Program-made: the position numbers and the translations under genes
Assembly: GCF_030758315.1 (NCBI RefSeq)
Contig: NZ_CP132336.1
Coordinates: 1,674,001 to 1,738,000, forward strand
Origin: Pararhizobium sp. IMCC3301
GTDB taxonomy: Bacteria; Pseudomonadota; Alphaproteobacteria; Rhizobiales; GCA-2746425
Direction: 5' to 3'
Length of the DNA: 64,000 nt
The notes under the pieces: model-generated
Seen by the model: only the letters and a program-made list of their open reading frames with translations
Database searches by the model: none
Told to the model about the DNA's origin: nothing
Shown here: in pieces, positions 1 to 64,000 of the stretch
How positions within the stretch are numbered: position 1 is the stretch's first letter
How the letters are laid out: each line of letters starts with the position of its first letter

Positions 1-137
1 GCCAGATGCCGGGCGATGATACTGCACAGGCAGGCCTGTCCTCTATCCAGGTAGCCGAGACCATCTATAGCGCCGCCAAAAACGGATCGACCGTCACAGT
101 TCCGTTAACCCCCCAGCACCAGGAGACAGGCCAATGA
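1..137 (+). CDS. Gfo/Idh/MocA oxidoreductase, C-terminal fragment (cut by window start)
   Basis: An open frame starting at base 3 runs to a TGA at 135-137 and encodes the last 44 residues of a protein. The stretch VAETIYSAAKNGSTVTVPL resembles the usual end of Gfo/Idh/MocA NAD(P)-dependent sugar or polyol dehydrogenases, where a final helix is followed by a short Val-Pro-Leu strand. The stop overlaps the ATG of the next gene (ATGA), so the two are translationally coupled, and the next gene is in the same family. Family assignment rests on this short tail only; the substrate cannot be given. Confidence 0.5.
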   Translation, partial: QMPGDDTAQAGLSSIQVAETIYSAAKNGSTVTVPLTPQHQETGQ

Positions 138-1186
138 CCGCCGCTATTCGGATCGCGTTGCTGGGCGTGCAACACTACCACGCCAACTTCTGGGCAAACG
201 CTATAAAGCAGAGCGACAATGCCGAATTAGCCGGGCTTTGGGATGCTGACCCTGACATCGCAGCGTCCTTTGCGGCGGAGCATGGCACCGAAATATGTCA
301 GGACCTGTCAGCGCTGCTGGATGCCTGTGAGGCGGTCGCCATCTGTTCCACCACTGTCGAACACAAGGCTTTGATAAAACAGGCCGCCGAAGCCGGCAAA
401 GCGATCCTGTGTGAAAAACCGCTCGGCATAACAGAGGCGGACGGGTTGGAAATCCGCGATGTTCTTCAGCGCACCGGCGCACTGTTCATGCAAAGCTTTC
501 CCAAGCGGTTCGATCCGGTCACGCAAGCCATCAAAGATTGTGTCGACAGCGGGGATCTGGGCCAGATCACAATGGTGCGGGTGCGCCATGGTCATAGTCA
601 CGGGCTCAACGAGGCATTCAAACGCGCCTGGTTCGTTGATCCGGCCAAATCAGGCGGCGGAACTCTGCTCGACGAAGGCGTCCATGCGGCGGATTTTCTT
701 CGACTGGTTTTCGGCGAGCCGGAGAGTGTTTCGGCGATGATTGCATCGGCGACTTTGAACCTGCCCGTTGAAGACACTGCTCTGGCAAGCTTCTTCTATG
801 CAAATGGCCTCATTGCAGAAGTCGCAACAAGCTGGTGCTTCGCCGCCGCCGACGCCTCAATCGAGGTTTACGGCACAAACGGCACTGTTCTGGTCAGCGG
901 TGTGGATATTGCATCCCGGCCGACACGCGAGCGCGATTTCATGCAGGTCTTTCGCCGGATTGGCACCGGGGGAGAGTGGCAAAGCCTTGATCTGGTCCCG
1001 CATTTCAAAACCGGTGTGTTTCATGAGCACGTTGCCTGGGCGTTTATCGATGCCTTGGCGCAAGGGCGTGCGATGCCAACCGGTGTCGATGATGGTTTGC
1101 GCGCTTTTGCCATGATCGACGCTGCCTATGATGCAGCGCGCACCGGCGTCCGCCAATCCATCAAATATCCCGAGGGTGCGCAATGA
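134..1186 (+). CDS. Gfo/Idh/MocA family NAD(P)-dependent oxidoreductase
   Basis: A 350-residue dehydrogenase of the Gfo/Idh/MocA family, probably acting on a sugar, inositol or sugar acid in the cytoplasm. Visible family marks are the N-terminal Rossmann strand-turn (IALLGVQHYHA, without a textbook GxGxxG), the CEKPLG motif at residues 93-98 with the conserved Lys and Pro, and the DEGVHAADFL segment carrying the catalytic His. AGGAGA lies 8 bases before the ATG. It sits between another family member and glucokinase with 4-base overlaps at both ends, so it belongs to a carbohydrate catabolic operon. Substrate unknown. Confidence 0.85.
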   Translation: MTAAIRIALLGVQHYHANFWANAIKQSDNAELAGLWDADPDIAASFAAEHGTEICQDLSALLDACEAVAICSTTVEHKALIKQAAEAGKAILCEKPLGITEADGLEIRDVLQRTGALFMQSFPKRFDPVTQAIKDCVDSGDLGQITMVRVRHGHSHGLNEAFKRAWFVDPAKSGGGTLLDEGVHAADFLRLVFGEPESVSAMIASATLNLPVEDTALASFFYANGLIAEVATSWCFAAADASIEVYGTNGTVLVSGVDIASRPTRERDFMQVFRRIGTGGEWQSLDLVPHFKTGVFHEHVAWAFIDALAQGRAMPTGVDDGLRAFAMIDAAYDAARTGVRQSIKYPEGAQ

Positions 1187-2241
1187 CCCTCATGGCAGCC
1201 AGCGTGGTTGAGCAGGATCACGGTGACCCTGTGACTCACCTTGTCTGCGATCTTGGCGGCACCTCTTGTCGATTGGCCCTGGTGCAGCATGACAGCATGG
1301 TCCCGGAAACATGCATCAGCCTTGAGAACAATGGTTTCCAAAGCTTCGACGCCCTGCTGGCTCACTATCTCCAGGATTTTGCCGCATCGTGTCAGCTCTC
1401 TTGTGTCGTGATTGCGCTGGCAGCCCCGATCACGGGCGATTGCGTTGCGTTGACCAACCGGGACTGGACATTGGACCGAAACGTGATCTCCCATATCTGC
1501 GGTGGTGCCGCCGTGTTCCTGATTAACGATTTTGAGGCCCTCGGCCATGCTTTGAACCGGCCTGCTGATCTGTCGCAGCGCGCAATTACGCCAGATATTG
1601 CCAAAGGCGAGGCCCAGACCCGGGTCATTCTGGGTGCCGGAACGGGCTTCAACAGCGCAGCCTGCACAGCCTCGGGCGAAATTATCCGTTCCGAGACCGG
1701 CCACACAACGCTTGCTGTGGAAACGGATATCGACAGAGATCTGCAACACCAAATGTCAGACCGTTTTGGCCGCTGCTCGCAGGAGCGGATATTGTCCGGC
1801 GTCGGGCTTGTTGCGCTCTATCACTTAATTTGCGAACGCAAAGGACAGAGCGCACAATTTGAAGGCAGCTACGCCATCGTCCGCTCCGGGGCGGCTGGAG
1901 ACGATCCTTGCGCAGAACAGGCCTGCAACGAATTCGCCCGCATTCTGGGGCGCACTGCAGGTGATCTGGCGCTGACTTTCATGGCCTATGGCGGCGTTTT
2001 TCTGAATGGCGGCGTTACCCGCGCTCTTGCTCCGTTTCTGACGTCTTATGACGGCCCGTTTGGCGTCGCGTTCCGCAACAAGGGCCGCATGGCCGAGCAG
2101 ATGAAACAATTCCCGGTCTACCTCATTCTGGACGATCATGCGGCTTTGTCTGGCTGCATGGACTGGCTTGTCAGGAATGCAGCGAAAACCCTGGAACAAA
2201 GCCGATCAAATCACACATCACTCATAGAAGGGGCTCTTTGA
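1183..2241 (+). CDS. glk: glucokinase
   Basis: ATP-dependent glucokinase of the bacterial Glk (PF02685) type, 352 residues, phosphorylating glucose to glucose-6-phosphate in the cytoplasm. The phosphate-binding CDLGGTSCRLAL strand is at residues 23-34, followed by TNRDW, LINDFEALGHAL, the adenosine-binding LGAGTGFNSA, SETGH and ERILSGVGL, all in family order. The length is slightly above the usual 320-340 because of an N-terminal extension; an internal start is possible. It overlaps the upstream oxidoreductase by 4 bases and the downstream DUF3604 gene by 4, so it is part of a sugar operon rather than the distant zwf cluster. It may phosphorylate a sugar released by that operon. Confidence 0.88.
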   Translation: MTLMAASVVEQDHGDPVTHLVCDLGGTSCRLALVQHDSMVPETCISLENNGFQSFDALLAHYLQDFAASCQLSCVVIALAAPITGDCVALTNRDWTLDRNVISHICGGAAVFLINDFEALGHALNRPADLSQRAITPDIAKGEAQTRVILGAGTGFNSAACTASGEIIRSETGHTTLAVETDIDRDLQHQMSDRFGRCSQERILSGVGLVALYHLICERKGQSAQFEGSYAIVRSGAAGDDPCAEQACNEFARILGRTAGDLALTFMAYGGVFLNGGVTRALAPFLTSYDGPFGVAFRNKGRMAEQMKQFPVYLILDDHAALSGCMDWLVRNAAKTLEQSRSNHTSLIEGAL

Positions 2242-3791
2242 TGCCGACGGAACGCCTCCCCGAACGCCTGATGCCGCTTGCCGCAAAGTTCGGCGTGCAG
2301 GCATATTATGGTGATATTCACAATCATTGCGCCATTTCCTATGGCCATGGCAGTCTTGAAGGGGCGTTGGAAAATGCGCGCCAGCAACTCGACTTCGTGT
2401 CCGTCACGGGACACGCCTATTGGCCGGATATGCCTGTCGACGATCCCAGCGTGGCGCATATTGTCGCATTTCATGTGGAAGGGTTCGCGCGTCTGAAGCA
2501 GCTCTGGCCGGGCCATTTTGCAACTTTGAAAAAATACCATGACGCAGGAAAATTTACGGTTTTTCCAGGCTATGAGATGCACTCCTGCGCCCATGGCGAC
2601 TACACGATTGTCCTGAGGGAACTTGACAATCAGGCGATGCCAATGGCTGACACACCGGCCGAGTTGTTGGCCGCGCTCCGGCAGGAATTTGGCGATGCCG
2701 CATTCGCATTCCCCCACCACATTGGCTATCGAACGGGTGCGCGGGGCATCAATTGGCAGTCCTTCAACGAAGAACTATCGCCTGTTCTGGAACTGATTTC
2801 GATGCATGGATGTTCGGAAAGTTCATTGGTTGAGCGGCCGTTCCTGCACTCCATGGGACCGTGCGATGGGGTCAACACGGTGCATAATGGCTGGAACCGG
2901 GGGCATGTGTTCGGTGTCATCGGCAACACGGATCATCACAGCGGACATCCGGGATCATACGGCCACGGACGGGGGGCGGTCTATGCGCCTGAAAACACAA
3001 GTGCCACAATTTGGGGGGCCATACATGCCCGCCATTGCAATGCGCTGACGGGTGATAATTGTCATCTGTTTGGCATGCTCGACGGCACCATGCAGGGCGG
3101 TTTTGTATCTCCGACAGCCAACGCGATGCTGGATGTGGAAGCCATTGGCGGCAGTGCCATCGACTTTATTGACGTGGTCAAAAATGGACATGTTATCCAG
3201 CGCATTACTCCGGCGGTAACGCCAAGCCCCGTTGATAGCGATGCAAGCGGCATTGAAAGCCTGCTGACGTTGGAACTGGGTTGGGGTTCGCGTGGCACTC
3301 ATCAGGACTGGATCGGATCCCTGGCCCTGGAGGGGGGCGAAATCCTTTCGCTGGAGCCTCGTCTGCGCGGACCGGAAGTTGTATCCCCGACGGAGGGCAA
3401 AGCGCGGGTTCAAAGGCAAAATGTCCTCACTCGTGAGGGTAACCGAGTTCAGTTTGATGTTCGGTCCTATTCCAACCCCAACAATTCCACCCCATCGACC
3501 CAATCCTTCTGTTGTCGCGTCCGCCTCTCCGCTGACGCAATCATTCGGGCAGAGTTCGGCGATGTTCACATTGAAGTTCCCGCTGAGCGGCTGGCCATGG
3601 GCGCGTTATCAGGAAACCTCGGCGCGATAGATACGCCAGCATTCCGCTTCCATCCGCTTATCAGGCCAGAACAGTGGCAATGGCACGGCCGCTTGGCCGC
3701 CGGCCCGCTGAAACAGGGCGATTGGGTGAGTTTGAGAATGCGGCAGCTCAACGGACAATGGGTCTGGAGCAGCGCATTTTTCTGCCGGTAA
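2238..3791 (+). CDS. DUF3604 family PHP-like metal-dependent protein
   Basis: A 517-residue protein of the DUF3604 group, related to PHP-domain metallohydrolases. The metal-ligand pattern is clear: YYGDIHNHCAISYGHGS near residue 23, FPGYEMH in the middle, FPHHIGY, ELISMHGCSESS, and GNTDHHSGHPG followed by the family's AVYA and ALTGDN segments. The enzyme activity of this family is not established; a phosphoesterase or lyase acting on a carbohydrate derivative would suit the operon, but that is inference. It is the last gene of the operon, overlapping glk by 4 bases, and ends 50 bases from the convergent pbpC. Confidence 0.8.
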   Translation: MMPTERLPERLMPLAAKFGVQAYYGDIHNHCAISYGHGSLEGALENARQQLDFVSVTGHAYWPDMPVDDPSVAHIVAFHVEGFARLKQLWPGHFATLKKYHDAGKFTVFPGYEMHSCAHGDYTIVLRELDNQAMPMADTPAELLAALRQEFGDAAFAFPHHIGYRTGARGINWQSFNEELSPVLELISMHGCSESSLVERPFLHSMGPCDGVNTVHNGWNRGHVFGVIGNTDHHSGHPGSYGHGRGAVYAPENTSATIWGAIHARHCNALTGDNCHLFGMLDGTMQGGFVSPTANAMLDVEAIGGSAIDFIDVVKNGHVIQRITPAVTPSPVDSDASGIESLLTLELGWGSRGTHQDWIGSLALEGGEILSLEPRLRGPEVVSPTEGKARVQRQNVLTREGNRVQFDVRSYSNPNNSTPSTQSFCCRVRLSADAIIRAEFGDVHIEVPAERLAMGALSGNLGAIDTPAFRFHPLIRPEQWQWHGRLAAGPLKQGDWVSLRMRQLNGQWVWSSAFFCR

Positions 3792-3841
3792 CACAGTTTC
3801 CTGTTCCGCAAACCGCAATACCCGAAGGCCTTCATTCAACG

Positions 3842-5914
3842 TCATTGCATCAGGCGAATATTGACCTGATCTGTTCGGCCTTTTGAATCAATCACTGTCA
3901 GCGTGGAAAAGCCCGGACCGGAAGGACGGAAAAAGCTTTCCCGGCGCAAAGCACGACTGGCAACCGGGCGGCCATCGGCCAGCCAGGTGAACGGCGCGGC
4001 TCCGCCACGAACTTTCAGCGCCACTGATCCATCGCCCTGCATTTGCAGGTCCGTATCAGCCTGGGGAAATGCAATGACCGGGCGGGGCGAGGCGACTTCC
4101 GCACTAGGCCCCGACACCCTGCCGAACCGTTGCAAATGGGATGGCAGATCGGCATTTGCCGTCAGAACAGCGCTGTTCAACGCCGGATGTGGACTGGTGC
4201 CGAGCCGCGCGAACACATCCAGAAAAATCGGCAGGGCGGTCGTCGCCCCGGTAATATATCCGGCCGGTGCATTGTCAGGCCGACCGACCCAGATACCAAC
4301 CACATGACGTCCGTCAAAGCCAATGGTCCAGGCATCTCTGTAGCCGTAGGATGTCCCGGTCTTGTAGACCAGATTTCCGCGCTTCGGATTGCGCCCCTGC
4401 GGCTCATACAGCATCGATTTCATCAGCAGATCCGAGGCCGCTGCGCTGAGCACCCGGCCGGCAGATCCTTGCGGCTCCATCTGCGGGCGGATCTGCAGGT
4501 CAAGTGCCGCCCCGTATCGGGCAATCGCGCCATAGAGACGAACAAGTTCTTCCAGCGTCAAGCCGACGCCGCCAAGTCCCATCGCCAGCCCCGGCTGCGC
4601 GTCTTCGGCAAAGCGCGGCGTGGCACCAGCCCGTCGCAACCGGCTGGACAACCGGCGCGGGCTGATTTTATCGAGCACTGCGATGGCCGGTATGTTGAGA
4701 GACAGTTTCAGCGCTTCGGAAATGGTCATTGTGCCATAAAATCCGGTATTGAAATTTTCCGGAGCGTAGTCGGAAAACGCCACTGGCCGGTCCTCGATCA
4801 GCGTATTGGGATGGGCAATGCCTGCCTCGAATGCGAGACCGTAAATCAGCGGTTTGAGCGTAGAACCGGGCGAGCGGACCGCGCGGATCATATTGATATA
4901 GGCGGCGGCATTTCCAGACAGCAGTCCCGGTCCACCGACCGAAGCACGGATCGCGCCGCTCTGGTGATCAACCACTAGCGCAGCGATGGAAAATCCGCGG
5001 CCAAGGCCGGCGCTGCGCTGTGTGATATGTTTTTCCAGTGAGGCCTGCAGCGCAAAATCGATACTTGTTTGAATGATCAATCCCGCATCATCAGCCGACT
5101 GCAGTTCTTCGGCAAGATGCGGAGCTAGCATCGGAAACGGTTGTCGCCGGTCGGGAATAGCTGCGCCGGACGCCCGCTCGGCATCCTCGTTGGAGATAAG
5201 CCCATCGGCTGCCAGCCGCTCCAGAACACGGTTGCGCGCCTTGCGCGCAGCCTCTGCGAAACGATCCGGCCGACGTGTCTCGGGTGCCTGCGGCAAGGCA
5301 ATCAACAAGGCAATTTCCGCCAGATTAAGCCAGCCCGGTTCCTTGCCGAAATAGGCCCAGCTGGCAGCTCTGACCCCTTCCAGATTGCCGCCATAAGGCG
5401 CATGATTGAGATAGAGTGTGAGAATTTCCTGCTTGCTGAGCCTGACCTCCAGCCGCCGGGCCTGCACGATCTGCCGGATTTTGCCGGTCATGGTCCGGGT
5501 GGTGTCATCACTCAGCAGCCGGGCGAGTTGCATTGACAGGGTCGACGCACCGGAAATCACCCGCCCATTCGCCAGCAACTGCCACAGCGCGCGCAGCATC
5601 GCTCGTCTATCGACCCCGTCATGCTCAAAAAAGCGCTGATCTTCATAGGCAAGCAAAAACGACACCAGACGAGAATCTACCTCATTCAATTTCACCGGAA
5701 TGCGCCAATATCCACCCGCAGTCGTAAACGGGCGTAACAATTCACCATTCGCCGCCACGACAGTCACGGATTGCGGTTGCTCAACGACCAGCGCCGGTGT
5801 TGCGCGGGCAATCCGATGCAGGACTTGCAGCCCTGTGAGACCGCCTGACAACAGCAGCAGTCCCAGAAGCGCCGGGATCAGCAGGCACAGACGCTGTTTC
5901 ATAGTCAGGTTCAC
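3842..5914 (-). CDS. pbpC: penicillin-binding protein 1C (bifunctional peptidoglycan glycosyltransferase/transpeptidase-like)
   Basis: Class A-type PBP1C, 690 residues, anchored in the inner membrane by one N-terminal helix (about residues 9-30). The glycosyltransferase-51 domain shows the catalytic EDQRFFEHDG (Glu91) and STLSMQLARLL. The transpeptidase domain carries SxxK (Ser351-Lys354, STLK), SLN at 405-407 and KTG at 518-520. The last 90 residues form the BiPBP_C domain usual for PbpC. It lies directly downstream of the alpha-2-macroglobulin gene with a 15-base gap, the conserved yfhM-pbpC pairing in which periplasmic protease trapping is coupled to wall repair. Start ATG at 5914; an alternative ATG lies four codons in. 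Confidence 0.95.
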   Translation of the reverse strand: MNLTMKQRLCLLIPALLGLLLLSGGLTGLQVLHRIARATPALVVEQPQSVTVVAANGELLRPFTTAGGYWRIPVKLNEVDSRLVSFLLAYEDQRFFEHDGVDRRAMLRALWQLLANGRVISGASTLSMQLARLLSDDTTRTMTGKIRQIVQARRLEVRLSKQEILTLYLNHAPYGGNLEGVRAASWAYFGKEPGWLNLAEIALLIALPQAPETRRPDRFAEAARKARNRVLERLAADGLISNEDAERASGAAIPDRRQPFPMLAPHLAEELQSADDAGLIIQTSIDFALQASLEKHITQRSAGLGRGFSIAALVVDHQSGAIRASVGGPGLLSGNAAAYINMIRAVRSPGSTLKPLIYGLAFEAGIAHPNTLIEDRPVAFSDYAPENFNTGFYGTMTISEALKLSLNIPAIAVLDKISPRRLSSRLRRAGATPRFAEDAQPGLAMGLGGVGLTLEELVRLYGAIARYGAALDLQIRPQMEPQGSAGRVLSAAASDLLMKSMLYEPQGRNPKRGNLVYKTGTSYGYRDAWTIGFDGRHVVGIWVGRPDNAPAGYITGATTALPIFLDVFARLGTSPHPALNSAVLTANADLPSHLQRFGRVSGPSAEVASPRPVIAFPQADTDLQMQGDGSVALKVRGGAAPFTWLADGRPVASRALRRESFFRPSGPGFSTLTVIDSKGRTDQVNIRLMQ

Positions 5915-5929
5915 GCTGTTGGTCCCGGA

Positions 5930-8900
5930 CTATTGCAACGGACCGGCAATGCTGATGCTGGAGGACTCAGTCATCCCGAATATTTCCGGCTCATACATGT
6001 CTTCCACATAACTCGGCGGCAGTGTGAACTCGCCGGGCGAAATCGCCCGCACCTGATAGGCAAAACTCCAGACATTCGACCCGTCTGTGACCGGCAGATT
6101 GTCCAGCGCCTTGCCATCAAAACCCGCCACGAACCGGTCATCCAGAAACGCCGAATAGGCTGGAACCCCGGTGCTTGGCAGCCAGTTCAGCCCGGTATTC
6201 GCACTTTGCAGAAGCGCCGGATTATCGATTTCAAAACCGGCAGGCAGGGGATCGACCAGCAGCAATTGGTCGGCCCGGGCAACCATCTGGCGCACTGTCA
6301 GAACCACAACCAGACGGTCATTCTGCGCCAGCATTTCCAGCTCTGCCGGCGAGCCATCACGGTTGAAGAAAGCCCGCGTGACAATAAATCCGTTGCTTCG
6401 GGCAGCCGCCGAGGCTTTCGGTACGCCACGCGTCTCGATGCGCAGTGGCAGGCTGCGGTTCATCAAATTACGAACCACGATCTCGCCCCTTGCCAGCGCA
6501 TCCTCATCAAACCTGAAAGACAGAACACCACTTCCAGCGGGTTCTTTTTCATAGGGAATTCCGGCCAGGCTGACCTCGGCCTGCAAAGACCCTTCGGTGT
6601 TCGCAACAGCACCGGAAGCCATCAGCAGCCATGCCATTTCCTGCGTGCTCAGATAGCTGTTCTGGCGCCGGTCTTCGCTGACCGCTTCAGCCAGTTCCGT
6701 CAGATCAATCTGCTCCAGGCCGCTTTCCGCAATCAGCACCATGATCGCCGCACCATCGCGCATATTCGAGCCATAGTCGCGCGGTCCGGGGCGGTACCGT
6801 CCCATGGATCGGCGGGCCATATAAGTGGACTTTGCCGCTTCGAACGCCGAGATGGCGCGGGCCTTTTCGCCAGAAAGTGCCAGACCCGCCGCCAGTTGCG
6901 CTTGTGCCATCGGGGTTGAAAACGCTGTGAACTTGGCATCGGCAAAATAGCGCAGATCGCCCAGCGTCGCTTCGCCATTGCGCGCTAGCACATAGAGCGC
7001 ATAGGCCATCGGATTGGCATCGGCATCAATATTGCTGTCAAACGACAATTTGTTTTTCAGATTGTTGATGGCCTGTTCAAAGGCTGTGTCCGGCACGTCA
7101 AAGCCGGCCTCGCGGGCTCTGGTCAGAAAGTCGCTGACATAGGCATCGAGCCATAAATCCCGGCTCCAGGAACTGTCCCACATACCGAATGAACCGGCGC
7201 TGTTCTGGTAACTCACCAGACGGGTGATGGCCTCTTCGATGGTCTTCCTGTCTTCGGCTGACAGTTCCTTCCCTGCCAGCAGCGGCAGTGCCCGGCTGGT
7301 GGTCTGTTCCGAGCAGCGATAGGCATAGCGCTCCAGCATGGCGTATAGCGCCGCCGGATTCAACGCCGCCCGCGCCCCAAGTGCCAAAGCGAGGCTCCCG
7401 GTTCCCGGAACATACGGCGCCAGAACAGCAGAATCGATAGTGAAGGAATCTCCTTCCGCACCATCGCGTGACAGGATCACGGTTTCGGCGTTCGAAACCG
7501 GCTGAGTATTTGCCCGCAGCGGCAGGACCAGATCCTTCAACACCACCTGGCCATCCGGTCCAGTCAGGCTGATTTGCAGTTCAGCATCCCCCGCCTGCGA
7601 TGCGCTCAGCGGCACAAGTTGTCGGGCGCTCCCACCAGCATCCAGCGTGATACGACTGCGTGCAGGCTCGCCTGGCTGCAGTTCCGCAGAGGTGGTCACA
7701 GCCAGCTCATAATCGCCTGCAGGACCATCGGTATTGTCAAACTGGATGAGCAGCCGCGAGCGGTCTCCCGGTGCCAGAAACCGCGGCAAGGTGGTGGTCA
7801 TCACCACCGGGTCGCGGACAATCACATCAGCGCTTGCACTGCCCAGCTTCACATCACTCCAGGCCACTGCCATCAGTTTCAAGGTGCCGTTGAACTGCGG
7901 CACATCGAAGGACACGATTGCCTCGCCATTTTCATCCAGATCAACCATGCCGGAATACAGCGAGACGGGCTTTTCCGCCGGAGGGTTGCCTTCCATGGCA
8001 AGTCCCGCTGCTGCCGCATCACCGCCGACGCGAAGCCGTCCGGCTGTCCCCGACAGACCATCGATCAATCGGCCATAAAGATCGCGCAGCACCGCCCCGA
8101 GCTGGCGCTTTGAAAAATACCATTTTTCCGGTTGCGGAGGGGTGTAGCGGGTCAGATTCAAGATACCCAGATCCACCGCGGATATGACAATATGTGCGCT
8201 GCCAGCATTGGTCCCGATCACCTTCACCGGAACCTGCAATGTGGTGCGGGGGCGGATTTTCTCCGGCAGGTCCATGGTCACTGCAAGGGTGCGTGGTTCG
8301 GGATTGATACCAAGCCATTCCACCCCGATCGACCGGGTTGGCAACTGCCCGTTGGCCAGGTCCATCGGATAATACAACGTGGCCAGAACATAGGCCCCGG
8401 CACCCCAGTCGCCGCCTACCGGCACATCGAAACTCTGCTCGCCTGCGCTGATGTCGAATTGATAGTGCGCCAGAAGCGCCTCATTGGCGACCAGCAGTTG
8501 CAGCTTGCCGGGCCGCTCGGCGTTGAGCCGCACCTTGGCAACATCACCGTCCGCATAGCTGTCCCGGTCCAGCCCGACCTGCAGCGCATCCGGCGTATCA
8601 AATGCCGATTTCTCGACATACCAGCCAGCATAAAAATCCAGACTCGCAACCGCGTTCCCGGCAGATACTTCCAGACGGTAAGATCCCCATTCCACATCGA
8701 CATCAAGCCGCGTCAGCCGGTCCGCCGCCATGGCCAGCGTTCCACTTGCCACACGCTCTGTTCGCGTGACCGGCTCCCAGCCCCATTGACCATTGGATTT
8801 GCGGTACCACTGATAGGACCTGATGATGCGCTTCAATTCATAACTGGCATTTTCAGTGGCGATCTGCTGTCCCGCTTCATCCAGCGCAACCAGTTGGAAC

Positions 8901-11497
8901 CCGGCGGCACCGCCTTCGGGGGCCGAACTCTCAAACAGCGGGCGGATACCGATTGACGGCCCGCTAGCCGCCAGGGGCACCTTGATCTGGCGCTCAACCG
9001 GGCGTCCGCCGCCATCATTCATCGTCACCGAAATCGTGGCCGCCAGCGGCAGCGTTGTTTCAGGAACCGCAGGAACTGCCAGCTCAAACTGGCCGCGTCC
9101 GGCGGCATCGGTTCTCATGGCAGGCGCGAATGTTTCATTCACCGGCGTAAACTGCTCATCAGACAGGCCAAACACAAACCCTTTAAACGGCCCGTCAACC
9201 GGTTGGCTTGGGGCAATGCTGATAGCGCCCTCGACAGCCAGGCCGGTGGCCGGGGCACCAAACAGATACCTTGCCGCGACATTGATGGTGGCACGCTCTC
9301 CCGCCTGCAGCACCGCACCGTCGAGGCTCAGATCGAAATCAATCCTCTCGGGAAGAAAATCCTCGACCAGAAACCGCCGGGTTGCGACGGGCTGCGCCTC
9401 GGGATCTGTGAAAAGCTGTAAATCCCAATTGCCGCGCACCGCGCTTGGCGGCAGGGCAAAACTCTGCGAATGGCCGCCACTGCGGTCGTTGGTGGAGATT
9501 TTCCGGATCTGCTCGACGCCGTCAGGGCGCTTCAACACGAAAGTCACTGGCAAACCGGCCAGCGCGTCTGCCTCCGCATCGCGCACCAATGCAGTTGCAT
9601 AAACCGTGGCTCCGGGCCGGTAGACCCCGCGTTCCGTATACAAAAAGGCATCGACCGCGCCGGGTGACATGCGCCCTTCAACGCCCCGGTCGGTCAGGTC
9701 AAACCCGCTCTGCTCCAGATCAAGCAGCGCATAATCAGGTGCATCGGTCTCAGCGATGAGCGTCGCCGCCTTCATGGCCCCTGACCCGCGCAGCAAACCC
9801 GGCGCAAACTGCACATAGCCGTTTGCATCTGTCAGTCCGCGCCCCAGAATCTCGGCGTTGCGCGCAACCAGCTTGACCGCAACGCCGGCCAGCGGTGCCG
9901 TGTCTTCCAGAGACCGGGCAAACACGTGCAGACCATCGTCTGCCGACACGCTCGACAGTCCAAGATCACTGACCACAAACCACTGCGTCGCCTTTGGCTG
10001 CCAGTAACTTTCGCCGGTTCGCGGGCCTTCTGCGATCATCACATAGGCGCCGGGCTGCAGATCGCCGATGACACGAAACACCGGCATCAGTGTCGTCGTT
10101 TCCTGGTTAAGCAGGCCATTGGTTTCCAGCACTCCGGACCAGACCGGTGTCGCAAGATCCGTTTTCAGCTGCTCCAGATCACCATTGTTGAGGGGCCGGT
10201 TGAATTTGTCACTTCGCAGCAATTCCGCCACCGCTGCATCACTGACCCGGTGCAGGCTGATATCAACCGCGTCCATATTCACGCTTACGACCGGAATGCC
10301 TTTGGCATAGGAGCGCGACAGTACATAGGCAGAGCCGGAAAAACGCACATTGGGCAAGCGGTCACGAACATAGATATCCAGCGCGACGAGACCTTCAATT
10401 CGCTCGCCGATAGCAGCGGGAAGTCCGGCCCGCAAATCAAGCCGGTAGCGCTCGCCATGGCTAAGACCGCCGACGCAGATTTCCTTGTCCGAAACCCGAA
10501 CATCGGCCGGTTCCGCACCATTCAAGCGCAGATAATCGGTATATTCGGTTGTGTCGCCATCCAGCTTTTCAGAGAATTGCAGACAGGCGCTCGGACTGGC
10601 GGCATCACTATCAATGGAATAGTCCAGCATGCGAAAACCGTATTTCGCATTCAGCGTGTCAAAGGCCACTCTGATTCTGGAATTTTCCTCGATTGCCAGA
10701 CTCAATTTGAAAGCTTCCAGAGCCGGCCTGTAACGCTCGGATTCTCTTAAGGCGCGTGCCAGCGTGGCCAGTGTATCGGCCTTGTCGCTGTTGGTCTGCG
10801 CCAACCGGTAGGATTCCAAGGCCCCACTGATGGCAGCGCTGCGAAAGTCACGCTGTTCCTGCCAGTTATCGGACTGGCTGCGCGAGAACGTCTCGGCGAA
10901 AGCACGCCAGGCCTCCAGATTCAGCGGATCGGTCGTAACCCAGGCCGTGGCCACATCGCGCAACAGCGTCAAATTACTGCCTCGCAACGCTTCCGCGTAG
11001 CGCGCAGGCAGGTTTTCGACCGCGATCTGGGGGCCATTGGCAGCAAATGAAGCGCGCATTGCGTCAAGATCACGCAGCAATTCAGGGCGCACAAAGCTGA
11101 ACTGGTCCAGCGCGTTGAATGAATCAGGTGCCCGCACCGTCGTGACCTGAATCCGTCCAGCGATGGTCCCTTCTGCGCTCTCCAGGGTGCCGAATCCGTT
11201 TTTCAGAAAACACCAGCCTGCTGCGATATTGTAGGTGAAAGTCTTGCATTCCTTCTCTGCGATACAGGCCCTGGAACAGGCATCGGCAGTGACGTTCTTG
11301 TCAGTGCGATAATCGAAGCCGGTATAGTCGGCATTATCAATGGTTTGAACGCGGCGCTCAACCTCCTGAGCACTGGCGTCCGGCGCGAAAAAATTGCCCG
11401 CCAGGACAATCGCCAAAGCGACGATGGTTGTTGTCTTGAATAGTTTGCCTGATGGCTGTGCACTGCGTACGGAAAATGGAACCGAAAATCTCATCAT
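5930..11497 (-). CDS. yfhM: alpha-2-macroglobulin family protein with N-terminal PAN/Apple domain
   Basis: A very large periplasmic protease-trap protein of about 1,855 residues. The start at 11497 is chosen because GAGGGC lies just upstream; an in-frame GTG is 5 codons earlier. A signal peptide ends near ASA-Q with no lipobox Cys, unlike the E. coli lipoprotein. Residues about 45-110 form a Cys-rich PAN/Apple domain (paired Cys, TFTYN, WCFLKNGFG). MG domains, the A2M family region and the thioester CSEQ (about residue 1,393, in the stretch RCSEQTTSRALPLL) follow. Its partner pbpC is 15 bases downstream. Bacterial A2Ms bait and covalently trap invading proteases; that is family knowledge. Confidence 0.92.
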   Translation of the reverse strand: MMRFSVPFSVRSAQPSGKLFKTTTIVALAIVLAGNFFAPDASAQEVERRVQTIDNADYTGFDYRTDKNVTADACSRACIAEKECKTFTYNIAAGWCFLKNGFGTLESAEGTIAGRIQVTTVRAPDSFNALDQFSFVRPELLRDLDAMRASFAANGPQIAVENLPARYAEALRGSNLTLLRDVATAWVTTDPLNLEAWRAFAETFSRSQSDNWQEQRDFRSAAISGALESYRLAQTNSDKADTLATLARALRESERYRPALEAFKLSLAIEENSRIRVAFDTLNAKYGFRMLDYSIDSDAASPSACLQFSEKLDGDTTEYTDYLRLNGAEPADVRVSDKEICVGGLSHGERYRLDLRAGLPAAIGERIEGLVALDIYVRDRLPNVRFSGSAYVLSRSYAKGIPVVSVNMDAVDISLHRVSDAAVAELLRSDKFNRPLNNGDLEQLKTDLATPVWSGVLETNGLLNQETTTLMPVFRVIGDLQPGAYVMIAEGPRTGESYWQPKATQWFVVSDLGLSSVSADDGLHVFARSLEDTAPLAGVAVKLVARNAEILGRGLTDANGYVQFAPGLLRGSGAMKAATLIAETDAPDYALLDLEQSGFDLTDRGVEGRMSPGAVDAFLYTERGVYRPGATVYATALVRDAEADALAGLPVTFVLKRPDGVEQIRKISTNDRSGGHSQSFALPPSAVRGNWDLQLFTDPEAQPVATRRFLVEDFLPERIDFDLSLDGAVLQAGERATINVAARYLFGAPATGLAVEGAISIAPSQPVDGPFKGFVFGLSDEQFTPVNETFAPAMRTDAAGRGQFELAVPAVPETTLPLAATISVTMNDGGGRPVERQIKVPLAASGPSIGIRPLFESSAPEGGAAGFQLVALDEAGQQIATENASYELKRIIRSYQWYRKSNGQWGWEPVTRTERVASGTLAMAADRLTRLDVDVEWGSYRLEVSAGNAVASLDFYAGWYVEKSAFDTPDALQVGLDRDSYADGDVAKVRLNAERPGKLQLLVANEALLAHYQFDISAGEQSFDVPVGGDWGAGAYVLATLYYPMDLANGQLPTRSIGVEWLGINPEPRTLAVTMDLPEKIRPRTTLQVPVKVIGTNAGSAHIVISAVDLGILNLTRYTPPQPEKWYFSKRQLGAVLRDLYGRLIDGLSGTAGRLRVGGDAAAAGLAMEGNPPAEKPVSLYSGMVDLDENGEAIVSFDVPQFNGTLKLMAVAWSDVKLGSASADVIVRDPVVMTTTLPRFLAPGDRSRLLIQFDNTDGPAGDYELAVTTSAELQPGEPARSRITLDAGGSARQLVPLSASQAGDAELQISLTGPDGQVVLKDLVLPLRANTQPVSNAETVILSRDGAEGDSFTIDSAVLAPYVPGTGSLALALGARAALNPAALYAMLERYAYRCSEQTTSRALPLLAGKELSAEDRKTIEEAITRLVSYQNSAGSFGMWDSSWSRDLWLDAYVSDFLTRAREAGFDVPDTAFEQAINNLKNKLSFDSNIDADANPMAYALYVLARNGEATLGDLRYFADAKFTAFSTPMAQAQLAAGLALSGEKARAISAFEAAKSTYMARRSMGRYRPGPRDYGSNMRDGAAIMVLIAESGLEQIDLTELAEAVSEDRRQNSYLSTQEMAWLLMASGAVANTEGSLQAEVSLAGIPYEKEPAGSGVLSFRFDEDALARGEIVVRNLMNRSLPLRIETRGVPKASAAARSNGFIVTRAFFNRDGSPAELEMLAQNDRLVVVLTVRQMVARADQLLLVDPLPAGFEIDNPALLQSANTGLNWLPSTGVPAYSAFLDDRFVAGFDGKALDNLPVTDGSNVWSFAYQVRAISPGEFTLPPSYVEDMYEPEIFGMTESSSISIAGPLQ

Positions 11498-11633
11498 ATC
11501 GCCCTCATGCACCCCGGATTGCCTGCGCCCCGAGCCACTATCCTATAGTACTATCAGACGAAGCCAAAATGACGGAATCAAGGCAAAAACCAACTCAAAA
11601 AAAATCCATATTCGAGTGCAAAAGTTGCCCCCT

Positions 11634-11669
11634 GTCGGATTTCGCGTATATGACTGTCTGAAATCCGAC
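11634..11669 (+). promoter_or_regulatory. inverted repeat in the zwf leader, candidate operator or RNA hairpin
   Basis: Two perfect 10-base arms, GTCGGATTTC (11634-11643) and GAAATCCGAC (11660-11669), separated by 16 bases, end 31 bases before the zwf ATG. This lies in the 188-base divergent gap between the A2M gene and zwf. It could be a repressor site for the Entner-Doudoroff operon or an mRNA hairpin; the sequence does not decide which. Confidence 0.5.
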
Positions 11670-11700
11670 TTTCGACTAACATGAATTGAAATGGGGCCAT

Positions 11701-13176
11701 ATGAGCAGCCAAATTATCCCGGTGGAAGAATTCGATCTCGTCGTGTTTGGCGGCACCGGCGACCTGGCGCAGCGCAAGATTATTCCTGCACTGTATCACC
11801 GGCATCTGGATGGCCAGATTGTCGGCACAAGCCGCATCATCGCGGTCTCGCGCAAACCGCTCAGCCCTAAGGAATATCTGACCAAGGCGAAGGAAGCGCT
11901 GGAGGAGTTCATTCCCAAGGAAGACCGCGATCCGAAAGCCGTGAAAACTTTCCTCGAGCGCTTGTCCTATGTGGCAGTGGATGTCACCGATGATGCCGGT
12001 TGGAAGGAATTAAAAACCAAACTCGATGATTTCCCGGATCGGGTGCGGGCTTTCTATCTCGCCGTCGCACCGAGCCTGTTCGGCCAGATTTGTGAGTATA
12101 TCGGCAAAACTGGTTTGATCACCGACAAAACCCGCGTCGTCATTGAAAAGCCGATCGGCAAGGATCTGGCCTCGGCTAAAGCGCTGAACGATGCAGTTGG
12201 AAAGGTGTTCCGCGAGGACCAGATTTACCGCATCGATCATTATCTGGGAAAGGAAACCGTGCAGAATCTGATGGCTCTGCGGTTTGCAAATGCCCTGTTT
12301 GAGCCGATCTGGAACGCGGCCCATATCGATCATGTTCAGATCACCGTTGCCGAATCCATCGGCGTTGGCAGCCGCGGTCCGTATTACGACACGTCCGGTG
12401 CGATGCGTGATATGGTGCAGAACCACATTCTCCAGCTTCTCTGCCTGGTGGCCATGGAACCGCCAATGTCGATGAATGCCGATGCGGTGCGCGATGAAAA
12501 ACTGAAAGTATTGCGCTCACTTGATCCCATTACCGGCGAGAAGGCTGAAAAACAAACCGTGCGCGGCCAGTATACCAGCGGTGCCGGGCCGGAAGGCGCC
12601 GTGCCGGGATATCTGGAAGAGCTGGGCGATACCACCAGCAAGACTGCCACCTTCGTCGCCGTCAAGGCAACGGTCGGCAACTGGCGCTGGGCAGGTGTTC
12701 CGTTTTATCTGCGCACCGGCAAGCGCATGCCGCAGCGCTCATCGGAGATTGTCGTTTCATTCCGGCCGATACCGCATTCGATTTTCGAAACCGGTGCCGG
12801 CGGCGTGGCTGAAAACCGTCTGGTCATCCGTCTGCAGCCCGATGAGGGCGTGAAATTGTGGCTGATGATCAAGGACCCCGGACCCGGCGGCATGCGGCTG
12901 CGCCATGTACCGCTTGATATGAGTTTTGCCGATGCGTTCGAAGTGCGCAGCCCGGATGCCTATGAAAGGCTGATTCTCGATGTGATCCGGGGCAACGCAA
13001 CCCTGTTCATGCGCCGCGACGAGGTGGAAGCCGCCTGGGAGTGGGTTGATCCGATTCTGCAGGCCTGGGAGGAGACTGGCGACACGCCGAAGAAATACAC
13101 CGCCGGCACCTGGGGTCCTGCTGCCTCGGTCGCCCTGATCGAGCGGGACGGACGCACATGGCATGATGATGACTGA
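11701..13176 (+). CDS. zwf: glucose-6-phosphate 1-dehydrogenase
   Basis: Oxidises glucose-6-phosphate to 6-phosphogluconolactone, feeding the Entner-Doudoroff and pentose phosphate routes. The 491-residue protein shows the nucleotide-binding GGTGDLAQRKIIPAL near residue 17 and the active-site RIDHYLGKETVQNLM. The ATG at 11701 is preferred because GGGG lies 4-5 bases upstream; a TTG 15 bases earlier would add MKWGH but has no ribosome site. It is first in zwf-pgl-edd-pgi, overlapping pgl by 14 bases. An inverted repeat 31 bases upstream may regulate it. Confidence 0.97.
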   Translation: MSSQIIPVEEFDLVVFGGTGDLAQRKIIPALYHRHLDGQIVGTSRIIAVSRKPLSPKEYLTKAKEALEEFIPKEDRDPKAVKTFLERLSYVAVDVTDDAGWKELKTKLDDFPDRVRAFYLAVAPSLFGQICEYIGKTGLITDKTRVVIEKPIGKDLASAKALNDAVGKVFREDQIYRIDHYLGKETVQNLMALRFANALFEPIWNAAHIDHVQITVAESIGVGSRGPYYDTSGAMRDMVQNHILQLLCLVAMEPPMSMNADAVRDEKLKVLRSLDPITGEKAEKQTVRGQYTSGAGPEGAVPGYLEELGDTTSKTATFVAVKATVGNWRWAGVPFYLRTGKRMPQRSSEIVVSFRPIPHSIFETGAGGVAENRLVIRLQPDEGVKLWLMIKDPGPGGMRLRHVPLDMSFADAFEVRSPDAYERLILDVIRGNATLFMRRDEVEAAWEWVDPILQAWEETGDTPKKYTAGTWGPAASVALIERDGRTWHDDD

Positions 13177-13882
13177 CACGGTGGCAAGCATGGACAAACA
13201 GATACTGGCCGACAAAGAGGCTCTGGCAGAGGCCCTGGCAACCCAGGTGGCCGAAGCTCTGATGGCCGCATTACAGGCTAATGGCAGGGCATTGCTGGCC
13301 GTGTCCGGCGGCTCCACGCCAAAACTGTTCTTCCGCAAACTCAGCGAAAAAGACATCGACTGGGCTGGCGTTACGGTGACACTGGTGGACGAACGCTGGG
13401 TCGATGAAACCAGTGCGCGCTCCAATGCGGCTCTGGTGAAATCCAATCTGCTCATCGGAAATGCCGCAGCTGCAAGGTTTTTCCCGCTCTATACGGCGGA
13501 TGAAACCCCACAGGCCGCTCTAGCAAGGCTTGAAGCCGATTTTGAAGACCTGGAACTTCCCATCACTGCCGCTGTTCTGGGCATGGGAAATGATGGCCAT
13601 ACGGCCTCGTTTTTCCCGCAGGGCGATAAATTGTCAGAAGCGCTTGATCCCGACAATCGCGATACCTTTATTGATATGAAGGCACCGGGTGCCGGCGAGC
13701 CGCGCATCACCTTCACCCTGTCCGCTTTGCTGGCATCGGCTTTTCTGGCGCTGCATATCGAAGGCGGGGAGAAACAGCAGGTTTTGGGTAAGGCTCTGGC
13801 TGGCGGCCCGGTTGAAGACATGCCGGTGCGGGCTGTTTTGCAACAAACCCGGACCGAGTTGACAATTTTCTGGTGCCCATAG
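13163..13882 (+). CDS. pgl: 6-phosphogluconolactonase
   Basis: Hydrolyses 6-phosphogluconolactone to 6-phosphogluconate. The 239-residue protein carries the SOL/DevB family motifs VSGGSTPKLFFRKL, VTLVDERWV and GMGNDGHTASFFP. Three ATG codons in a row (13163, 13166, 13169) lie inside the end of zwf and a fourth in-frame ATG is at 13190; the exact start is uncertain. The overlap with zwf indicates coupled translation, and edd follows after about 30 bases. Confidence 0.94.
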   Translation: MMMTDTVASMDKQILADKEALAEALATQVAEALMAALQANGRALLAVSGGSTPKLFFRKLSEKDIDWAGVTVTLVDERWVDETSARSNAALVKSNLLIGNAAAARFFPLYTADETPQAALARLEADFEDLELPITAAVLGMGNDGHTASFFPQGDKLSEALDPDNRDTFIDMKAPGAGEPRITFTLSALLASAFLALHIEGGEKQQVLGKALAGGPVEDMPVRAVLQQTRTELTIFWCP

Positions 13883-13912
13883 CACCGGCAAGAACTCTTG
13901 GGAGATAGAGAC

Positions 13913-15742
13913 ATGACCGACGTTCAACCGCGCATAGCCGAGGTTACCGAACGCCTGATCGAAAGAAGCCGCCCGACGCGGACAGCCTATCTTGAGCGGA
14001 TTGCCAAAGCTGCACAGGAAGGCCCCAACCGGACCACCCTGTCTTGCGGCAATCTGGCCCATGGATTTGCCGCCTGCAGTCCACACGACAAGGAAGCACT
14101 GGCTGGGGACCGGCTGGCAAATATCGGCATCATCACGTCCTATAATGACATGCTCTCGGCGCATCAGCCGTTTGAACAATTCCCCAACCTCATCAAGCAG
14201 GCCGCGCATCAGGCCGGCGGGGTGGCCCAGGTCGCGGGCGGCGTGCCCGCCATGTGCGACGGCGTCACGCAGGGCCAGCCGGGTATGGAGTTGTCGCTTT
14301 TTTCCCGTGATGTCATTGCCATGGCCGCCGCGGTTGGACTGTCGCACAACATGTTCGATGCAGCGGTCTTTCTGGGCGTGTGCGACAAGATCATTCCCGG
14401 TCTGCTGATTGCGTCCCTGACCTTCGGCCACTTGCCGGCCGTGTTCGTTCCCGCCGGCCCGATGCCGACCGGGCTGCCCAATGGCGAGAAGTCACGCATC
14501 CGCCAGCTCTATGCTGAAGGCAAGGTCGGACGCGCGGAACTGCTGGATGCGGAATCGAAATCCTATCACGGTCCCGGAACCTGCACCTTTTACGGGACGG
14601 CAAACTCCAATCAGATGCTGATGGAAATCATGGGGCTGCATCTGCCGGGCGCCAGTTTCGTCAATCCGAACACACCTTTGCGCGATGCGCTGACCAGAGC
14701 GGCCACCGAACGGGCCCTGGCCATCACTGCACTTGGCAATGATTACACGCCTGCCGGTGAAGTCATTGACGAGCGGGCCATAGTCAACGGTGTGGTTGGT
14801 CTGCATGCCACTGGCGGCTCCACCAATCACACCATGCATCTGGTCGCCATGGCCGCTGCTGCCGGGATCAAGCTGACCTGGGATGATATTTCCGATCTGT
14901 CGGATGCAGTACCGCTTCTGGCACGCATTTATCCCAACGGGCTTGCCGACGTGAATCATTTCGAGGCGGCTGGCGGAATGGGATATCTTATCAGCCAGTT
15001 GCTGGATGGCGGCCTTGTCCACGAAGATGTCCGTACCATCTGGGGAACCGGCCTCAACGGCTACCGCAATGAACCGAAGCTGACTGAACAAGGCGGCGTC
15101 ACCTGGGTGCCGGTGGCCGAAAAAAGCCATGACGAAAATGTCCTGCGTCCGGTCACCAATCCGTTTCAAAGCGATGGCGGGCTGAAAATGCTGACAGGCA
15201 ATCTGGGGCGCAGCGTCATCAAAATCTCTGCGGTCAAGCCTGAGCACCGTCTCATCGAAGCGCCGGCGCTGGTATTTCACGACCAGAACGATGTCTTGCA
15301 GGCGTTCAAGGACGGCAAGCTCAACCGCAACGTCATTGTCGTGGTGCGTTTTCAGGGACCGCGCGCCAACGGTATGCCGGAATTGCACAAGCTGACGCCA
15401 ACTCTGGGTGTCCTGCAGGAACGCGGTCTGAAAGTGGCGTTGGTGACCGATGGGCGCATGTCCGGAGCCTCCGGCAAGGTGCCCGCCGCGATCCATGTGA
15501 CGCCGGAAGCGAATTGCGGCGGCATTATTGGAAAAATCCGTGACGGCGACATGATGCGCCTTGATGCGGATGCCGGAACTCTGGAGCTTCTGGTCGCGGT
15601 CGACGAACTGGATCAGCGCGCACTTGTCGAAGCTGACCTTTCGGCCAATGATTTCGGCATGGGCCGCGAAATGTTCGCAACCTTCCGCGCGGTGGCAGGC
15701 ACGGCAGATACCGGCGCTTCGTCCCTTTACGGTGTTGCATGA
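13913..15742 (+). CDS. edd: phosphogluconate dehydratase
   Basis: Entner-Doudoroff 6-phosphogluconate dehydratase, an iron-sulfur enzyme of the IlvD/Edd family that makes 2-keto-3-deoxy-6-phosphogluconate. The 609-residue frame shows [20 protein letters not shown], the Cys-bearing [20 protein letters not shown] and the C-terminal [18 protein letters not shown]. The ATG at 13913 has GGGAGA 8 bases upstream; an in-frame TTG 15 bases earlier is less likely. It is coupled to pgi by a 4-base overlap. No eda (KDPG aldolase) gene is in this window. Confidence 0.97.
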
Positions 15743-17391
15743 TGGATCAGAACCGTTTCAAACCGCTGCAGGCCCTGCGTGCCTCCGAGGCCGGCATACC
15801 GATCAAATCGCTGTTTGAGGCCGATCCGCACCGGTTCAAGACATTTTCCGCCGAAGCTGTTGGCATTCTGCTGGACTATTCCAAGACACAGATTTCACAG
15901 CAGGCGAAAACCATGTTGCTGGAGCTGGCTTCGCAATGCCAGCTCGAAGAGCGCCGCGACGCCATGCTGTCCGGCGAAAAAATCAACACCACGGAAGACC
16001 GCGCTGTACTTCACACGGCGCTGAGGGCGCCGCTGGACGCCGACATTGAGACCGAAGGCGAAGATGTGATCGGTCCGGTGCACAGCGTGCTGACGGCGAT
16101 GCGTGTATTTGCCGATGGTATTCGCAACGGCACCATCAACGGCGCCACCGGCAAGCACTTCACCGATGTCGTCAATATTGGCATCGGCGGATCGGACCTT
16201 GGGCCGGCGATGGCCACTCTGGCGCTGAAACCCTATCATGACGGGCCGAAGCTGCACTATGTCTCCAATGTCGACGGTGCGCATATGGCCGACACGCTGG
16301 CGGCACTGGACCCGGAAACAACGCTGTTCATAATAGCCTCCAAGACCTTCACCACCATCGAAACCATGACCAATGCCCGGTCTGCCAGAGCGTGGCTTTC
16401 CGGCAATCTGGATGATGCTGCCGTACCGCATCATTTTGCCGCGATTTCCACAAATCTGGACCGCGCCGGCCAGTTCGGCATCCCCGAGGAACGGGTGTTC
16501 GGATTCTGGGATTGGGTCGGCGGGCGCTATTCCCTGTGGTCGGCGATCGGCCTTCCCGTCATGATTGCCATCGGGCCGGAGAATTTTGACGCTTTTCTTG
16601 CCGGCGGCCATGCCATGGACCAGCATTTTGCCACAGCGCCACTGGATCAGAACCTGCCGGTGCTGCTCGCGCTGACCGGCATCTGGCACCGCTCCATCTG
16701 CGAGTTTCCAAGCCGTGCCGTGCTGCCTTATGATCAGCGCCTGTCACGGTTTCCCGCCTATCTTCAGCAACTCGACATGGAGTCCAACGGCAAGCAGACC
16801 ACCCTCGACGGCGATCTTCCTGTCGGTCCCACCGGCCCGATTGTGTGGGGTGAGCCGGGCACCAATGGTCAGCATGCCTTCTACCAGCTGATCCATCAGG
16901 GCACGAGCATTGTTCCCTGCGAATTCCTGGTGGCCGCCAACGCTCATGAAGAGGCTGGCACGCTGGGCGTTCATCATGATTTGCTGCTGGCCAATTGCCT
17001 GGCGCAGGGTCAGGCGCTGATGCTTGGCAAATCCAGAGAAGAAGTCGAAAGCGAATTGAAGCAGGCCGGATTGCCGGACAGCGAAATCGCCGCCCTGGCC
17101 CCGCACAAGGTGTTTCCCGGAAACCGCCCGTCGGTGACCATGATGTACAGCAAACTGACGCCGGATATGCTGGGCAGACTGATTGCCCTTTATGAGCACC
17201 GGGTCTTTGTCGAAGGCGTCATCTGGAACATCAATTCATTCGACCAATGGGGCGTTGAACTGGGCAAGGTTCTGGCCAATACGCTGCTTCCGATGGTTCA
17301 GGGCGAGAGCGGCAAAAAACCGGTCGACGGCTCAACCAGAGGCCTGTTGAAACATCTGCATCAATTGCGCAAATCTTCTGAAAATCAATAG
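15739..17391 (+). CDS. pgi: glucose-6-phosphate isomerase
   Basis: Interconverts glucose-6-phosphate and fructose-6-phosphate; in an Entner-Doudoroff operon it lets fructose-6-phosphate recycle into zwf. The 550-residue length is normal for the long bacterial form. Seen motifs are [14 protein letters not shown], the family signature [14 protein letters not shown], the sugar-phosphate loop SKTFTTIET, and the C-terminal region with [13 protein letters not shown] 15739 overlaps the edd stop; an ATG at 15742 is equally possible. A strong hairpin begins at its stop codon and closes the operon. Confidence 0.96.
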
Positions 17392-17418
17392 GGTCTGACG
17401 GGCAAAGCGTCAGACCCT
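17390..17418. terminator. stem-loop terminator between pgi and ppa
   Basis: AGGGTCTGACG, a 7-base loop, then CGTCAGACCCT: a perfect 11-bp stem that overlaps the pgi stop codon and ends 13 bases before the ppa stop codon on the other strand. There is no long T run on either side, only ATTGATTTTC on the minus side. Being symmetrical between convergent genes, it probably serves both. Confidence 0.7.
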
Positions 17419-17431
17419 GCGTTGAGTCCGG

Positions 17432-17959
17432 TTATTTTTTGGCGCGTTCCACTGCATCGATCAGCATTTTCTTGGCGCTTGCGGCATCTTCCCAACCGAC
17501 GATCTTGACCCATTTATTAGGTTCGAGATCCTTGTAGTGGGTAAAGAAATGCTCGATCTGTTTCAGGGTAATTTCTGGCAGATCGGTGTGGTTGGTGACA
17601 TTATCGTAGCGCTGGGTCAGCTTGCGTGACGGCACCGCCAGAATTTTTTCATCGCCGCCGGATTCATCTTCCATCACAAGCACGCCAATTGGACGGCAAT
17701 TGATCACCGAGCCAGGCATCAGCGGGCGCGTATTGGCAATGATGACGTCAGCGGGATCACCATCTTCGGAAAGCGTATGAGGCACAAAGCCGTAATTGCC
17801 GGGATAGCGCATCGATGTGAACAGGAACCGGTCGACGAATAATGCGCCGGATTCTTTGTCCAGCTCATATTTGATCGGCTCGTCACCAATCGGCACTTCG
17901 ATAATGACATTGATGTCTTCCGGCGGATTTTTGCCGATTGCAATTTTATCCAGATTCAT
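17432..17959 (-). CDS. ppa: inorganic pyrophosphatase (family I)
   Basis: Soluble Mg-dependent pyrophosphatase, 175 residues from the chosen start. It drives biosynthetic reactions by hydrolysing pyrophosphate. Motifs: [18 protein letters not shown] at the N-terminus, [13 protein letters not shown], and the metal-binding EDGDPADVI (DxDPxD). An ATG five codons upstream (17974) exists, but family proteins begin close to the MNLDKIAIG start used here. The gene is convergent with pgi and shares its terminator hairpin. Confidence 0.95.
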
Positions 17960-18187
17960 CTGCTGTGGCCTCATCTGTTGCAGCTCTTGTTGCGGCGGTC
18001 ATGCCGCAAGCCGCGCCATCTTTCAAGAAAAAGCCGCCAAGTTCTGCAATGAAGTTTCGTTTTCAGCAGATTGCGGCCGCTTCACCACGCTTCAGCAACA
18101 CAGACGACGTCACCTTTGGCCTGACCCAGGGACCCAACATCGCAAACACCCGACCCTTCAGAACGGCCGCACTACAATTGCGGAAAA

Positions 18188-18775
18188 TCAGCGCCAGCGA
18201 TAGCCGATGGTCGGAGTTTGTATGCCGCCAAATATCTCGTGAGAGCGGACAAAGCGCTCACCGCCCATGGCAAGGTAAAACCCGGTCGCCAGATCATTTG
18301 CTTCCAGTGCCCAGACAATCAATGGGCCATGACCCATCTCTTTCAACTCTTTGCGCACCTGGCGAAACAGGGTTCGGCCGAAGCCCAGTCCCTGAAACTC
18401 GGGTGCCAGATACAGCTCGAAAACCTCACCCCAGCGGGCAATTGAGTGCGGCGGATAGCTGCGGCGGCCGGTGCCGAAATTGGCATAACCCGCAACTCGC
18501 CCGTCAAATTCCAGAACCAGCAATCTGGACCGCCGCAAGCCGGCGTCTGGCGATAGGGAGCCTCGGCCGATTGAAGCCGGTTCTGCGTTCAGCTTCTCGA
18601 CAGCCGAGCGCCACCAGGCCGAATTTCGTCTGGCCACTGCATCGCGCAATGCGCCACCGTTCAATATGCCATGATAGGCATTGAACCAGGAGGCGCGATG
18701 CACCTTTGACAAATCAGCGGCATCGCTGATTCTGGCCGCGCGAATGAGGATTGACGGGCTTTCCATGGAATTCAT
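18188..18775 (-). CDS. GNAT family N-acetyltransferase
   Basis: A 195-residue acetyltransferase of the GNAT fold. The acetyl-CoA binding motif A is clear in LYLAPEFQGLGFGRTLF (Q-x-x-G-x-G), preceded by the N-terminal RAARISDAADLSKVHRASW typical of RimI-like GNATs and followed by ANDLATGFYLAMGG. The acceptor (protein N-terminus, small amine or antibiotic) cannot be told. It lies between ppa and mgtE on the same strand with gaps of about 230 and 94 bases. A start at 18766 (MESPS) is also possible. Confidence 0.85.
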   Translation of the reverse strand: MNSMESPSILIRAARISDAADLSKVHRASWFNAYHGILNGGALRDAVARRNSAWWRSAVEKLNAEPASIGRGSLSPDAGLRRSRLLVLEFDGRVAGYANFGTGRRSYPPHSIARWGEVFELYLAPEFQGLGFGRTLFRQVRKELKEMGHGPLIVWALEANDLATGFYLAMGGERFVRSHEIFGGIQTPTIGYRWR

Positions 18776-18869
18776 GTTTCGTCACAATTTGGGCGGGATC
18801 ATGGCCTCCGAAATGCCAGCAGAGCCCCCAGTCTACCCTGAGTCTGCCGCGAACATGCCAGCGCCAGCT

Positions 18870-20303
18870 TCAAATTCCGAACCACCACGCTGCCAGGCCA
18901 AGAAACGCAAAGAAACCAACCACATCGGTGACGGTTGTGACGAACACGCCGGACGCGATCGCCGGGTCCGCCTTGAGTTTATCAAGCAGGATCGGGATCA
19001 GAATTCCGGCAAAACCGGCCGCGACCATATTGATGACCATGGCAAGCGCGATGATTATTGACAACGCGCCATTGCCGAACCACATGGCGGATACCAGACC
19101 GATGACAATGGCAAACAGAATGCCATTGATCAGACCCACGGTCCCCTCACGGCCAATAATGCGCCGCACATTATAGGCGTCGAGCTCCCGCGTTGCCAGG
19201 GCGCGCACGGCCACTGTCATGGTTTGCGTGGCAGCGTTGCCGCCCATGCTGGCAACAATCGGCATCAGCACCGCCAGCGCCACCATCTGCTGGATGGTGG
19301 CATCAAACAGGCCGATGATAACCGATGCCAGCACAGCGGTACCCAGATTGACCATCAGCCAGATAAAGCGGCTTCTGACCGCATTGAAGACATTATCGGA
19401 AATCTCTTCATCGCCGACGCCGCCCATGCGCTTGATATCTTCATCATGCTCTTCATGAATAACATCGACGATATCATCGATGGTGAGAACGCCAACCAGA
19501 CGTTCCGCTTCATCCAGAACCGCTGCCGACACCAGATTGTAGCGCTCAAAGGTCCGGGCCACTTCTTCCTGGTCTTCCTCAGCGCGCACAGTATGAGCCG
19601 TCTCGCCCATAATATCGGCCACGGAAACCGGTCGTTTGGTGCGCAACAATCTGTCAAGAGCCACGGTTCCCAGCAGGCGATAGGTCGGATCGACGACAAA
19701 CAACTCATAAAAACTGTCCGGCAGATCTTCGGTGTCGCGCATATAGTCAATCGCCTGGCCGACCGTCCAGAATGGCGGAACCGCAATGTATTCGGTCTGC
19801 ATCCGCCGTCCGGCGGATTCCTCGGGGTAATTCAGCGAGCGCTGCAGGACGAGGCGTTCAAGAGCCGGAATCTGGTCGAGGATTTCGGCCCTGTCCTCAA
19901 CCGACAGATCTTCCAGGATGAACACTGCATCATCACTGTCAAGTTCCGACAGCGCCTCGGCGACGGTATCGACCGGCAGGTTTTGCAGCAGACTGAGGCG
20001 AACCCCTTCATCCAGTTCGGTCAATGCGGCAAAATCGAAATCAGATCCCAGCAGAGCAACCAGCCGGGAGCGCTCTGACGCCGGCAGCGCCTCGATCAGA
20101 TCGGCCAGATCTGCTTCGTGCAAATCATGGGTCAGTTGCCGCGCCAGCGCCCGATCGCCTGCATCAATTGCCAGCAAAACCGCATCGACAAACACCGTCG
20201 CCATGCCGCCTGTATCAGGATCGCGAATGTTCCAGTCTTCCAGCTGTTGGTCGTTACCGGTCGAGCCCTCGGATTGGTCGTTGTTGGAAGCGTTTTGAGC
20301 CAT
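18870..20303 (-). CDS. mgtE: magnesium transporter MgtE
   Basis: Inner-membrane Mg2+ channel/transporter, 477 residues. The order is standard: cytosolic MgtE_N superhelix (about residues 50-150, with LIEALPASERSRLVALLGSDF), two CBS domains (about 155-280, IAVPPFWTVGQAIDYMRD and LVGVLTIDDIVDVIHEEHDEDI), then five membrane helices containing MGGNAATQTMTVAVRAL, the conserved pore region. The acidic CBS region closes the pore at high Mg2+ in studied members. No M-box riboswitch is evident in the 132-base upstream gap. Confidence 0.95.
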   Translation of the reverse strand: MAQNASNNDQSEGSTGNDQQLEDWNIRDPDTGGMATVFVDAVLLAIDAGDRALARQLTHDLHEADLADLIEALPASERSRLVALLGSDFDFAALTELDEGVRLSLLQNLPVDTVAEALSELDSDDAVFILEDLSVEDRAEILDQIPALERLVLQRSLNYPEESAGRRMQTEYIAVPPFWTVGQAIDYMRDTEDLPDSFYELFVVDPTYRLLGTVALDRLLRTKRPVSVADIMGETAHTVRAEEDQEEVARTFERYNLVSAAVLDEAERLVGVLTIDDIVDVIHEEHDEDIKRMGGVGDEEISDNVFNAVRSRFIWLMVNLGTAVLASVIIGLFDATIQQMVALAVLMPIVASMGGNAATQTMTVAVRALATRELDAYNVRRIIGREGTVGLINGILFAIVIGLVSAMWFGNGALSIIIALAMVINMVAAGFAGILIPILLDKLKADPAIASGVFVTTVTDVVGFFAFLGLAAWWFGI

Positions 20304-20435
20304 GTGTGTTGTGCTTTTGGAGGTTGGACCGCGTTACAGACATCCATAGCGCCTTCTCTGCAAAGGTCCAATGCAAACAAAATGGCAAAACCGGCTTTTA
20401 GGGCCAGGGCTTGAAATCAGCGCTGCATATGGGCG

Positions 20436-21197
20436 TCAGGAAATCAGGGCAGAGATTCTTGGCGCCGTGGTTTTCAGCAACTCGGCAATCCGCTTCCTGG
20501 ATTTTGCAAAGCGGTAGGAGGGCACCGGGACAGACAGCGCATAAATCAATCCCGCGGAATCGCGAAAGCCGAAGCCGACCGCTGACAGTCCTTCGGTATG
20601 TTCATTACAGTCCCAGGCCAGTCCGGTGGTTCGAATTTCTTCCAGTTCGGCGATCAGCGCCGAGAGCGGTTTTTCCGAATGGCTGGCCTTCAATTCCCGC
20701 ACTGCCAGAGCTATCGCCATTTCATCGTCGAGCAGTGCAAGCGCAGCCTTGCCATTTGCTGTCGAAATCAGCGGGAAAGTCTCGCCCACTGCGGACACGG
20801 TCCGCACGCGATGGGTTCCGACGACCTGGTCGACGAACACCATGTGATCGGTGCGAAACACCGCCAGGTCAACCGTTTCACCGCAGCTTTCGGCAATCTC
20901 CTGCAACACCGGTCGCAGCAATTCGGCGGCATCAACGCGCCCCGCCGCCGCCAGTGACTGGATTTCCGGTCCCAGCCGCAGACCGCCCTCGGCCGCCGTA
21001 TTCATGATCAGCTTTTCAGCCAGCAACGCATTGACAATGCGCTGCACCGTAGAGCGCGGCAGACCGACCCGATCGGAAATTTGTCCCAGGCTCAGACCAC
21101 GGTTATCCTGCTTTAACACGCGCAATATCTCGGCAGCCCGCGCAATCACCTGGACCCCCTGACCGGAGGCGGATTTTGCGGGGCGGTCGTGATTCAT
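20436..21197 (-). CDS. IclR family transcriptional regulator
   Basis: A 253-residue IclR regulator from the chosen ATG (GGAAG upstream); a longer frame runs to 21293. The N-terminal winged HTH (about residues 15-75) contains LSLGQISDRVGLPRSTVQRIVNAL, followed by the IclR effector domain with FVDQVVGTHRVRTVSAVGE and NGKAALALL. It is divergent from the cyclase-cupin-SDR catabolic genes, and a 21-bp palindrome sits between them, so it most likely controls that cluster in response to a pathway compound. IclR proteins may repress or activate; which applies here is not shown. Confidence 0.9.
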   Translation of the reverse strand: MNHDRPAKSASGQGVQVIARAAEILRVLKQDNRGLSLGQISDRVGLPRSTVQRIVNALLAEKLIMNTAAEGGLRLGPEIQSLAAAGRVDAAELLRPVLQEIAESCGETVDLAVFRTDHMVFVDQVVGTHRVRTVSAVGETFPLISTANGKAALALLDDEMAIALAVRELKASHSEKPLSALIAELEEIRTTGLAWDCNEHTEGLSAVGFGFRDSAGLIYALSVPVPSYRFAKSRKRIAELLKTTAPRISALIS

Positions 21198-21293
21198 TGG
21201 TTTCTTCCAGACGGACGAATCGGTTGCTGCAGATGACACTTCTATATCCTTATGCCCGTGAATTGGATCATCTGGAAAATTCACCATCTCCAC

Positions 21294-21334
21294 TTGACCG
21301 CATTATGGTACATATGTATCGTAATGCAATACAT
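21294..21334 (+). promoter_or_regulatory. promoter with overlapping IclR-type operator upstream of the cyclase gene
   Basis: TTGACC (21294-21299), 17 bases, TATCGT (21317-21322) gives a fair sigma-70 promoter 50 bases before the cyclase ATG. ATGTAT (21314-21319) and ATACAT (21329-21334), 9 bases apart, form a palindrome covering the -10 box. Its position between the divergent IclR gene and the catabolic operon makes it the best candidate IclR site. Confidence 0.5.
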
Positions 21335-21371
21335 TTTGCAGCATGTTCTGGAATCTTTGGGAGAAGTCATC

Positions 21372-22211
21372 ATGACAATTACAGTTCGCGGTCTTGAGTT
21401 TCAGGACAATCTCGACAACGACATGGGCGTCGAATTCTATAATCTGTCACATCGTTACGGCTTTCAATGCCCCAACTGGCCCTATTTCAAGGACGTCCAG
21501 ATTGAGCGCAAACATTACATGGCAAAGTCTGGCGTGCTCAGCCAGACTCTGACCACCACCATGCATGTCACCACCCATATTGATGCGCCCGCCCATGTTG
21601 TGCCAGGCACACCTTTCATCGATGAGGTGCCGCTGCCGCATTTCTTCGGCTCCGGCCTTGTAGTTTCTATTCCGAAAAGGAAGTGGGAACAGATTACAGC
21701 CGATGATCTGGAAAAGGCCTGTGGCCACGCGATCCGCAAGAACGATGTTCTGATCATCAACACCGGCTGGCACAAGCAGTATGAGGACGGTGACTATTTT
21801 GCTTATTGTCCCGGCCTTGTGCCCTCTGCCGCAGACTGGATGGTGGAAAAGGGCATCAAGGTTGTCGGCCACGATACCCAGGCCAATGATCATCCGCTGG
21901 CAACCGCCATCGGCCCGCAGCGCAATGGCCCGATCCTGCCGCATCTGGAAGCGGAATATAAGGAATGGTCAGGCGGCGTTGACTGGAAAGATGCCTTCCC
22001 GGAATGGGAACCGGTTCACAACAAACTGTTTTCAAACGGTATTCTGGGCATTGAAAATGTTGGCGGCGATCTCGATGCGGTCACCGGCAAACGCTGCACT
22101 TTTGCCTTCTTCCCGTGGAACTGGGATCGCGGCGATGGCTGCATCATCCGCCTTGTCGCCATGATCGACAAGGGTCAGAAATACCGCATCGAACCCGGTG
22201 AGGCATTCTGA
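21372..22211 (+). CDS. cyclase family protein (metal-dependent amide/lactone hydrolase, kynurenine formamidase-like)
   Basis: A 279-residue protein of the cyclase/KynB superfamily (PF04199), metal-dependent hydrolases that open amide or lactone bonds. The metal-binding signature appears as MHVTTHIDAPAHV near residue 60; VLIINTGWHK and VVGHDTQANDHPLA follow. The ATG at 21372 has GGGAGA 8-9 bases upstream; an upstream ATG at 21252 would run through the promoter and is rejected. The stop overlaps the next start by 1 base. Together with the SDR, dehydrogenase and BKACE downstream it likely performs the first ring- or amide-opening step. Confidence 0.85.
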   Translation: MTITVRGLEFQDNLDNDMGVEFYNLSHRYGFQCPNWPYFKDVQIERKHYMAKSGVLSQTLTTTMHVTTHIDAPAHVVPGTPFIDEVPLPHFFGSGLVVSIPKRKWEQITADDLEKACGHAIRKNDVLIINTGWHKQYEDGDYFAYCPGLVPSAADWMVEKGIKVVGHDTQANDHPLATAIGPQRNGPILPHLEAEYKEWSGGVDWKDAFPEWEPVHNKLFSNGILGIENVGGDLDAVTGKRCTFAFFPWNWDRGDGCIIRLVAMIDKGQKYRIEPGEAF

Positions 22212-22573
22212 TGCATCTGAAACGCTTCACCGACGCCGAACCCTATGATGCTCCGAACCATCGGGGCGTCGCCGGTCTGCGTTTGCAGGGTTTTGAACAG
22301 GGCGGGCCGGAAAATCAGTGGATCGGTTATTCACAATTTCTGCCCGGCGGCGGCGCCGGGCCGGATTCCACGCCGTTTGAAAAAGTCTATGTGGTTCTGT
22401 CAGGTGAGCTGTCGATCATCGTGGACGGAGTGGAAACCGTGCTGGGCGCAATGGATTCCTGCACAATCCCACCGGGCGAAGAGCGGGAAATCATCAACCG
22501 CTCGAACCATGTCTGTACTATGCTGGTGGTGATACCCTATCCTGCCGGAACTCGGCCTGGAGCAAAATCATGA
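22211..22573 (+). CDS. cupin domain protein
   Basis: A 120-residue single cupin. The two cupin strands are recognisable as GGGAGPDSTPFEKVYVVLSGELSI and the later IPPGEEREIINRSNHVCTMLVV; only part of the usual metal-binding His set is present, since the first motif lacks the HxH pair. It may therefore be a metal-free or altered cupin, such as an isomerase or binding protein of the pathway. ATG overlaps the cyclase stop by 1 base and its stop overlaps the SDR start by 4, so expression is tightly coupled. Confidence 0.8.
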   Translation: MHLKRFTDAEPYDAPNHRGVAGLRLQGFEQGGPENQWIGYSQFLPGGGAGPDSTPFEKVYVVLSGELSIIVDGVETVLGAMDSCTIPPGEEREIINRSNHVCTMLVVIPYPAGTRPGAKS

Positions 22574-23379
22574 GCTTTGACAATCCTCTTGCCATGTTCA
22601 ATGTCGAAGGCAAGGTTGCGCTGATTACCGGCGCATCGGGCGCATTTGGTGCGGTCGCGGCAAAGGCCCTCGCCGGTGCCGGCTGCAAACTGGTTCTGGC
22701 TGCCGGCAATGCGGCAGCCCTGCAGGACATTGCCGGCGAATGCGAGGCGGCCGGCGCTGAGGTTGAGCCCGTCAACGCAAGGCCGGAAGACGAAGCCGGA
22801 TGTGCCGCGATGATCGATGCAGCGGTGCAGCGGTTCGGCCAGCTCGATATTCTGGTTGTCGCTTCAGGCATGAACAAAGTTGCCAAAATCAAGGATATGG
22901 CTCTGGAAACCTTCACCTCGGTGATGGATGCCAATGTCACGCAATCCTGGATGCTGGCCAAGGCCGCAAGTGTTCAGATGAGCGCACAGATTGAAGCCGG
23001 CACCAGCGACAGAGGCAAGATTGTTCTGGTGTCGTCCGCACGCGGTCTTCTGGGCCACCCGGCGGGCTACACCGCCTATTGCGCTTCCAAAGCGGCAGTG
23101 GATGGCATGACTAAGGCACTTGGCTGCGAACTGGGTCCGACAGGCATCACCGTCAATGCAATTGCTCCAACCGTATTCCGCTCACCCCTTACCGCCTGGA
23201 TGTTCGGCGATACCGACGAAGCCAGGGCTGTGCGCAGCGGTTTTCTGGCCCGTGTCCCGAAAGGCCGGCTTGGCGAACCGGAAGATCTGGTTGGCCCGCT
23301 GTTGTTCCTGGCCTCCAGCGCGTCAGACTTTTACACCGGCCACATTCTCTACGCGGACGGTGGATATACGGCGGGCTAG
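22570..23379 (+). CDS. short-chain dehydrogenase/reductase (SDR)
   Basis: A 269-residue classical SDR, oxidising a hydroxyl with NAD(P). Cofactor motif TGASGAFG is at about residues 19-26; NADLV-like strand LDILVVASGMNKV follows; the catalytic Ser lies in LVSSARG and Tyr-Lys in YCASK. The C-terminus ends in the usual YADGGYTAG. Its TAG stop is formed by the CTAG target of an inserted 262-bp MITE, so the insertion left the protein intact. Before insertion this stop abutted the next gene's ATG. Confidence 0.92.
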   Translation: MSFDNPLAMFNVEGKVALITGASGAFGAVAAKALAGAGCKLVLAAGNAAALQDIAGECEAAGAEVEPVNARPEDEAGCAAMIDAAVQRFGQLDILVVASGMNKVAKIKDMALETFTSVMDANVTQSWMLAKAASVQMSAQIEAGTSDRGKIVLVSSARGLLGHPAGYTAYCASKAAVDGMTKALGCELGPTGITVNAIAPTVFRSPLTAWMFGDTDEARAVRSGFLARVPKGRLGEPEDLVGPLLFLASSASDFYTGHILYADGGYTAG

Positions 23380-23641
23380 GGTCTGTACTCAATTAGGAGG
23401 TGGAATTGGTGAGCTTGATTTTGGACAGAGTTAGGAGCGACGGCGCAGGAAACCGTCTGGTTTTCAAGCCTTTGCGACGACATCCTGGCCAAAAGCAAGC
23501 TCATCGCAAAGCGACGCTGCCAGGAAAGCCCACTTGCCGCTTCACAGATTTTGGAGAGGCAACCAGCCTTACCTGCAATCTGTTCATAGCAGTTGGGCTT
23601 TTCTGGCAGCGCCAATTCAACCTCCTAATTGAGTACAGACC
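23380..23641. mobile_element. 262-bp MITE with 22-bp terminal inverted repeats and CTAG target duplication
   Basis: The left end GGTCTGTACTCAATTAGG is repeated in reverse complement at the right end; the identity spans 22 bp, continuing about 9 bp further with one mismatch. CTAG flanks both ends (23376-23379 and 23642-23645). No transposase is encoded; the internal frames (for example 23400-23645) are not recognisable and end in the repeat in both directions. A CTAG target would suit an IS5-family parent, but TA duplication with a longer repeat cannot be excluded. It separates the SDR and dehydrogenase genes of one operon. Confidence 0.85.
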
Positions 23642-23645
23642 CTAG

Positions 23646-24572
23646 ATGGCAAACAGCTTGCGCAACATAGCGGTCATCGGTGCAGGTCTCATGGGCCACG
23701 GCATCGCTTTGAGCTTTGCCAAGGCCGGCTTTGAAACCCGCGTCCATGATCCCCATGCCGAAACTCTTGAAACGCTGATTGCGCGGGTCACGGACAGCCT
23801 GATTGCCTTAGGTGTCGCAGCCGGGGACACAGCCGGCATCACAGCCCGCATCACGCCCTGCCAAAGCCTCGACGCCGCAGTCAGCAACGCTGATCTGGTG
23901 GTCGAAGCAGCGCCGGAGAAACTGGCGTTGAAGCAGGAAATCTTTGCCCAGATTGAGCCCGCCGTCCCGGCGCAATGCCTGCTGGCCTCCAACACCTCGG
24001 TGATCCCGATCACCAGTATCATGCAGGGGCTGGCCGACCGCTCAAGGGGCCTTGGCACCCATTGGTGGAACCCGCCGCATATGATTCCGCTGGTAGAAGT
24101 GATCCGCACCGAATGGACCACCGATCAGGCGATGGATCAGATGGTCGGCATTCTGACCCAAATCGGCAAAACGCCGGTGCGGGTTGAAAAGGATGTTGCC
24201 GGTTTCATCGGAAACCGCCTGCAGCACGCTCTGTGGCGTGAAGCCATCAGCCTTGTGGAAAAAGGTGTGTGTTCGGCAGAAGCGGTGGATGAAGTCATCA
24301 AAGCTAGTTTCGGGCGCCGTCTGGCGGTCCTTGGACCGTTGGAGAACGCAGATCTTGTCGGCACCGATCTGACCCTCGACATTCACCAGAACGTTCTGGC
24401 GGATCTGGAAGCCAGCGGCGCACCTTCGCCGCTGCTGGAGAGCCTGGTTGCCGAAGGAAAACTCGGCATGAAATCCGGTGAAGGGTTTCGCAAATGGACG
24501 CCGGAAGCTGCAGCAGCAACCCGCCGCCGCGTCACCACACATTTGCAGAAACTCGACACCATACTGGAATAG
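23646..24572 (+). CDS. 3-hydroxyacyl-CoA dehydrogenase family protein (beta-hydroxy acid dehydrogenase)
   Basis: A 308-residue NAD-dependent dehydrogenase of the HCDH/carnitine dehydrogenase fold. The Rossmann GAGLMGHGIA is at residues 12-21, the catalytic His region reads THWWNPPHMIPLVEVI, and FIGNRLQHALWREA starts the C-terminal helical domain. It probably oxidises a beta-hydroxy acid (free or CoA-bound) to the beta-keto acid that the BKACE downstream would cleave. No ribosome site precedes the ATG because the MITE inserted directly before it; translation may be reduced or rely on the new leader. Confidence 0.87.
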   Translation: MANSLRNIAVIGAGLMGHGIALSFAKAGFETRVHDPHAETLETLIARVTDSLIALGVAAGDTAGITARITPCQSLDAAVSNADLVVEAAPEKLALKQEIFAQIEPAVPAQCLLASNTSVIPITSIMQGLADRSRGLGTHWWNPPHMIPLVEVIRTEWTTDQAMDQMVGILTQIGKTPVRVEKDVAGFIGNRLQHALWREAISLVEKGVCSAEAVDEVIKASFGRRLAVLGPLENADLVGTDLTLDIHQNVLADLEASGAPSPLLESLVAEGKLGMKSGEGFRKWTPEAAAATRRRVTTHLQKLDTILE

Positions 24573-24615
24573 TTCACCGGACCTTGGAGGAGGGCCGGAT
24601 TTTAGGAGGAAGACC

Positions 24616-25899
24616 ATGATAAAAAAACCCATTCTGTCCGGAGTCTCACGCCGCACAATTCTTACCGGCCTGGGCGCAACTATTGCCGCTCCGGCAATCC
24701 TGCGCCACAGCCGTGCCTATGCCGCCCACCCGGTTCTAAAAATCGGCCATGTCAGCCCGCGAACCGGGCAGCTTGCCGGCTTTGCCGAGGCTGACGACTT
24801 TGTTCTGGCCGGAATTCAGAAAGCCTTTGCCGGCGGCCTGATGAACAATGGCAAATCCTATGAGGTTGAAATTATCTCAAAGGATTCCCAGTCAAATCCG
24901 AATCGCGCCGCTGAAGTGGCTGCCGAGCTGATCCTCGGCGATGAAGTAGATATCATCGTCGCCGCATCAACGCCCGACACCACCAATCCGGTCGCCGATC
25001 AGGCCGAAATCAATGAAGTCCCCTGCATCACCACAGACTGTCCGTGGCAGCCCTATTTCTTTGGCCGCAACGGCAATCCGGCTGAAGGGTTTGACTACAC
25101 CTATCACTTCTTCTGGGGCCTTGAGGATGTTATCGCCTCCTTCCTCGATCTGTGGGGCTCAAGCGGTGTTGCCAAATCGGTTGGCGGGCTGTTTCCCAAT
25201 GATGCGGACGGCAACGCCTGGGGCGACCCGGAGCTGGGCTTTCCCAAACCCCTGGCCGCTGCCGGATACACCCTGGTTGACCCGGGCCGCTACCAGCCTC
25301 TGACCGATGATTTTTCCTCACAGATTTCCGCTTTCAAGGAAGCCGGCTGTGAAATTGTCACCGGAAACATGATCCCGCCCGACTTTGCCAATTTCTGGTC
25401 GCAGGCAGCACAACAGGGTTTCAATCCGAAAATCGTTACCATCGGCAAAGCCCTGCTGTTCCCCTCGGTCATCAATTCGCTTGGCGAGCGCGCCAACGGC
25501 CTGTCCTCAGAAATCTGGTGGACACCAAATCACCCCTTCGCATCCAGCCTGACAAATGCATCGGCAAAAGCGCTGGCCGACAGTTACACGGCAGAGACCG
25601 GCCGCCCCTGGACCCAGCCAATCGGCTTTAAACATGCACTGTTCGAGGTCACTGCCAACGTGATTTCGCGGGCTGCCGATCTGGATGATCCAGCGGCTAT
25701 CGTCGAGGCAATCCGCACCACAGCACTGGATACCATTGTCGGCAAGGTGGACTGGTCAAACGGTCCGGTGAAAAATGTCACCAAAACACCATTGGTGGCA
25801 GGCCAGTGGCAGAAACAGGGCGATGCATTCGAACTTGTGGTGACGGCCAATGCCAACGCTCCCGAGATCCCTGTTGGGGGTGAGCTGAAACTGCTCTGA
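24616..25899 (+). CDS. branched-chain-type ABC transporter substrate-binding protein
   Basis: A 427-residue periplasmic binding protein of the LivK/Leu-Ile-Val receptor family. It begins with a twin-arginine-like signal (SRRTILTG, then a hydrophobic stretch ending near AYA), then the binding fold with LKIGHVSPRTGQLAGFAEAD. AGGAGGA sits 5 bases before the ATG. Liv-type receptors bind amino acids, amides, urea or aromatic acids; the ligand here is probably the compound handled by the surrounding enzymes. A 12-bp hairpin after its stop may keep its expression above that of the membrane parts. Confidence 0.92.
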   Translation: MIKKPILSGVSRRTILTGLGATIAAPAILRHSRAYAAHPVLKIGHVSPRTGQLAGFAEADDFVLAGIQKAFAGGLMNNGKSYEVEIISKDSQSNPNRAAEVAAELILGDEVDIIVAASTPDTTNPVADQAEINEVPCITTDCPWQPYFFGRNGNPAEGFDYTYHFFWGLEDVIASFLDLWGSSGVAKSVGGLFPNDADGNAWGDPELGFPKPLAAAGYTLVDPGRYQPLTDDFSSQISAFKEAGCEIVTGNMIPPDFANFWSQAAQQGFNPKIVTIGKALLFPSVINSLGERANGLSSEIWWTPNHPFASSLTNASAKALADSYTAETGRPWTQPIGFKHALFEVTANVISRAADLDDPAAIVEAIRTTALDTIVGKVDWSNGPVKNVTKTPLVAGQWQKQGDAFELVVTANANAPEIPVGGELKLL

Positions 25900-25914
25900 T
25901 CTTTTTCAAAACCG

Positions 25915-25942
25915 GCCTCATCGCGCGCCAGCGCGATGAGGC
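25915..25942 (+). terminator. intercistronic stem-loop after the binding-protein gene
   Basis: GCCTCATCGCGC, a GCCA loop, GCGCGATGAGGC: a perfect 12-bp stem with no T run, 15 bases after the binding-protein stop and 15 before the ATPase ATG. It likely stabilises the upstream message or partly blocks transcription. Confidence 0.6.
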
Positions 25943-25957
25943 TCGTGGGAACGCGCC

Positions 25958-26686
25958 ATGTCGACAGTCTTGAAACTGCACAATGTCTCAAAAGCGTTCG
26001 GTGCTGTCACGGTATCCGATGCGCTGAGTTATGAGCTGCAAAGTGGCGAGGCTCTGGGGATTATCGGTCCCAATGGTGCCGGCAAGACATCGATGTTCAA
26101 TCTCATCACCGGCGCCCTGCCCGCTGATGCCGGCACCATCTGGTTTGATGGCCGCGACATCACCCATATGAAAGCCGCCATGCGCTGCCGCAGTGGCATC
26201 GCCCGTTCGTTCCAGATCCCGCAGCCATTCGGCGCCATGAGCGTGTTTGAAAACGCGCTGGTTGCCGCCACCCAGGGCGCTGGCCTTGTCGGCACAAAGG
26301 CTAACAGGCTCTGCCTCGACGCACTGGAACAGACCGGCCTTCTTGCAAAGGCCAATACACTGGCCGGCAATCTGACCCTGCTGGAGCGCAAGCGCCTGGA
26401 ACTGACGCGCGCGCTCTGCGCCAAGCCGAAATTGCTGCTGCTCGACGAGATTGCTGGAGGTCTCACCGAAAAAGAGTGTCATGCGCTGGTTGAAACCATC
26501 CGTGCCATCCGCGCCACCGGCATCAGCATCATCTGGATCGAACATATCGTTCACGCCCTGCTGGCGGTCGTCGACCGTCTTGTCGTCATCGATTTTGGCC
26601 GCAAGATCGCAGACGGCGAGCCGAAATCCATCATGGCAAGCCGCCAGGTCAGGGAAATCTATATGGGGATCGAAGTCGATGGCTGA
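25958..26686 (+). CDS. ABC transporter ATP-binding protein (LivG-type)
   Basis: A 242-residue ATPase of the branched-chain amino acid transporter class. Walker A is GPNGAGKT (residues 36-43), the Q-loop region reads RSFQIPQPFGAMSVFENAL, Walker B is LLLLDEIAGGL, and the switch His is in WIEHIVHAL. The signature motif is degenerate (NLTLLERKRLELTRAL), as in many LivG proteins. It overlaps the next ATPase gene by 8 bases and energises the LivH/LivM-type pore encoded downstream. Confidence 0.92.
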   Translation: MSTVLKLHNVSKAFGAVTVSDALSYELQSGEALGIIGPNGAGKTSMFNLITGALPADAGTIWFDGRDITHMKAAMRCRSGIARSFQIPQPFGAMSVFENALVAATQGAGLVGTKANRLCLDALEQTGLLAKANTLAGNLTLLERKRLELTRALCAKPKLLLLDEIAGGLTEKECHALVETIRAIRATGISIIWIEHIVHALLAVVDRLVVIDFGRKIADGEPKSIMASRQVREIYMGIEVDG

Positions 26687-27383
26687 CCCGATCCTCAGAG
26701 TGGAAAATCTCGACGCCTTTTATGGGGATTTTCAAGCCCTGTTCGGCATTAATTGCCAGATCAATCGTGGCGAGATCATCGCCATTATCGGCGCCAACGG
26801 GGCCGGAAAAACCACGCTGATGCGGGCCATTACCGGTCTGCTCAAAAGCAAGCCGGAGATGGTGCAGTGGCAGCAACGCCCGGTCGGCGCCCTGCGCGCC
26901 GACCAGATCGCCGCTCTTGGCATCGCCATGGTCCCGGAAGGCCGCCAGTTGTTCCCCTCCCTGTCGGTTGAGGAAAATCTGAAGATTGGCGGCCAGATCG
27001 GCCGCACCGGTGCCTGGTCTCTGGAAGCTGTTTTTGAGCTGTTTCCAATCCTCCAGGAGCGCCGCAATGTGCCCTCCACCGCTCTGTCAGGCGGCCAGCA
27101 GCAGATGGTCGCCATCGGCCGCGCGCTGATGGCGAATCCGGATCTGCTGCTGTTTGATGAAATCAGCCTTGGCCTTGCGCCGATCATCATCAAATCAATC
27201 TATGACGCCCTGCCGAAGATCGTCGGCGGCGGCATGACCAGCATCATTGTTGAACAAGATATCGCCAAAGCGCTTTCGGTCTCTGATCGGGTCTACTGCC
27301 TGCAGGAAGGCCGGGTTTCGCTGGAAGGCAAGACCACCTCCGTGTCACGAGAGGATATCAGCCATGCCTATTTCGGAGTATAA
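26679..27383 (+). CDS. ABC transporter ATP-binding protein (LivF-type)
   Basis: A 234-residue second ATPase of the same importer. It shows Walker A GANGAGKTT, the Q-loop segment MVPEGRQLFPSLSVEENL typical of LivF, the signature LSGGQQQMVAIGRAL and Walker B LLLFDEISLGL. The start is the ATG at 26679 inside the end of the LivG-type gene; a longer upstream frame is a different-frame extension over that gene. The permease gene starts 3 bases after its stop. Confidence 0.92.
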   Translation: MADPILRVENLDAFYGDFQALFGINCQINRGEIIAIIGANGAGKTTLMRAITGLLKSKPEMVQWQQRPVGALRADQIAALGIAMVPEGRQLFPSLSVEENLKIGGQIGRTGAWSLEAVFELFPILQERRNVPSTALSGGQQQMVAIGRALMANPDLLLFDEISLGLAPIIIKSIYDALPKIVGGGMTSIIVEQDIAKALSVSDRVYCLQEGRVSLEGKTTSVSREDISHAYFGV

Positions 27384-27386
27384 TCA

Positions 27387-28253
27387 ATGGATTGGGTAAA
27401 TGCAGTTTTGCAAGGCGTGCTGCTGGGTGGTCTGTACGCCCTGTTCGCGGCAGGATTATCTTTGATCTTCGGCGTCATGCGGCTGGTTAACATCGCCCAT
27501 GGCGATTTCATTGTTCTGGCGGCGTTTCTCGGCCTCGTCGTAACCGGCACTCTGGGCCTGCACCCGCTGCTGGCCCTGGTCATTGTGGTGCCGGTGATGG
27601 CGCTGCTGGGCTATGTACTGCAGCGCGGGATTTTGAACCAGACCCTGGGGCGGGACATCCTGCCGCCGCTGCTGGTGACCTTCGGCCTGTCTGTCATATT
27701 GCAGAACGGCCTGCTGGAAATTTTCACTGCCGATCCGCAAAAGCTCAGTGCCGGTGCGTTGGAAACCGCCAGCATACCGCTTGGCGGCGGCCTCAACGCC
27801 GGTGTTCTGCCGGTGCTGACTTTTGCCGCGGCGGTGCTCATAATCGCGCTGTTGCAGTGGGTCTTCTATCGCACTGCGCTTGGCCGCGCTTTTCGCGCCG
27901 TGTCGGACAATCAGGATATCGCCCAGCTGATGGGTCTCAACAAGGCGCACATATTCAGCCTCGCCATGGCGCTGTCCATGGCCGTGATAGCGGTCGCCGG
28001 CATTTTCCTGGCGGTGCGCACCAGCTTTGACCCTTCCGTCGGTCCGGCCCGGCTGATTTTCGGCTTTGAAGCAGTAATCATCGGCGGGCTGGGCAATTTG
28101 TGGGGCACCTTGATTGGCGGCATCATTCTCGGTGTCAGCCAGAATATTGGTGCCCAGATCAATCCCGGCTGGCAGCTTTTGGCGGGTCATATTGCATTTC
28201 TGATTGTTCTGGCGCTGCGCCCACGCGGCCTGTTTCCAAGGATTGACGGATGA
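27387..28253 (+). CDS. branched-chain-type ABC transporter permease (LivH-type)
   Basis: A 288-residue membrane protein with about eight hydrophobic helices. It begins with AVLQGVLLGGLYALFAAGLSLIFG and has LVNIAHGDFIVLAAF, the LivH signature region, and AVSDNQDIAQLMGLN plus GFEAVIIGGLGNLWGTLIGG near the end, the EAA-like ATPase contact. It overlaps the next permease gene by 4 bases. It forms half of the pore of the importer encoded from 24616 onward. Confidence 0.92.
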   Translation: MDWVNAVLQGVLLGGLYALFAAGLSLIFGVMRLVNIAHGDFIVLAAFLGLVVTGTLGLHPLLALVIVVPVMALLGYVLQRGILNQTLGRDILPPLLVTFGLSVILQNGLLEIFTADPQKLSAGALETASIPLGGGLNAGVLPVLTFAAAVLIIALLQWVFYRTALGRAFRAVSDNQDIAQLMGLNKAHIFSLAMALSMAVIAVAGIFLAVRTSFDPSVGPARLIFGFEAVIIGGLGNLWGTLIGGIILGVSQNIGAQINPGWQLLAGHIAFLIVLALRPRGLFPRIDG

Positions 28254-29272
28254 GCGCCGCCCACGATCACATCATCGTCCAGTCCTCCCGCACCAGCCGC
28301 GCGGTCGCCATTGTCGCCGTGCTTCTGCTGGCGTTTCTGGTCGCTGCTCCCTGGTGGGCGGGGCGCGCCGATCTGCGCCTGTTCGGCGAAATCTATCTCT
28401 ATGTCGCACTGGCCTGCCTGTGGAATTTTCTCGCCGGTTACGCCGGTCTGGTCTCGGTTGGCCAGCAGGCCTTTGTCGGCTTTGGCGGCTATTGCCTGTT
28501 TGCGCTGGCCATCTTCCTGGGCGTGCATCCGCTGCTCGCGGTTCCGCTGATTGTGCTGTTGGGCACGCTGGTTTCAATCCCCGTCGCGGTGCTGATCTTC
28601 CGCCTGCGCGGCGCCTATTTTGCCATCGGCACCTGGGTCATCGCCGAGGTTTTCCGCCTTGGCTTTGCCCAGATATCGGCGCTCGGCGGCGGCTCGGGAA
28701 CCAGCCTTCCGGTCGGCATCGTCAAATCGATTGCCGCCTCCCGGTCGGGCCGCGAAAGCGCCGCTTACTGGTCCGCTCTCGGCATCGCCATTATTGTCAT
28801 CGCCAGTGTCTATCTGTTTCTGCGCTCGCGCCAGGGGCTGGCGTTGAAGGCCATCCGCGACAATGAAGCTGCGGCAGAAGCCATGGGTATTGATATCTGG
28901 CGCACCAAGTTTTTCGTCTATATCACCACTGCCGGGCTGACCTCTGCCGTGGGCGCGCTGATCTTTCTGCAGAAGTTGCGGATTTCCCCTGATGCCGCCT
29001 TCAGCGTCAATGACTGGACAGCCTTTGTCATTTTCATTGTGGTGATAGGCGGCATCGGCACCATCGAAGGCCCGATCATCGGTACCATCGTGTTCTTCCT
29101 GCTGCGCGAAACGCTGGCGGATCTGGGCACCGCCTACCTGCTTATTCTCGGCGTCGTCGCCATTGTCGTCATGCTGCGCGCCCCAAGCGGCCTGTGGGGC
29201 TTTGTCAAAGCCCGCACCGGCATTGAACTGTTTCCAACGACACGGCGCGTTGAGCGCCGGCGTCAGACATAA
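28250..29272 (+). CDS. branched-chain-type ABC transporter permease (LivM-type)
   Basis: A 340-residue permease, the LivM-type partner. About ten hydrophobic segments are visible; family marks are FLAGYAGLVSVGQQAFVGFG, RLRGAYFAIGTWVIAEVFRL, AIRDNEAAAEAMGID and VVIGGIGTIEGPIIG. It starts within the LivH-type stop (ATGA) and is followed after 23 bases by the BKACE gene, so transport and enzyme genes appear to share one transcript. Confidence 0.92.
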   Translation: MSAAHDHIIVQSSRTSRAVAIVAVLLLAFLVAAPWWAGRADLRLFGEIYLYVALACLWNFLAGYAGLVSVGQQAFVGFGGYCLFALAIFLGVHPLLAVPLIVLLGTLVSIPVAVLIFRLRGAYFAIGTWVIAEVFRLGFAQISALGGGSGTSLPVGIVKSIAASRSGRESAAYWSALGIAIIVIASVYLFLRSRQGLALKAIRDNEAAAEAMGIDIWRTKFFVYITTAGLTSAVGALIFLQKLRISPDAAFSVNDWTAFVIFIVVIGGIGTIEGPIIGTIVFFLLRETLADLGTAYLLILGVVAIVVMLRAPSGLWGFVKARTGIELFPTTRRVERRRQT

Positions 29273-29295
29273 AATTCACCTGAACGGAGGCCGAA

Positions 29296-30234
29296 ATGGC
29301 TAAAAAGCAGAAGAAAACCATCATCACCTGCGCCATTACCGGTGCCATTCACACCCCGACCATGTCGGACGCCCTGCCCTTTACGCCTGAAGACATCGCC
29401 GATCAGGCAATTGCCGCATCTGCAGCAGGGGCCTCGATCCTGCATCTGCATGCGCGCCGGCCCGATGATGGCGGGGTCTCCATCGACCCGGAGCATTTCA
29501 AACGCTTTTTGCCGGTCATCAAACAGGCCACGGATGCGGTGATCAATGTCTCTACCGGCGGCAGTCTTCTGACCACCATGGAAGAACGCATTGCGCCCGC
29601 AAAATGGGCCTCGCCGGAAATGTGCTCGCTCAATATGGGGTCGATGAATTTTTCGTTCCATCCTCTGGCCGAGCGCTACAAGACCTGGAAATTCGACTGG
29701 GAAGAAGATTATGTGCGCAATTCCGATGGCTACATCTTTCGCAACACCTTTGCCGATATCGGCTTTGTGGCGCGGCAACTTGGCGAGGAACACAACGTCA
29801 AATTCGAGCATGAATGCTACGATGTCGGGCATCTCTACAATCTGAAATTCTGCATGGATACCGGTCTGTTCAAAGCCCCGGTTTTCATCCAGTTCATTTT
29901 CGGCATTCTTGGCGGCATCGGCCCGGACATTGACAATCTGATCTTCATGAAGCGCACTGCCGACCGCCTGTTCGGCGATGATTATCAATGGTCGGTGCTG
30001 GGCGCGGGCGGTGCACAAATGCCATTTGCCACCACCGCCAGCCAGATGGGCGGCAATGTCCGCGTCGGGCTGGAGGATTCCCTGTTCATCGAGCGCGGCA
30101 AATTGGCCAGTTCCAACGCCGACCAGGTAACAAAAATCCGCCGCATCATCGAAGATCTCGGCTGCCAGGTGGCAACACCGGATGAAGCCCGCGAAATGCT
30201 CGACCTGAAAGGCGCCGACCGAACCGGGTTTTAG
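29296..30234 (+). CDS. beta-keto acid cleavage enzyme (BKACE, DUF849)
   Basis: A 312-residue Zn-dependent enzyme of the BKACE family, the type member being 3-keto-5-aminohexanoate cleavage enzyme (Kce). Members condense a beta-keto acid with acetyl-CoA and release acetoacetate plus a new acyl-CoA. Seen are ITGAIHTPTMS at the N-terminus (metal-binding His in the first strand), ILHLHARRPDDGG with the second His pair, and INVSTGGS. CGGAGG lies 5 bases before the ATG. As last gene of the IclR-linked cluster it would end the pathway. Substrates include carnitine-, lysine- and betaine-derived keto acids; the one used here is unknown. Confidence 0.92.
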   Translation: MAKKQKKTIITCAITGAIHTPTMSDALPFTPEDIADQAIAASAAGASILHLHARRPDDGGVSIDPEHFKRFLPVIKQATDAVINVSTGGSLLTTMEERIAPAKWASPEMCSLNMGSMNFSFHPLAERYKTWKFDWEEDYVRNSDGYIFRNTFADIGFVARQLGEEHNVKFEHECYDVGHLYNLKFCMDTGLFKAPVFIQFIFGILGGIGPDIDNLIFMKRTADRLFGDDYQWSVLGAGGAQMPFATTASQMGGNVRVGLEDSLFIERGKLASSNADQVTKIRRIIEDLGCQVATPDEAREMLDLKGADRTGF

Positions 30235-30412
30235 ATCAGGAACTCAAAGGCGGTGTCTGCAATCGCTGGCAATGAGAAACACCGGCAGAGCAAACTGGTG
30301 TAGGTGTGATGAACACCCGCAAACCGGCACCCGGATGCTCGACCGGGCGTCCGGCGCACCTGCGCCGCCCCATCGGAGGCGTTTGCGCAGCAAATTGCCG
30401 TGAGATCAAAAA

Positions 30413-30499
30413 TGGTGCGGTCGAGAAGACTCGAACTTCCACGGGTTTTACCCCACAGCGACCTCAACGCTGCGCGTCTACCAATTCCGCCACGACCGC
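30413..30499 (-). tRNA. tRNA-Leu (GAG)
   Basis: An 87-base tRNA on the minus strand with the 3' CCA encoded. The acceptor arms are GCGGTCG and CGACCGC with discriminator A. The anticodon stem CAGCG/CGCTG closes the loop TTGAGGT, giving anticodon GAG. A long variable arm (TGGGG-TAAAA-CCCG region) and the GTTCGAGTC T loop confirm a class II leucine tRNA. Confidence 0.97.
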
Positions 30500-30593
30500 A
30501 CTGTTGCGAAACCGGGCACCCAAGGGTGCCCTGCAGCCGCTGCTCTATCAAACCTTTAAGCGCTTCACAAGGGCCTTGTTCGCGGCGGCGAAC

Positions 30594-30851
30594 TTATCCG
30601 TTCTGCAGGGCGGCTTGTTTCTGCGCGCGGCCATGCACATGTTGGATTTCGATGGCGATCATGTCGCCCTGGAGCACAACCTGCACATCGGCAACCGGCA
30701 TGCCATTGGCAAATAATGTCAGATTGTCGTCGGCGTCCGTGTTCAGTGCTATCACCGCCCCACGGCCCATTCTCAGCAATTGGTGCACCGGCATATGCGT
30801 GTGGCCAAGGCCAACAGCAAGATCGACATCAATGACGTCAAGGGTCGCCAT
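30594..30851 (-). CDS. stand-alone FliN/SpoA domain protein
   Basis: An 85-residue protein consisting only of a FliN/FliM C-terminal (SpoA) domain: a hydrophobic VDVDLAVGLGHTHMPV, then LLRMGRGAVIAL, LFANGMPVADVQVV and GDMIAIEI, matching the family pattern of strands around an Asn-Gly turn. GGAG sits 7 bases before the ATG; the longer frame to 30917 is not needed. Real FliN proteins form the flagellar C-ring, but no flagellar gene is near; it lies between tRNA-Leu and divergent lipB. Its role here is unknown; a diverged switch protein or a moonlighting SpoA dimer module are options. Confidence 0.75.
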   Translation of the reverse strand: MATLDVIDVDLAVGLGHTHMPVHQLLRMGRGAVIALNTDADDNLTLFANGMPVADVQVVLQGDMIAIEIQHVHGRAQKQAALQNG

Positions 30852-30943
30852 AAGTATGCTCCATCTGATAAGGACGTGCGGGCCGAAGCCCACATGCAAC
30901 GCAATGCACCACATCACTGTTGTGCAGAATTTAAGGTAAACAA

Positions 30944-31663
30944 ATGATTAACGAACGCGGCGGGATTGCACTGGAGTTGAAACGAACTTCATTTCAGCCG
31001 CAATTTTCCGGGGAAAAGGCGGTGGAATGGGCCATCAGCGATCATCCCGTGGCTTATCAGGATGCTTTGCTGCAAATGGAAACCCGTGCTGCAGACATTG
31101 CTGCCGGTACCGCCCCGGAACTGATCTGGCTGCTGGAACACAGCCCGCTTTACACCGCCGGCACCAGCGCGCAGCCCCAGGATCTGCTGCTGCCGGACCG
31201 GTTTCCGGTGTTTCAGACCGGACGCGGCGGACAATACACCTATCACGGGCCGGGTCAGCGCATTGCCTATGTCATGCTCGATCTGTCCGGCCGCACCCGC
31301 GATGTGCGCCGTTTCGTGGCGGTTCTGGAACAGTGGATCATCAACAGCCTCGCCTCATTCGGCATTACCGGCGAACGCCGCGAGGAACGGGTTGGAGTCT
31401 GGGTGCGACGGCCAGATAAACCGCCTTTGCCCGATGGCACGATGCGCGAAGACAAGATTGCCGCCCTCGGCATACGCCTGCGCAAATGGATCAGCTTTCA
31501 CGGCATCAGCATCAATGTTGAGCCGGAGCTGTCGCATTTCGATGGCATCGTGCCCTGCGGTGTTGCCGGCCACGGTGTCACCAGTCTTTACGATCTTGGC
31601 GTGACCGCCACCATGGCGGATGTGGATATCGTGCTGAAGCAGGAATTCAGCCGCCTGTTTTAA
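30944..31663 (+). CDS. lipB: lipoyl(octanoyl) transferase
   Basis: Transfers octanoyl from acyl carrier protein to lipoyl domains of 2-oxoacid dehydrogenases and the glycine cleavage H protein. The 239-residue sequence shows [17 protein letters not shown], the catalytic Lys in [18 protein letters not shown], and the catalytic Cys in [17 protein letters not shown] at 30944; length is normal for alphaproteobacterial LipB. It is divergent from the FliN-domain gene with a 92-base gap and convergent with pccA. Confidence 0.96.
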
Positions 31664-31682
31664 GACCGCAGGCGATCAGACC

Positions 31683-33701
31683 TCAGGTCTCGAATTCCAT
31701 AATCACTGCATCCACCGCAAGACTGTCGCCGGCGCTGGCATGAATTGCTGAAATAACGCCATCGCGTTCGGCGCGCAGCACATTTTCCATCTTCATCGCC
31801 TCAACCACCGCAAGAATTTCCCCCGTCTTGACCTTCTGTCCGGCCTGCACCGAAACCGATACCACCAGACCCGGCATCGGGCACAGCAGCAGGTTCGAGG
31901 TATCCGGTGCCTGCTTGACAGGCATCAGAGCATTGAGCGGTGCCAGAGACGCCGGCAACACCCGTGCCAGGGCACCGACGCCGCGCCATTGTAGAGACAT
32001 GCCGCCAGGAGCTGGCCTCACCTGAACCAGCAGTTCTTCGCCATTGATCCACCCGCGCCACAAAGCGGCTCCGGCCCGGTGCGAAAACCGGATATCATAA
32101 TGCTCGGTGCTGTCGGAAAACACCAGATCGGCACAGGCGGTTTCACCGGGCGTGAAAGTCCGGGCGTGGATGGTAAACACATGATCGGTAATCGCCACCG
32201 ACCAGTCCGCACGCAGCGATCCGCAATGCGGTCGCAGGCGTCCGCTCATGTGGTCAAGCCGGTCCTTGCGCGCAAGTTCCAGCGCCAGCGCCGCACAGGC
32301 CAGCTTACGTGCGGTTGCCTCGGTAAGCGCCGCCCCTTCAAATCCATCGGGATATTCTTCGGCAATGAAACCGGTCGACAAATCTGCCGCCTGCCAGCGC
32401 GGATGATCGACCAGCGCCGCCAGAAACGGGATATTATGGCCGATGCCGTGCAGCACGAAGCCGTCGAGTGCCGTGGCCATGGCCCGGTTTGCACCCTCTC
32501 TGGTGGCGGCATGGCTGCACAATTTGGCAATCATCGGGTCGTAAAACATCGAGATCTCATCGCCCTCGACCACACCGGTATCAACCCTTATCGTGGCACC
32601 ATCCTGCGAGATTTCCGCCGGAGGCTGAAAGCGCACAAGCCGACCAATCGAGGGCAGAAAATTCCGGTACGGATCTTCGGCATAGATGCGGCTTTCCATC
32701 GCCCAGCCATCAATGCCGATATCGCTCTGGCGGAGCGCCAGTTTCTCGCCGGCTGCAATTCGGATCATCTGCTCCACAAGGTCGATACCGGTGGTCATTT
32801 CAGTGACCGGATGCTCCACCTGCAGGCGTGTATTCATCTCCAGAAAATAGAAACTTCTATCCTGCCCGGCGACAAATTCCACGGTTCCGGCACTGTCATA
32901 ACCGACGGCGCGCGCCAGCGCACAGGCCTGTTCGCCCATTTTTGCCCGGGTTTCCGGGTCCAGCAATGGCGAAGGCGCTTCTTCGATGACTTTCTGATTG
33001 CGGCGCTGGATCGAGCATTCCCGCTCATTGAGATGAATTATATTGCCGTGCTTGTCGCCAAGTACCTGAATTTCGATATGGCGCGGATTTTCGATGAATT
33101 TTTCAATGAAGATGCGGTCATCGCCAAACGAGGTGGCAGCCTCGGAACGGGCGCGCTCGAAACCTTCCAGCGCTTCCCCATGGTTCCACGCAATGCGCAT
33201 GCCCTTGCCGCCGCCGCCAGCCGAAGCCTTGATCATCACCGGATACCCGATTCTCGCGGCAACCCGTGCCGCATCCTCGGCATTGCTGATTGTATCAGGC
33301 GCGCCGGGCACGGTGGAGACACCGGCTTTCGCAGCCACGATTTTGGAGCGGATCTTGTCGCCCATTTCCTCAATCGCGACCCGGTTGGGACCGATGAACA
33401 CGATCCCCGCCTTGTCGAGCGCTGCGGCAAAGCCGGCATTTTCCGACAGAAAGCCGTAGCCCGGATGCACAGCTTCTGCCCCGGTTGAACGGCAGGCTTC
33501 AATAATCCGCTCACCCAGCAGATAGGAGTCCGCAGCAGAGGGCGGGCCGATATGGACCGCTTCGTCAGCCATCTGCACATGCAGCGCATTACGGTCCGCA
33601 TCGGAATAAACCGCGACGGTGGCAATCCCCATGCGCTGTGCCGTGCGCATCACACGGCAGGCAATTTCGCCGCGATTGGCAATCAGGATTTTCTTGAACA
33701 T
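31683..33701 (-). CDS. pccA: propionyl-CoA carboxylase, biotin-containing alpha subunit
   Basis: A 672-residue acyl-CoA carboxylase alpha subunit: biotin carboxylase domain from the first Met (FKKILIANRGEIACRVMRTA), ATP-grasp with SAGGGGKGMRIAW and EMNTRLQVEHPVTEM, then the BT linker, and a C-terminal biotinyl domain with VEAMKMENVL. The ordering and the YAEDPYRNFLPSIGRLVRF segment fit propionyl-CoA carboxylase best, but methylcrotonyl- or another acyl-CoA carboxylase is possible as no beta subunit is adjacent. Propionyl-CoA from odd-chain or branched compounds would be the substrate. The start at 33701 follows the family; the longer upstream frame is rejected. Confidence 0.85.
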   Translation of the reverse strand: MFKKILIANRGEIACRVMRTAQRMGIATVAVYSDADRNALHVQMADEAVHIGPPSAADSYLLGERIIEACRSTGAEAVHPGYGFLSENAGFAAALDKAGIVFIGPNRVAIEEMGDKIRSKIVAAKAGVSTVPGAPDTISNAEDAARVAARIGYPVMIKASAGGGGKGMRIAWNHGEALEGFERARSEAATSFGDDRIFIEKFIENPRHIEIQVLGDKHGNIIHLNERECSIQRRNQKVIEEAPSPLLDPETRAKMGEQACALARAVGYDSAGTVEFVAGQDRSFYFLEMNTRLQVEHPVTEMTTGIDLVEQMIRIAAGEKLALRQSDIGIDGWAMESRIYAEDPYRNFLPSIGRLVRFQPPAEISQDGATIRVDTGVVEGDEISMFYDPMIAKLCSHAATREGANRAMATALDGFVLHGIGHNIPFLAALVDHPRWQAADLSTGFIAEEYPDGFEGAALTEATARKLACAALALELARKDRLDHMSGRLRPHCGSLRADWSVAITDHVFTIHARTFTPGETACADLVFSDSTEHYDIRFSHRAGAALWRGWINGEELLVQVRPAPGGMSLQWRGVGALARVLPASLAPLNALMPVKQAPDTSNLLLCPMPGLVVSVSVQAGQKVKTGEILAVVEAMKMENVLRAERDGVISAIHASAGDSLAVDAVIMEFET

Positions 33702-33861
33702 GGACAACAATGCAGCCGGGTTGTTTAAGCGTCCAAGACTAGTTGGTGGAACGCTGCCCCGCAAGCGCTGCCCTATTGAACTTTTGACTGGCTTCAGTCG
33801 TTTCTTGAACGCGAAGACCTGCTCTGGAGAATCATATGATTCAATCTAGTCAAAAAGCGCG

Positions 33862-34602
33862 TCAGGTTCGAAATCGATGATTGGCAGACTGTTCGATTTT
33901 TTCCACGATCTGATAAGACAGCCATCCCAGCAATGAGAGCAGCAGGACCACTCCGATGACAGATGCGGAATCGCTGTTCTCCTGTCCCGATGAAAGAAGA
34001 TAACCCAGGCCCTCACTTGCACCCATCAATTCTCCAATCACTGCCGCTGTCATCGCAAGTGTGGTCGCAACCTTCATGCCTGCGAGTACGGATGGGATCG
34101 AGTTGGGCAGGTCGAGGTGAACAAATCGCTGCCAGGCAGACAGTTTGAGCACTTTGGCGAGATCCTTGTAGGCGGTCTCTCCATACTTCAAACCGCTCCG
34201 CATCCCGGCCATTACAGGGAAGAAGGTCACAATCGCAATAAGGACGATCTTGGGAGCGGGCCCAATACCGAGCCACAGCAGCAGCAGAGGCGCAATGGCA
34301 ATCTTGGGTGCCGTCTGCAACAGAAGCACCAGCGGAGTTGCCAGTCTTTCAACAGGTTCTGATCGGGCAAACACAATACCGGTGGTGATACCGATCACGA
34401 CACCTGCGACAAAGCCATAGACGATTTCGCTCACTGTGACTGCAGTGTGGTCGAAGAGCTTTCCGAAACGAGCTAAAAAGACCATGCTTTCCCAAACAGC
34501 GACAGGAGACGGCAGCAGGAAAGACGGGATCTCGAAAACTCGCACCACCGCCAGCCAAACAGCCAGTGTGGCAATCAGTCCGGCGATGGCACGAAGCAGC
34601 AT
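33862..34602 (-). CDS. ABC transporter permease (SsuC/TauC/ThiX-like)
   Basis: A 246-residue membrane protein of the BPD_transp_1 family. Six hydrophobic segments are visible and the EAA loop is present as LPNSIPSVLAGMKVATTLAMTAAVIGE. It is the last gene of a five-gene minus-strand operon, one base after the binding-protein stop (34604). Two related permeases in the operon (this and 36398-37165) suggest a heterodimeric pore. AT content is higher than in the flanking housekeeping genes, as across the whole operon. Confidence 0.9.
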   Translation of the reverse strand: MLLRAIAGLIATLAVWLAVVRVFEIPSFLLPSPVAVWESMVFLARFGKLFDHTAVTVSEIVYGFVAGVVIGITTGIVFARSEPVERLATPLVLLLQTAPKIAIAPLLLLWLGIGPAPKIVLIAIVTFFPVMAGMRSGLKYGETAYKDLAKVLKLSAWQRFVHLDLPNSIPSVLAGMKVATTLAMTAAVIGELMGASEGLGYLLSSGQENSDSASVIGVVLLLSLLGWLSYQIVEKIEQSANHRFRT

Positions 34603-34603
34603 T

Positions 34604-35608
34604 TTACTGCATTCCTATTTTGGCTGGATCAACCACGAAATCAGATGCCGAAGGCGCATTCTTTATGACGCCATATTCTTTGAGAAGGTCGACGTTCTGC
34701 TGCCACGCCTCCAGGTCTGCAGCTCCCAACCCATTGGTTTTCGTCAGATCACTTTGCCAAACCGACGTGGCAAATGTTTCGTTGAACGCACGGGTTAGAA
34801 TGTCTTTCTGATCCGCCCAAGTCGGCGTGTATTTATCAAACGAGATTTGCAGCGCATCCTCAACATGCCCATCGATAACCCATTGATAAGACCGAGAAAC
34901 AGCAGCGGTAAACCGCTTCACCAAATCCGGGTTTTCGGACAGTGTTTTCTCGCTTGTGACCACTACATTGCCAAATGAGGGAAGAAAATCGTTTGATAAT
35001 ATCATCGTCACCTCATCTCCGCCGGCCTCCAACGCGTATTTGCGCAGTTCGGAAAACACAATTGCGTCAACTTGACCGGCCTGAAGCGACTGTACGATTG
35101 CACCAGTTGCGACGATTTCCAGTTTGATGTCTTCCAGGCTCAGGCCGACATTCTTCAAGCCCACCTTCAGTTGGATGTAGTTTGGACTACCCAGGCTGCT
35201 GATTGCCACCGTCTTGTCTTTCAAATCGGCATAAGTCGTGATCCCGCTGGAAGCCTTTGCAAGCAGGGCGCCGATGCCGCGCTGATACGTGGTGTGGACC
35301 ACAACGACAGGCAAACCATTCGCGCGGGCCGCCACAACTGCATCGCCGTTTGGAAAGCCAAAATCAACATTGCCCGCCGCGACATTGGTCAGAATATCGG
35401 ACGCTGCTGAATAGATAAATTCGACGTCAATGTCGTTTTCCTTGAAAAATCCCTGTTCAACACCAGCGTATAGCGGCGCATAAAAAGGAACTGCCGCTCC
35501 GTCAATCTGCATTACGACTTTTTCCGCAGCCATCGAATGAGTTGCCCCGAATGCGACTGCAAGGCTGGCAAGTATTCCCGCCGAAAAATGGTACATGAAT
35601 TTTAACAT
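34604..35608 (-). CDS. ABC transporter substrate-binding protein (NMT1/THI5-like)
   Basis: A 334-residue periplasmic protein with an N-terminal signal peptide ending near SMAA. The NMT1/SsuA fold is seen in FYAPLYAGVEQGFFKENDIDVEFI, ILTNVAAGNVDFGFPNGDAVVAARA and the internal VAISSLGSPNYIQLKVGL. Related proteins bind hydroxymethylpyrimidine, sulfonates, riboflavin precursors or nucleobases. The nucleoside phosphorylase overlapping its 5' end by 7 bases argues for a nucleoside or pyrimidine-like ligand, which is inference. Confidence 0.9.
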   Translation of the reverse strand: MLKFMYHFSAGILASLAVAFGATHSMAAEKVVMQIDGAAVPFYAPLYAGVEQGFFKENDIDVEFIYSAASDILTNVAAGNVDFGFPNGDAVVAARANGLPVVVVHTTYQRGIGALLAKASSGITTYADLKDKTVAISSLGSPNYIQLKVGLKNVGLSLEDIKLEIVATGAIVQSLQAGQVDAIVFSELRKYALEAGGDEVTMILSNDFLPSFGNVVVTSEKTLSENPDLVKRFTAAVSRSYQWVIDGHVEDALQISFDKYTPTWADQKDILTRAFNETFATSVWQSDLTKTNGLGAADLEAWQQNVDLLKEYGVIKNAPSASDFVVDPAKIGMQ

Positions 35609-36405
35609 GGGATTGGTCCTCTGCTTTCTTGAGATGTCTTCAGATATTCTGCAACGATATGCAGCAGATTTTGCTGGGTAGGCTCGTAGTCGTCCAACCA
35701 GGCATTGGTTGCCCGGTTACCCCTGATGCCAAGCAGGCAGCCGGCGCTGAGGTTGAGAAAGCTGGCTACGGTCAACACGGTTTCGCTTTCCATATCTACG
35801 CCCGCCGCGCCTTGGGCAGCAAAAGCATCCAAGCGCGGCGTGTCGCTTTCATCCAATTTGATATTTGAAGCCTGAACTGGACGGTCCTGACCAAAATAGT
35901 ACGAATCGGTGGTTGCAATTCCCGCTTCGCGGCACACTAAACCGCACGTCGCTGCTGCATGGCTCAGACCACTTGCCAGCTCCGGATCTGCCTGAGCCCG
36001 CCCTCCCACTGAGCGATATAGCTCTGCGGTTCCAGTGTTTCCGATTGCATGTGTCACCGAAATAAAGGTTCCCACCGAATCCTGAGCATGCAAGGCACCC
36101 ATGCCTCCAATGCGTATGACCCGTTTGGCTCCAAGCGCCGCCAGCTCCACCAAGGCGATCTCCGTGGACGGACCACCAATTCCGGTCGAACAAATCGAAA
36201 GCGGGTGGCCATTAATACTGCCAGTGACCGCTGCATATTCCCGGCGGCGTCCGAAATGCCTGGCGTCAGACAAAAATCCGGCAAGCAAATCAACCCTGTC
36301 CGGATCCCCGGGAAGCAGCACCGTGGATGCTATGTCTCCTTTGCCGCAAGGCAAATGCGGCGGGCGATTGTTCACCCAGGGAAATCTGGCGCCGAATTCA
36401 GTCAT
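35602..36405 (-). CDS. nucleoside phosphorylase (uridine phosphorylase-like)
   Basis: A 267-residue enzyme of the PNP/UDP phosphorylase family: LLPGDPDRVDLLAGFL binds phosphate near residue 32, STGIGGPSTEIALVELAALGAKRVIRIGGMGAL forms the nucleoside and phosphate site (about 85-115), and GVDMESETVLTVASFL carries the ribose-binding Met-Glu pair. It would split a nucleoside into base and ribose-1-phosphate in the cytoplasm. It lies inside an ABC importer operon, overlapping permease and binding-protein genes by 8 and 7 bases, so import and phosphorolysis are linked. Base specificity cannot be read from the sequence. Confidence 0.9.
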   Translation of the reverse strand: MTEFGARFPWVNNRPPHLPCGKGDIASTVLLPGDPDRVDLLAGFLSDARHFGRRREYAAVTGSINGHPLSICSTGIGGPSTEIALVELAALGAKRVIRIGGMGALHAQDSVGTFISVTHAIGNTGTAELYRSVGGRAQADPELASGLSHAAATCGLVCREAGIATTDSYYFGQDRPVQASNIKLDESDTPRLDAFAAQGAAGVDMESETVLTVASFLNLSAGCLLGIRGNRATNAWLDDYEPTQQNLLHIVAEYLKTSQESRGPIPC

Positions 36406-37165
36406 TGGAGACTTCCTTCCATGACAACAGTCTATTTTCGGCCCACATCAATGCGAAATGAAGCAAAATACCGAGCGTAACAGTCAGGACGACGGCAGCG
36501 AAAAGGAGCGGTGTCTGATATGTCGCAGATGCATATGTCATGAGGTATCCAAGACCCCATTGGCCCGACATCCACTCTCCCAGCACCGCTCCGACCAACG
36601 CTTGAACAGCACCAATGCGCATACCAATAAAGATCGCGGGAAGAGCTGACGGCAATTCCACATGCAGAAATCGGGCCTTTGCACTGAGGTCCAGCAATTT
36701 CGACAGATCGTGCAAGCGATAGTCTATTGCTTTAAAGCCTGCCACCGCGCTGACAAACACCGGAAAGAATACAAGTGAGAAAACCAGTACGACTTTTGAA
36801 AGCACGCCAAACCCAAACCAGACCACAAACAGCGGCGCGAGTGCTATCTTCGGTGCTGTTTGCATGATCACCATCGGACCATCCAGCCAGAAAGCCAGGC
36901 TGGGGACGCGACTCCAGAGATAAGCAACCGCCACACCAGCCAGTGTGCCCGTCACCAGTCCCAAAAGAAGATTTTGTAGAGTAAACCCGAGATGTACCCA
37001 CAGAGCGCCCGACAACACGAGCTCGAGAATTGCTAAAAATGTATCCGCTGGTGAGGGAAGAAGATAGATCGGCATCTGCAGCGGCCCGCTTGCCAGCCAC
37101 CAAAAAAAAAGCAACCCCAGAATTGAAATTGAATAGTCACGGAAATTGCGCAAACTTTGGTTCAA
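36398..37165 (-). CDS. ABC transporter permease (SsuC/TauC/ThiX-like)
   Basis: A 255-residue permease of the same family as the one at 33862-34602, with six helices and the EAA loop LPSALPAIFIGMRIGAVQALVGAVLGE. It overlaps the ATPase gene by 4 bases and the phosphorylase gene by 8. It probably pairs with the other permease, since both stay conserved and each keeps a complete EAA loop. Confidence 0.9.
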   Translation of the reverse strand: MNQSLRNFRDYSISILGLLFFWWLASGPLQMPIYLLPSPADTFLAILELVLSGALWVHLGFTLQNLLLGLVTGTLAGVAVAYLWSRVPSLAFWLDGPMVIMQTAPKIALAPLFVVWFGFGVLSKVVLVFSLVFFPVFVSAVAGFKAIDYRLHDLSKLLDLSAKARFLHVELPSALPAIFIGMRIGAVQALVGAVLGEWMSGQWGLGYLMTYASATYQTPLLFAAVVLTVTLGILLHFALMWAENRLLSWKEVSND

Positions 37166-37917
37166 AGTTCTGGCTCCGGTCTGTTCCGAAGATCAGAACG
37201 AAGTTGTGCAACAAGAGAGTGGTATGCAGGATCAAGCTTTGCAGAGGCATCTCGCGTTTGCGCCAGGTCGACATCATAAACTTGCAGGATTTTTCCGGGA
37301 CGGGAACTGAATACCACGACACGATTGCTCAGATACGCCGCCTCATCGACGCTGTGGGTGACCAGAAGAATGGTCGTGCCGGTTTCTTCCCAAATTCGAA
37401 GAAGCTCATCGTTCAGAATGTCACGTGTCAGAAGGTCAACAGCTGAAAACGGCTCATCCATCAAGAGAATTGCCGGTTTGTCGACAAGCGCTCGTGCAAT
37501 TGCGACCCGTTGTTTCATTCCTCCGGACAATGTTCGCGGCAATGAACGCTCAAACCCGCTCAGTCCAACCATGTCGCAAAGCTCTGCGGCCCGATGGTCT
37601 GCGGCGGCGCGATCGGTATTTTTCATATCAAGCGGAAAGCGGATATTTTCTATGGTCGATTTCCAGGGCAGCAAAACCGGCTCCTGGAATACAAATCCAA
37701 CCAATCCATTCTCGGTCGAATTTTCAAAAGTGATGTCTCCGGAAGTCGGTGTATCAAGGCCTGCAATTAATCTGAGTAGCGTTGATTTACCGCAACCTGA
37801 AGGCCCGACAATCGATACAAATTCGCCGCGTTTAACTTCGAGCGAAATCGGGCTGAGCGCTTCGACCGGGCCATTTTCAGTATTGAAGATCTTGGTCGCA
37901 TCAGAAATTTTGATCAT
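37162..37917 (-). CDS. ABC transporter ATP-binding protein (SsuB/TauB-like)
   Basis: A 251-residue ATPase: Walker A GPSGCGKST (residues 39-47), Q-loop GFVFQEPVLLPWKSTIENI, signature LSGGMKQRVAIARAL, Walker B ILLMDEPFSAVD and switch VTHSVDEAAYL. It is the first gene of the five-gene importer operon, so the promoter should lie in the AT-rich gap upstream. It energises the two permeases downstream. Confidence 0.93.
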   Translation of the reverse strand: MIKISDATKIFNTENGPVEALSPISLEVKRGEFVSIVGPSGCGKSTLLRLIAGLDTPTSGDITFENSTENGLVGFVFQEPVLLPWKSTIENIRFPLDMKNTDRAAADHRAAELCDMVGLSGFERSLPRTLSGGMKQRVAIARALVDKPAILLMDEPFSAVDLLTRDILNDELLRIWEETGTTILLVTHSVDEAAYLSNRVVVFSSRPGKILQVYDVDLAQTRDASAKLDPAYHSLVAQLRSDLRNRPEPEL

Positions 37918-38437
37918 GATGCAGTGTTAAAGGAATGCAAGTTGATGCTGCAGATCGGTACGGATTGCGAGCAAAGCGGCCCAACCGGGTTGGTAAAAAA
38001 GATTGGTGAATGTTCACGCTGGTTTTTCATGTGCTCAACCGTTACAGGACATAAAATATTTGTAATGACAGAACTGACTCTAATCAAGAAAATTCTCACA
38101 TATGAGATTTTTCTTCTATATTATACATTTCGGCTTACAAAACCCAAGTAGCTGAATGGTCTCTAATTTGTGATTTTTGGATTGAATCCAATCTTGGTGG
38201 GGCATGGGATTTTCTCTGAAATCCCAATTTTCTCGTTCGTTCGCTCATTTTCTAGTCAATTTTGGCGTCGGCATAAACGATCTGTCGCTCATCAACGTAT
38301 TTCATGATCACATTGAAGCATTTGACGACCCAGATCAGCCCGCCTGTGTCCTTCGCCAACTTGCCCGATGCGCCCCATTACCTGCCTCGCGAGAGGAACC
38401 GGTCTGGGTCATCAAATGGTCAAGGGAACAAAACGCC
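37918..38437. other. 520-bp AT-rich intergenic region with two small palindromes
   Basis: No supportable gene. It should hold the promoter of the minus-strand ABC operon. TTGGATT-G-AATCCAA (38178-38192) is a perfect 15-bp palindrome. TGGGATTT, a 6-base loop and AAATCCCA (38206-38227) form an 8-bp stem. No TPP or other riboswitch consensus was seen on the minus strand. The right-hand end runs into the convergent side of the NfeD gene. Confidence 0.5.
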
Positions 38438-38917
38438 TCAGTTGCCTGCCTCCGCTACCGGAACCACGATCAGCGTAGCACCATCGGAGCCGTTGATCTC
38501 GATCCGGGTTCCTGCGGCCAGATCAGGCCCCTGAACACGCCATAAAGTATCGCCGATCCGGATCCGGCCTTCGCCATCTGCAATCGGTTCCAACAGGGTG
38601 AACCGGCGGCCGATCAGGGCCAGCCCGCGTTCGTTGAGATGAGGCCGGTCAGACTGGGTGCGCTCGGCGGAAAACCAGCGCCGACCCAGCAGCAGCAATA
38701 TAAGTGCCAGAACTGCAAAGCCGATCCAGGCCGCCTGCCACGACAGATCAACGGCAAAGGACACCAGACCGACAATCACGGCCGCAAGCCCGAGCCAGAC
38801 GAGAAAACTGCCCGGTATTGCAAGTTCCAGCGCCAGCAGGACAATGCCGCCGATCAGCCAGGCCCATGGCCCGAGCTCTTCTGCGAGCGTCAGAATGTAG
38901 GAGCTGCCTTCTTCCAT
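38438..38917 (-). CDS. NfeD-like membrane protein
   Basis: A 159-residue short NfeD: three to four membrane helices in residues 10-85 (WAWLIGGIVLLALELAIPGSFLVWLGLAAVIVGL and the following stretch) and a C-terminal OB-fold (GRRFTLLEPIADGEGRIRIGDTLWRVQG). Short NfeDs are encoded with stomatin/SPFH proteins and are thought to shape or anchor their membrane complex. The stomatin gene lies 12 bases upstream on the same strand, the usual pairing. Confidence 0.92.
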   Translation of the reverse strand: MEEGSSYILTLAEELGPWAWLIGGIVLLALELAIPGSFLVWLGLAAVIVGLVSFAVDLSWQAAWIGFAVLALILLLLGRRWFSAERTQSDRPHLNERGLALIGRRFTLLEPIADGEGRIRIGDTLWRVQGPDLAAGTRIEINGSDGATLIVVPVAEAGN

Positions 38918-38929
38918 CAGGAGCGCTCC

Positions 38930-39892
38930 TCAGCGGCCGGTATCAGGCAGACGGGAGCCGCCTTTGCGGGCAGTGCTGCCCTCGCCGAACGCTTCACGGG
39001 CAATTTCTGCAACGCCGCTGATTGATCCGATCACGGAAGCGGCTTCCAGCGGCATCATCAGCACTTTCTGGTTGGGCGCGCTGGCAATCGCCTGCAGCGC
39101 GTCGACATATTTCTCGGCAACAAAATAGTTGATCGCCTGAATGTCGCCATTTGCAATGGCTTCCGACATAACCGACGTTGCCTTGGCTTCTGCTTCGGCC
39201 TCGCGCTCACGCGCTTCTGCATCCCTGAATGCTGCCTCGCGGCGGCCCTCGGCCTGCAGAATCTGCGATTGTTTTTCACCCTCGGCGCGCAGGATTGCCG
39301 ATTGTCGCAGACCCTCCGCTTCCAGGATGGAGGCGCGCTTTTCGCGCTCCGCTTTCATCTGCCGTCCCATCGCCTCGACCAGATCGCGCGGCGGATTGAT
39401 GTCCTTGATTTCAATACGGGTAATTTTCAGACCCCATGGCGACACAGCCTGATCGACCACCGACAATAGCCGTGCATTGATCTCATCGCGATTGGACAGC
39501 AGCTGATCCAGATCCATTGATCCCATCACCGTTCTGATATTCGTCATGGTCAGGTTGAGTACCGCATTTTCCAGCCCCGAAACTTCATAGGCGGCCTGGG
39601 CGGCATCCAGTACCTGATAGAACGTCACCCCGTCGGCAGTGATGCTTGCATTGTCTTTGGTGATGACTTCCTGGGAAGGCACGTCCAGCACCTGTTCCAT
39701 CATGTTCATCCGCGCCCCGATACGGTCGATGAAGGGCAGCAGAATATTCAGGCCCGGCTTCATGCTCCTGGTATAGCGGCCGAACCGTTCCACCGTGTAA
39801 TTGAAACCCTGGGGAACCTGCTTGAGCGTAAAAAACAGCAGGACGATCAGCAGAATGACGAGCGCCAGAACGAACAGATCAAAACCGAACAT
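38930..39892 (-). CDS. SPFH/stomatin-like membrane protein (QmcA-type)
   Basis: A 320-residue protein with an N-terminal membrane helix (residues 3-25), an SPFH domain ([24 protein letters not shown] onwards) and a long Glu/Ala/Arg coiled coil (about 175-245, with repeated ILEAEGLRQ-type segments). It matches QmcA/HflK-like stomatins that scaffold membrane proteases. Together with NfeD it forms a membrane-quality pair. The C-terminus ends soon after an Ala-rich [11 protein letters not shown] tail. Confidence 0.93.
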
Positions 39893-40051
39893 GAAAAAAT
39901 CCCGAATAAAAGCCAGACCGGACCGACCGGCCTGTTGCCGCGCATCGCAGCCTTAGCCATAACATGGGCATAAAACCGCCAATGTGCAATCCTGACCGCT
40001 GATCCGGCGTCTCAGGAACGCACATCCCGAGGTGGTCCCTCAGGCCTCGCT

Positions 40052-41149
40052 TCAGACCCAGCCTGACAGCTCGCGTCGCACCATTGTCTCGATCACCGCC
40101 ATGCCTTCAGGCGTATCGTTGAGGCATGGAATGTGGGCAAAGTGTTCGCCGCCATGATGTTTGAAAATCTCCCCCGCCTCCCCGGCAATTTCCTCAAGGG
40201 TTTCCAGACAGTCGGAGACAAATCCCGGATTGAAGACCGCGAGCTTGCGGACCCCGTCCTTGGCCAGTTGCTCCACAGTCTTGTCGGTATAAGGCTGAAG
40301 CCATTCCTCAGGTCCGAAACGGGACTGAAAACAGGTCATGAACCGGCCTTTTTCCCAACCCAGCCGCTGCTCCAGCAGCCGGGAGGTTTTCATACAGTGG
40401 CAGTGATAGGGATCGCCTTTCCTGAAATAGCTTTGCGGAATGCCATGATAGGAGGCGATGACTTTTTCAGGCTCAAAATCCAGCTTGCCAAGGCTGGCCT
40501 CGATACTCGCCGCCAGCGCATCGATATAGGCCGGATCATCATGATAGGGCGGCACCGTGCGCAACGCCGGCTGCCAGCGCATCTGCATCAGCGCTTCAAA
40601 GGTTTTATCGTTGACCGTGGCTGTCGTGGCGGCGGCATATTGCGGGTAAAGCGGAAACACCAGAATCCGCTCGCAGCCCGCCGCCTGCAGGGCCTCGATC
40701 CGTTCCTTGATGGGTGGTTTGCCGTAGCGCATCGCCCAGTCCACGACCACGGTTTCATGATCCGCCAGCAGCTCGGCCAGCTTGTCGCCCTGGCTGCGGG
40801 TATAGGTGCGCAACGGCGATTCATTCAGCTCATTGTTCCAGATTTGCGCATAGGCAGCACCGCTCTTTTTGGGGCGGGTGTTCAGCACGATACCATAAAG
40901 GATCGGGTACCACAGCGCGCGCGGCCATTCGATCACCCGCTTGTCGGAGAGGAATTCCTTCAGATAGCGCCGCATCGGTTTCCTGTCGGTGCCATCCGGC
41001 GTGCCCAGATTGACCAGCAGCACACCGATCCTGCCGGCCTTCACCGGGGGATGATCAGCCGGCAGATGAATTTGTTTCATCGTTTCGAAGCGCTGGTCAG
41101 CGTCGTTTGCACCTGTCGGATCGGATTTTTGCACGCTCTGTTTCGGCAT
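40052..41149 (-). CDS. hemH: ferrochelatase
   Basis: Inserts ferrous iron into protoporphyrin IX, the last step of heme synthesis. From the ATG at 41149 it has 365 residues; a GTG 12 bases upstream is an alternative. Conserved segments are IGVLLVNLGTPDG, RYLKEFLSDKRVIEW, VDWAMRYGKPPI, the active-site region SYHGIPQSYFRKGDPYHCHCMKT and the C-terminal SRFGPEEWLQPYTDKT. Heme demand fits the nearby cbb3 oxidase genes, but there is no shared operon. Confidence 0.96.
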   Translation of the reverse strand: MPKQSVQKSDPTGANDADQRFETMKQIHLPADHPPVKAGRIGVLLVNLGTPDGTDRKPMRRYLKEFLSDKRVIEWPRALWYPILYGIVLNTRPKKSGAAYAQIWNNELNESPLRTYTRSQGDKLAELLADHETVVVDWAMRYGKPPIKERIEALQAAGCERILVFPLYPQYAAATTATVNDKTFEALMQMRWQPALRTVPPYHDDPAYIDALAASIEASLGKLDFEPEKVIASYHGIPQSYFRKGDPYHCHCMKTSRLLEQRLGWEKGRFMTCFQSRFGPEEWLQPYTDKTVEQLAKDGVRKLAVFNPGFVSDCLETLEEIAGEAGEIFKHHGGEHFAHIPCLNDTPEGMAVIETMVRRELSGWV

Positions 41150-41186
41150 CAACACTTTCACCCATTTATCTGCACAGATTCATAGT

Positions 41187-41220
41187 CCGCATGCAGTTGC
41201 TGGCCAGCAACTGCATGCGG
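41187..41220. repeat. 34-bp perfect palindrome between the metallopeptidase and hemH genes
   Basis: Two 17-base arms with no spacer, beginning CCGCATGCAGTTGC and meeting at TGGCCA (centre 41203/41204). No T run follows on either strand, so it is not a standard intrinsic terminator. It lies 38 bases before the hemH ATG and 57 bases after the minus-strand peptidase stop. It may be an operator, a rho-dependent hairpin or a repeat-family member. Confidence 0.75.
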
Positions 41221-41276
41221 CAACACTGCATTAGCTAGAGCGTTTTTATAATTAATCCAAGACGGCACCGGAATTT

Positions 41277-41963
41277 CTATCGCAACAGCCGCAAAAGCGT
41301 CCACAGATTGAAGACACCGGCCAGCGAGTGCGCCACATACGTCAGCGAGGCGGCTCGCAGCACCGACCGGGTTGCCGGCAGATCTGAAGGTTGCAGATAA
41401 CCGCCTCCGGCCAGAATCGGAAGGGCTTTGCCGAAACTCGCATCGAACTCCACCGGCAGGGTCACAAGATGCACCAGCAATTGAAACACCAGAGCGAGAA
41501 TTCCGAGCAGAAGGAAAATCAGGCTCATGCCCGGTGCCCGCAGGAGCAGACTGAGCATTGGCCCGACCAGCAACAGTACACCGGCAATTTTACTGATCGG
41601 CTGGATCGATCTGGCCAGCGCCATACGAAGATGGAACAGTTTCTCGTTGCGGGCATGCTGCAGTGCATGCCCCACTTCATGGGCTGCCACAGCCACGGCG
41701 GAAACCGACTTGCCCCGGTAAAACGAGCGGCTGAGATGCACCGTGCGGCTTTGCGGATCATAATGATCGGCGCCATCGTCGATCGGCTCCACCCCCACAC
41801 CGGTCAGTCCGGCCCGGCTGATCAGATGCAGCGCAAGTTCGCCGCCGGTTCCGGGAAAATCCGGTCGCGGCCGGGCATGTTTTTTCAATTGCCGCTTCAC
41901 CCAGAATGACGGGGCAAAGATCACGACAAGAAACACAACGGCAATGATGAGAAAAATCGGCAT
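41277..41963 (-). CDS. zinc metallopeptidase (YugP family)
   Basis: A 228-residue membrane metallopeptidase of the neutral zinc peptidase group (PF04298). It has an N-terminal helix (MPIFLIIAVVFLVVIFAPSF), the zinc motif AAHEVGHALQH (HExxH), and several C-terminal helices (LLVGPMLSLLLRA, SLIFLLLGILALVFQLLVHL). The start at 41963 gives the family length; the frame extends 50 codons upstream without a recognisable domain. Substrates are unknown for the family. Confidence 0.85.
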   Translation of the reverse strand: MPIFLIIAVVFLVVIFAPSFWVKRQLKKHARPRPDFPGTGGELALHLISRAGLTGVGVEPIDDGADHYDPQSRTVHLSRSFYRGKSVSAVAVAAHEVGHALQHARNEKLFHLRMALARSIQPISKIAGVLLLVGPMLSLLLRAPGMSLIFLLLGILALVFQLLVHLVTLPVEFDASFGKALPILAGGGYLQPSDLPATRSVLRAASLTYVAHSLAGVFNLWTLLRLLR

Positions 41964-42167
41964 GGCACTGATGTCGGTCGGCTTTGCTGCTCTGTCAATT
42001 GCACAGGCAGTAAAAAGCGCCGCTGATGTCAGCGCGGCGGCACTTTTGCAAGTATCATCTGCCCGGAACAGACTACCTGGCGGCGCCTGGGCCGGCGATG
42101 AGCCGGTCATCATGCAAAACCATGAGAAATGATAGCAGGAACGCAGTGCGGCGGGTGAGCGCCGGAC

Positions 42168-42464
42168 TCACTCGCCTCCCCGATTGGATCGCCGAGCGTC
42201 CAGCAGGGCGCTGCCGGCATAGTGAATCTGCGCGGGTTCAATCAGGTTTCCTTCTGCGTCGACCGTCAGGCGCAGCACCCGATTGCCGTAAAGAAAGTTC
42301 AGTCGGGTGCGTCCGGCATCTTCGCCTTCGCCGGTCTCGCAGCGCGACGTAATAGTGCCTGCACGCATCAGGGTGCGCAGTTTCTCTTCGCTCATATCAA
42401 AGCCCTCGGCCACCAATACAGCATCCACCGTGATCTCCGCACCGCTGATACTGATCGCGCTCAT
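42168..42464 (-). CDS. DUF6522 family small protein
   Basis: A 98-residue soluble protein resembling the DUF6522 group: MSAISISGAEITVDAVLVAEG, MRAGTITSRCETGEGEDAG and LRLTVDAEGNL. I recall this group from cbb3-oxidase and denitrification neighbourhoods; its function is not known. ATG at 42464 overlaps the stop of the 77-residue gene (ATGA); a TTG at 42479 is rejected. It ends the ten-gene nsrR-cco operon. Confidence 0.65.
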   Translation of the reverse strand: MSAISISGAEITVDAVLVAEGFDMSEEKLRTLMRAGTITSRCETGEGEDAGRTRLNFLYGNRVLRLTVDAEGNLIEPAQIHYAGSALLDARRSNRGGE

Positions 42465-42694
42465 TTGGCCTCGCGCCAATGGTCATTGGCGGCTGCGATC
42501 GTAGCGAAATGCGTAGCGACAACATGCGAGGCCGCAATCAGTGCATTGGCATCGGCTTCGTAATCCTTGCGCAGCCGGTCGCGCATATCGGCATCGGGCT
42601 GGGTCTTCTTCACGGCGATACGGGCCAGCTTGACGGCAAGGTCATAGCCCTCTGTCGGAGTTGCGGTGATGAGGCTCGGGAGCCAGTTATCCAT
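42461..42694 (-). CDS. hypothetical protein, 77 residues, in cbb3 operon
   Basis: A small soluble, mostly helical protein (MDNWLPSLITATPTEGYDLA, then DADMRDRLRKDYEADANALI and SHVVATHFATIAAANDHW). Not recognised. It is coupled by overlaps with ccoS (8 bases) and the DUF6522 gene (4 bases), the strongest evidence that it is expressed. The two C-terminal His residues are noted but no metal site can be claimed. Confidence 0.65.
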   Translation of the reverse strand: MDNWLPSLITATPTEGYDLAVKLARIAVKKTQPDADMRDRLRKDYEADANALIAASHVVATHFATIAAANDHWREAK

Positions 42695-42866
42695 CGGTTT
42701 TTTCCTTTGCTGTCAGAGTTATTGGTTGGTCAGGCGCAGTCAGGATACGCCCGGCATCACCGTCCAGATCCTCGAACTGGCGATGGCGCAGGCTCCATAA
42801 AAACGCGGCAAGTCCCAACAGGCCCATGATGATTGAAACAGGGATGAGAAACAGCACACCGCTCAT
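42687..42866 (-). CDS. ccoS: cbb3-type cytochrome oxidase assembly protein CcoS
   Basis: A 59-residue membrane protein: one hydrophobic helix (VLFLIPVSIIMGLLGLAAFLW) followed by the CcoS signature SLRHRQFEDLDGDAGRIL. CcoS is needed for metal cofactor insertion in cbb3 oxidase in studied bacteria. The ATG at 42866 overlaps the DUF2189 stop (4 bases); the usual partners ccoG, ccoH and ccoI are not in this window, so they must lie elsewhere. Confidence 0.93.
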   Translation of the reverse strand: MSGVLFLIPVSIIMGLLGLAAFLWSLRHRQFEDLDGDAGRILTAPDQPITLTAKEKTDG

Positions 42867-43702
42867 TTTGTCCGCCCCGGATATGCTTCCTTCAAATGAT
42901 CTGCTTCCTTCACATCCGGGCGCAGCGCCTGCCAGGCATGCCAGGTGCCATGTCCCAGAAGCGGGAATATTACGATCAGGCCAAGAAGACCTGTGAGAAC
43001 CGCCAGCGAGAAGCCTGCAACAACAATGGCCCCCCAGGGTAGAACCGCCCGCAGGTTTTGTGTGGTGAGCGCGAAGCTGGTGCCGAGCGCCGTCAGGGCG
43101 TCGGTGCGTTGCGACAGCAGCATCGGGATTGAGAACAGGCTGATCGCCATCGCGAAGGCGGCGAAGAGCCCCCCGACCGCCGAGCCTGTTACTATCAGCG
43201 CCCAGCCGCGCGGCGTGGTCAACAGTTGGGCAAGGATATGGTCGAAGCCGGGAAACGGCAGGAGCCCGAAAAACAGCGCATAAAGCAGGTCTGCCGCCCG
43301 CAGCCAGAGCACGACCAGAAGACACAGGAGCAGTCCGGCGAACAGGACTTGCGCACCAGAGGCAGGGCGCACGAGAATCATGTCCGATAGCCGCACCGCC
43401 TCGCCGGCAGCAAGGCGCCGGCTTTTCTGATAAAGTCCTATGGCAAAGAAAGGGCCCACCACCAGAAATCCCGAGAGCGCTGGAAAGATCAGCCCTGGCA
43501 ACCCGGCAGCCACCATTGCCAAAATGACCAGCACCGAGATGACGAGAACTGTCAGTCCATAGACAACACTCGATACCGGATCGCGACGAATGTCGCGCCA
43601 CCCGGCGGCGAGCCATCCAAGCGCCGCATTGGCGGGCAGATGGCGCGCAAAGGAACTGGCCGGGCGGAGCGGGGATTCAACGGCGGGAAGCGGTTCAAGC
43701 AT
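42863..43702 (-). CDS. DUF2189 family membrane protein
   Basis: A 279-residue protein with about six helices, of the DUF2189 group: ALGWLAAGWRDIRRDP, VVYGLTVLVISVLVI, FLVVGPFFAIGLYQKSRRL, and C-terminal GHGTWHAWQALRP. Start ATG at 43702 follows GAGGGGGAA; an ATG six codons upstream is rejected. The function is unknown; the group is often next to cbb3 or denitrification genes, and here it sits between the 54-residue gene and ccoS. Confidence 0.85.
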   Translation of the reverse strand: MLEPLPAVESPLRPASSFARHLPANAALGWLAAGWRDIRRDPVSSVVYGLTVLVISVLVILAMVAAGLPGLIFPALSGFLVVGPFFAIGLYQKSRRLAAGEAVRLSDMILVRPASGAQVLFAGLLLCLLVVLWLRAADLLYALFFGLLPFPGFDHILAQLLTTPRGWALIVTGSAVGGLFAAFAMAISLFSIPMLLSQRTDALTALGTSFALTTQNLRAVLPWGAIVVAGFSLAVLTGLLGLIVIFPLLGHGTWHAWQALRPDVKEADHLKEAYPGRTK

Positions 43703-43713
43703 GATTTTCCCCC

Positions 43714-43878
43714 TCAGCAACCGGGTTTTGCGGCGGACCGCGACGGTTCTTCAGATACACAGCCCGGATTCGACGAAAAAGCCAGGTCGAGGAACTGCCA
43801 GTTCGCAGCGACGACCAGCGCAATGCCCGCAGCGACGGCCAGTCCGATCGACAGTTTCGTGCACCGAACCATCTTCAT
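43714..43878 (-). CDS. 54-residue single-helix protein, in cbb3 operon
   Basis: A short frame with one hydrophobic segment (LSIGLAVAAGIALVVAAN, about residues 9-26) and a Cys-containing tail (SNPGC at 36-40, last residues KPGC). ATG overlaps the ccoP stop (ATGA) and its TGA is 11 bases before the DUF2189 start. Not recognised in any family. The Cys pair outside the helix could bind copper or form a disulfide; that is inference from the neighbours. Confidence 0.65.
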   Translation of the reverse strand: MKMVRCTKLSIGLAVAAGIALVVAANWQFLDLAFSSNPGCVSEEPSRSAAKPGC

Positions 43879-44741
43879 GGCGATTCCCCCGAAAGATCTT
43901 CCAGGTACAGCGCCAGCATCCGGATTTGTGCCTCGCTCAGACGGTCTGCCCAGGACGGCATCATACCCTGCCGCCCGTGAATGAGCGTCTTGCGGATCGC
44001 GTCGGCATCGTCACCATATAGCCAATCAGTATCGGTCAGGTTCGGAGCGCCGGTGCCCTCGACCCCGCGCGCGTCTTCGCCATGGCAGGCAGCGCAATTG
44101 TCCTGAAACAGCACCGCACCTTCGGACATATCGCCAGGTTGAACGCCATCCGAAAGGGTCAGCACATAGTCGGTCAGTGTCGCGATCTGCGGACGGGTCA
44201 ACATCTCATCACGGCCGAAAGCCGGCATCTGGGCAAAGCGGGTGTCGGGATGATTGCTGTTGATCCCAACGCGGATGGATTCCGCAATCTCCTGTGCCGA
44301 GCCGCCCCAAATCCAGATGTCATCGGCCAATCGCGGGAAACCGGGGCCGCCCGTGCCCTTTATGCCGTGGCAGGCCTGACAATTCTGCCCAAAGAGTGGC
44401 GCCGCCGTCGCCTTGGCCCGTGCCATCAACACCGGATCTGCGCGGATTGTTTCGAAGCTCTCCGTCGCCATCGCAGACATCCATCCGGACCGGTCCGCTT
44501 CGGCGCGGGCAATATCAGCGGCAACTTCGCTGCGTTGGTCAATCCCGAGAAGCCCCTTGGTATAGGTCTGTCCCAGCGGCCATGTTGGCAGCAGCACCCA
44601 CGCGATCAGCGCGTACAGATGGGTCACCACGATAAAGCCGATCACGATGCGTGGAACCGGATTGTTCAACTCTTTAATGCCGTTCCAGTCATGGCCGGTG
44701 GTGAGCTGACCGGAAATGGGATCGCGTTCCCTCACTGCCAT
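43875..44741 (-). CDS. ccoP: cbb3-type cytochrome c oxidase subunit III (diheme cytochrome c)
   Basis: A 288-residue diheme cytochrome: N-terminal cytoplasmic HDWNGIKELNNPVPR typical of CcoP, one helix (IVIGFIVVTHLYALIAWVLL), then two heme c sites CQACH and CAACH with distal MPAFG and MMPSW Met segments. It passes electrons from cytochrome c to CcoO and CcoN. It overlaps ccoQ by 10 bases and the 54-residue gene by 4. Confidence 0.97.
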   Translation of the reverse strand: MAVRERDPISGQLTTGHDWNGIKELNNPVPRIVIGFIVVTHLYALIAWVLLPTWPLGQTYTKGLLGIDQRSEVAADIARAEADRSGWMSAMATESFETIRADPVLMARAKATAAPLFGQNCQACHGIKGTGGPGFPRLADDIWIWGGSAQEIAESIRVGINSNHPDTRFAQMPAFGRDEMLTRPQIATLTDYVLTLSDGVQPGDMSEGAVLFQDNCAACHGEDARGVEGTGAPNLTDTDWLYGDDADAIRKTLIHGRQGMMPSWADRLSEAQIRMLALYLEDLSGESP

Positions 44742-44896
44742 GGCCGGTCCTCCCCGGTCAGGATAGAGCGCGCCGCATGGTCAGCCGCTTTTTTGCGTGA
44801 GGGCCGGTAGGTCTGGACCAGCACGATCAGAAAAAACACCATCAGATAGGCCAGTCCCACCGTCTTGGCGATCAGGACGAAAGTCTCGTGGCTCAT
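44732..44896 (-). CDS. ccoQ: cbb3-type oxidase subunit CcoQ
   Basis: A 54-residue membrane peptide: [20 protein letters not shown] leads into one helix with [10 protein letters not shown], followed by a basic cytoplasmic tail [14 protein letters not shown]. Its ATG overlaps the ccoO stop (ATGA) and its end overlaps ccoP. CcoQ stabilises the cbb3 complex. The place and shape fit the family although the sequence is variable. Confidence 0.92.
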
Positions 44897-45627
44897 GGCT
44901 CTGCCCTGCCTTCGGTTTGGTAGGGAGCCTGCGTCAGTTGACCAAGCACCTGAAGATAGGCAACCAGCGCGTCCATCTCGGTCAGCCGCCTGTCGGCGTC
45001 GAAGTTGCGGATACTGGTTGCCTCGCCATAACGTGCGACTATCCCCTCGGTCCTGTCGGAATCCGGGGTGGCCTGGCCCAGAGCATCGCTGCCGGCATTG
45101 GCAATCATCTCGTCTGTGTAGGGCACACCAAGCCGCCGCAACGCGGTAAGGTGGGCATCCAGATCGTCGACAGCAAGCTGGGATTCAGCCAGCCACGGAT
45201 AGGCTGCCATGATCGAGGAGGACACCACCGCACGCGGATTGATCAAATGCGCCACATGCCAGTCGTCGGAATACTTGCCACCGATGCGTGCCAGATCCGG
45301 CCCGGTGCGTTTTGAGCCCCACAGCATCGGATGGTCGTATTGCGATTCTGCCGCCAGTGAATAGGGGCCGTAGCGTTCCACTTCGTCGCGCAGCGTGCGT
45401 ATCATCTGGCTGTGACATGCATAGCAGCCTTCACGGATGTAGATGTTGCGCCCGGCGAGTTCCAGGGGCGTGTAGAGGCGCATGTCATCTGTGGTTTCCA
45501 CTGTCTCATCGATTGTGAAGAGTGGCGCGATCTCGATCACGCCACCCACGCTTGCCGCGAGGATGATTGCAAGCACCAGCCCGATGGGGTGCTTTTCGAG
45601 GTTGTAGTGGAGCTTGAAGATTGGCAT
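44893..45627 (-). CDS. ccoO: cbb3-type cytochrome c oxidase subunit II (monoheme cytochrome c)
   Basis: A 244-residue monoheme cytochrome c: an N-terminal anchor ([21 protein letters not shown]), then [24 protein letters not shown] with the CxxCH heme site, [21 protein letters not shown] and a C-terminal [14 protein letters not shown]. The ATG at 45627 starts the usual [17 protein letters not shown]; the longer frame is rejected. It follows ccoN by 4 bases and overlaps ccoQ. Confidence 0.97.
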
Positions 45628-45631
45628 CGGA

Positions 45632-47257
45632 CTACTCCGCCAACTGGGGGGCAAGCGGGCGGTCGGCGGCAGCCCCGCTCGGCCTGCGCACCGTCAGCCA
45701 GATATTGACGGCCCCGGTCACAATGCCTGCCAGAAACAGCGCGCCACCTATGAACCGCGCAATATAGTAGGGGCGCATCGCCTCCATCGACTCGATGAAG
45801 GAATAGTTGAGTGTGCCCGTCTCATTGTAAGTCCGCCACATGAGGCCCTGCGTGAGACCCGCGTTCCAAAGCGAAAAGACGTAAGTCAGCAACCCCGCCA
45901 GCGCCAGCCAGAAGTGCCATTCAACCAGCCGGGACGAGTGCATTCGCTGCCGCCCCCAAAGCGCGGGCACCACCGAATAAAAGGCACCAAAGGTAATCAT
46001 TGCCAGCCAGCCGAGCGCGCCGGAATGGACGTGGCCCACGGTCCAGTCAGTGTAATGCGACAGCGCATTGACCGGGCGGATCGCCATGAACGATCCCTCG
46101 AAAGTGGAAAGCCCGTAGAACACTGCAGCCACAAACATGAAGCGCAATGTCGCGTCGTCGCGCACCCTGTGCCAGGCACCGTTCAGTGTCATTAGCGCAT
46201 TGCCGGCTGAAGCCCAGCTGGGCACCAGCAGCATCACCGAAAACGTCATGCCCAGCGTCTGCACCCAGTTTGGCAGAGCGGTGTAATGCAGATGGTGCGA
46301 GCCCACCCACATGTAGAAGAATGTGATGCCCCAGAAACTAAGAATCGATAGCCGGTATGAATAGATCGGTCGCTGCGCCCGTATGGGCAGATAGTAGTAG
46401 AGCATACCCAGGAAGCCGGAAGTCATGAAGAAGGCAACGGCGTTGTGGCCATACCACCACTGCACCATGGCATCCTGCACGCCGGAATAGAGCGAATAAC
46501 TCTTCGCGTCACCGAAACTCACCGGCAGGGCAAGGCTGTTGACGATATGCAGCATCGCCACAACCAGAATGAAGGCGAGATAGTACCAGTTGGCGACATA
46601 GATATGCGGCTCGGCGCGGCGCGCCAGGGTGCGCAGGTAAAGCAGGAAATAGACAACCCAGACGATCACCAGCAGAATGTCGGCATACCACTCGGCTTCT
46701 GCATACTCCTTGGACTGGGTGATCCCCATGAGATAGCCGGTCACCGCCCACAGGCAGAACAGATTGTATCCGATCAACACGAACCAGGGGCTGAGTTGAT
46801 CGGGAAGTCGCGCGCGGGAGGTGCGCTGCATGACATGGAATGATGTGGCAATCAGAGCATTGCCGCCAAAGGCAAAAATCACGCCCGTTGTATGCACCGG
46901 GCGGATGCGGCCATAGCTCGACCAGGCCTGGCCGAAGGTCGCTTCCGGCCACACCATCAGCGCCGCGACCCACAGTCCCACCGCCATGGCGACAACGCCC
47001 CAGACCATTGCAATCAGAATTCCTGCCCTGATCGGGTCGTCGAAATAACGAGAGAGCCGCTCGGGCGCAGGTTCGGGCTCGAAATACCGGCTGCCCACGG
47101 CAAACACCAGCACGATGCCCAGGCCCATTGCCATGAAGCCGTGCACGGCCATCGGGCCTTGTCGGGCAGCGGCTGCCATCGCCAGACCGACGAGGGCCAG
47201 TGCCATCGATAGCGCCACCGCCCATCGGCGTTCGGTCCTGGTGAGTTGGGCGATCAT
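45632..47257 (-). CDS. ccoN: cbb3-type cytochrome c oxidase subunit I
   Basis: The catalytic heme-copper subunit, 541 residues with about twelve helices, reducing oxygen at very low concentration while pumping protons. Metal-site segments are [20 protein letters not shown] (first heme-b His), [18 protein letters not shown] (copper His), [13 protein letters not shown] (second and third copper His) and [14 protein letters not shown] (heme b3 and b His). The start overlaps the nsrR stop (4 bases), so the repressor gene leads the operon. Confidence 0.97.
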
Positions 47258-47724
47258 CCGATGCTCCGTGCGGAAGGTGATTGAATGTCCCAGGAATAAT
47301 TTTTCCCTGCTGGCACTGCGGACACCGGCAAGGCAACATCCGCCAGTGTCGAGCGATCAAGATCGGCGAGAAAGGCTATTTCAGCTGCCTGCAGACGCGT
47401 CTTGAGCCGGCAGCATCCGGTGATGCTACAATCGCCGCCCGAAGCCGCGAAACATTCGACCAGAGGCTGCCCCGTTTCCAGTATTCGCACAACGTCGCCC
47501 AGCCGGATTTCGTCAGGCGATCGCGCCAGCATCGCGCCGCCACCGGCTCCGCGCCGTGTGGTTGCGATGCCTGCTTGCGCCAGCGCGGCCATGATTTTGG
47601 TCAGATGATTGCGTGACAATGCGAATTCCTCTGCCAGTTCGGCGGTCGAAAAGGCCCGATCCGGGGCCGAGGCCATGCGCATCAGCGCGCGCAGGCCGAA
47701 ATCAGTAAATGATGTGAGGCGCAT
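47254..47724 (-). CDS. nsrR: Rrf2 family iron-sulfur repressor, NsrR-type
   Basis: A 156-residue Rrf2 regulator. The N-terminal winged HTH (LTSFTDFGLRALMRMA, then FSTAELAEEFALSRNHLTKIMAAL) is followed by the cluster loop with Cys91, Cys99 and Cys105 (LVECF, GGDC, GCCRLK), the NsrR pattern; NsrR binds a [4Fe-4S] cluster that NO destroys. It is first gene of the cco operon, with a 56-bp inverted repeat 15 bases before its ATG, so self- and operon control by NO is expected. RirA or another Rrf2 member cannot be wholly excluded. Confidence 0.85.
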   Translation of the reverse strand: MRLTSFTDFGLRALMRMASAPDRAFSTAELAEEFALSRNHLTKIMAALAQAGIATTRRGAGGGAMLARSPDEIRLGDVVRILETGQPLVECFAASGGDCSITGCCRLKTRLQAAEIAFLADLDRSTLADVALPVSAVPAGKNYSWDIQSPSARSIG

Positions 47725-47738
47725 CGAGTCTCGCTTCG

Positions 47739-47794
47739 AATTGGTATTTACAAATCCTATTAAGCTGCTTTAATAGGTATTGTAAATACCAATT
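47739..47794. promoter_or_regulatory. 56-bp inverted repeat operator between nsrR and the hemerythrin operon
   Basis: Two 25-base arms (47739-47763 and 47770-47794) beginning AATTGGTATTTACAA pair with two mismatches around a 6-base centre. The right arm contains GGTATT-GTA-AATACC (47776-47790), a compact palindrome of the size an Rrf2 dimer would bind; the left arm holds an imperfect copy. It lies in the divergent gap, so one set of sites may control both operons. Confidence 0.75.
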
Positions 47795-47810
47795 AGGAGC
47801 TTTTGAACAC

Positions 47811-47966
47811 ATGGCCGCGCCACAGGACATTGAAACACCCAGGTTCCCACGCCCGCCGAACGTGTCGCCTGCCCAATCTACACCAGCTTTCAGGATGCTC
47901 GCAACCATTATGGCGTTAGCGAGCTGTCACCGCAGCTTTGATCCGGAGAACCGTCATGCAACCTGA
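47811..47966 (+). other. doubtful 51-codon frame before the hemerythrin gene, possible gene relic
   Basis: An ATG frame (MAAPQDIETPRF...) preceded by AGGAG at a long 11-base spacing overlaps the hemerythrin start by 11 bases. The adjacent frame reads protein-like as PTPAERVACPIYTSFQDAR and ends about 15 bases before the hemerythrin ATG, so a single-base frameshift may have joined them originally. Not recognised. It may be a broken small gene or just a leader. Confidence 0.25.
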
Positions 47967-48435
47967 CCTGCCCCCCGAAGACTCAACGGAACTGACCCAT
48001 TTCATCGTAACGCGTTATCATCAGATCCATCGCACTCAGCTCCCCGAGATCGTCGCATTGGCTCACAAGGTCGAGCGGGTGCACGCCGACCACCCGGACG
48101 CGCCGCTTGGCCTGGGCGATCTGCTGCAGGAACTGATCGGGACACTGGAAGTGCATATGATGAAGGAGGAACTTATCCTCTTTCCCGCGATCCGCAATGG
48201 CGGCGGGCCGGGTATCGAAAATCCGATTGCCGTCATGCGCGCCGATCATGACGACCACGATTCCGAAGTCACCCGTATCCGTGCCCTGACACGGGACCTG
48301 ACCCTGCCGCAAGGTGCCTGTCGTTCATGGACTGCACTTTATGGGGGTCTGGCAACGTTTCTGGCCGATCTCGACGCTCATATCCGGCTTGAGAACGATG
48401 TGCTGTTTCCCCGCTTTGAACCCGCAGCGCAATGA
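47956..48435 (+). CDS. hemerythrin HHE-domain protein, RIC/DnrN-like
   Basis: A 159-residue four-helix di-iron protein. HFIVTRYHQIHRTQLPEIV, LEVHMMKEELILFPAI, MRADHDDHDSEV and HIRLENDVLFPRF supply the His/Glu ligands in the RIC/YtfE order. YtfE-type proteins repair NO-damaged iron-sulfur clusters; this one lacks their N-terminal ScdA domain. Start 47956 has GGAGA 6 bases upstream. It is the first clear gene divergent from nsrR, consistent with an NO-defence role. Confidence 0.85.
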   Translation: MQPDLPPEDSTELTHFIVTRYHQIHRTQLPEIVALAHKVERVHADHPDAPLGLGDLLQELIGTLEVHMMKEELILFPAIRNGGGPGIENPIAVMRADHDDHDSEVTRIRALTRDLTLPQGACRSWTALYGGLATFLADLDAHIRLENDVLFPRFEPAAQ

Positions 48436-48451
48436 CATCTGGAGTAGAACA

Positions 48452-48802
48452 ATGCCTGATATCTCCATGCCGAAAGCCACCCGTGCCCATACCGAAAAGC
48501 GCCACGCCCTGGCTCCGGGGCCGGACGACGCCTTCCGCGCCTTTGGCAAGGCAGTCTTTGCCGAAGGTGCGCTTGACCGGCACACCAAGCAGTTGATTGC
48601 GGTGGCGCTCGCCCATGTCACGCAATGCCCCTGGTGCATCGAGAGCCATGTCAAGGCGGCTCAGCGCGAGGGCGCGACCGGCGCCCAGATCATGGAGGCG
48701 ATCTGGATCGCTGCCGAGATGCGTGCGGGAGCAGCTTTTGCCCATTCGATCAAGGCACTGGAACTGATCGGCGACGATGAAACGGGCATGACGGCAGAAT
48801 GA
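48452..48802 (+). CDS. carboxymuconolactone decarboxylase family (AhpD-like) protein
   Basis: A 116-residue CMD-family protein with the AhpD-type CPWCIESH redox motif (CxxC-x2-H) at about residues 52-59, preceded by RHTKQLIAVALAHVTQ. AhpD-like proteins reduce peroxiredoxins or act as small peroxidases. GGAG lies 8 bases before the ATG; the longer frame upstream is rejected. It sits between the hemerythrin and DUF488 genes in a stress-type operon and overlaps the latter by 4 bases. Confidence 0.87.
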   Translation: MPDISMPKATRAHTEKRHALAPGPDDAFRAFGKAVFAEGALDRHTKQLIAVALAHVTQCPWCIESHVKAAQREGATGAQIMEAIWIAAEMRAGAAFAHSIKALELIGDDETGMTAE

Positions 48803-49188
48803 GTGCAACCGCGCCATCTATCGACGTCTGCCGGGTCCATGATGCGGAGAGCGCTGCCGGCGCACGGCTGCTGGTAGATCGTCTGTGGCCGCGTGGTGTG
48901 TCGAAGGCAACGCTCCGACTTGATGAGTGGATCAGGGATGCGGCACCCAGCGAAGAATTGCGCCGCTGGTTCAATCACGAACCGGCGAAATGGCATGCTT
49001 TCCGCAAGCGCTATATCGTCGAGTTGGACATGAACCCGCAGGCAGTTGCACGTTGTCTGGAGTGGTGCGCGAAAGGACCGATGACGTTGCTCTTCGCAGC
49101 GCACGACATCGAGCATAACAATGCCATCGTGTTACGTGATTATCTGATCGGACAAGGGCAGAAGGATCGACACTGCACGACCCGCTGA
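48799..49188 (+). CDS. DUF488 family protein (YeaO-like)
   Basis: A 129-residue DUF488 protein: RLLVDRLWPRGVSK, LRLDEWIRDAAPSEELRRWF and LLFAAHDIEHNNAIVLRDYL are the family's conserved segments. Its function is unknown. It ends the hemerythrin operon, with its start overlapping the AhpD-like stop, and faces the TRAP permease gene tail to tail. Confidence 0.88.
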   Translation: MSATAPSIDVCRVHDAESAAGARLLVDRLWPRGVSKATLRLDEWIRDAAPSEELRRWFNHEPAKWHAFRKRYIVELDMNPQAVARCLEWCAKGPMTLLFAAHDIEHNNAIVLRDYLIGQGQKDRHCTTR

Positions 49189-49307
49189 TCATCGGTTGCA
49201 TACCCCGCTCTGCGATCTTCCCGCCTGCGATCCGCCGACCCTGCTGGCGGGTATGATCAAAACGGATACTCTGGTTCGTTCCATGATTTGATTGAAACAT
49301 GGACGAT

Positions 49308-50900
49308 CTAGGGACCGTAAACCACCAGCGGCAGCCATGTCGCCAGACTTGGCAGATACCACAGGACCACCAGCGCAAACATCTGGATCAGGACAAACGG
49401 CACCGCACCGAGATAAATATCCGATGTCTTGACGCTGGGCGGCGCCACACCGCGCAGATAGAACAGCGCAAAGCCGAAAGGCGGCGTCAGGAATGAAGTC
49501 TGCAGATTAACCGCCATCATGATACCCAGCCAGACCGGGCTCACCGGATCACCATTCGGCATTTGCAGTTGCAGCAGGATCGGAGCCACGAGAGGCACTA
49601 CGACAAACACGATTTCCAGAAAATCCAGAAAGAACCCCAGAACGAACATCAGCAGCATAACCGCCAGAATGGCGCCAATCGTGCCGCCGGGAATATCACG
49701 CAACAATTCATGAACCAGTTCTTCACCGCCCAGACCGCGAAAGATCAGGGAGAATATCGACGCCCCGATCAGAATTACGAACACCATGGTTGTCACATGG
49801 GTGGTTCCCGATACCACTTCGGTCAGCACCCCGGCGCGGAACACCCGCAACAGCGCAACCAGAACACCGAAGGTCAGGATCAGCACACAGCCGATCGCTC
49901 CATAGATCGCCATTTGATCGAAATCCGAAATTTCGTTACGGGCGACCCGCAAATCCACATTGGCAGTTAGAAACAGCACCGCCACCAGCGCCAGCGCGGC
50001 CAGATAGATCGGCCAGGGATTTCCCTTTCCAACACGAAGCCCGGCCAGGAAGATCGAGCCGACGGCCCCCACTGCGGCGGCTTCCGTGGGCGTTGCAATA
50101 CCTCCCAAAATCGATCCGAGCACTGCAATGATGAGCACAATCGGTGGCACCAATGCGTGAAATATCTTGTCGATAGTGACGTGTTCACCGGCTTCCGGAG
50201 GCATTGCCGGAGAGCTTTCCGGTTTCAGGATCGCCATTGCAATCTGATACAGCATATACATCCCGACCAGCATCAGTCCGGGGATTAATGCTCCGGCAAA
50301 CAGATCACCGACCGACACGGTGTCGGGCGAGAAAATACCCATGTCCAGTTGGGCTTTCTGATAGGCATTGGACAGCTGGTCGCCCAGGATAACCAGAACA
50401 ATGGAGGGCGGAATAATCTGCCCGAGTGTCCCTGACGCGGCGATCGTTCCGCAGGCCAGGCGCTTGGAATAACCCCGTTCCAGCATGGTCGGCAGCGACA
50501 GCAGTCCCATTGTCACAACGGTGGCTCCAACGATGCCGGTGGATGCGGCCAGCAGGGCACCGACAATGGACACCGAAAGGCCAAGCCCGCCGCGCAAGGT
50601 GCCGAACAGCTTACCCATGGTATCCAGCAGTTCTTCAGCAACCTTGGAGCGCTCCAGCATGACACCCATAAATACGAACAGTGGCACGGCAATCAGAACT
50701 TCATTGGTCATGATGCCGAACAGGCGGGACGGCACGGCGAGCAGGAAAGTCGGGTCGAAAACACCCAGCACAAATCCGATCAGGGCAAACACAAGACCCG
50801 TTCCGGCCAGTGTGAAAGCCACAGGGAAGCCCATCAGCAGAACAATGCAGACCACGCCGAACATGAGGAGATCCAGCGATTGGGCAATCGATACTTCCAT
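49308..50900 (-). CDS. dctM: TRAP transporter large permease (DctM)
   Basis: A 530-residue multi-helix protein of the DctM family, longer than the usual 430 because of an extra central membrane region (about residues 290-350). Marks are GFPVAFTLAGTGLVFALIG, LIAVPLFVFMGVMLERSKVAEELLDTM, ASGTLGQIIPPSIVLVILG and the C-terminal MMAVNLQTSFLTPPFGFALF. It is the ion-coupled core of the TRAP importer. It begins at the stop of dctQ with a 1-base overlap. Confidence 0.93.
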   Translation of the reverse strand: MEVSIAQSLDLLMFGVVCIVLLMGFPVAFTLAGTGLVFALIGFVLGVFDPTFLLAVPSRLFGIMTNEVLIAVPLFVFMGVMLERSKVAEELLDTMGKLFGTLRGGLGLSVSIVGALLAASTGIVGATVVTMGLLSLPTMLERGYSKRLACGTIAASGTLGQIIPPSIVLVILGDQLSNAYQKAQLDMGIFSPDTVSVGDLFAGALIPGLMLVGMYMLYQIAMAILKPESSPAMPPEAGEHVTIDKIFHALVPPIVLIIAVLGSILGGIATPTEAAAVGAVGSIFLAGLRVGKGNPWPIYLAALALVAVLFLTANVDLRVARNEISDFDQMAIYGAIGCVLILTFGVLVALLRVFRAGVLTEVVSGTTHVTTMVFVILIGASIFSLIFRGLGGEELVHELLRDIPGGTIGAILAVMLLMFVLGFFLDFLEIVFVVVPLVAPILLQLQMPNGDPVSPVWLGIMMAVNLQTSFLTPPFGFALFYLRGVAPPSVKTSDIYLGAVPFVLIQMFALVVLWYLPSLATWLPLVVYGP

Positions 50901-51472
50901 CAGATCCGCTCCTCGCTGGACCGTTCCCGCGGTTCCGGCAAGGCTTTGCTCAGCCGCAATTTATCCAGCTCCAACTCGTCTCCGCCCATCGCCAGAAGCG
51001 ACCGTATGGCGATGGAAACGCCTTGCAGCGCCATCATCACTGCAAAACCCAGTATGGCGGTTTTCTGAAGGTAGCGCGCCTGGATACCGCTGGTTTCCGG
51101 CGAGCCTTCCAGCACCGCCCATGACGCCACCACATAGGGAAAGGATGTCCACAAAATCACCAGACAGACCGGGATCAGCAGAAGCAGGGCCCCAAACAGA
51201 TTGATCATGGCTTTTTTGCGCGGACGCGCTTCGCGATAAAAAATATCGACGCGCACATGGCCATCCACCAGGAGTGTGAAGGCGGCCGCAAGCATGAACA
51301 GGAAGCCGTGCAGATAGGTGATGCTTTCCTGGGCAAAGATCGAGCCGATGCCGAAGACATAGCGCATCACCACCACCACAAACTGGATCAGGACGATCAG
51401 AAGCGCAAACCACATCACGGTTCTGCCAACCGATTTGTTGATCCGGTCAATCAGATCTGCGAGCGCACGCAT
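50900..51472 (-). CDS. dctQ: TRAP transporter small permease (DctQ)
   Basis: A 190-residue protein with four membrane helices, including FALLIVLIQFVVVVMRYVFG and HGFLFMLAAAFTLLVDGHVRVDIFY, the DctQ pattern. GGGG lies 8-12 bases before the ATG at 51472; the longer frame is rejected. A terminator-like hairpin separates it from dctP upstream, so it is expected to be less expressed than the binding protein. Confidence 0.9.
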   Translation of the reverse strand: MRALADLIDRINKSVGRTVMWFALLIVLIQFVVVVMRYVFGIGSIFAQESITYLHGFLFMLAAAFTLLVDGHVRVDIFYREARPRKKAMINLFGALLLLIPVCLVILWTSFPYVVASWAVLEGSPETSGIQARYLQKTAILGFAVMMALQGVSIAIRSLLAMGGDELELDKLRLSKALPEPRERSSEERI

Positions 51473-51539
51473 GGCAGTTCCCCCCTGGCGAAACAGATGT
51501 TTCAAACTTCACTGTATGCCGTGCATCCACGGACAAAAA

Positions 51540-51568
51540 GACCTTCCGCAGCACAGCCGCGGAAGGTC
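51540..51568 (-). terminator. attenuating terminator between dctP and dctQ
   Basis: On the minus strand, GACCTTCCGC, a 9-base loop and GCGGAAGGTC form a 10-bp stem followed at once by TTTTT, a standard intrinsic terminator 23 bases after the dctP stop. With dctQM continuing downstream, it probably works as a partial terminator. Confidence 0.75.
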
Positions 51569-51591
51569 ATCTATGGTCATCTCATCCGGCA

Positions 51592-52695
51592 CTAGCCAAG
51601 AGATTTCATCCGCGCCGTAACGTAGGCCTGCTCGGCAATCGAGCCCCATGAGCCGATTTCGGTCCGCGCTTTGCGGAAGCTATCCAGCACTCGGCGGCCA
51701 ATATCAGTATCTGCGGTTTCGTCGAGCACTTCTTCCGAGTATTTGGCAAACCCGGCAAAAACCTCTTCCGGGAATTCACGCAACTGAACGCCATGCTTAC
51801 CGGTCAATTCAGCCAAAGCTGCACCGTTTTTGGCATTGTACTCGGAATACATGGTGTTGTTTTCCTGGGCACAGCAAGCTGCAATCAGCGCCTGATCGGC
51901 TGCGTTAAAGGACTCCCAGATGCGTTTATTCATGCCGACGGCAAGACCTGAGCCTGGCTCATGGAAACCGGGCCAGTAGTAGAATTTGGCCACCTTGTAA
52001 AAGCCGAAGGCCAGATCATTCCACGGGCCGACCCATTCCGTTGCGTCAATCGCACCGGATTGCAGGGACGGGAAAATCTCGCCGCCCGGCAGGGCCACAG
52101 CCGTGGCGCCAATGCGGCGCAGCACTTCTCCGCCAAGGCCCGGCATGCGCATTTTCAGGCCCTTCATGTCTTCCAGCGAATTGATTTCCTTGCGGAACCA
52201 GCCCCCCATCTGAACACCGGTATTGCCGGCCATCAGGGATTTCAGGCCGAATTCTGACGCCAGTTCATCCCATAATTCCTGGCCACCGCCGAAATTCACC
52301 CAGGCGTCCAGCTCATTGGCTGTCAGACCCATCGGCACCGCAGTGAAATAATTGAAGGCCTTGTGTTTGCCCTGCCAGTAATATTCCGCAGCATGATACA
52401 TGTCAGCGGTTCCACTGGACACGGCGTCAAAGCTTTCAAACGGCGGCACCAGTTCCCCGGCAGCATATAGCTTGATCGTGATGCGCCCACCCGAAGCGGC
52501 GGTGATGCGATCGGCAACCCGCTGCGCACCTGTGCCAAGACCGGGAAAGTTTTTTGGCCAGGTCGTGACCATTTTCAACTCGCGCATGTCCTGGGAAATC
52601 GCGGGCGTTGACAACGCTGTCGCGACAGCGCCCCCGGCTGTCACCAGGCCAGCGGATTTGATAAAAGATCGACGATCCAGTTTTGATGTAGTCAT
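51592..52695 (-). CDS. dctP: TRAP transporter substrate-binding protein (DctP/TakP-like)
   Basis: A 367-residue periplasmic receptor. It has a twin-arginine signal (KLDRRSFIKSAG), then the TakP-like fold: KMVTTWPKNFPGLGTGAQRV, the conserved Arg in LKMRMPGLGGEV, and IDATEWVGPWNDLAFGFYKVA. The WPKNFPGLGTGA segment is shared with TakP of Rhodobacter sphaeroides, a 2-oxoacid receptor, so pyruvate-like 2-oxo acids are the likeliest ligands, inferred. GGGAGGA is 9 bases before the ATG. Confidence 0.92.
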   Translation of the reverse strand: MTTSKLDRRSFIKSAGLVTAGGAVATALSTPAISQDMRELKMVTTWPKNFPGLGTGAQRVADRITAASGGRITIKLYAAGELVPPFESFDAVSSGTADMYHAAEYYWQGKHKAFNYFTAVPMGLTANELDAWVNFGGGQELWDELASEFGLKSLMAGNTGVQMGGWFRKEINSLEDMKGLKMRMPGLGGEVLRRIGATAVALPGGEIFPSLQSGAIDATEWVGPWNDLAFGFYKVAKFYYWPGFHEPGSGLAVGMNKRIWESFNAADQALIAACCAQENNTMYSEYNAKNGAALAELTGKHGVQLREFPEEVFAGFAKYSEEVLDETADTDIGRRVLDSFRKARTEIGSWGSIAEQAYVTARMKSLG

Positions 52696-52883
52696 GTGCA
52701 GTTATCCTCCCATACACAATTTCAGGTAGTTTCTCGCCTGCACCAATACGAATCTGGTGAGGCCTTGTCTATGCAATTCGCATGAATGGGTCTATTGCGT
52801 AAACCTCGTAAATGTCACGTATGACTACTTGTTTCGACATTAATGGGACAAATTCTGGCGGCCGGTTCGCGCCCGGTCTGCGC

Positions 52884-53075
52884 TTATGTCCGCTCGGCCC
52901 GCGAACGCCTGATGTTGCAGAGCATTACCAGGGGCATGCCAAAAAGGCAGTCGCCAAAAACCTGTCGATCAGCGTGCGCACGATGGAAAGCCACCGCCTC
53001 AGCATCCGCGAAAAATCAGGCGACAGCAACACCGCCCGTCCGACCCGGATTGCAGGCAAACTGAAGCTCATCTGA
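52884..53075 (+). pseudogene. decayed FixJ/LuxR-type response-regulator HTH, one-base frameshift
   Basis: Two frames together spell a LuxR-type HTH end: VRSARERLMLQSITRGMPK in one frame, then KAVAKNLSISVRTMESHRL followed by SIREKSGDSN in the next. One base appears missing in the A-run near 52941, where family proteins read GMPNKAVA. No receiver domain is found upstream, so only the last part of the gene remains. It lies between dctP and tRNA-fMet. Confidence 0.7.
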
Positions 53076-53200
53076 CAGCACTGCCAGCGTATTGTGACAC
53101 GCCCGGAAATTCGTCGCAAAAAAATGTCATATGCATCTTTCATTCCGGCAGGAGGAGTGTTACATGCTGCCTGTCGGCGGACAGACCGGCACATTTTTGG

Positions 53201-53277
<77 letters not shown>

Positions 53278-53344
53278 AAAAAATTCATAAAATCATTGAG
53301 TTAGGATGAAGGCCAAATGGCCTGGGATTTCATATCCGTCCTGT

Positions 53345-53575
53345 GTCCGCAATCCATTTGACCTTCCATTGCGCCCGGGTACATCGCCACAGACAATACC
53401 GAAGCGCTGCGAGCCCATCCCGGCCGCTTTCGATCATCCTTGAACGCATACAAGCGGGTCGACGGGGCGAACCTGATGATGTCAAAGGTCTTGCCGTTTT
53501 TCAGCTTCTTCAGCATCCGGCTATGGGCATGGCACAAGCCTTTTGGTGGGTGGTGGTTGGATGGTCCGTTGAGCA
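53345..53575 (+). pseudogene. decayed KduD-like SDR, C-terminal fragment with frameshifts
   Basis: One frame contains SIAPGYIATDNTEALRA, the substrate-loop signature of 2-deoxy-D-gluconate 3-dehydrogenase (KduD), and a second frame continues ILERIQAGRRGEPDD and VKGLAVFQLL up to a VVVGW remnant of the VDGGW end. At least one frameshift and several lost residues show it is non-functional. It begins about 68 bases after tRNA-fMet and precedes the LysR gene. Confidence 0.7.
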
Positions 53576-53626
53576 AAGCATATAGAAAAAACCTTTAACT
53601 CATCGTTCTGTATGCTAGAACGCCGT

Positions 53627-54547
53627 ATGAAGAACGAGTTTTTGCGCTCGGTTGAGCGATTTGTTGCGGTTGCCGAGTCTGGTTCGATCCAGAGAGCAGC
53701 CAAAACGTTGAATATTTCACAGCCCTCTTTGACCCATTCGGTCGCCAAGATCGAAGAGGGCTTCGAGATTCGCTTATTTCATCGCTCCACACGTGGCGTT
53801 GTCCTGACACCGGCAGGGGAACTTCTTTATCCGCGCGCCAAAGCTATCCTTTCAGAAGGAGGGATGGCCGTTCGCGAAATTAGTGATTTGAAAGAAGGCC
53901 AGATTGGAAGATTTCATATCCGGGCCGGCGTATCCTGGGGCTACTGTTTTATGCCTGAAATTATGGCCAATTTGAAACACAGCTTTCCTGAGCTTGATAT
54001 CCATTTCAATATCGGAAACACGTCTGAGGCATTTCCGCAGATGGAAGCCGGTGAAATCGATGCGATTATCGGCCAGATCCTCGATCATGAAGAAAGTTTG
54101 GCAGGTATCGAATGTACCGAACTCGGCACCATTAAATCTGTTCTGGTGTGTGGTAACGCACACCCGTTGGCGTCGAAGCAAAAAGTCTCCATTGAAGACA
54201 TCGCCGGCCAATTATTTATCGCCTATGAACCCGATGTCGACATGCCAAACAGCCCTCTTGCGCAGATGGCAGGAAATTCCAAAGCCAACATAGATATTGC
54301 GATGCGCACGCGCTCGCCTCATGCTGCGCTGGAAATGGTCTCATCCGGAAATTTCCTGACAGTACTGTCGAATCCGTTCGTGCAAAAATACAAATTCCCG
54401 TCCCTGAAAATTTTGCCGACGGATTTTCTGAACCATGAGATGCGGACAGGTATTTATTTTCGTCAGACATTGGTCCTGACAGATCCGTTTCGGCAGTTAA
54501 TGCGGGACTTGAGAAAAGCGGCACGCAGCATCAATCTGCCGAGCTGA
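53627..54547 (+). CDS. LysR family transcriptional regulator
   Basis: A 306-residue LysR regulator: N-terminal HTH (VERFVAVAESGSIQRAAKTLNIS QPSLTHSVAKIEE region, about residues 5-65), then the effector-binding domain with FHIRAGVSWGYCFMPEIM. The start at 53627 gives the family's usual spacing to the HTH; an ATG at 53612 is also possible and neither has a clear ribosome site. Its 3' end overlaps the opposite-strand enolase-superfamily gene by 17 bases. It probably controls the hydroxyacid and TctCBA genes through the T-N11-A repeats near 56.8 kb. Confidence 0.9.
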   Translation: MKNEFLRSVERFVAVAESGSIQRAAKTLNISQPSLTHSVAKIEEGFEIRLFHRSTRGVVLTPAGELLYPRAKAILSEGGMAVREISDLKEGQIGRFHIRAGVSWGYCFMPEIMANLKHSFPELDIHFNIGNTSEAFPQMEAGEIDAIIGQILDHEESLAGIECTELGTIKSVLVCGNAHPLASKQKVSIEDIAGQLFIAYEPDVDMPNSPLAQMAGNSKANIDIAMRTRSPHAALEMVSSGNFLTVLSNPFVQKYKFPSLKILPTDFLNHEMRTGIYFRQTLVLTDPFRQLMRDLRKAARSINLPS

Positions 54548-55661
54548 TTGCTTCCAGATCGCGATTAAGTTCGATTCCAAGTCCAGGCCCTGGCGGAAGT
54601 GCGGCGCATCCATCAACCAGCGGTGGAAATGGCGCGCCGACAATATCGTGGAAAAGTGGCGTCTCGTTGAATTGATATTCCAGTAAGGGACAGTTTGGCA
54701 GCGTTGATGCGAGCTGAAGACTTGCGGCATGGCAAACCGGCCCAGTCGGATTATGGAGGCAACAGAACACGCCATACTCATCCGCCAGTCGAGCAATTTT
54801 CTGACACTCGGAAAGTCCACCGGCATATTTGACGTCCGGCATGATGACATCAACGGCCTCGGCAACCAGAAAATCAGCGAAGGCGTTTCGCCCATTCAAC
54901 GATTCCAGCCCTGCAAGCAACACGCCTTGCGCATTACATTTCTGACGAATTTTCCGGATGTCCGAAATCGCGTCACGGGTTTCTGCAATGGGACATTCAA
55001 TCCAGAACAATCCATAGTCACGCACATCGGCAACTAGCTGACATGCTGTTTCAGGATCAAAGCGCCAATGGCAGTCAATTGACAGAGCGATTTTTTCACC
55101 AAGTGCCGCCCTGCAGGCCGCGATACGTGCAAGACCCGCGTCGTAATAGGATCGCCCATCTTGTGCCGGGCCACAGGTCCAGTCCAGATCGTCAAAAGGG
55201 GCAATTTTTACGGCAGTAAAACCTGCCGCGATTGCGTCTTGTGCCGTCCGGGCAAAACCCTCGGGCGTGCGTTCATAAATCCCGCGATTGATGTTTGCAT
55301 AGAGACGGCAATCCTGAAGGGCTCCGCCAAACAGAGCCGCGACAGACAGATCACGGCGCTTGCCTCTGATATCCCAAAGGGCCTGTTCGAAAGCTGACAC
55401 GGCAGTAAACGCATGACTGTCACCCGCCGCTTTGACGAGGAGTTGCGCAACGTCGTCATCGTCTGGTTCAGGGTGCCCGCAAATGCGCTCGGCCAGTGAT
55501 TTGATAGCCGCCTTCACAGCCAGCTCGTGACCTTCCATAGTGGCTTCGCCCACGCCATGGAGCCCATCACTCGAAGTGACTTTGAGAAACAGCCATTCAG
55601 ACCTGGGTGACACGCGGAGCGAGATCAACTCGATCGCGTCAATATCAATAGTTCTGCTCAT
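54531..55661 (-). CDS. enolase superfamily enzyme (mandelate racemase/muconate lactonizing type)
   Basis: A 376-residue enzyme of the MR/MLE group, abstracting the alpha-proton of a carboxylate to dehydrate or epimerise it. Seen are GLHGVGEATMEGHE in the capping domain, AVKIAPF on the second barrel strand, metal-ligand strands SIDCHWRFD and FWIECPI, LLAGLESLNG, and the later MPDVKYAGGLSECQKIA and LHNPTGP. The substrate is unknown; a sugar acid or hydroxyacid would fit. It overlaps the hydroxyacid dehydrogenase gene by 4 bases. Confidence 0.88.
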   Translation of the reverse strand: MSRTIDIDAIELISLRVSPRSEWLFLKVTSSDGLHGVGEATMEGHELAVKAAIKSLAERICGHPEPDDDDVAQLLVKAAGDSHAFTAVSAFEQALWDIRGKRRDLSVAALFGGALQDCRLYANINRGIYERTPEGFARTAQDAIAAGFTAVKIAPFDDLDWTCGPAQDGRSYYDAGLARIAACRAALGEKIALSIDCHWRFDPETACQLVADVRDYGLFWIECPIAETRDAISDIRKIRQKCNAQGVLLAGLESLNGRNAFADFLVAEAVDVIMPDVKYAGGLSECQKIARLADEYGVFCCLHNPTGPVCHAASLQLASTLPNCPLLEYQFNETPLFHDIVGAPFPPLVDGCAALPPGPGLGIELNRDLEAISSAD

Positions 55662-56668
55662 GCTTTTACGTGGCGCATCACATCACGATTGACCAGATAG
55701 CTCAAAGGTCTGTCAGACAAAAATTCAGAAATCGACTGAAAAACGCCTTCGGATGTCAGCCGCGCACATTCGTCGGTCCAGCACAGGGAATGCGGTGCTG
55801 AAATCAGATTATCAAATTGAAACAAAGGATTGTCTGCGCTGGCAGGCTCTGTTTCAAAAACATCCAGTCCCGCCCCGGCAATACGACCCAGAGCAAGGGC
55901 ATCGACCAGGGCATCCTGATTTACCAACGGCCCCCGTGCTGTGTTGATGAGAAATGCTGTGGGTTTCATAAGCGCAAAAGTATCAGAGTTTATGATATGT
56001 CGCGTTTTCAGTGTGAGCGGGCAATTTACAGCTAAAAAATCGGCCTTTTGGACGGTGGTTTCGAAGTCTGCCAACTCGACGCCCAGCTCAAGGGCATGTT
56101 GTTTGCTGGCGAAAGGATCATTGGCCATATAGCGCATGCCAAAGGGGCGCAACAGGCGAAATGCCTCTCGGGCAATGTTGCCAAATCCAATAGACGCGAA
56201 GACGCGGTTTTCCAGGCCGACACCCAGCAGGTTCCGGCCTGCCTGCCACTCTCCAGACCGGGTTAACAGGTCCTTCTCGCGGAGTCTGTGGCTTAACGCC
56301 AGCACCAGGGTCACGACGCTGGAGGCCACCGGACGCCTGACGCCTTCAGGTGTGGTCGTGAGTGAGATGCCAAGTCTCGTACAAGAGTCTACATCGATAT
56401 GGTCATAGCCCACACCAAAACGAGCGATGAGCCGGGTGCGAATGCTCTGAGGATTTGAAAACGCCGACTTTGGAACGCCCGTTTTGCGCACCACGAGAAT
56501 ATCGTGGGCCGCAAGGTCATCTGATGTCGCACCAGAGGGGCCCGAGGGAAGTGCTGTGATTTCAACATTTGGAATGGCAGCAATCTGATCGAAAACAGCT
56601 TTGTCCCAGACCTGACCACCACCATCATTGAATTCGCTCGTTACACCGATGCTGGTTGTTTGGCTCAC
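55658..56668 (-). CDS. D-isomer-specific 2-hydroxyacid dehydrogenase
   Basis: A 336-residue NAD-dependent D-2-hydroxyacid dehydrogenase: substrate-domain RFGVGYDHIDVDSC, cofactor motif SIGFGNIAREA, catalytic Arg in NTARGPLVNQDAL, Glu in FETEP, and His in SAPHSLCWTDE. The GTG at 56668 is chosen because AGGAGGA lies 7 bases upstream; a longer frame to 56758 has no such site. It is the first gene of the minus-strand pair, divergent from tctC, and shares the regulatory gap. Phosphoglycerate-, glyoxylate- or other 2-oxoacid reduction are options. Confidence 0.9.
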   Translation of the reverse strand: MSQTTSIGVTSEFNDGGGQVWDKAVFDQIAAIPNVEITALPSGPSGATSDDLAAHDILVVRKTGVPKSAFSNPQSIRTRLIARFGVGYDHIDVDSCTRLGISLTTTPEGVRRPVASSVVTLVLALSHRLREKDLLTRSGEWQAGRNLLGVGLENRVFASIGFGNIAREAFRLLRPFGMRYMANDPFASKQHALELGVELADFETTVQKADFLAVNCPLTLKTRHIINSDTFALMKPTAFLINTARGPLVNQDALVDALALGRIAGAGLDVFETEPASADNPLFQFDNLISAPHSLCWTDECARLTSEGVFQSISEFLSDRPLSYLVNRDVMRHVKA

Positions 56669-56787
56669 CTTAAATCCTCCTGCAAATGTATGATGCCTTT
56701 TTGACCAAGGAGACCAAAAATGGCGCGGTATAAACGACAGCCTATTTGCAGGGGACATAGAAATGTAATTGAAAATTGCCTGTTCAC

Positions 56788-56846
56788 ATAGAGATTGCCT
56801 ATATCCAATTAATTCCTTGCCAGGCGCATATATAGAAATTTCCTAT
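56788..56846. promoter_or_regulatory. pair of 15-bp LysR-type boxes in the divergent gap
   Basis: ATAGAGATTGCCTAT (56788-56802) and ATAGAAATTTCCTAT (56832-56846) match at 13 of 15 positions. Both keep ATAG-N7-CTAT and the T-N11-A spacing of LysR boxes; centres are 44 bp apart, near four helical turns. A half copy, ATAGAAAT, lies at 56757. The gap of 316 bases between the dehydrogenase gene and tctC holds no gene. Confidence 0.65.
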
Positions 56847-56984
56847 GCCAAACAGGAACTATCATGTTTTTCTGCTGAAGATACTGGCTTAGCAATGAGG
56901 CTAGGTGCCTTTTGGGAAACTGGAGGCATAAAGCGTCATGCCCGAAAATTGACGTTTTGAGGGAAACCATAAGGGAGACCAATC

Positions 56985-58025
56985 ATGAAACTCAAAGTCA
57001 ACCGCCGTCAATTTATTGGAGGGGGCCTTGCGCTGTCAGCCGGCATCGCCGCGCCCACGATATTGCAAGCCCAGGCCAAGTGGCCGAGCCGTCCAATCAC
57101 AGTAGCGATGACAGCACCTGCGGGTGGCGGAACAGACCGCGGCGTTCGACCGTTATGTGCTCTGCTGGAAAAAGCCCTGGGCGCCCCGCGCATCAGTCTT
57201 CAGGACATGTCCGGCGCTGGCGGGGTTCAGGCGACAGACTGGGTTCACAACCAGCCGGCTGATGGTAATGCCTGGCTTGGCACCGGCGACCAGATCGACT
57301 CCTTCGGTCTTATGGGACGTTATACCTATACCTATAAGGATTTCGATTTCTGGATGGCAGCAGGCACACCTGCTGGTTTCATGGTTAGGGCAGATTCGCC
57401 CTACCAGACAATGGCGGATCTCGTTCAGGCCATTATGGAAAATCCTGGTCAGATAACCTGTGCAACAACACCTTCAGGCACTGGCTGGTCTTCCCTTGCC
57501 GATTACATGAAGACAATCCACAAGCTGGATTTCCGTGCCGCAAACTTCAAAGGTGGCGGTCCGACAGTGCGCGCCCTTCTGGCAGGCGAGACAGATTTTG
57601 CTGTCGTCGGGATGACGCCATCAGCCAACTTTGTGCCCTCTGGTGACATCCGCATACTCGCCGCGACGGTCCCGCAAGACTGGGAAACGCTCGGCGTGAT
57701 CGTACCCTCTCTGCGCAACGCCTTTCCCAAAGATGAAGTAATGCGCGATACACTGCCCTGGACAAACGCAAACGGCATTGCGTTGCGCAAGGACACACCG
57801 AACGAAATCAAGGCAAAAATTGACGAAGCATTTGGCGAATTGGTTGATGGCCCCGAAATGCAGCAGGTCTACAAAGACAATGCTTATTTCTATTTTGGTA
57901 TGAAGGGACACACAGATTCCAACGAAATGATGCGCAAACGCGCGGCATTCGCCGGATATCTTCTCGAAGACGTAACGGGACTTGCCAAAGTCTCACGTGA
58001 AGAGCTCGGCATCGATAAAATTTAG
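56985..58025 (+). CDS. tctC: tripartite tricarboxylate transporter substrate-binding protein (TctC/Bug)
   Basis: A 346-residue periplasmic receptor of the Bug family. A twin-arginine-type signal (NRRQFIGGG, ending near LQAQA) is followed by KWPSRPITVAMTAPAGGGTDRGVRPL, the usual first strand and phosphate-like loop, and NFKGGGPTVRALLAGETDFA. AGGGAG lies 8 bases before the ATG. Bug receptors bind di- and tricarboxylates or other acids. The adjacent hydroxyacid dehydrogenase and enolase-type genes suggest a hydroxy- or sugar acid ligand. Confidence 0.92.
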   Translation: MKLKVNRRQFIGGGLALSAGIAAPTILQAQAKWPSRPITVAMTAPAGGGTDRGVRPLCALLEKALGAPRISLQDMSGAGGVQATDWVHNQPADGNAWLGTGDQIDSFGLMGRYTYTYKDFDFWMAAGTPAGFMVRADSPYQTMADLVQAIMENPGQITCATTPSGTGWSSLADYMKTIHKLDFRAANFKGGGPTVRALLAGETDFAVVGMTPSANFVPSGDIRILAATVPQDWETLGVIVPSLRNAFPKDEVMRDTLPWTNANGIALRKDTPNEIKAKIDEAFGELVDGPEMQQVYKDNAYFYFGMKGHTDSNEMMRKRAAFAGYLLEDVTGLAKVSREELGIDKI

Positions 58026-58037
58026 GCCGGTTACTAC

Positions 58038-58072
58038 TCCGGCACTCCGCGCCATAGTGCGCGGGTGCCGGA
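58038..58072 (+). terminator. intercistronic stem-loop after tctC
   Basis: TCCGGCAC-T-CCGCGC pairs with GCGCGGGTGCCGGA around the loop CATAGT: 14 bp with one bulged T, 12 bases after the tctC stop, followed by AGATTGTTTT. It probably raises the ratio of receptor to membrane subunits. Confidence 0.65.
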
Positions 58073-58102
58073 AGATTGTTTTCCTCACCGCGAAGGAAGC
58101 TT

Positions 58103-58621
58103 ATGCCTTCTCGTAGCAAACAGCCTGTCTCAGAGACCAAATCAGCCGTTTCAGACCATGCGCGAAGCCGCGACAAGGTCGCAGGGGTTGTTGTTTTGGT
58201 CGCGTCGACGGCTACGCTGATCGCATCGTATCTGATGCCATTGGTCGGCGAAGGACTTGATAAGTTTCTGGCGGCACCAGGTCTCACGCCCGCACTTTTG
58301 TCAATTTTCCTGATCCTCCTGTCACTGGTCCTGATCGCCAGAAACTGGAGCGCACCATTGACCCTGGGCGTTGGCGCTATTGGCGAAACCCAAAAGCGAA
58401 TGATGATCGCCTTTGCGATTATCGTCTTTTATATCGCCTCGCTTTATGTGCTGCCATATCTGGTTTCCACCTTCTTCATGATGTTCGCCTTCCAGTTTGT
58501 TTTCGCCAGCAGAGAGCGATCTGTAATGTACGTAATTCTCTGGTGCGGCGTCTATAGCGCTGCAATATCAGGCGCGCTCTACTACGTCTTTGGCGAAGTG
58601 TTTTACATACCCCTTCCGTAG
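58103..58621 (+). CDS. tctB: tripartite tricarboxylate transporter small subunit (TctB)
   Basis: A 172-residue protein with four helices typical of TctB: VAGVVVLVASTATLIASYLM, LLSIFLILLSLVLIARNW, MMIAFAIIVFYIASLYVLPYL and the C-terminal VMYVILWCGVYSAAISGALYY. GAAGGA precedes the ATG at 58103 by 5 bases. The sequence of this subunit is always variable; place between tctC and tctA confirms it. It starts 30 bases after the tctC hairpin. Confidence 0.9.
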   Translation: MPSRSKQPVSETKSAVSDHARSRDKVAGVVVLVASTATLIASYLMPLVGEGLDKFLAAPGLTPALLSIFLILLSLVLIARNWSAPLTLGVGAIGETQKRMMIAFAIIVFYIASLYVLPYLVSTFFMMFAFQFVFASRERSVMYVILWCGVYSAAISGALYYVFGEVFYIPLP

Positions 58622-58639
58622 CCAGAACCAGGTCCAGTC

Positions 58640-60142
58640 ATGTTATCGCAAGCCCTCAACATTCTCACTGATCCCGTCATCATGGTTGTTGCTGTTTTTG
58701 CGATGGCGTTCGGAATTCTCATGGGCGCCCTTCCCGGACTGACTGCACCGATGGCAATGGCGCTGCTTTTGGGGTTTGTCTATACTTTGCCCACCGACAT
58801 GTCGGTTATTGCCATGATCATGATCTTCCTTGGCGGGGTCTATGGTGGCTCGATGTCCGCGATCCTGTTGAACATCCCCGGCGCACCTGCCTCCGCGGCC
58901 ACCGCTCTTGATGGATATCCGCTCGCCCAGCAAGGCAAGGCAGGACGCGCTATTGGCCTTGTCACTGTGTCCTCGGCCTTTGGCTCATTCATGGGCGCGG
59001 TATTCATGGCCCTGCTGACGCCCTGGCTGGTAAAATTCTCGCTGCAATTTGCATCCTGGGAACTGCTGTTCCTCGTCCTGTTCGGCATTGTTGTAGCCGG
59101 CACGCTGTCTTCTGATGATCCGGTAAAAGGATGGATCTCGGGCTTGCTTGGCCTTCTGATCGCCATGGTCGGATTCGACGACCTGCACACCATTCCACGA
59201 TTTACTTTTGGCTCATCCTATCTGGCAGGAGGCATCGGGCTGATTGCCGCAATCGTCGGATTATTCGGGATTAGCCAGGTTGTCATTTCCATGGGACCGC
59301 GCAAATCCAACCAGGTTCTTGTAACCAAAGAATTGCGCAGTGTTTTACCTTCACTCAGTGACTTGCGCGGCAAGCTGCGTTTGTCCCTGCAATCGAGTAT
59401 TATTGGCACGATCATCGGCATCCTGCCCGGGGTCGGTGCGGACATGGGGGCATGGGCATCCTATTCCGCTGCCCGCCGCACTTCGAAAACACCTGAAATG
59501 TTCGGCAAAGGGTCGATGGAAGGCGTGCTCGCAGCCGAAACCGGAAACAATGCCGTCGTTCCCGGATCAATTATCCCGGTGATTGCACTTGGCCTTCCCG
59601 GCAGCGCGGGTGCTGCGATCTTCATGGCAGCCCTGTTCCTGCACGGATTAAAACCGGGGCCGACATTCCTTCTCGATAATCGTGAGCTGTTTGAATACAT
59701 TGTATCCGGTCTCCTGATCGGTTCGGTCCTGTTATGCGTGGTCGGGCTGGCACTGGCGCGCGCCATGATCAATATCCTGCGCGTACCACGAGAAAACATC
59801 ATGGCTGTGGTCATCGCCCTGGCGGCCATCGGCGCCTATGCTTCAAAGTTACAATTCAACGATCTCTGGATGATGGTCGGATTCGGTGTGCTTGGCCTTG
59901 TAATGCGGGCACTCAATTTCTCACTTGCACCCCTGGTTCTGGGCGTGGTCCTGGGACGGGCACTGGATGAATATTTGCGAAATGCTCTGGTCATCAGCGG
60001 CGGAGATTTAACGGCAATCTTTGACCGCCCGATTGCAACGATATTGCTGATTTTTCTTGTTGCCTTCATTGTTTTGGGAAATGCCAGATTACGAAAATTG
60101 CTGATGACTCCGCTGCGCCGCACCTTTCGCAAGAACGCTTAG
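58640..60142 (+). CDS. tctA: tripartite tricarboxylate transporter large subunit (TctA)
   Basis: A 500-residue membrane protein, the TTT core. The family's PGLTAPMAMALLLGFVYTL and GGVYGGSMSAILLNIPGAPAS repeats appear at the start, and the second-half repeat IIGILPGVGADMGAWASY with PVIALGLPGSAGAAI mirrors them. About twelve helices. It ends the LysR-linked tctCBA operon; the IS701-like element begins 99 bases later. Confidence 0.94.
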   Translation: MLSQALNILTDPVIMVVAVFAMAFGILMGALPGLTAPMAMALLLGFVYTLPTDMSVIAMIMIFLGGVYGGSMSAILLNIPGAPASAATALDGYPLAQQGKAGRAIGLVTVSSAFGSFMGAVFMALLTPWLVKFSLQFASWELLFLVLFGIVVAGTLSSDDPVKGWISGLLGLLIAMVGFDDLHTIPRFTFGSSYLAGGIGLIAAIVGLFGISQVVISMGPRKSNQVLVTKELRSVLPSLSDLRGKLRLSLQSSIIGTIIGILPGVGADMGAWASYSAARRTSKTPEMFGKGSMEGVLAAETGNNAVVPGSIIPVIALGLPGSAGAAIFMAALFLHGLKPGPTFLLDNRELFEYIVSGLLIGSVLLCVVGLALARAMINILRVPRENIMAVVIALAAIGAYASKLQFNDLWMMVGFGVLGLVMRALNFSLAPLVLGVVLGRALDEYLRNALVISGGDLTAIFDRPIATILLIFLVAFIVLGNARLRKLLMTPLRRTFRKNA

Positions 60143-60265
60143 CATCACCGCGATTCTGAAGAATATCGACATCCTCCACTTCCGGCATCAGTTGGATGTG
60201 GCCTGTCCGACCCGGAGACATAGATAACAGATTGCACCTAAGCTCGACTTTGTACGTTTTTGTGG

Positions 60266-60565
60266 TCAGGTCCAGAGCCAGAAGATGCCCTCGTTCGCTA
60301 TGAACTCGAGCGCCTCGTCGAGGGGTATGACGACGCCGCCGATGTCATCGACATCCTCCCATTTGCGCCGGTGTGACCAGTATCCGAGCCGGACTTCGTT
60401 GCCGTTGCCGGTCGGCTTCAGCCGGGCAATCGGCGCCTCCGTCTCCAGCAGGTAGAGATGGTAGGCACCCTTGTCTTTGTAAAAACCGACGCCACCACCA
60501 TTGGCGTCGTCGAAGGCTTCGATGCGAACGGCGATTTCGTCATGCTGCATGTGCCGATCATACAT
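60266..60565 (-). CDS. hypothetical passenger protein inside the IS element
   Basis: A 99-residue acidic soluble protein (VRIEAFDDANGGGVGFYKDK, YHLYLLETEAPIARLK, then GGVVIPLDEALEFIANEGIF). GAGG lies 7 bases before the ATG at 60565. It lies inside the inverted repeats, divergent from the transposase. No function is recognised; a conserved passenger, regulator or captured gene are options. Confidence 0.6.
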   Translation of the reverse strand: MYDRHMQHDEIAVRIEAFDDANGGGVGFYKDKGAYHLYLLETEAPIARLKPTGNGNEVRLGYWSHRRKWEDVDDIGGVVIPLDEALEFIANEGIFWLWT

Positions 60566-60647
60566 AGGAACACCTCAGGGCACGTGATTCACTTTGCCGC
60601 AGGTTTGCCTGCTTGCATGGTCAGCGACAAGGGATTCGAAACATGGG

Positions 60648-62033
60648 ATGAAACATCATGCCCCCTTCTTGCCGCCGTCTCCGGGCGATCCCGTTCCCCA
60701 GATCCTGCGCGATTGGCTGCAGGCGCTGCGCCCGTGCTTCACGGCGCCCAGTTGGGAGCACATGCTCGTCCTGGTCATGGGGGCCGTGCTGGCCCCGGGC
60801 AAGCGCACCGTCAGCGCCTGCCTGCGGATGACCGGGCGCGCCGAGGCGAAAAACTTTTCGAGCTACCATCAGCTCCTTAACCGCGCCCGCTGGGAGTCTC
60901 GCGATATGTCTCGGCGCCTGCTGGCCATGATCATCGACCGCCTCGTGCCGGAGGGTCCCGTGGTCATCGGGATGGACGATACAATCGAGCGCCGATGGGG
61001 GCGCAAAATCACTGCGCGCGGCATCTATCGCGATCCTGTCCGCTCCAGCCATGGCCACTTCGTCAAAGCCAGCGGGCTGCGCTGGTTGAGCTTCATGGTG
61101 CTGACGCCGGTCCCTTGGGCAGGTGTTGTGAAGGCCCTCCCGGTGCTCACCCTGTTGGCCCCCTCGGAGCGCTCCGACCACCAGCGCGGACGCAGGCACA
61201 AGCTGCTGACCGACTGGGCCCGCCAAGGGGCGCTCCAGCTCTGTCGCTGGATGCCAGAGCGCGACATCGTCTTCGTGGGCGATAGCGGCTTCGCTGTCCA
61301 TGAACTGGCGTACGCCATCGGCGGCCGAGCAACCCTCATCAGCCGACTGCGGCTCGACGCCAATCTCTACGCGGCCCCTCCAAAACGTGACGGCCACACC
61401 CTCGGACGCCCGGCGCAGAAGGGGCCACCCTTGCCCAAGCTGAAAACGCTGCTTTCAAACCCGACCACGCCCTGGAAAAGGATCACCGCGTCCTCCTGGT
61501 ATGGGCGCAAGCACCATAAGGCACTCGAAATTACCTCGAGCACCGCATTGTGGTACCGACCTGGTACGCCGCCCAAGCCAATTCGCTGGGTCCTCGTCAG
61601 GGATCCTGACGGCCGGCGCGCTCCGCAAGCTTTCTTCAGCACCGATACAACGCTCGATCCTGCCGACATCATCGCCCTGTTCGTCCGCCGCTGGCAGGTC
61701 GAGGTCACCTTCGCCGAAACCCGCGCCCATCTTGGCGTCGAAACCCAACGGCAATGGTCCGACAAAGCTATCGCCCGCACCACGCCGGCGCTGCTTGGTC
61801 TCTACAGCCTTATCTCTTTGTGGGCGTGCGATCTGTTGTCCAAGTCGAGCATTCCTTATGCCGCAGCCTGGTATCGTAAGACCCATCTCACCTTCACCGA
61901 TGCCATCGGCGCCGTAAGGCTCGCCTTATGGGTCGGAGACATTTATCAACACTCCCCGCCGCACCGGGAAAGACACAAAATCCCTCCCGACCGTCTCGTG
62001 CGTATGGCAGAGGCTCTCTGCTTCGCCGCATAA
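60648..62033 (+). CDS. IS701-like family transposase (DDE)
   Basis: A 461-residue transposase. The DDE acidic residues fit VVIGMDDTIERRWG (first Asp region), VFVGDSGFAVHELA (second) and WQVEVTFAETRAHLGVETQRQWS with the last Glu, the pattern of DDE_5-type (PF13546) transposases. The ATG at 60648 is taken as start; an upstream frame to 60594 exists. The stop is 14 bases from the right end of the element. It appears intact, so the element may still be active. Confidence 0.85.
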   Translation: MKHHAPFLPPSPGDPVPQILRDWLQALRPCFTAPSWEHMLVLVMGAVLAPGKRTVSACLRMTGRAEAKNFSSYHQLLNRARWESRDMSRRLLAMIIDRLVPEGPVVIGMDDTIERRWGRKITARGIYRDPVRSSHGHFVKASGLRWLSFMVLTPVPWAGVVKALPVLTLLAPSERSDHQRGRRHKLLTDWARQGALQLCRWMPERDIVFVGDSGFAVHELAYAIGGRATLISRLRLDANLYAAPPKRDGHTLGRPAQKGPPLPKLKTLLSNPTTPWKRITASSWYGRKHHKALEITSSTALWYRPGTPPKPIRWVLVRDPDGRRAPQAFFSTDTTLDPADIIALFVRRWQVEVTFAETRAHLGVETQRQWSDKAIARTTPALLGLYSLISLWACDLLSKSSIPYAAAWYRKTHLTFTDAIGAVRLALWVGDIYQHSPPHRERHKIPPDRLVRMAEALCFAA

Positions 62034-62051
62034 TGTACAAAGTCGAGCTAA

Positions 62052-62504
62052 GACATTGTAAAATGTATCCCGGTGGGGAGTCCCGAACTAGGGACGGTTC
62101 TCCAGGTTTTGGATTGCAGTCAGGTGGAACCGCTGCAATCGGGTTAGGCCGGCTTCGTAGCCATCATGCGAAAGCTTCTCGAAACCGCAAACGCACCGGT
62201 CAAGGCTGACCGTTTATGGGGCGCAAAAAGCCCTTGCCCATGATGGACACTCCGGCGACGTCTTAAAGTAGCGCAAGGGGCCGCATTTGGTCATACGAAG
62301 AGACCACGAAACCGCTCTGCCCCCTTTCAAGCCGATTTTAATCAGACAGAGCCGTGAAATCAGCAACTCCGCAATCAGTTCTAGGGAGCACGCCTTCCCT
62401 GCAGGCGATCAGAGACCGGCACAAAACACGCTGTTACTGTTCAGGAAAAACAACTATGTTACTGCCGAAAAGTGACGCTCCCCCCCCCCCGGCCACAGCC
62501 CACC
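62052..62504. other. 453-bp non-coding gap right of the IS element
   Basis: No supportable gene. GATTGCAG (62112-62119) and CTGCAATC (62133-62140) could pair across 13 bases. An 11-base run of C (62480-62490) lies 15 bases before the stop codon of the minus-strand TctA gene; its length may be unreliable. The content looks like leftovers of insertion events rather than a promoter. Confidence 0.5.
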
Positions 62505-64000
62505 TCAATCCGAGTTCTCCAGACTGCGCTCTTGCTTCGAAGAAACCCAGTTCCGCACGACCATGAAGTAGAAAAAGACAGCAATGAGACCGAGAAAGAA
62601 CAGGCTATCCGGACTGGTGAAGAAAATGGACGGACTTCCGTCAGTAATGGCCAGACTGCGCCTCATATAGACCTCGAGGTCCGGCCCGAGAATGAAGCCC
62701 AGCAGGAAGGAGACCATGGGATATCCGCCGCGCTGCATGAAAAAGGCACCGATCCCGACAACAAGCGCCGCCCCCATCTGAAACACCGAAAAGGTCGAGA
62801 CATATGCACCGACCATCGCCACAACAGCGATGCCCGAGAACAGCACCGCCTTATTGATCGAAACCAGTCGCATGTACCACGGCCCCAGAAACAGCAGCGT
62901 GATCGGGATCAACAGCGCAGAGACCAGCAGCGCCGCCATCATGGGTGTCACGATGGCGAATTGCTCAGTCATCAGTTGAGGCCCTGGCTGCAGACCGTTG
63001 ATGATCAGCACCCCAAGTATCACCGCTGAGGTCGTATCGCCCGGGATGCCGAAGGTGAGCATCGGGACCAGCGAACCGCCGCACATCGCGTTGTTCGCGC
63101 TTTCTGCGGCGGCGATGCCTTCGATCGAGCCGTTGTTGTATTCCTCAGGCCGCGAAGAACTGCGCTTCGCCTCGGCGTAGGAGATGAACGCAGCGCTGCT
63201 GCCGCCCGCACCCGGGAGCACACCGACAAAGTAGCCGATCGTCGCGAACTTGAGGTAGCGGTAGGTGCCGATCAAGCGATAGTCCATCCAGCGTGGAACG
63301 AAGTTGCGCCAGCTCCATCTGACCTTTTCAGGCAGGCTGTTCGTGCCGCTTCGCCTTTCCGCCGCGCTGGCCGTGACCTGCGCGAACAACTCGCTGATCG
63401 CAAATGCGCCGATAATCACAGCCATCAGATCGATCCCTTCGACCAAGGCAGGAAACCCGAAGATCTGACGCGCTTTGGAACTTGCCACGTCAATCCCGAT
63501 GGTCGCCACCATGAGCCCAAGCAACGTAGCCACGATTCCTTTGGCGATTGACTGATCGTTCGAGATGATGATCACGAAAAAGGCGAACAGGATCAGAGAG
63601 AACTTTCCCGGTGTTTGCACGTAAAGCGCGGCCTGTGCCATCACGGGCGCCAAAGCCATCAGCAATACTGCGCCGATCACGCCGCCCAGCATCGAGGCCA
63701 GCGCGGCGCTGCGCAGCGCGCGCGCGCCATCGCCACGTCGCATCAGGATATTGCCCTCATAGGCGGTCATGACGGCGCAGGGCGCACCCGGGATGTTCAC
63801 TGTTATGGCGGTGATGCTGCCGCCATATTGTCCGCCCATGAAGATCGCGGCGACCATCACCAGAGACGAGGTCACATCCATCGAATAGGTGATCGGCAGG
63901 ACCAGCGCGACCGCGAGCGTACCGGTCAGGCCGGGAATCGCGGCGAAAATCGTCCCGATCAAGAACCCGGCCACGAGGTAGCCGAACACCGCAGGTTCCG
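62505..64000 (-). CDS. second TctA-family transporter large subunit (cut by window end)
   Basis: The open frame runs off the right edge; the first visible codons read EPAVFGYLVAGFLIGTIF, which lies inside the first helix of the family, so the start is outside. Marks: IPGLTGTLAVALVLPITYS, GGQYGGSITAITVNIPGAP at the first repeat, VGVLPGAGGSSAAFISY and LTFGIPGDTTSAVILG at the second. It is clearly different in sequence from the tctA at 58640. The matching tctC and tctB should lie beyond the window. Confidence 0.9.
   Translation of the reverse strand, partial: EPAVFGYLVAGFLIGTIFAAIPGLTGTLAVALVLPITYSMDVTSSLVMVAAIFMGGQYGGSITAITVNIPGAPCAVMTAYEGNILMRRGDGARALRSAALASMLGGVIGAVLLMALAPVMAQAALYVQTPGKFSLILFAFFVIIISNDQSIAKGIVATLLGLMVATIGIDVASSKARQIFGFPALVEGIDLMAVIIGAFAISELFAQVTASAAERRSGTNSLPEKVRWSWRNFVPRWMDYRLIGTYRYLKFATIGYFVGVLPGAGGSSAAFISYAEAKRSSSRPEEYNNGSIEGIAAAESANNAMCGGSLVPMLTFGIPGDTTSAVILGVLIINGLQPGPQLMTEQFAIVTPMMAALLVSALLIPITLLFLGPWYMRLVSINKAVLFSGIAVVAMVGAYVSTFSVFQMGAALVVGIGAFFMQRGGYPMVSFLLGFILGPDLEVYMRRSLAITDGSPSIFFTSPDSLFFLGLIAVFFYFMVVRNWVSSKQERSLENSD

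Follow-up and report, generated by a model that had tools for sequence, protein, structure and literature searches.

The ten genes read away from a minus-strand IclR gene at positions 20436-30234 of the window, the 64,000-nucleotide stretch of Pararhizobium sp. IMCC3301 analyzed here, very likely form an IclR-controlled operon for phloroglucinol uptake and degradation, as judged from sequence. A preliminary description had left these genes unassigned, as a possibly new pathway, but they fit the reductive phloroglucinol degradation shown in Clostridium scatologenes, which proceeds through PGR, DPGC, TfD and TAL (main text of PMC10470551). Homologues of all four are co-located in the window, and we favor phloroglucinol because these four published enzyme families share one operon and recur together. 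The pathway itself, by which phloroglucinol is reduced, opened and finally cut into acetyl units, is known and was described recently; the importer, the small cupin and a predicted NADH-preferring reductase are traits of the window's version. The host is probably an aerobic alphaproteobacterium, its genome encoding a CtaD-type oxidase subunit that scores above cut-off.

We propose a model where a Liv-type ABC importer would take up phloroglucinol or a close phenol and the SDR would reduce phloroglucinol to dihydrophloroglucinol. The cyclase-family enzyme would then hydrolyze a C-C bond of this product to yield (S)-3-hydroxy-5-oxohexanoate, which the HCDH-type enzyme would convert to triacetate (3,5-dioxohexanoate), and BKACE would turn triacetate and acetyl-CoA into acetoacetate and acetoacetyl-CoA. 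Acetoacetate activation may come from a CoA-transferase encoded elsewhere in the genome, where one PcaI/ScoA-family subunit scores above cut-off and may serve 3-oxoadipate instead. The reactions are assigned by homology to the C. scatologenes enzymes (PMC10470551), the comparison drawing on one PDB reductase and on residue numbers published there. A search for phloretin/DAPG hydrolase (PF18089) gave no match in the genome, nor in any of its controls.

The gene names and their order, as well as the reading direction away from IclR, were confirmed by open reading frame translations, Pfam and NCBIfam (Table 1). The genes are closely packed, the sole gap being the roughly 270 bp between SDR and HCDH that a MITE occupies. 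The gene set is not a chance grouping, since it recurs on plasmids and around the cyclase in the best 80 of 517 confirmed loci, a sample centered on the cyclase gene: cupin in 78/80, SDR and HCDH each in 77/80, IclR in 75/80, the Liv genes in 66-68/80 and a BKACE resembling that of the window in 57/80. The preliminary description had treated the genes as a single catabolic island, against which a lack of co-occurrence in other genomes would speak; the strong co-occurrence bears out a conserved unit.

Table 1. Features of the putative phloroglucinol operon (positions in the window)
Feature	Positions	Strand	Evidence
IclR-family regulator	20436..21197	-	Pfam IclR_C 122 bits, HTH_IclR
Candidate IclR operator ACCGCATTATGGT	21297..21309		pattern scan of upstream regions
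Cyclase-family hydrolase, predicted dihydrophloroglucinol cyclohydrolase (DPGC)	21372..22211	+	Cyclase PF04199, 116 bits; probable start, corrected by translation
Small cupin	22211..22573	+	Pfam Cupin_2 43.9 bits
SDR, predicted phloroglucinol reductase, probably NADH-preferring	22570..23379	+	Pfam adh_short_C2; PDB match 5g4k
MITE, between SDR stop and HCDH start	23376..23645		34-bp terminal inverted repeats, 97% complementary, CTAG at both ends
3HCDH-type dehydrogenase, predicted (S)-3-hydroxy-5-oxohexanoate dehydrogenase (TfD)	23646..24572	+	3HCDH_N 184 bits; 3HCDH
Periplasmic substrate-binding protein (receptor), twin-Arg-like N-terminus	24616..25899	+	Peripla_BP_6 153 bits; probable start, corrected by translation
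LivG-like ATPase	25958..26686	+	Pfam ABC_tran; NCBIfam
LivF-like ATPase	26676..27383	+	Pfam ABC_tran; NCBIfam; probable start, corrected by translation
LivH-like permease	27387..28253	+	Pfam BPD_transp_2
LivM-like permease	28250..29272	+	NCBIfam match; absent from Pfam matches
BKACE, predicted triacetate (3,5-dioxohexanoate) acetoacetate-lyase	29296..30234	+	Pfam PF05853 348 bits; NCBIfam NF053538

The SDR has as its top PDB match 5g4k (185 bits, with the next other entry about 50 bits lower at 134), taken here to be a phloroglucinol reductase from Clostridium sp. ATCC BAA-442, and the two align over a common TVFRSxLTxWMF stretch. The TR(S/N) motif for NADPH is missing: among 77 SDRs from the best 80 of 517 loci, the position of the 5g4k arginine holds Gly in 74, Ala in two, Ser in one and Arg in none, which suggests that the enzyme probably prefers NADH. 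Oxidation of a hydroxyl had been ascribed to either the SDR or the HCDH-type enzyme; homology upholds this for the latter. The first step, reduction of the ring, is most likely the task of the SDR.

DPGC has Mn-dependent activity on dihydrophloroglucinol and differs from isatin hydrolase by a Trp and a Tyr, two residues apart, that replace Ile32 and Leu34 (main text of PMC10470551). The window's cyclase carries W36-x-Y38, as did 9/9 sequences of a first set and 80/80 of the best 80 of 517 loci, a pair equated with that of CsDPGC by spacing, CsDPGC itself lying outside the alignment. The HxxxHxDxxxH motif is likewise present in 80/80 of these loci. Ring opening by this enzyme, as first envisaged, remains the predicted reaction; the bond cut, taken then for an amide or lactone, most likely joins two carbons in a cyclic 1,3-dione.

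The HCDH-type enzyme has the catalytic residues S118, H139 and N190 at spacings of 21 and 51, equal to CsTfD, and shows Val and Gly where the CoA-binding Lys56 and Asn221 align (alignment with 6aa8). TfD likewise keeps Ser, His and Asn and has lost Lys56 and Asn221 of hydroxybutyryl-CoA dehydrogenase (main text of PMC10470551). Across the 77 homologues from the best 80 of 517 loci, H139 is kept in 76 and N190 in 75, and none has the Lys. Homology therefore supports the earlier proposal that this enzyme would turn a 3-hydroxy acid into a beta-keto acid. It also carries an Asp (D35) that closes the second strand. Because of this Asp and the missing NADPH arginine of the SDR, NAD(H) may be the cofactor of both redox steps; the hydride lent at the first step would then come back at the third.

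Cleavage of a beta-keto acid with acetyl-CoA by BKACE, also foreseen, is upheld by homology. The protein scores 525.9 bits on NF053538 (3,5-dioxohexanoate cleavage; cut-off 430), but a paralogue elsewhere in the same genome reaches 544 bits; because the paralogue also passes, the model is not specific and is weakened as evidence for the role of BKACE, and we dropped it as decisive. The neighborhood of the paralogue, with a FabG-like SDR and a dehydratase-resembling protein far below cut-off, gave no further clue. In CsTAL, Trp16 replaces Glu14 of KCE (main text of PMC10470551); at that position the window's BKACE has Ile18, so that it lacks both the Glu and the Trp, and Ile is found in 57/57 BKACEs from the best 80 of 517 loci. 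In 10/80 of these loci, no BKACE was seen at the expected place although sequence extends beyond it, just ~1.2 kb in one of the ten (L112). The window-type BKACE is longer than the type in a Mycobacterium cluster. These BKACE findings, like the missing NADPH arginine of the SDRs, speak against the phloroglucinol reading.

An HCDH-type dehydrogenase, BKACE and Liv importer are a layout shared with a carnitine-like or branched-chain 3-hydroxy acid pathway; the preliminary description had raised the carnitine analogy. The analogy fails here, and such a pathway is hardly credible: BKACE passes NF053538, the cyclase and the reductase-type SDR would have no role, and the HCDH-type enzyme falls far under the cut-offs of two NCBIfam carnitine dehydrogenase models (163 bits vs 592 for NF005716; 136.5 vs 414 for NF005471).

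Within the phloroglucinol pathway, the near-constant cupin has no place among the steps, which counts against this reading. Metal-binding cupin enzymes carry the ligand motif HxH...E...H. The window's cupin is without the canonical HxH/H ligands, and D52, T54, E57 and R92 align at the metal-site positions. Its one match among solved structures is weak and uncharacterized (3lwc), and its single NCBIfam match is below cut-off. The C. scatologenes paper has no ABC importer in its main text nor, by term search, the word "cupin" (PMC10470551). The cupin's presence in 78/80 of the best 80 of 517 loci, against this absence, would suit the same chemistry on a related substrate. This could be a different meta-polyhydroxylated ring or a different cyclic 1,3-dione, for instance phloroglucinol bearing a carboxyl, sulfate or methyl group, and the cupin would supply an extra step. 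Sulfatase-like genes in 12/80 and Amidohydro_2-like genes in 5/80 neighborhoods of these loci, one representative of each having been scanned, point the same way. However, the window operon itself has neither a sulfatase nor an amidohydrolase, and the stretch common to SDR and 5g4k, the cyclase Trp/Tyr pair and the BKACE model agree with the plain pathway, making a related ring decidedly unlikely. For phloroglucinol itself, it is possible, if doubtful, that the alphaproteobacterial operon is a branch proper to aerobes, combining an NADH-linked reductase and dehydrogenase that balance each other's redox needs, an ABC importer dedicated to a phenol and an additional metal-free cupin step, for example keto-enol tautomerization of phloroglucinol or its dihydro product.

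The Liv genes are named by resemblance, all NCBIfam Liv models scoring under their cut-offs, and the receptor has no PDB sequence match at E<=1e-8.

The genome holds four near-full copies of the MITE (91-100%). No clear Shine-Dalgarno sequence lies immediately 5' of the HCDH ATG. In each of four relatives used for comparison (three of the same genus and one plasmid), SDR and HCDH meet at a junction of 0-3 bp. The insertion could uncouple the HCDH, receptor, Liv and BKACE genes from the SDR and leave the pathway weak or silent in this strain. Yet every reading frame of the operon is intact by translation and transcription may run through the MITE, and we regard impairment as unlikely; it is compatible with the phloroglucinol reading, and both can hold.

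The longest reading frame of the IclR gene begins at 21293, its probable start by translation being 21197. A search for operators as exact palindromes gave a weak signal and was replaced by a pattern scan with shuffles. The candidate ACCGCATTATGGT overlaps TTGACC, a -35-like box at 21294-21299, and is matched with <=3 mismatches in 59/65 upstream regions (the window and 64 of the best 80 of 517 loci) vs 26/325 shuffled ones, the pattern being derived from the same data and the loci being related.

Like the window, the C. scatologenes cluster unites the four enzyme families with a transporter and a regulator, and the DPGC Trp/Tyr pair and the TfD residue pattern are common to both (main text of PMC10470551). 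The transporter described there is a "major family transporter", whereas the window has an ABC (Liv) importer; the window further differs in its IclR, added cupin and genomic CtaD-type oxidase, and in having an SDR without the NADPH Arg and a BKACE with Ile instead of Trp16. The C. scatologenes proteins appear there as AKA68207, AKA68208, AKA68213 and AKA68216. Marine alphaproteobacteria are already among the cluster carriers named in that text. One marine laboratory strain, Roseibium aggregatum IAM 12614 (locus L052), carries the same operon as the window.

Plasmids of Aminobacter sp. MSH1 and Pacificitalea manganoxidans share IclR, cyclase, cupin, SDR, HCDH, Liv and BKACE with the window. 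Each has an extra gene for an MBL-fold hydrolase, which follows HCDH in Aminobacter and the cyclase in Pacificitalea. Unlike the window, the Aminobacter cluster has no receptor match in line; upstream of it lie genes for maleylacetate reductase and intradiol dioxygenase, the latter type being found near the cluster in 6/80 of the best 80 of 517 loci (one representative scanned). These neighbors count in favor of the phloroglucinol reading. Plasmid pLA3 of Novosphingobium pentaromativorans keeps cyclase, cupin, SDR, HCDH and BKACE in identical order, but an MFS transporter replaces the Liv importer, a TetR-family gene lies upstream and no IclR match was found.

Phloroglucinol is a phenol of plants and seaweeds and a building block of brown-algal phlorotannins. 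The operon is thus a candidate marker for bacteria drawing carbon from the polyphenols of seaweeds or plants, here in an apparently oxidase-bearing host. The phloroglucinol reading gives a likely function to genes that would otherwise seem unassigned. Their carriers, among the 517 confirmed loci, include many alphaproteobacteria of the sea and of soil. The names of two carrier strains, Alg231_04 and Alg240-R146, suggest algal isolates.

The cluster is part of a window at 1674001-1738000 on the single contig of a 4.58-Mb genome. It is real and conserved and, judging from its sequence, very probably belongs to the phloroglucinol pathway, with some features specific to its lineage. ORF lists and profile searches bear out the gene list and order of the preliminary description. 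IclR stands on the minus strand, followed on the plus strand by a cyclase (PF04199), a Cupin_2 protein, an SDR, a 3HCDH-type dehydrogenase (HCDH), a Peripla_BP_6 receptor, two Liv-like ATPases, two Liv-like permeases and a BKACE (PF05853). The new pathway suggested there gives way to a known one: in Clostridium scatologenes, phloroglucinol is degraded by members of four enzyme families found here, as experiments with purified enzymes and LC-MS, together with growth and induced expression, showed (PMC10470551). In that account, phloroglucinol reductase is an SDR, dihydrophloroglucinol cyclohydrolase belongs to the cyclase family, (S)-3-hydroxy-5-oxohexanoate dehydrogenase is annotated as a 3-hydroxyacyl-CoA dehydrogenase, and triacetate acetoacetate-lyase is a BKACE. 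Cluster carriers are also reported there among marine alpha- and gammaproteobacteria, rhizobia, Rubrivivax, Mycobacterium and others; the assignment therefore adds a member to a known kind. Housekeeping genes flank the cluster, with pyrophosphatase and MgtE on the left and tRNA-Leu and LipB on the right, and MgtE adjoins it in all three same-genus genomes compared.

We propose a model where the Liv importer would bring the substrate in and the keto tautomer of phloroglucinol would then be reduced. A hydrolytic retro-Claisen reaction would open the ring, the ring-opened product would be oxidized, and cleavage with acetyl-CoA would yield acetoacetate and acetoacetyl-CoA. The reduction and the oxidation would together be redox-neutral if SDR and HCDH are both NAD(H)-linked. 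Acetoacetate would perhaps be activated by a PcaI/ScoA-family CoA-transferase, one subunit of which scores above cut-off in this genome; this enzyme might have 3-oxoadipate as its substrate instead. A CtaD-type oxidase subunit, likewise above cut-off, suggests that the host respires oxygen.

Sought in other genomes, as had been proposed, the gene set recurs, both on plasmids and in same-genus genomes. A cyclase alignment of nine sequences, run once against the contigs of named genomes, gave at least 517 confirmed relatives among at least 586 matched stretches, and the best 80 were retained as loci. Gene presence was called by per-gene identity thresholds, fixed after a smaller comparison. In these best 80 of at least 517 loci, a sample skewed to loci near the window sequence and including contigs that stop early, the cupin almost matches the cyclase in constancy (78/80), followed by SDR and HCDH (77 each), IclR (75), receptor (70), LivG (68), LivF (67), LivH and LivM (66 each) and a BKACE like the window's (57). 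A BKACE of this kind is missing from 23 loci. Gene lists drawn up for ten of these show no BKACE at the expected place, with the contig continuing beyond (about 1.2 kb in locus L112, more elsewhere); L098, among these ten, carries a 31% identical BKACE on the opposite side of the cyclase. Counting the window's own genome, the cyclase occurs in 4/5 genomes of the family, all of one genus, in 4/385 of the class (E<=1e-40) and in 8/398 of the phylum (E<=1e-30), one of these eight being just 34% identical.

The complete set is found again in the same-genus genomes G002, G003 and G004, and in G026 and G740. A Pacificitalea plasmid keeps it with an MBL-fold gene inserted, a Sinorhizobium BG8 plasmid with IclR at the opposite end, and an Aminobacter plasmid without a receptor match. 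In contrast, genome G380 has neither Liv nor BKACE in the vicinity, matches to Liv in G437 are all weak, and Novosphingobium has an MFS gene where Liv stands in the window. Mycobacterium riyadhense has SDR, a dehydrogenase fragment, cyclase, cupin, a short BKACE and IclR; the dehydrogenase, on a plasmid, is an open frame that no listed gene covers, its N-terminal and middle parts missing in the alignment. A contig titled Euryarchaeota archaeon (L117) carries a typical alphaproteobacterial cluster, its cyclase 89% identical, and the label is probably a binning error. G002, G003 and G004 (L006-L011) each hold two extra adjacent cyclase-family genes elsewhere, sharing about 50% and 41% identity with the cyclase of the window; beyond its own, the window's genome offers only a partial match of 33%. 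Among the best 80 of at least 517 loci, 12 have a sulfatase-like gene close to the cluster; in L061, L079 and L080 it stands directly 3' of LivM, at BKACE's expected place. In L053, L076, L082, L096 and L110, an Amidohydro_2-like gene lies close to cyclase or HCDH. It presumably resembles dihydroxybenzoate decarboxylases, and such a putative decarboxylase could let phloroglucinol carboxylate enter the pathway.

The closest solved relative of the SDR is 5g4k (185 bits; 134 for the next other PDB entry), named in the PDB only as an SDR-family oxidoreductase. We take 5g4k/5g4l to be the phloroglucinol reductase of Clostridium sp. ATCC BAA-442. Window SDR and 5g4k share TVFRSxLTxWMF, which, but for a variable ninth position and F or Y at the last, is invariant across the loci with letters there (76 of the 77 SDR loci). 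Gly46 aligns with an Arg of 5g4k, and this position is G, A or S in 77/77 loci, unlike the published NADPH motif; the SDR is predicted to prefer NADH. In the cyclase, W36-x-Y38 has the spacing of the published Trp20/Tyr22 and, as does HxxxHxDxxxH, is invariant in 80/80 (best 80 of at least 517 loci).

HCDH residues S118/H139/N190 are spaced by 21 and 51, equal to S122/H143/N194 of CsTfD from C. scatologenes. Aligned with 6aa8, a 3-hydroxybutyryl-CoA dehydrogenase, the Lys56 and Asn221 positions are Val and Gly, and the Lys56 equivalent varies over the 77 HCDH loci, being Lys in none. H139 is kept in 76/77 and N190 in 75/77, the remainder having no letters there; the Ser column in this count is S115 of SNTS, not S118. 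Asp35, present in 75/77, is in our view a pointer to NAD(H) use.

The window BKACE scores 525.9 bits on NF053538 (cut-off 430), the NCBIfam model for 3,5-dioxohexanoate:acetyl-CoA acetone transferase. As a control, the genome's four other full-length BKACE places were scored on this model; one of them clears the cut-off as well, with 544 bits, which shows that the model is broad; NF053538 alone therefore cannot fix the substrate of the window BKACE. This long-type paralogue (L122/L130) is 56% identical to the window BKACE, falls outside the 57-row tree group that holds it, and is unresolved relative to the cluster BKACEs of Novosphingobium, genome G649 and Aminobacter. It adjoins a FabG-like SDR.

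The words 'cupin' and 'ABC transporter' did not occur in a term search of the main text of PMC10470551. At the canonical metal positions the cupin has D52, T54, E57 and R92, and Y12, H17, R24, W37, D52, E57, K58, R92 and N96 are invariant over 78 locus sequences and the window. Among distant versions, those of Mycobacterium and G649 lack D52 and that of Novosphingobium lacks E57, while R92 is kept in 7/7 sequences of that alignment. Our guess is a non-metal binding or tautomerase role.

In the divergent region, ACCGCATTATGGT lies over a TTGACC box and is matched with at most three mismatches in 59/65 regions (64 of the best 80 loci plus the window) versus 26/325 mononucleotide-shuffled ones. 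As a candidate IclR operator it is a lead, because the pattern was derived from these very regions and the loci share ancestry.

A MITE separates SDR and HCDH, and reading frames are intact despite it. In three same-genus relatives and on the Pacificitalea plasmid, 0-3 bp lie between the SDR stop and the HCDH start. Four near-full copies, the window's included, are 91-100% identical, and partial copies also occur in the genome.

Coordinates of the MITE copies and of other features in the cluster, genome and related loci
Feature	Position	Characteristics	Location
MITE, window copy	23376-23645	34-bp inverted ends; CTAG ends	between SDR stop and HCDH start
MITE, near-full copy	G000:C1:4180002-4180268		own genome
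MITE, near-full copy	G000:C1:1400906-1401172		own genome
MITE, near-full copy	G000:C1:2695152-2695417		own genome
Candidate IclR operator	21297-21309		window
BKACE paralogue	G000:C1:1110780-1111670		own genome
Dehydrogenase open frame	L023:11339-11956		Mycobacterium riyadhense plasmid
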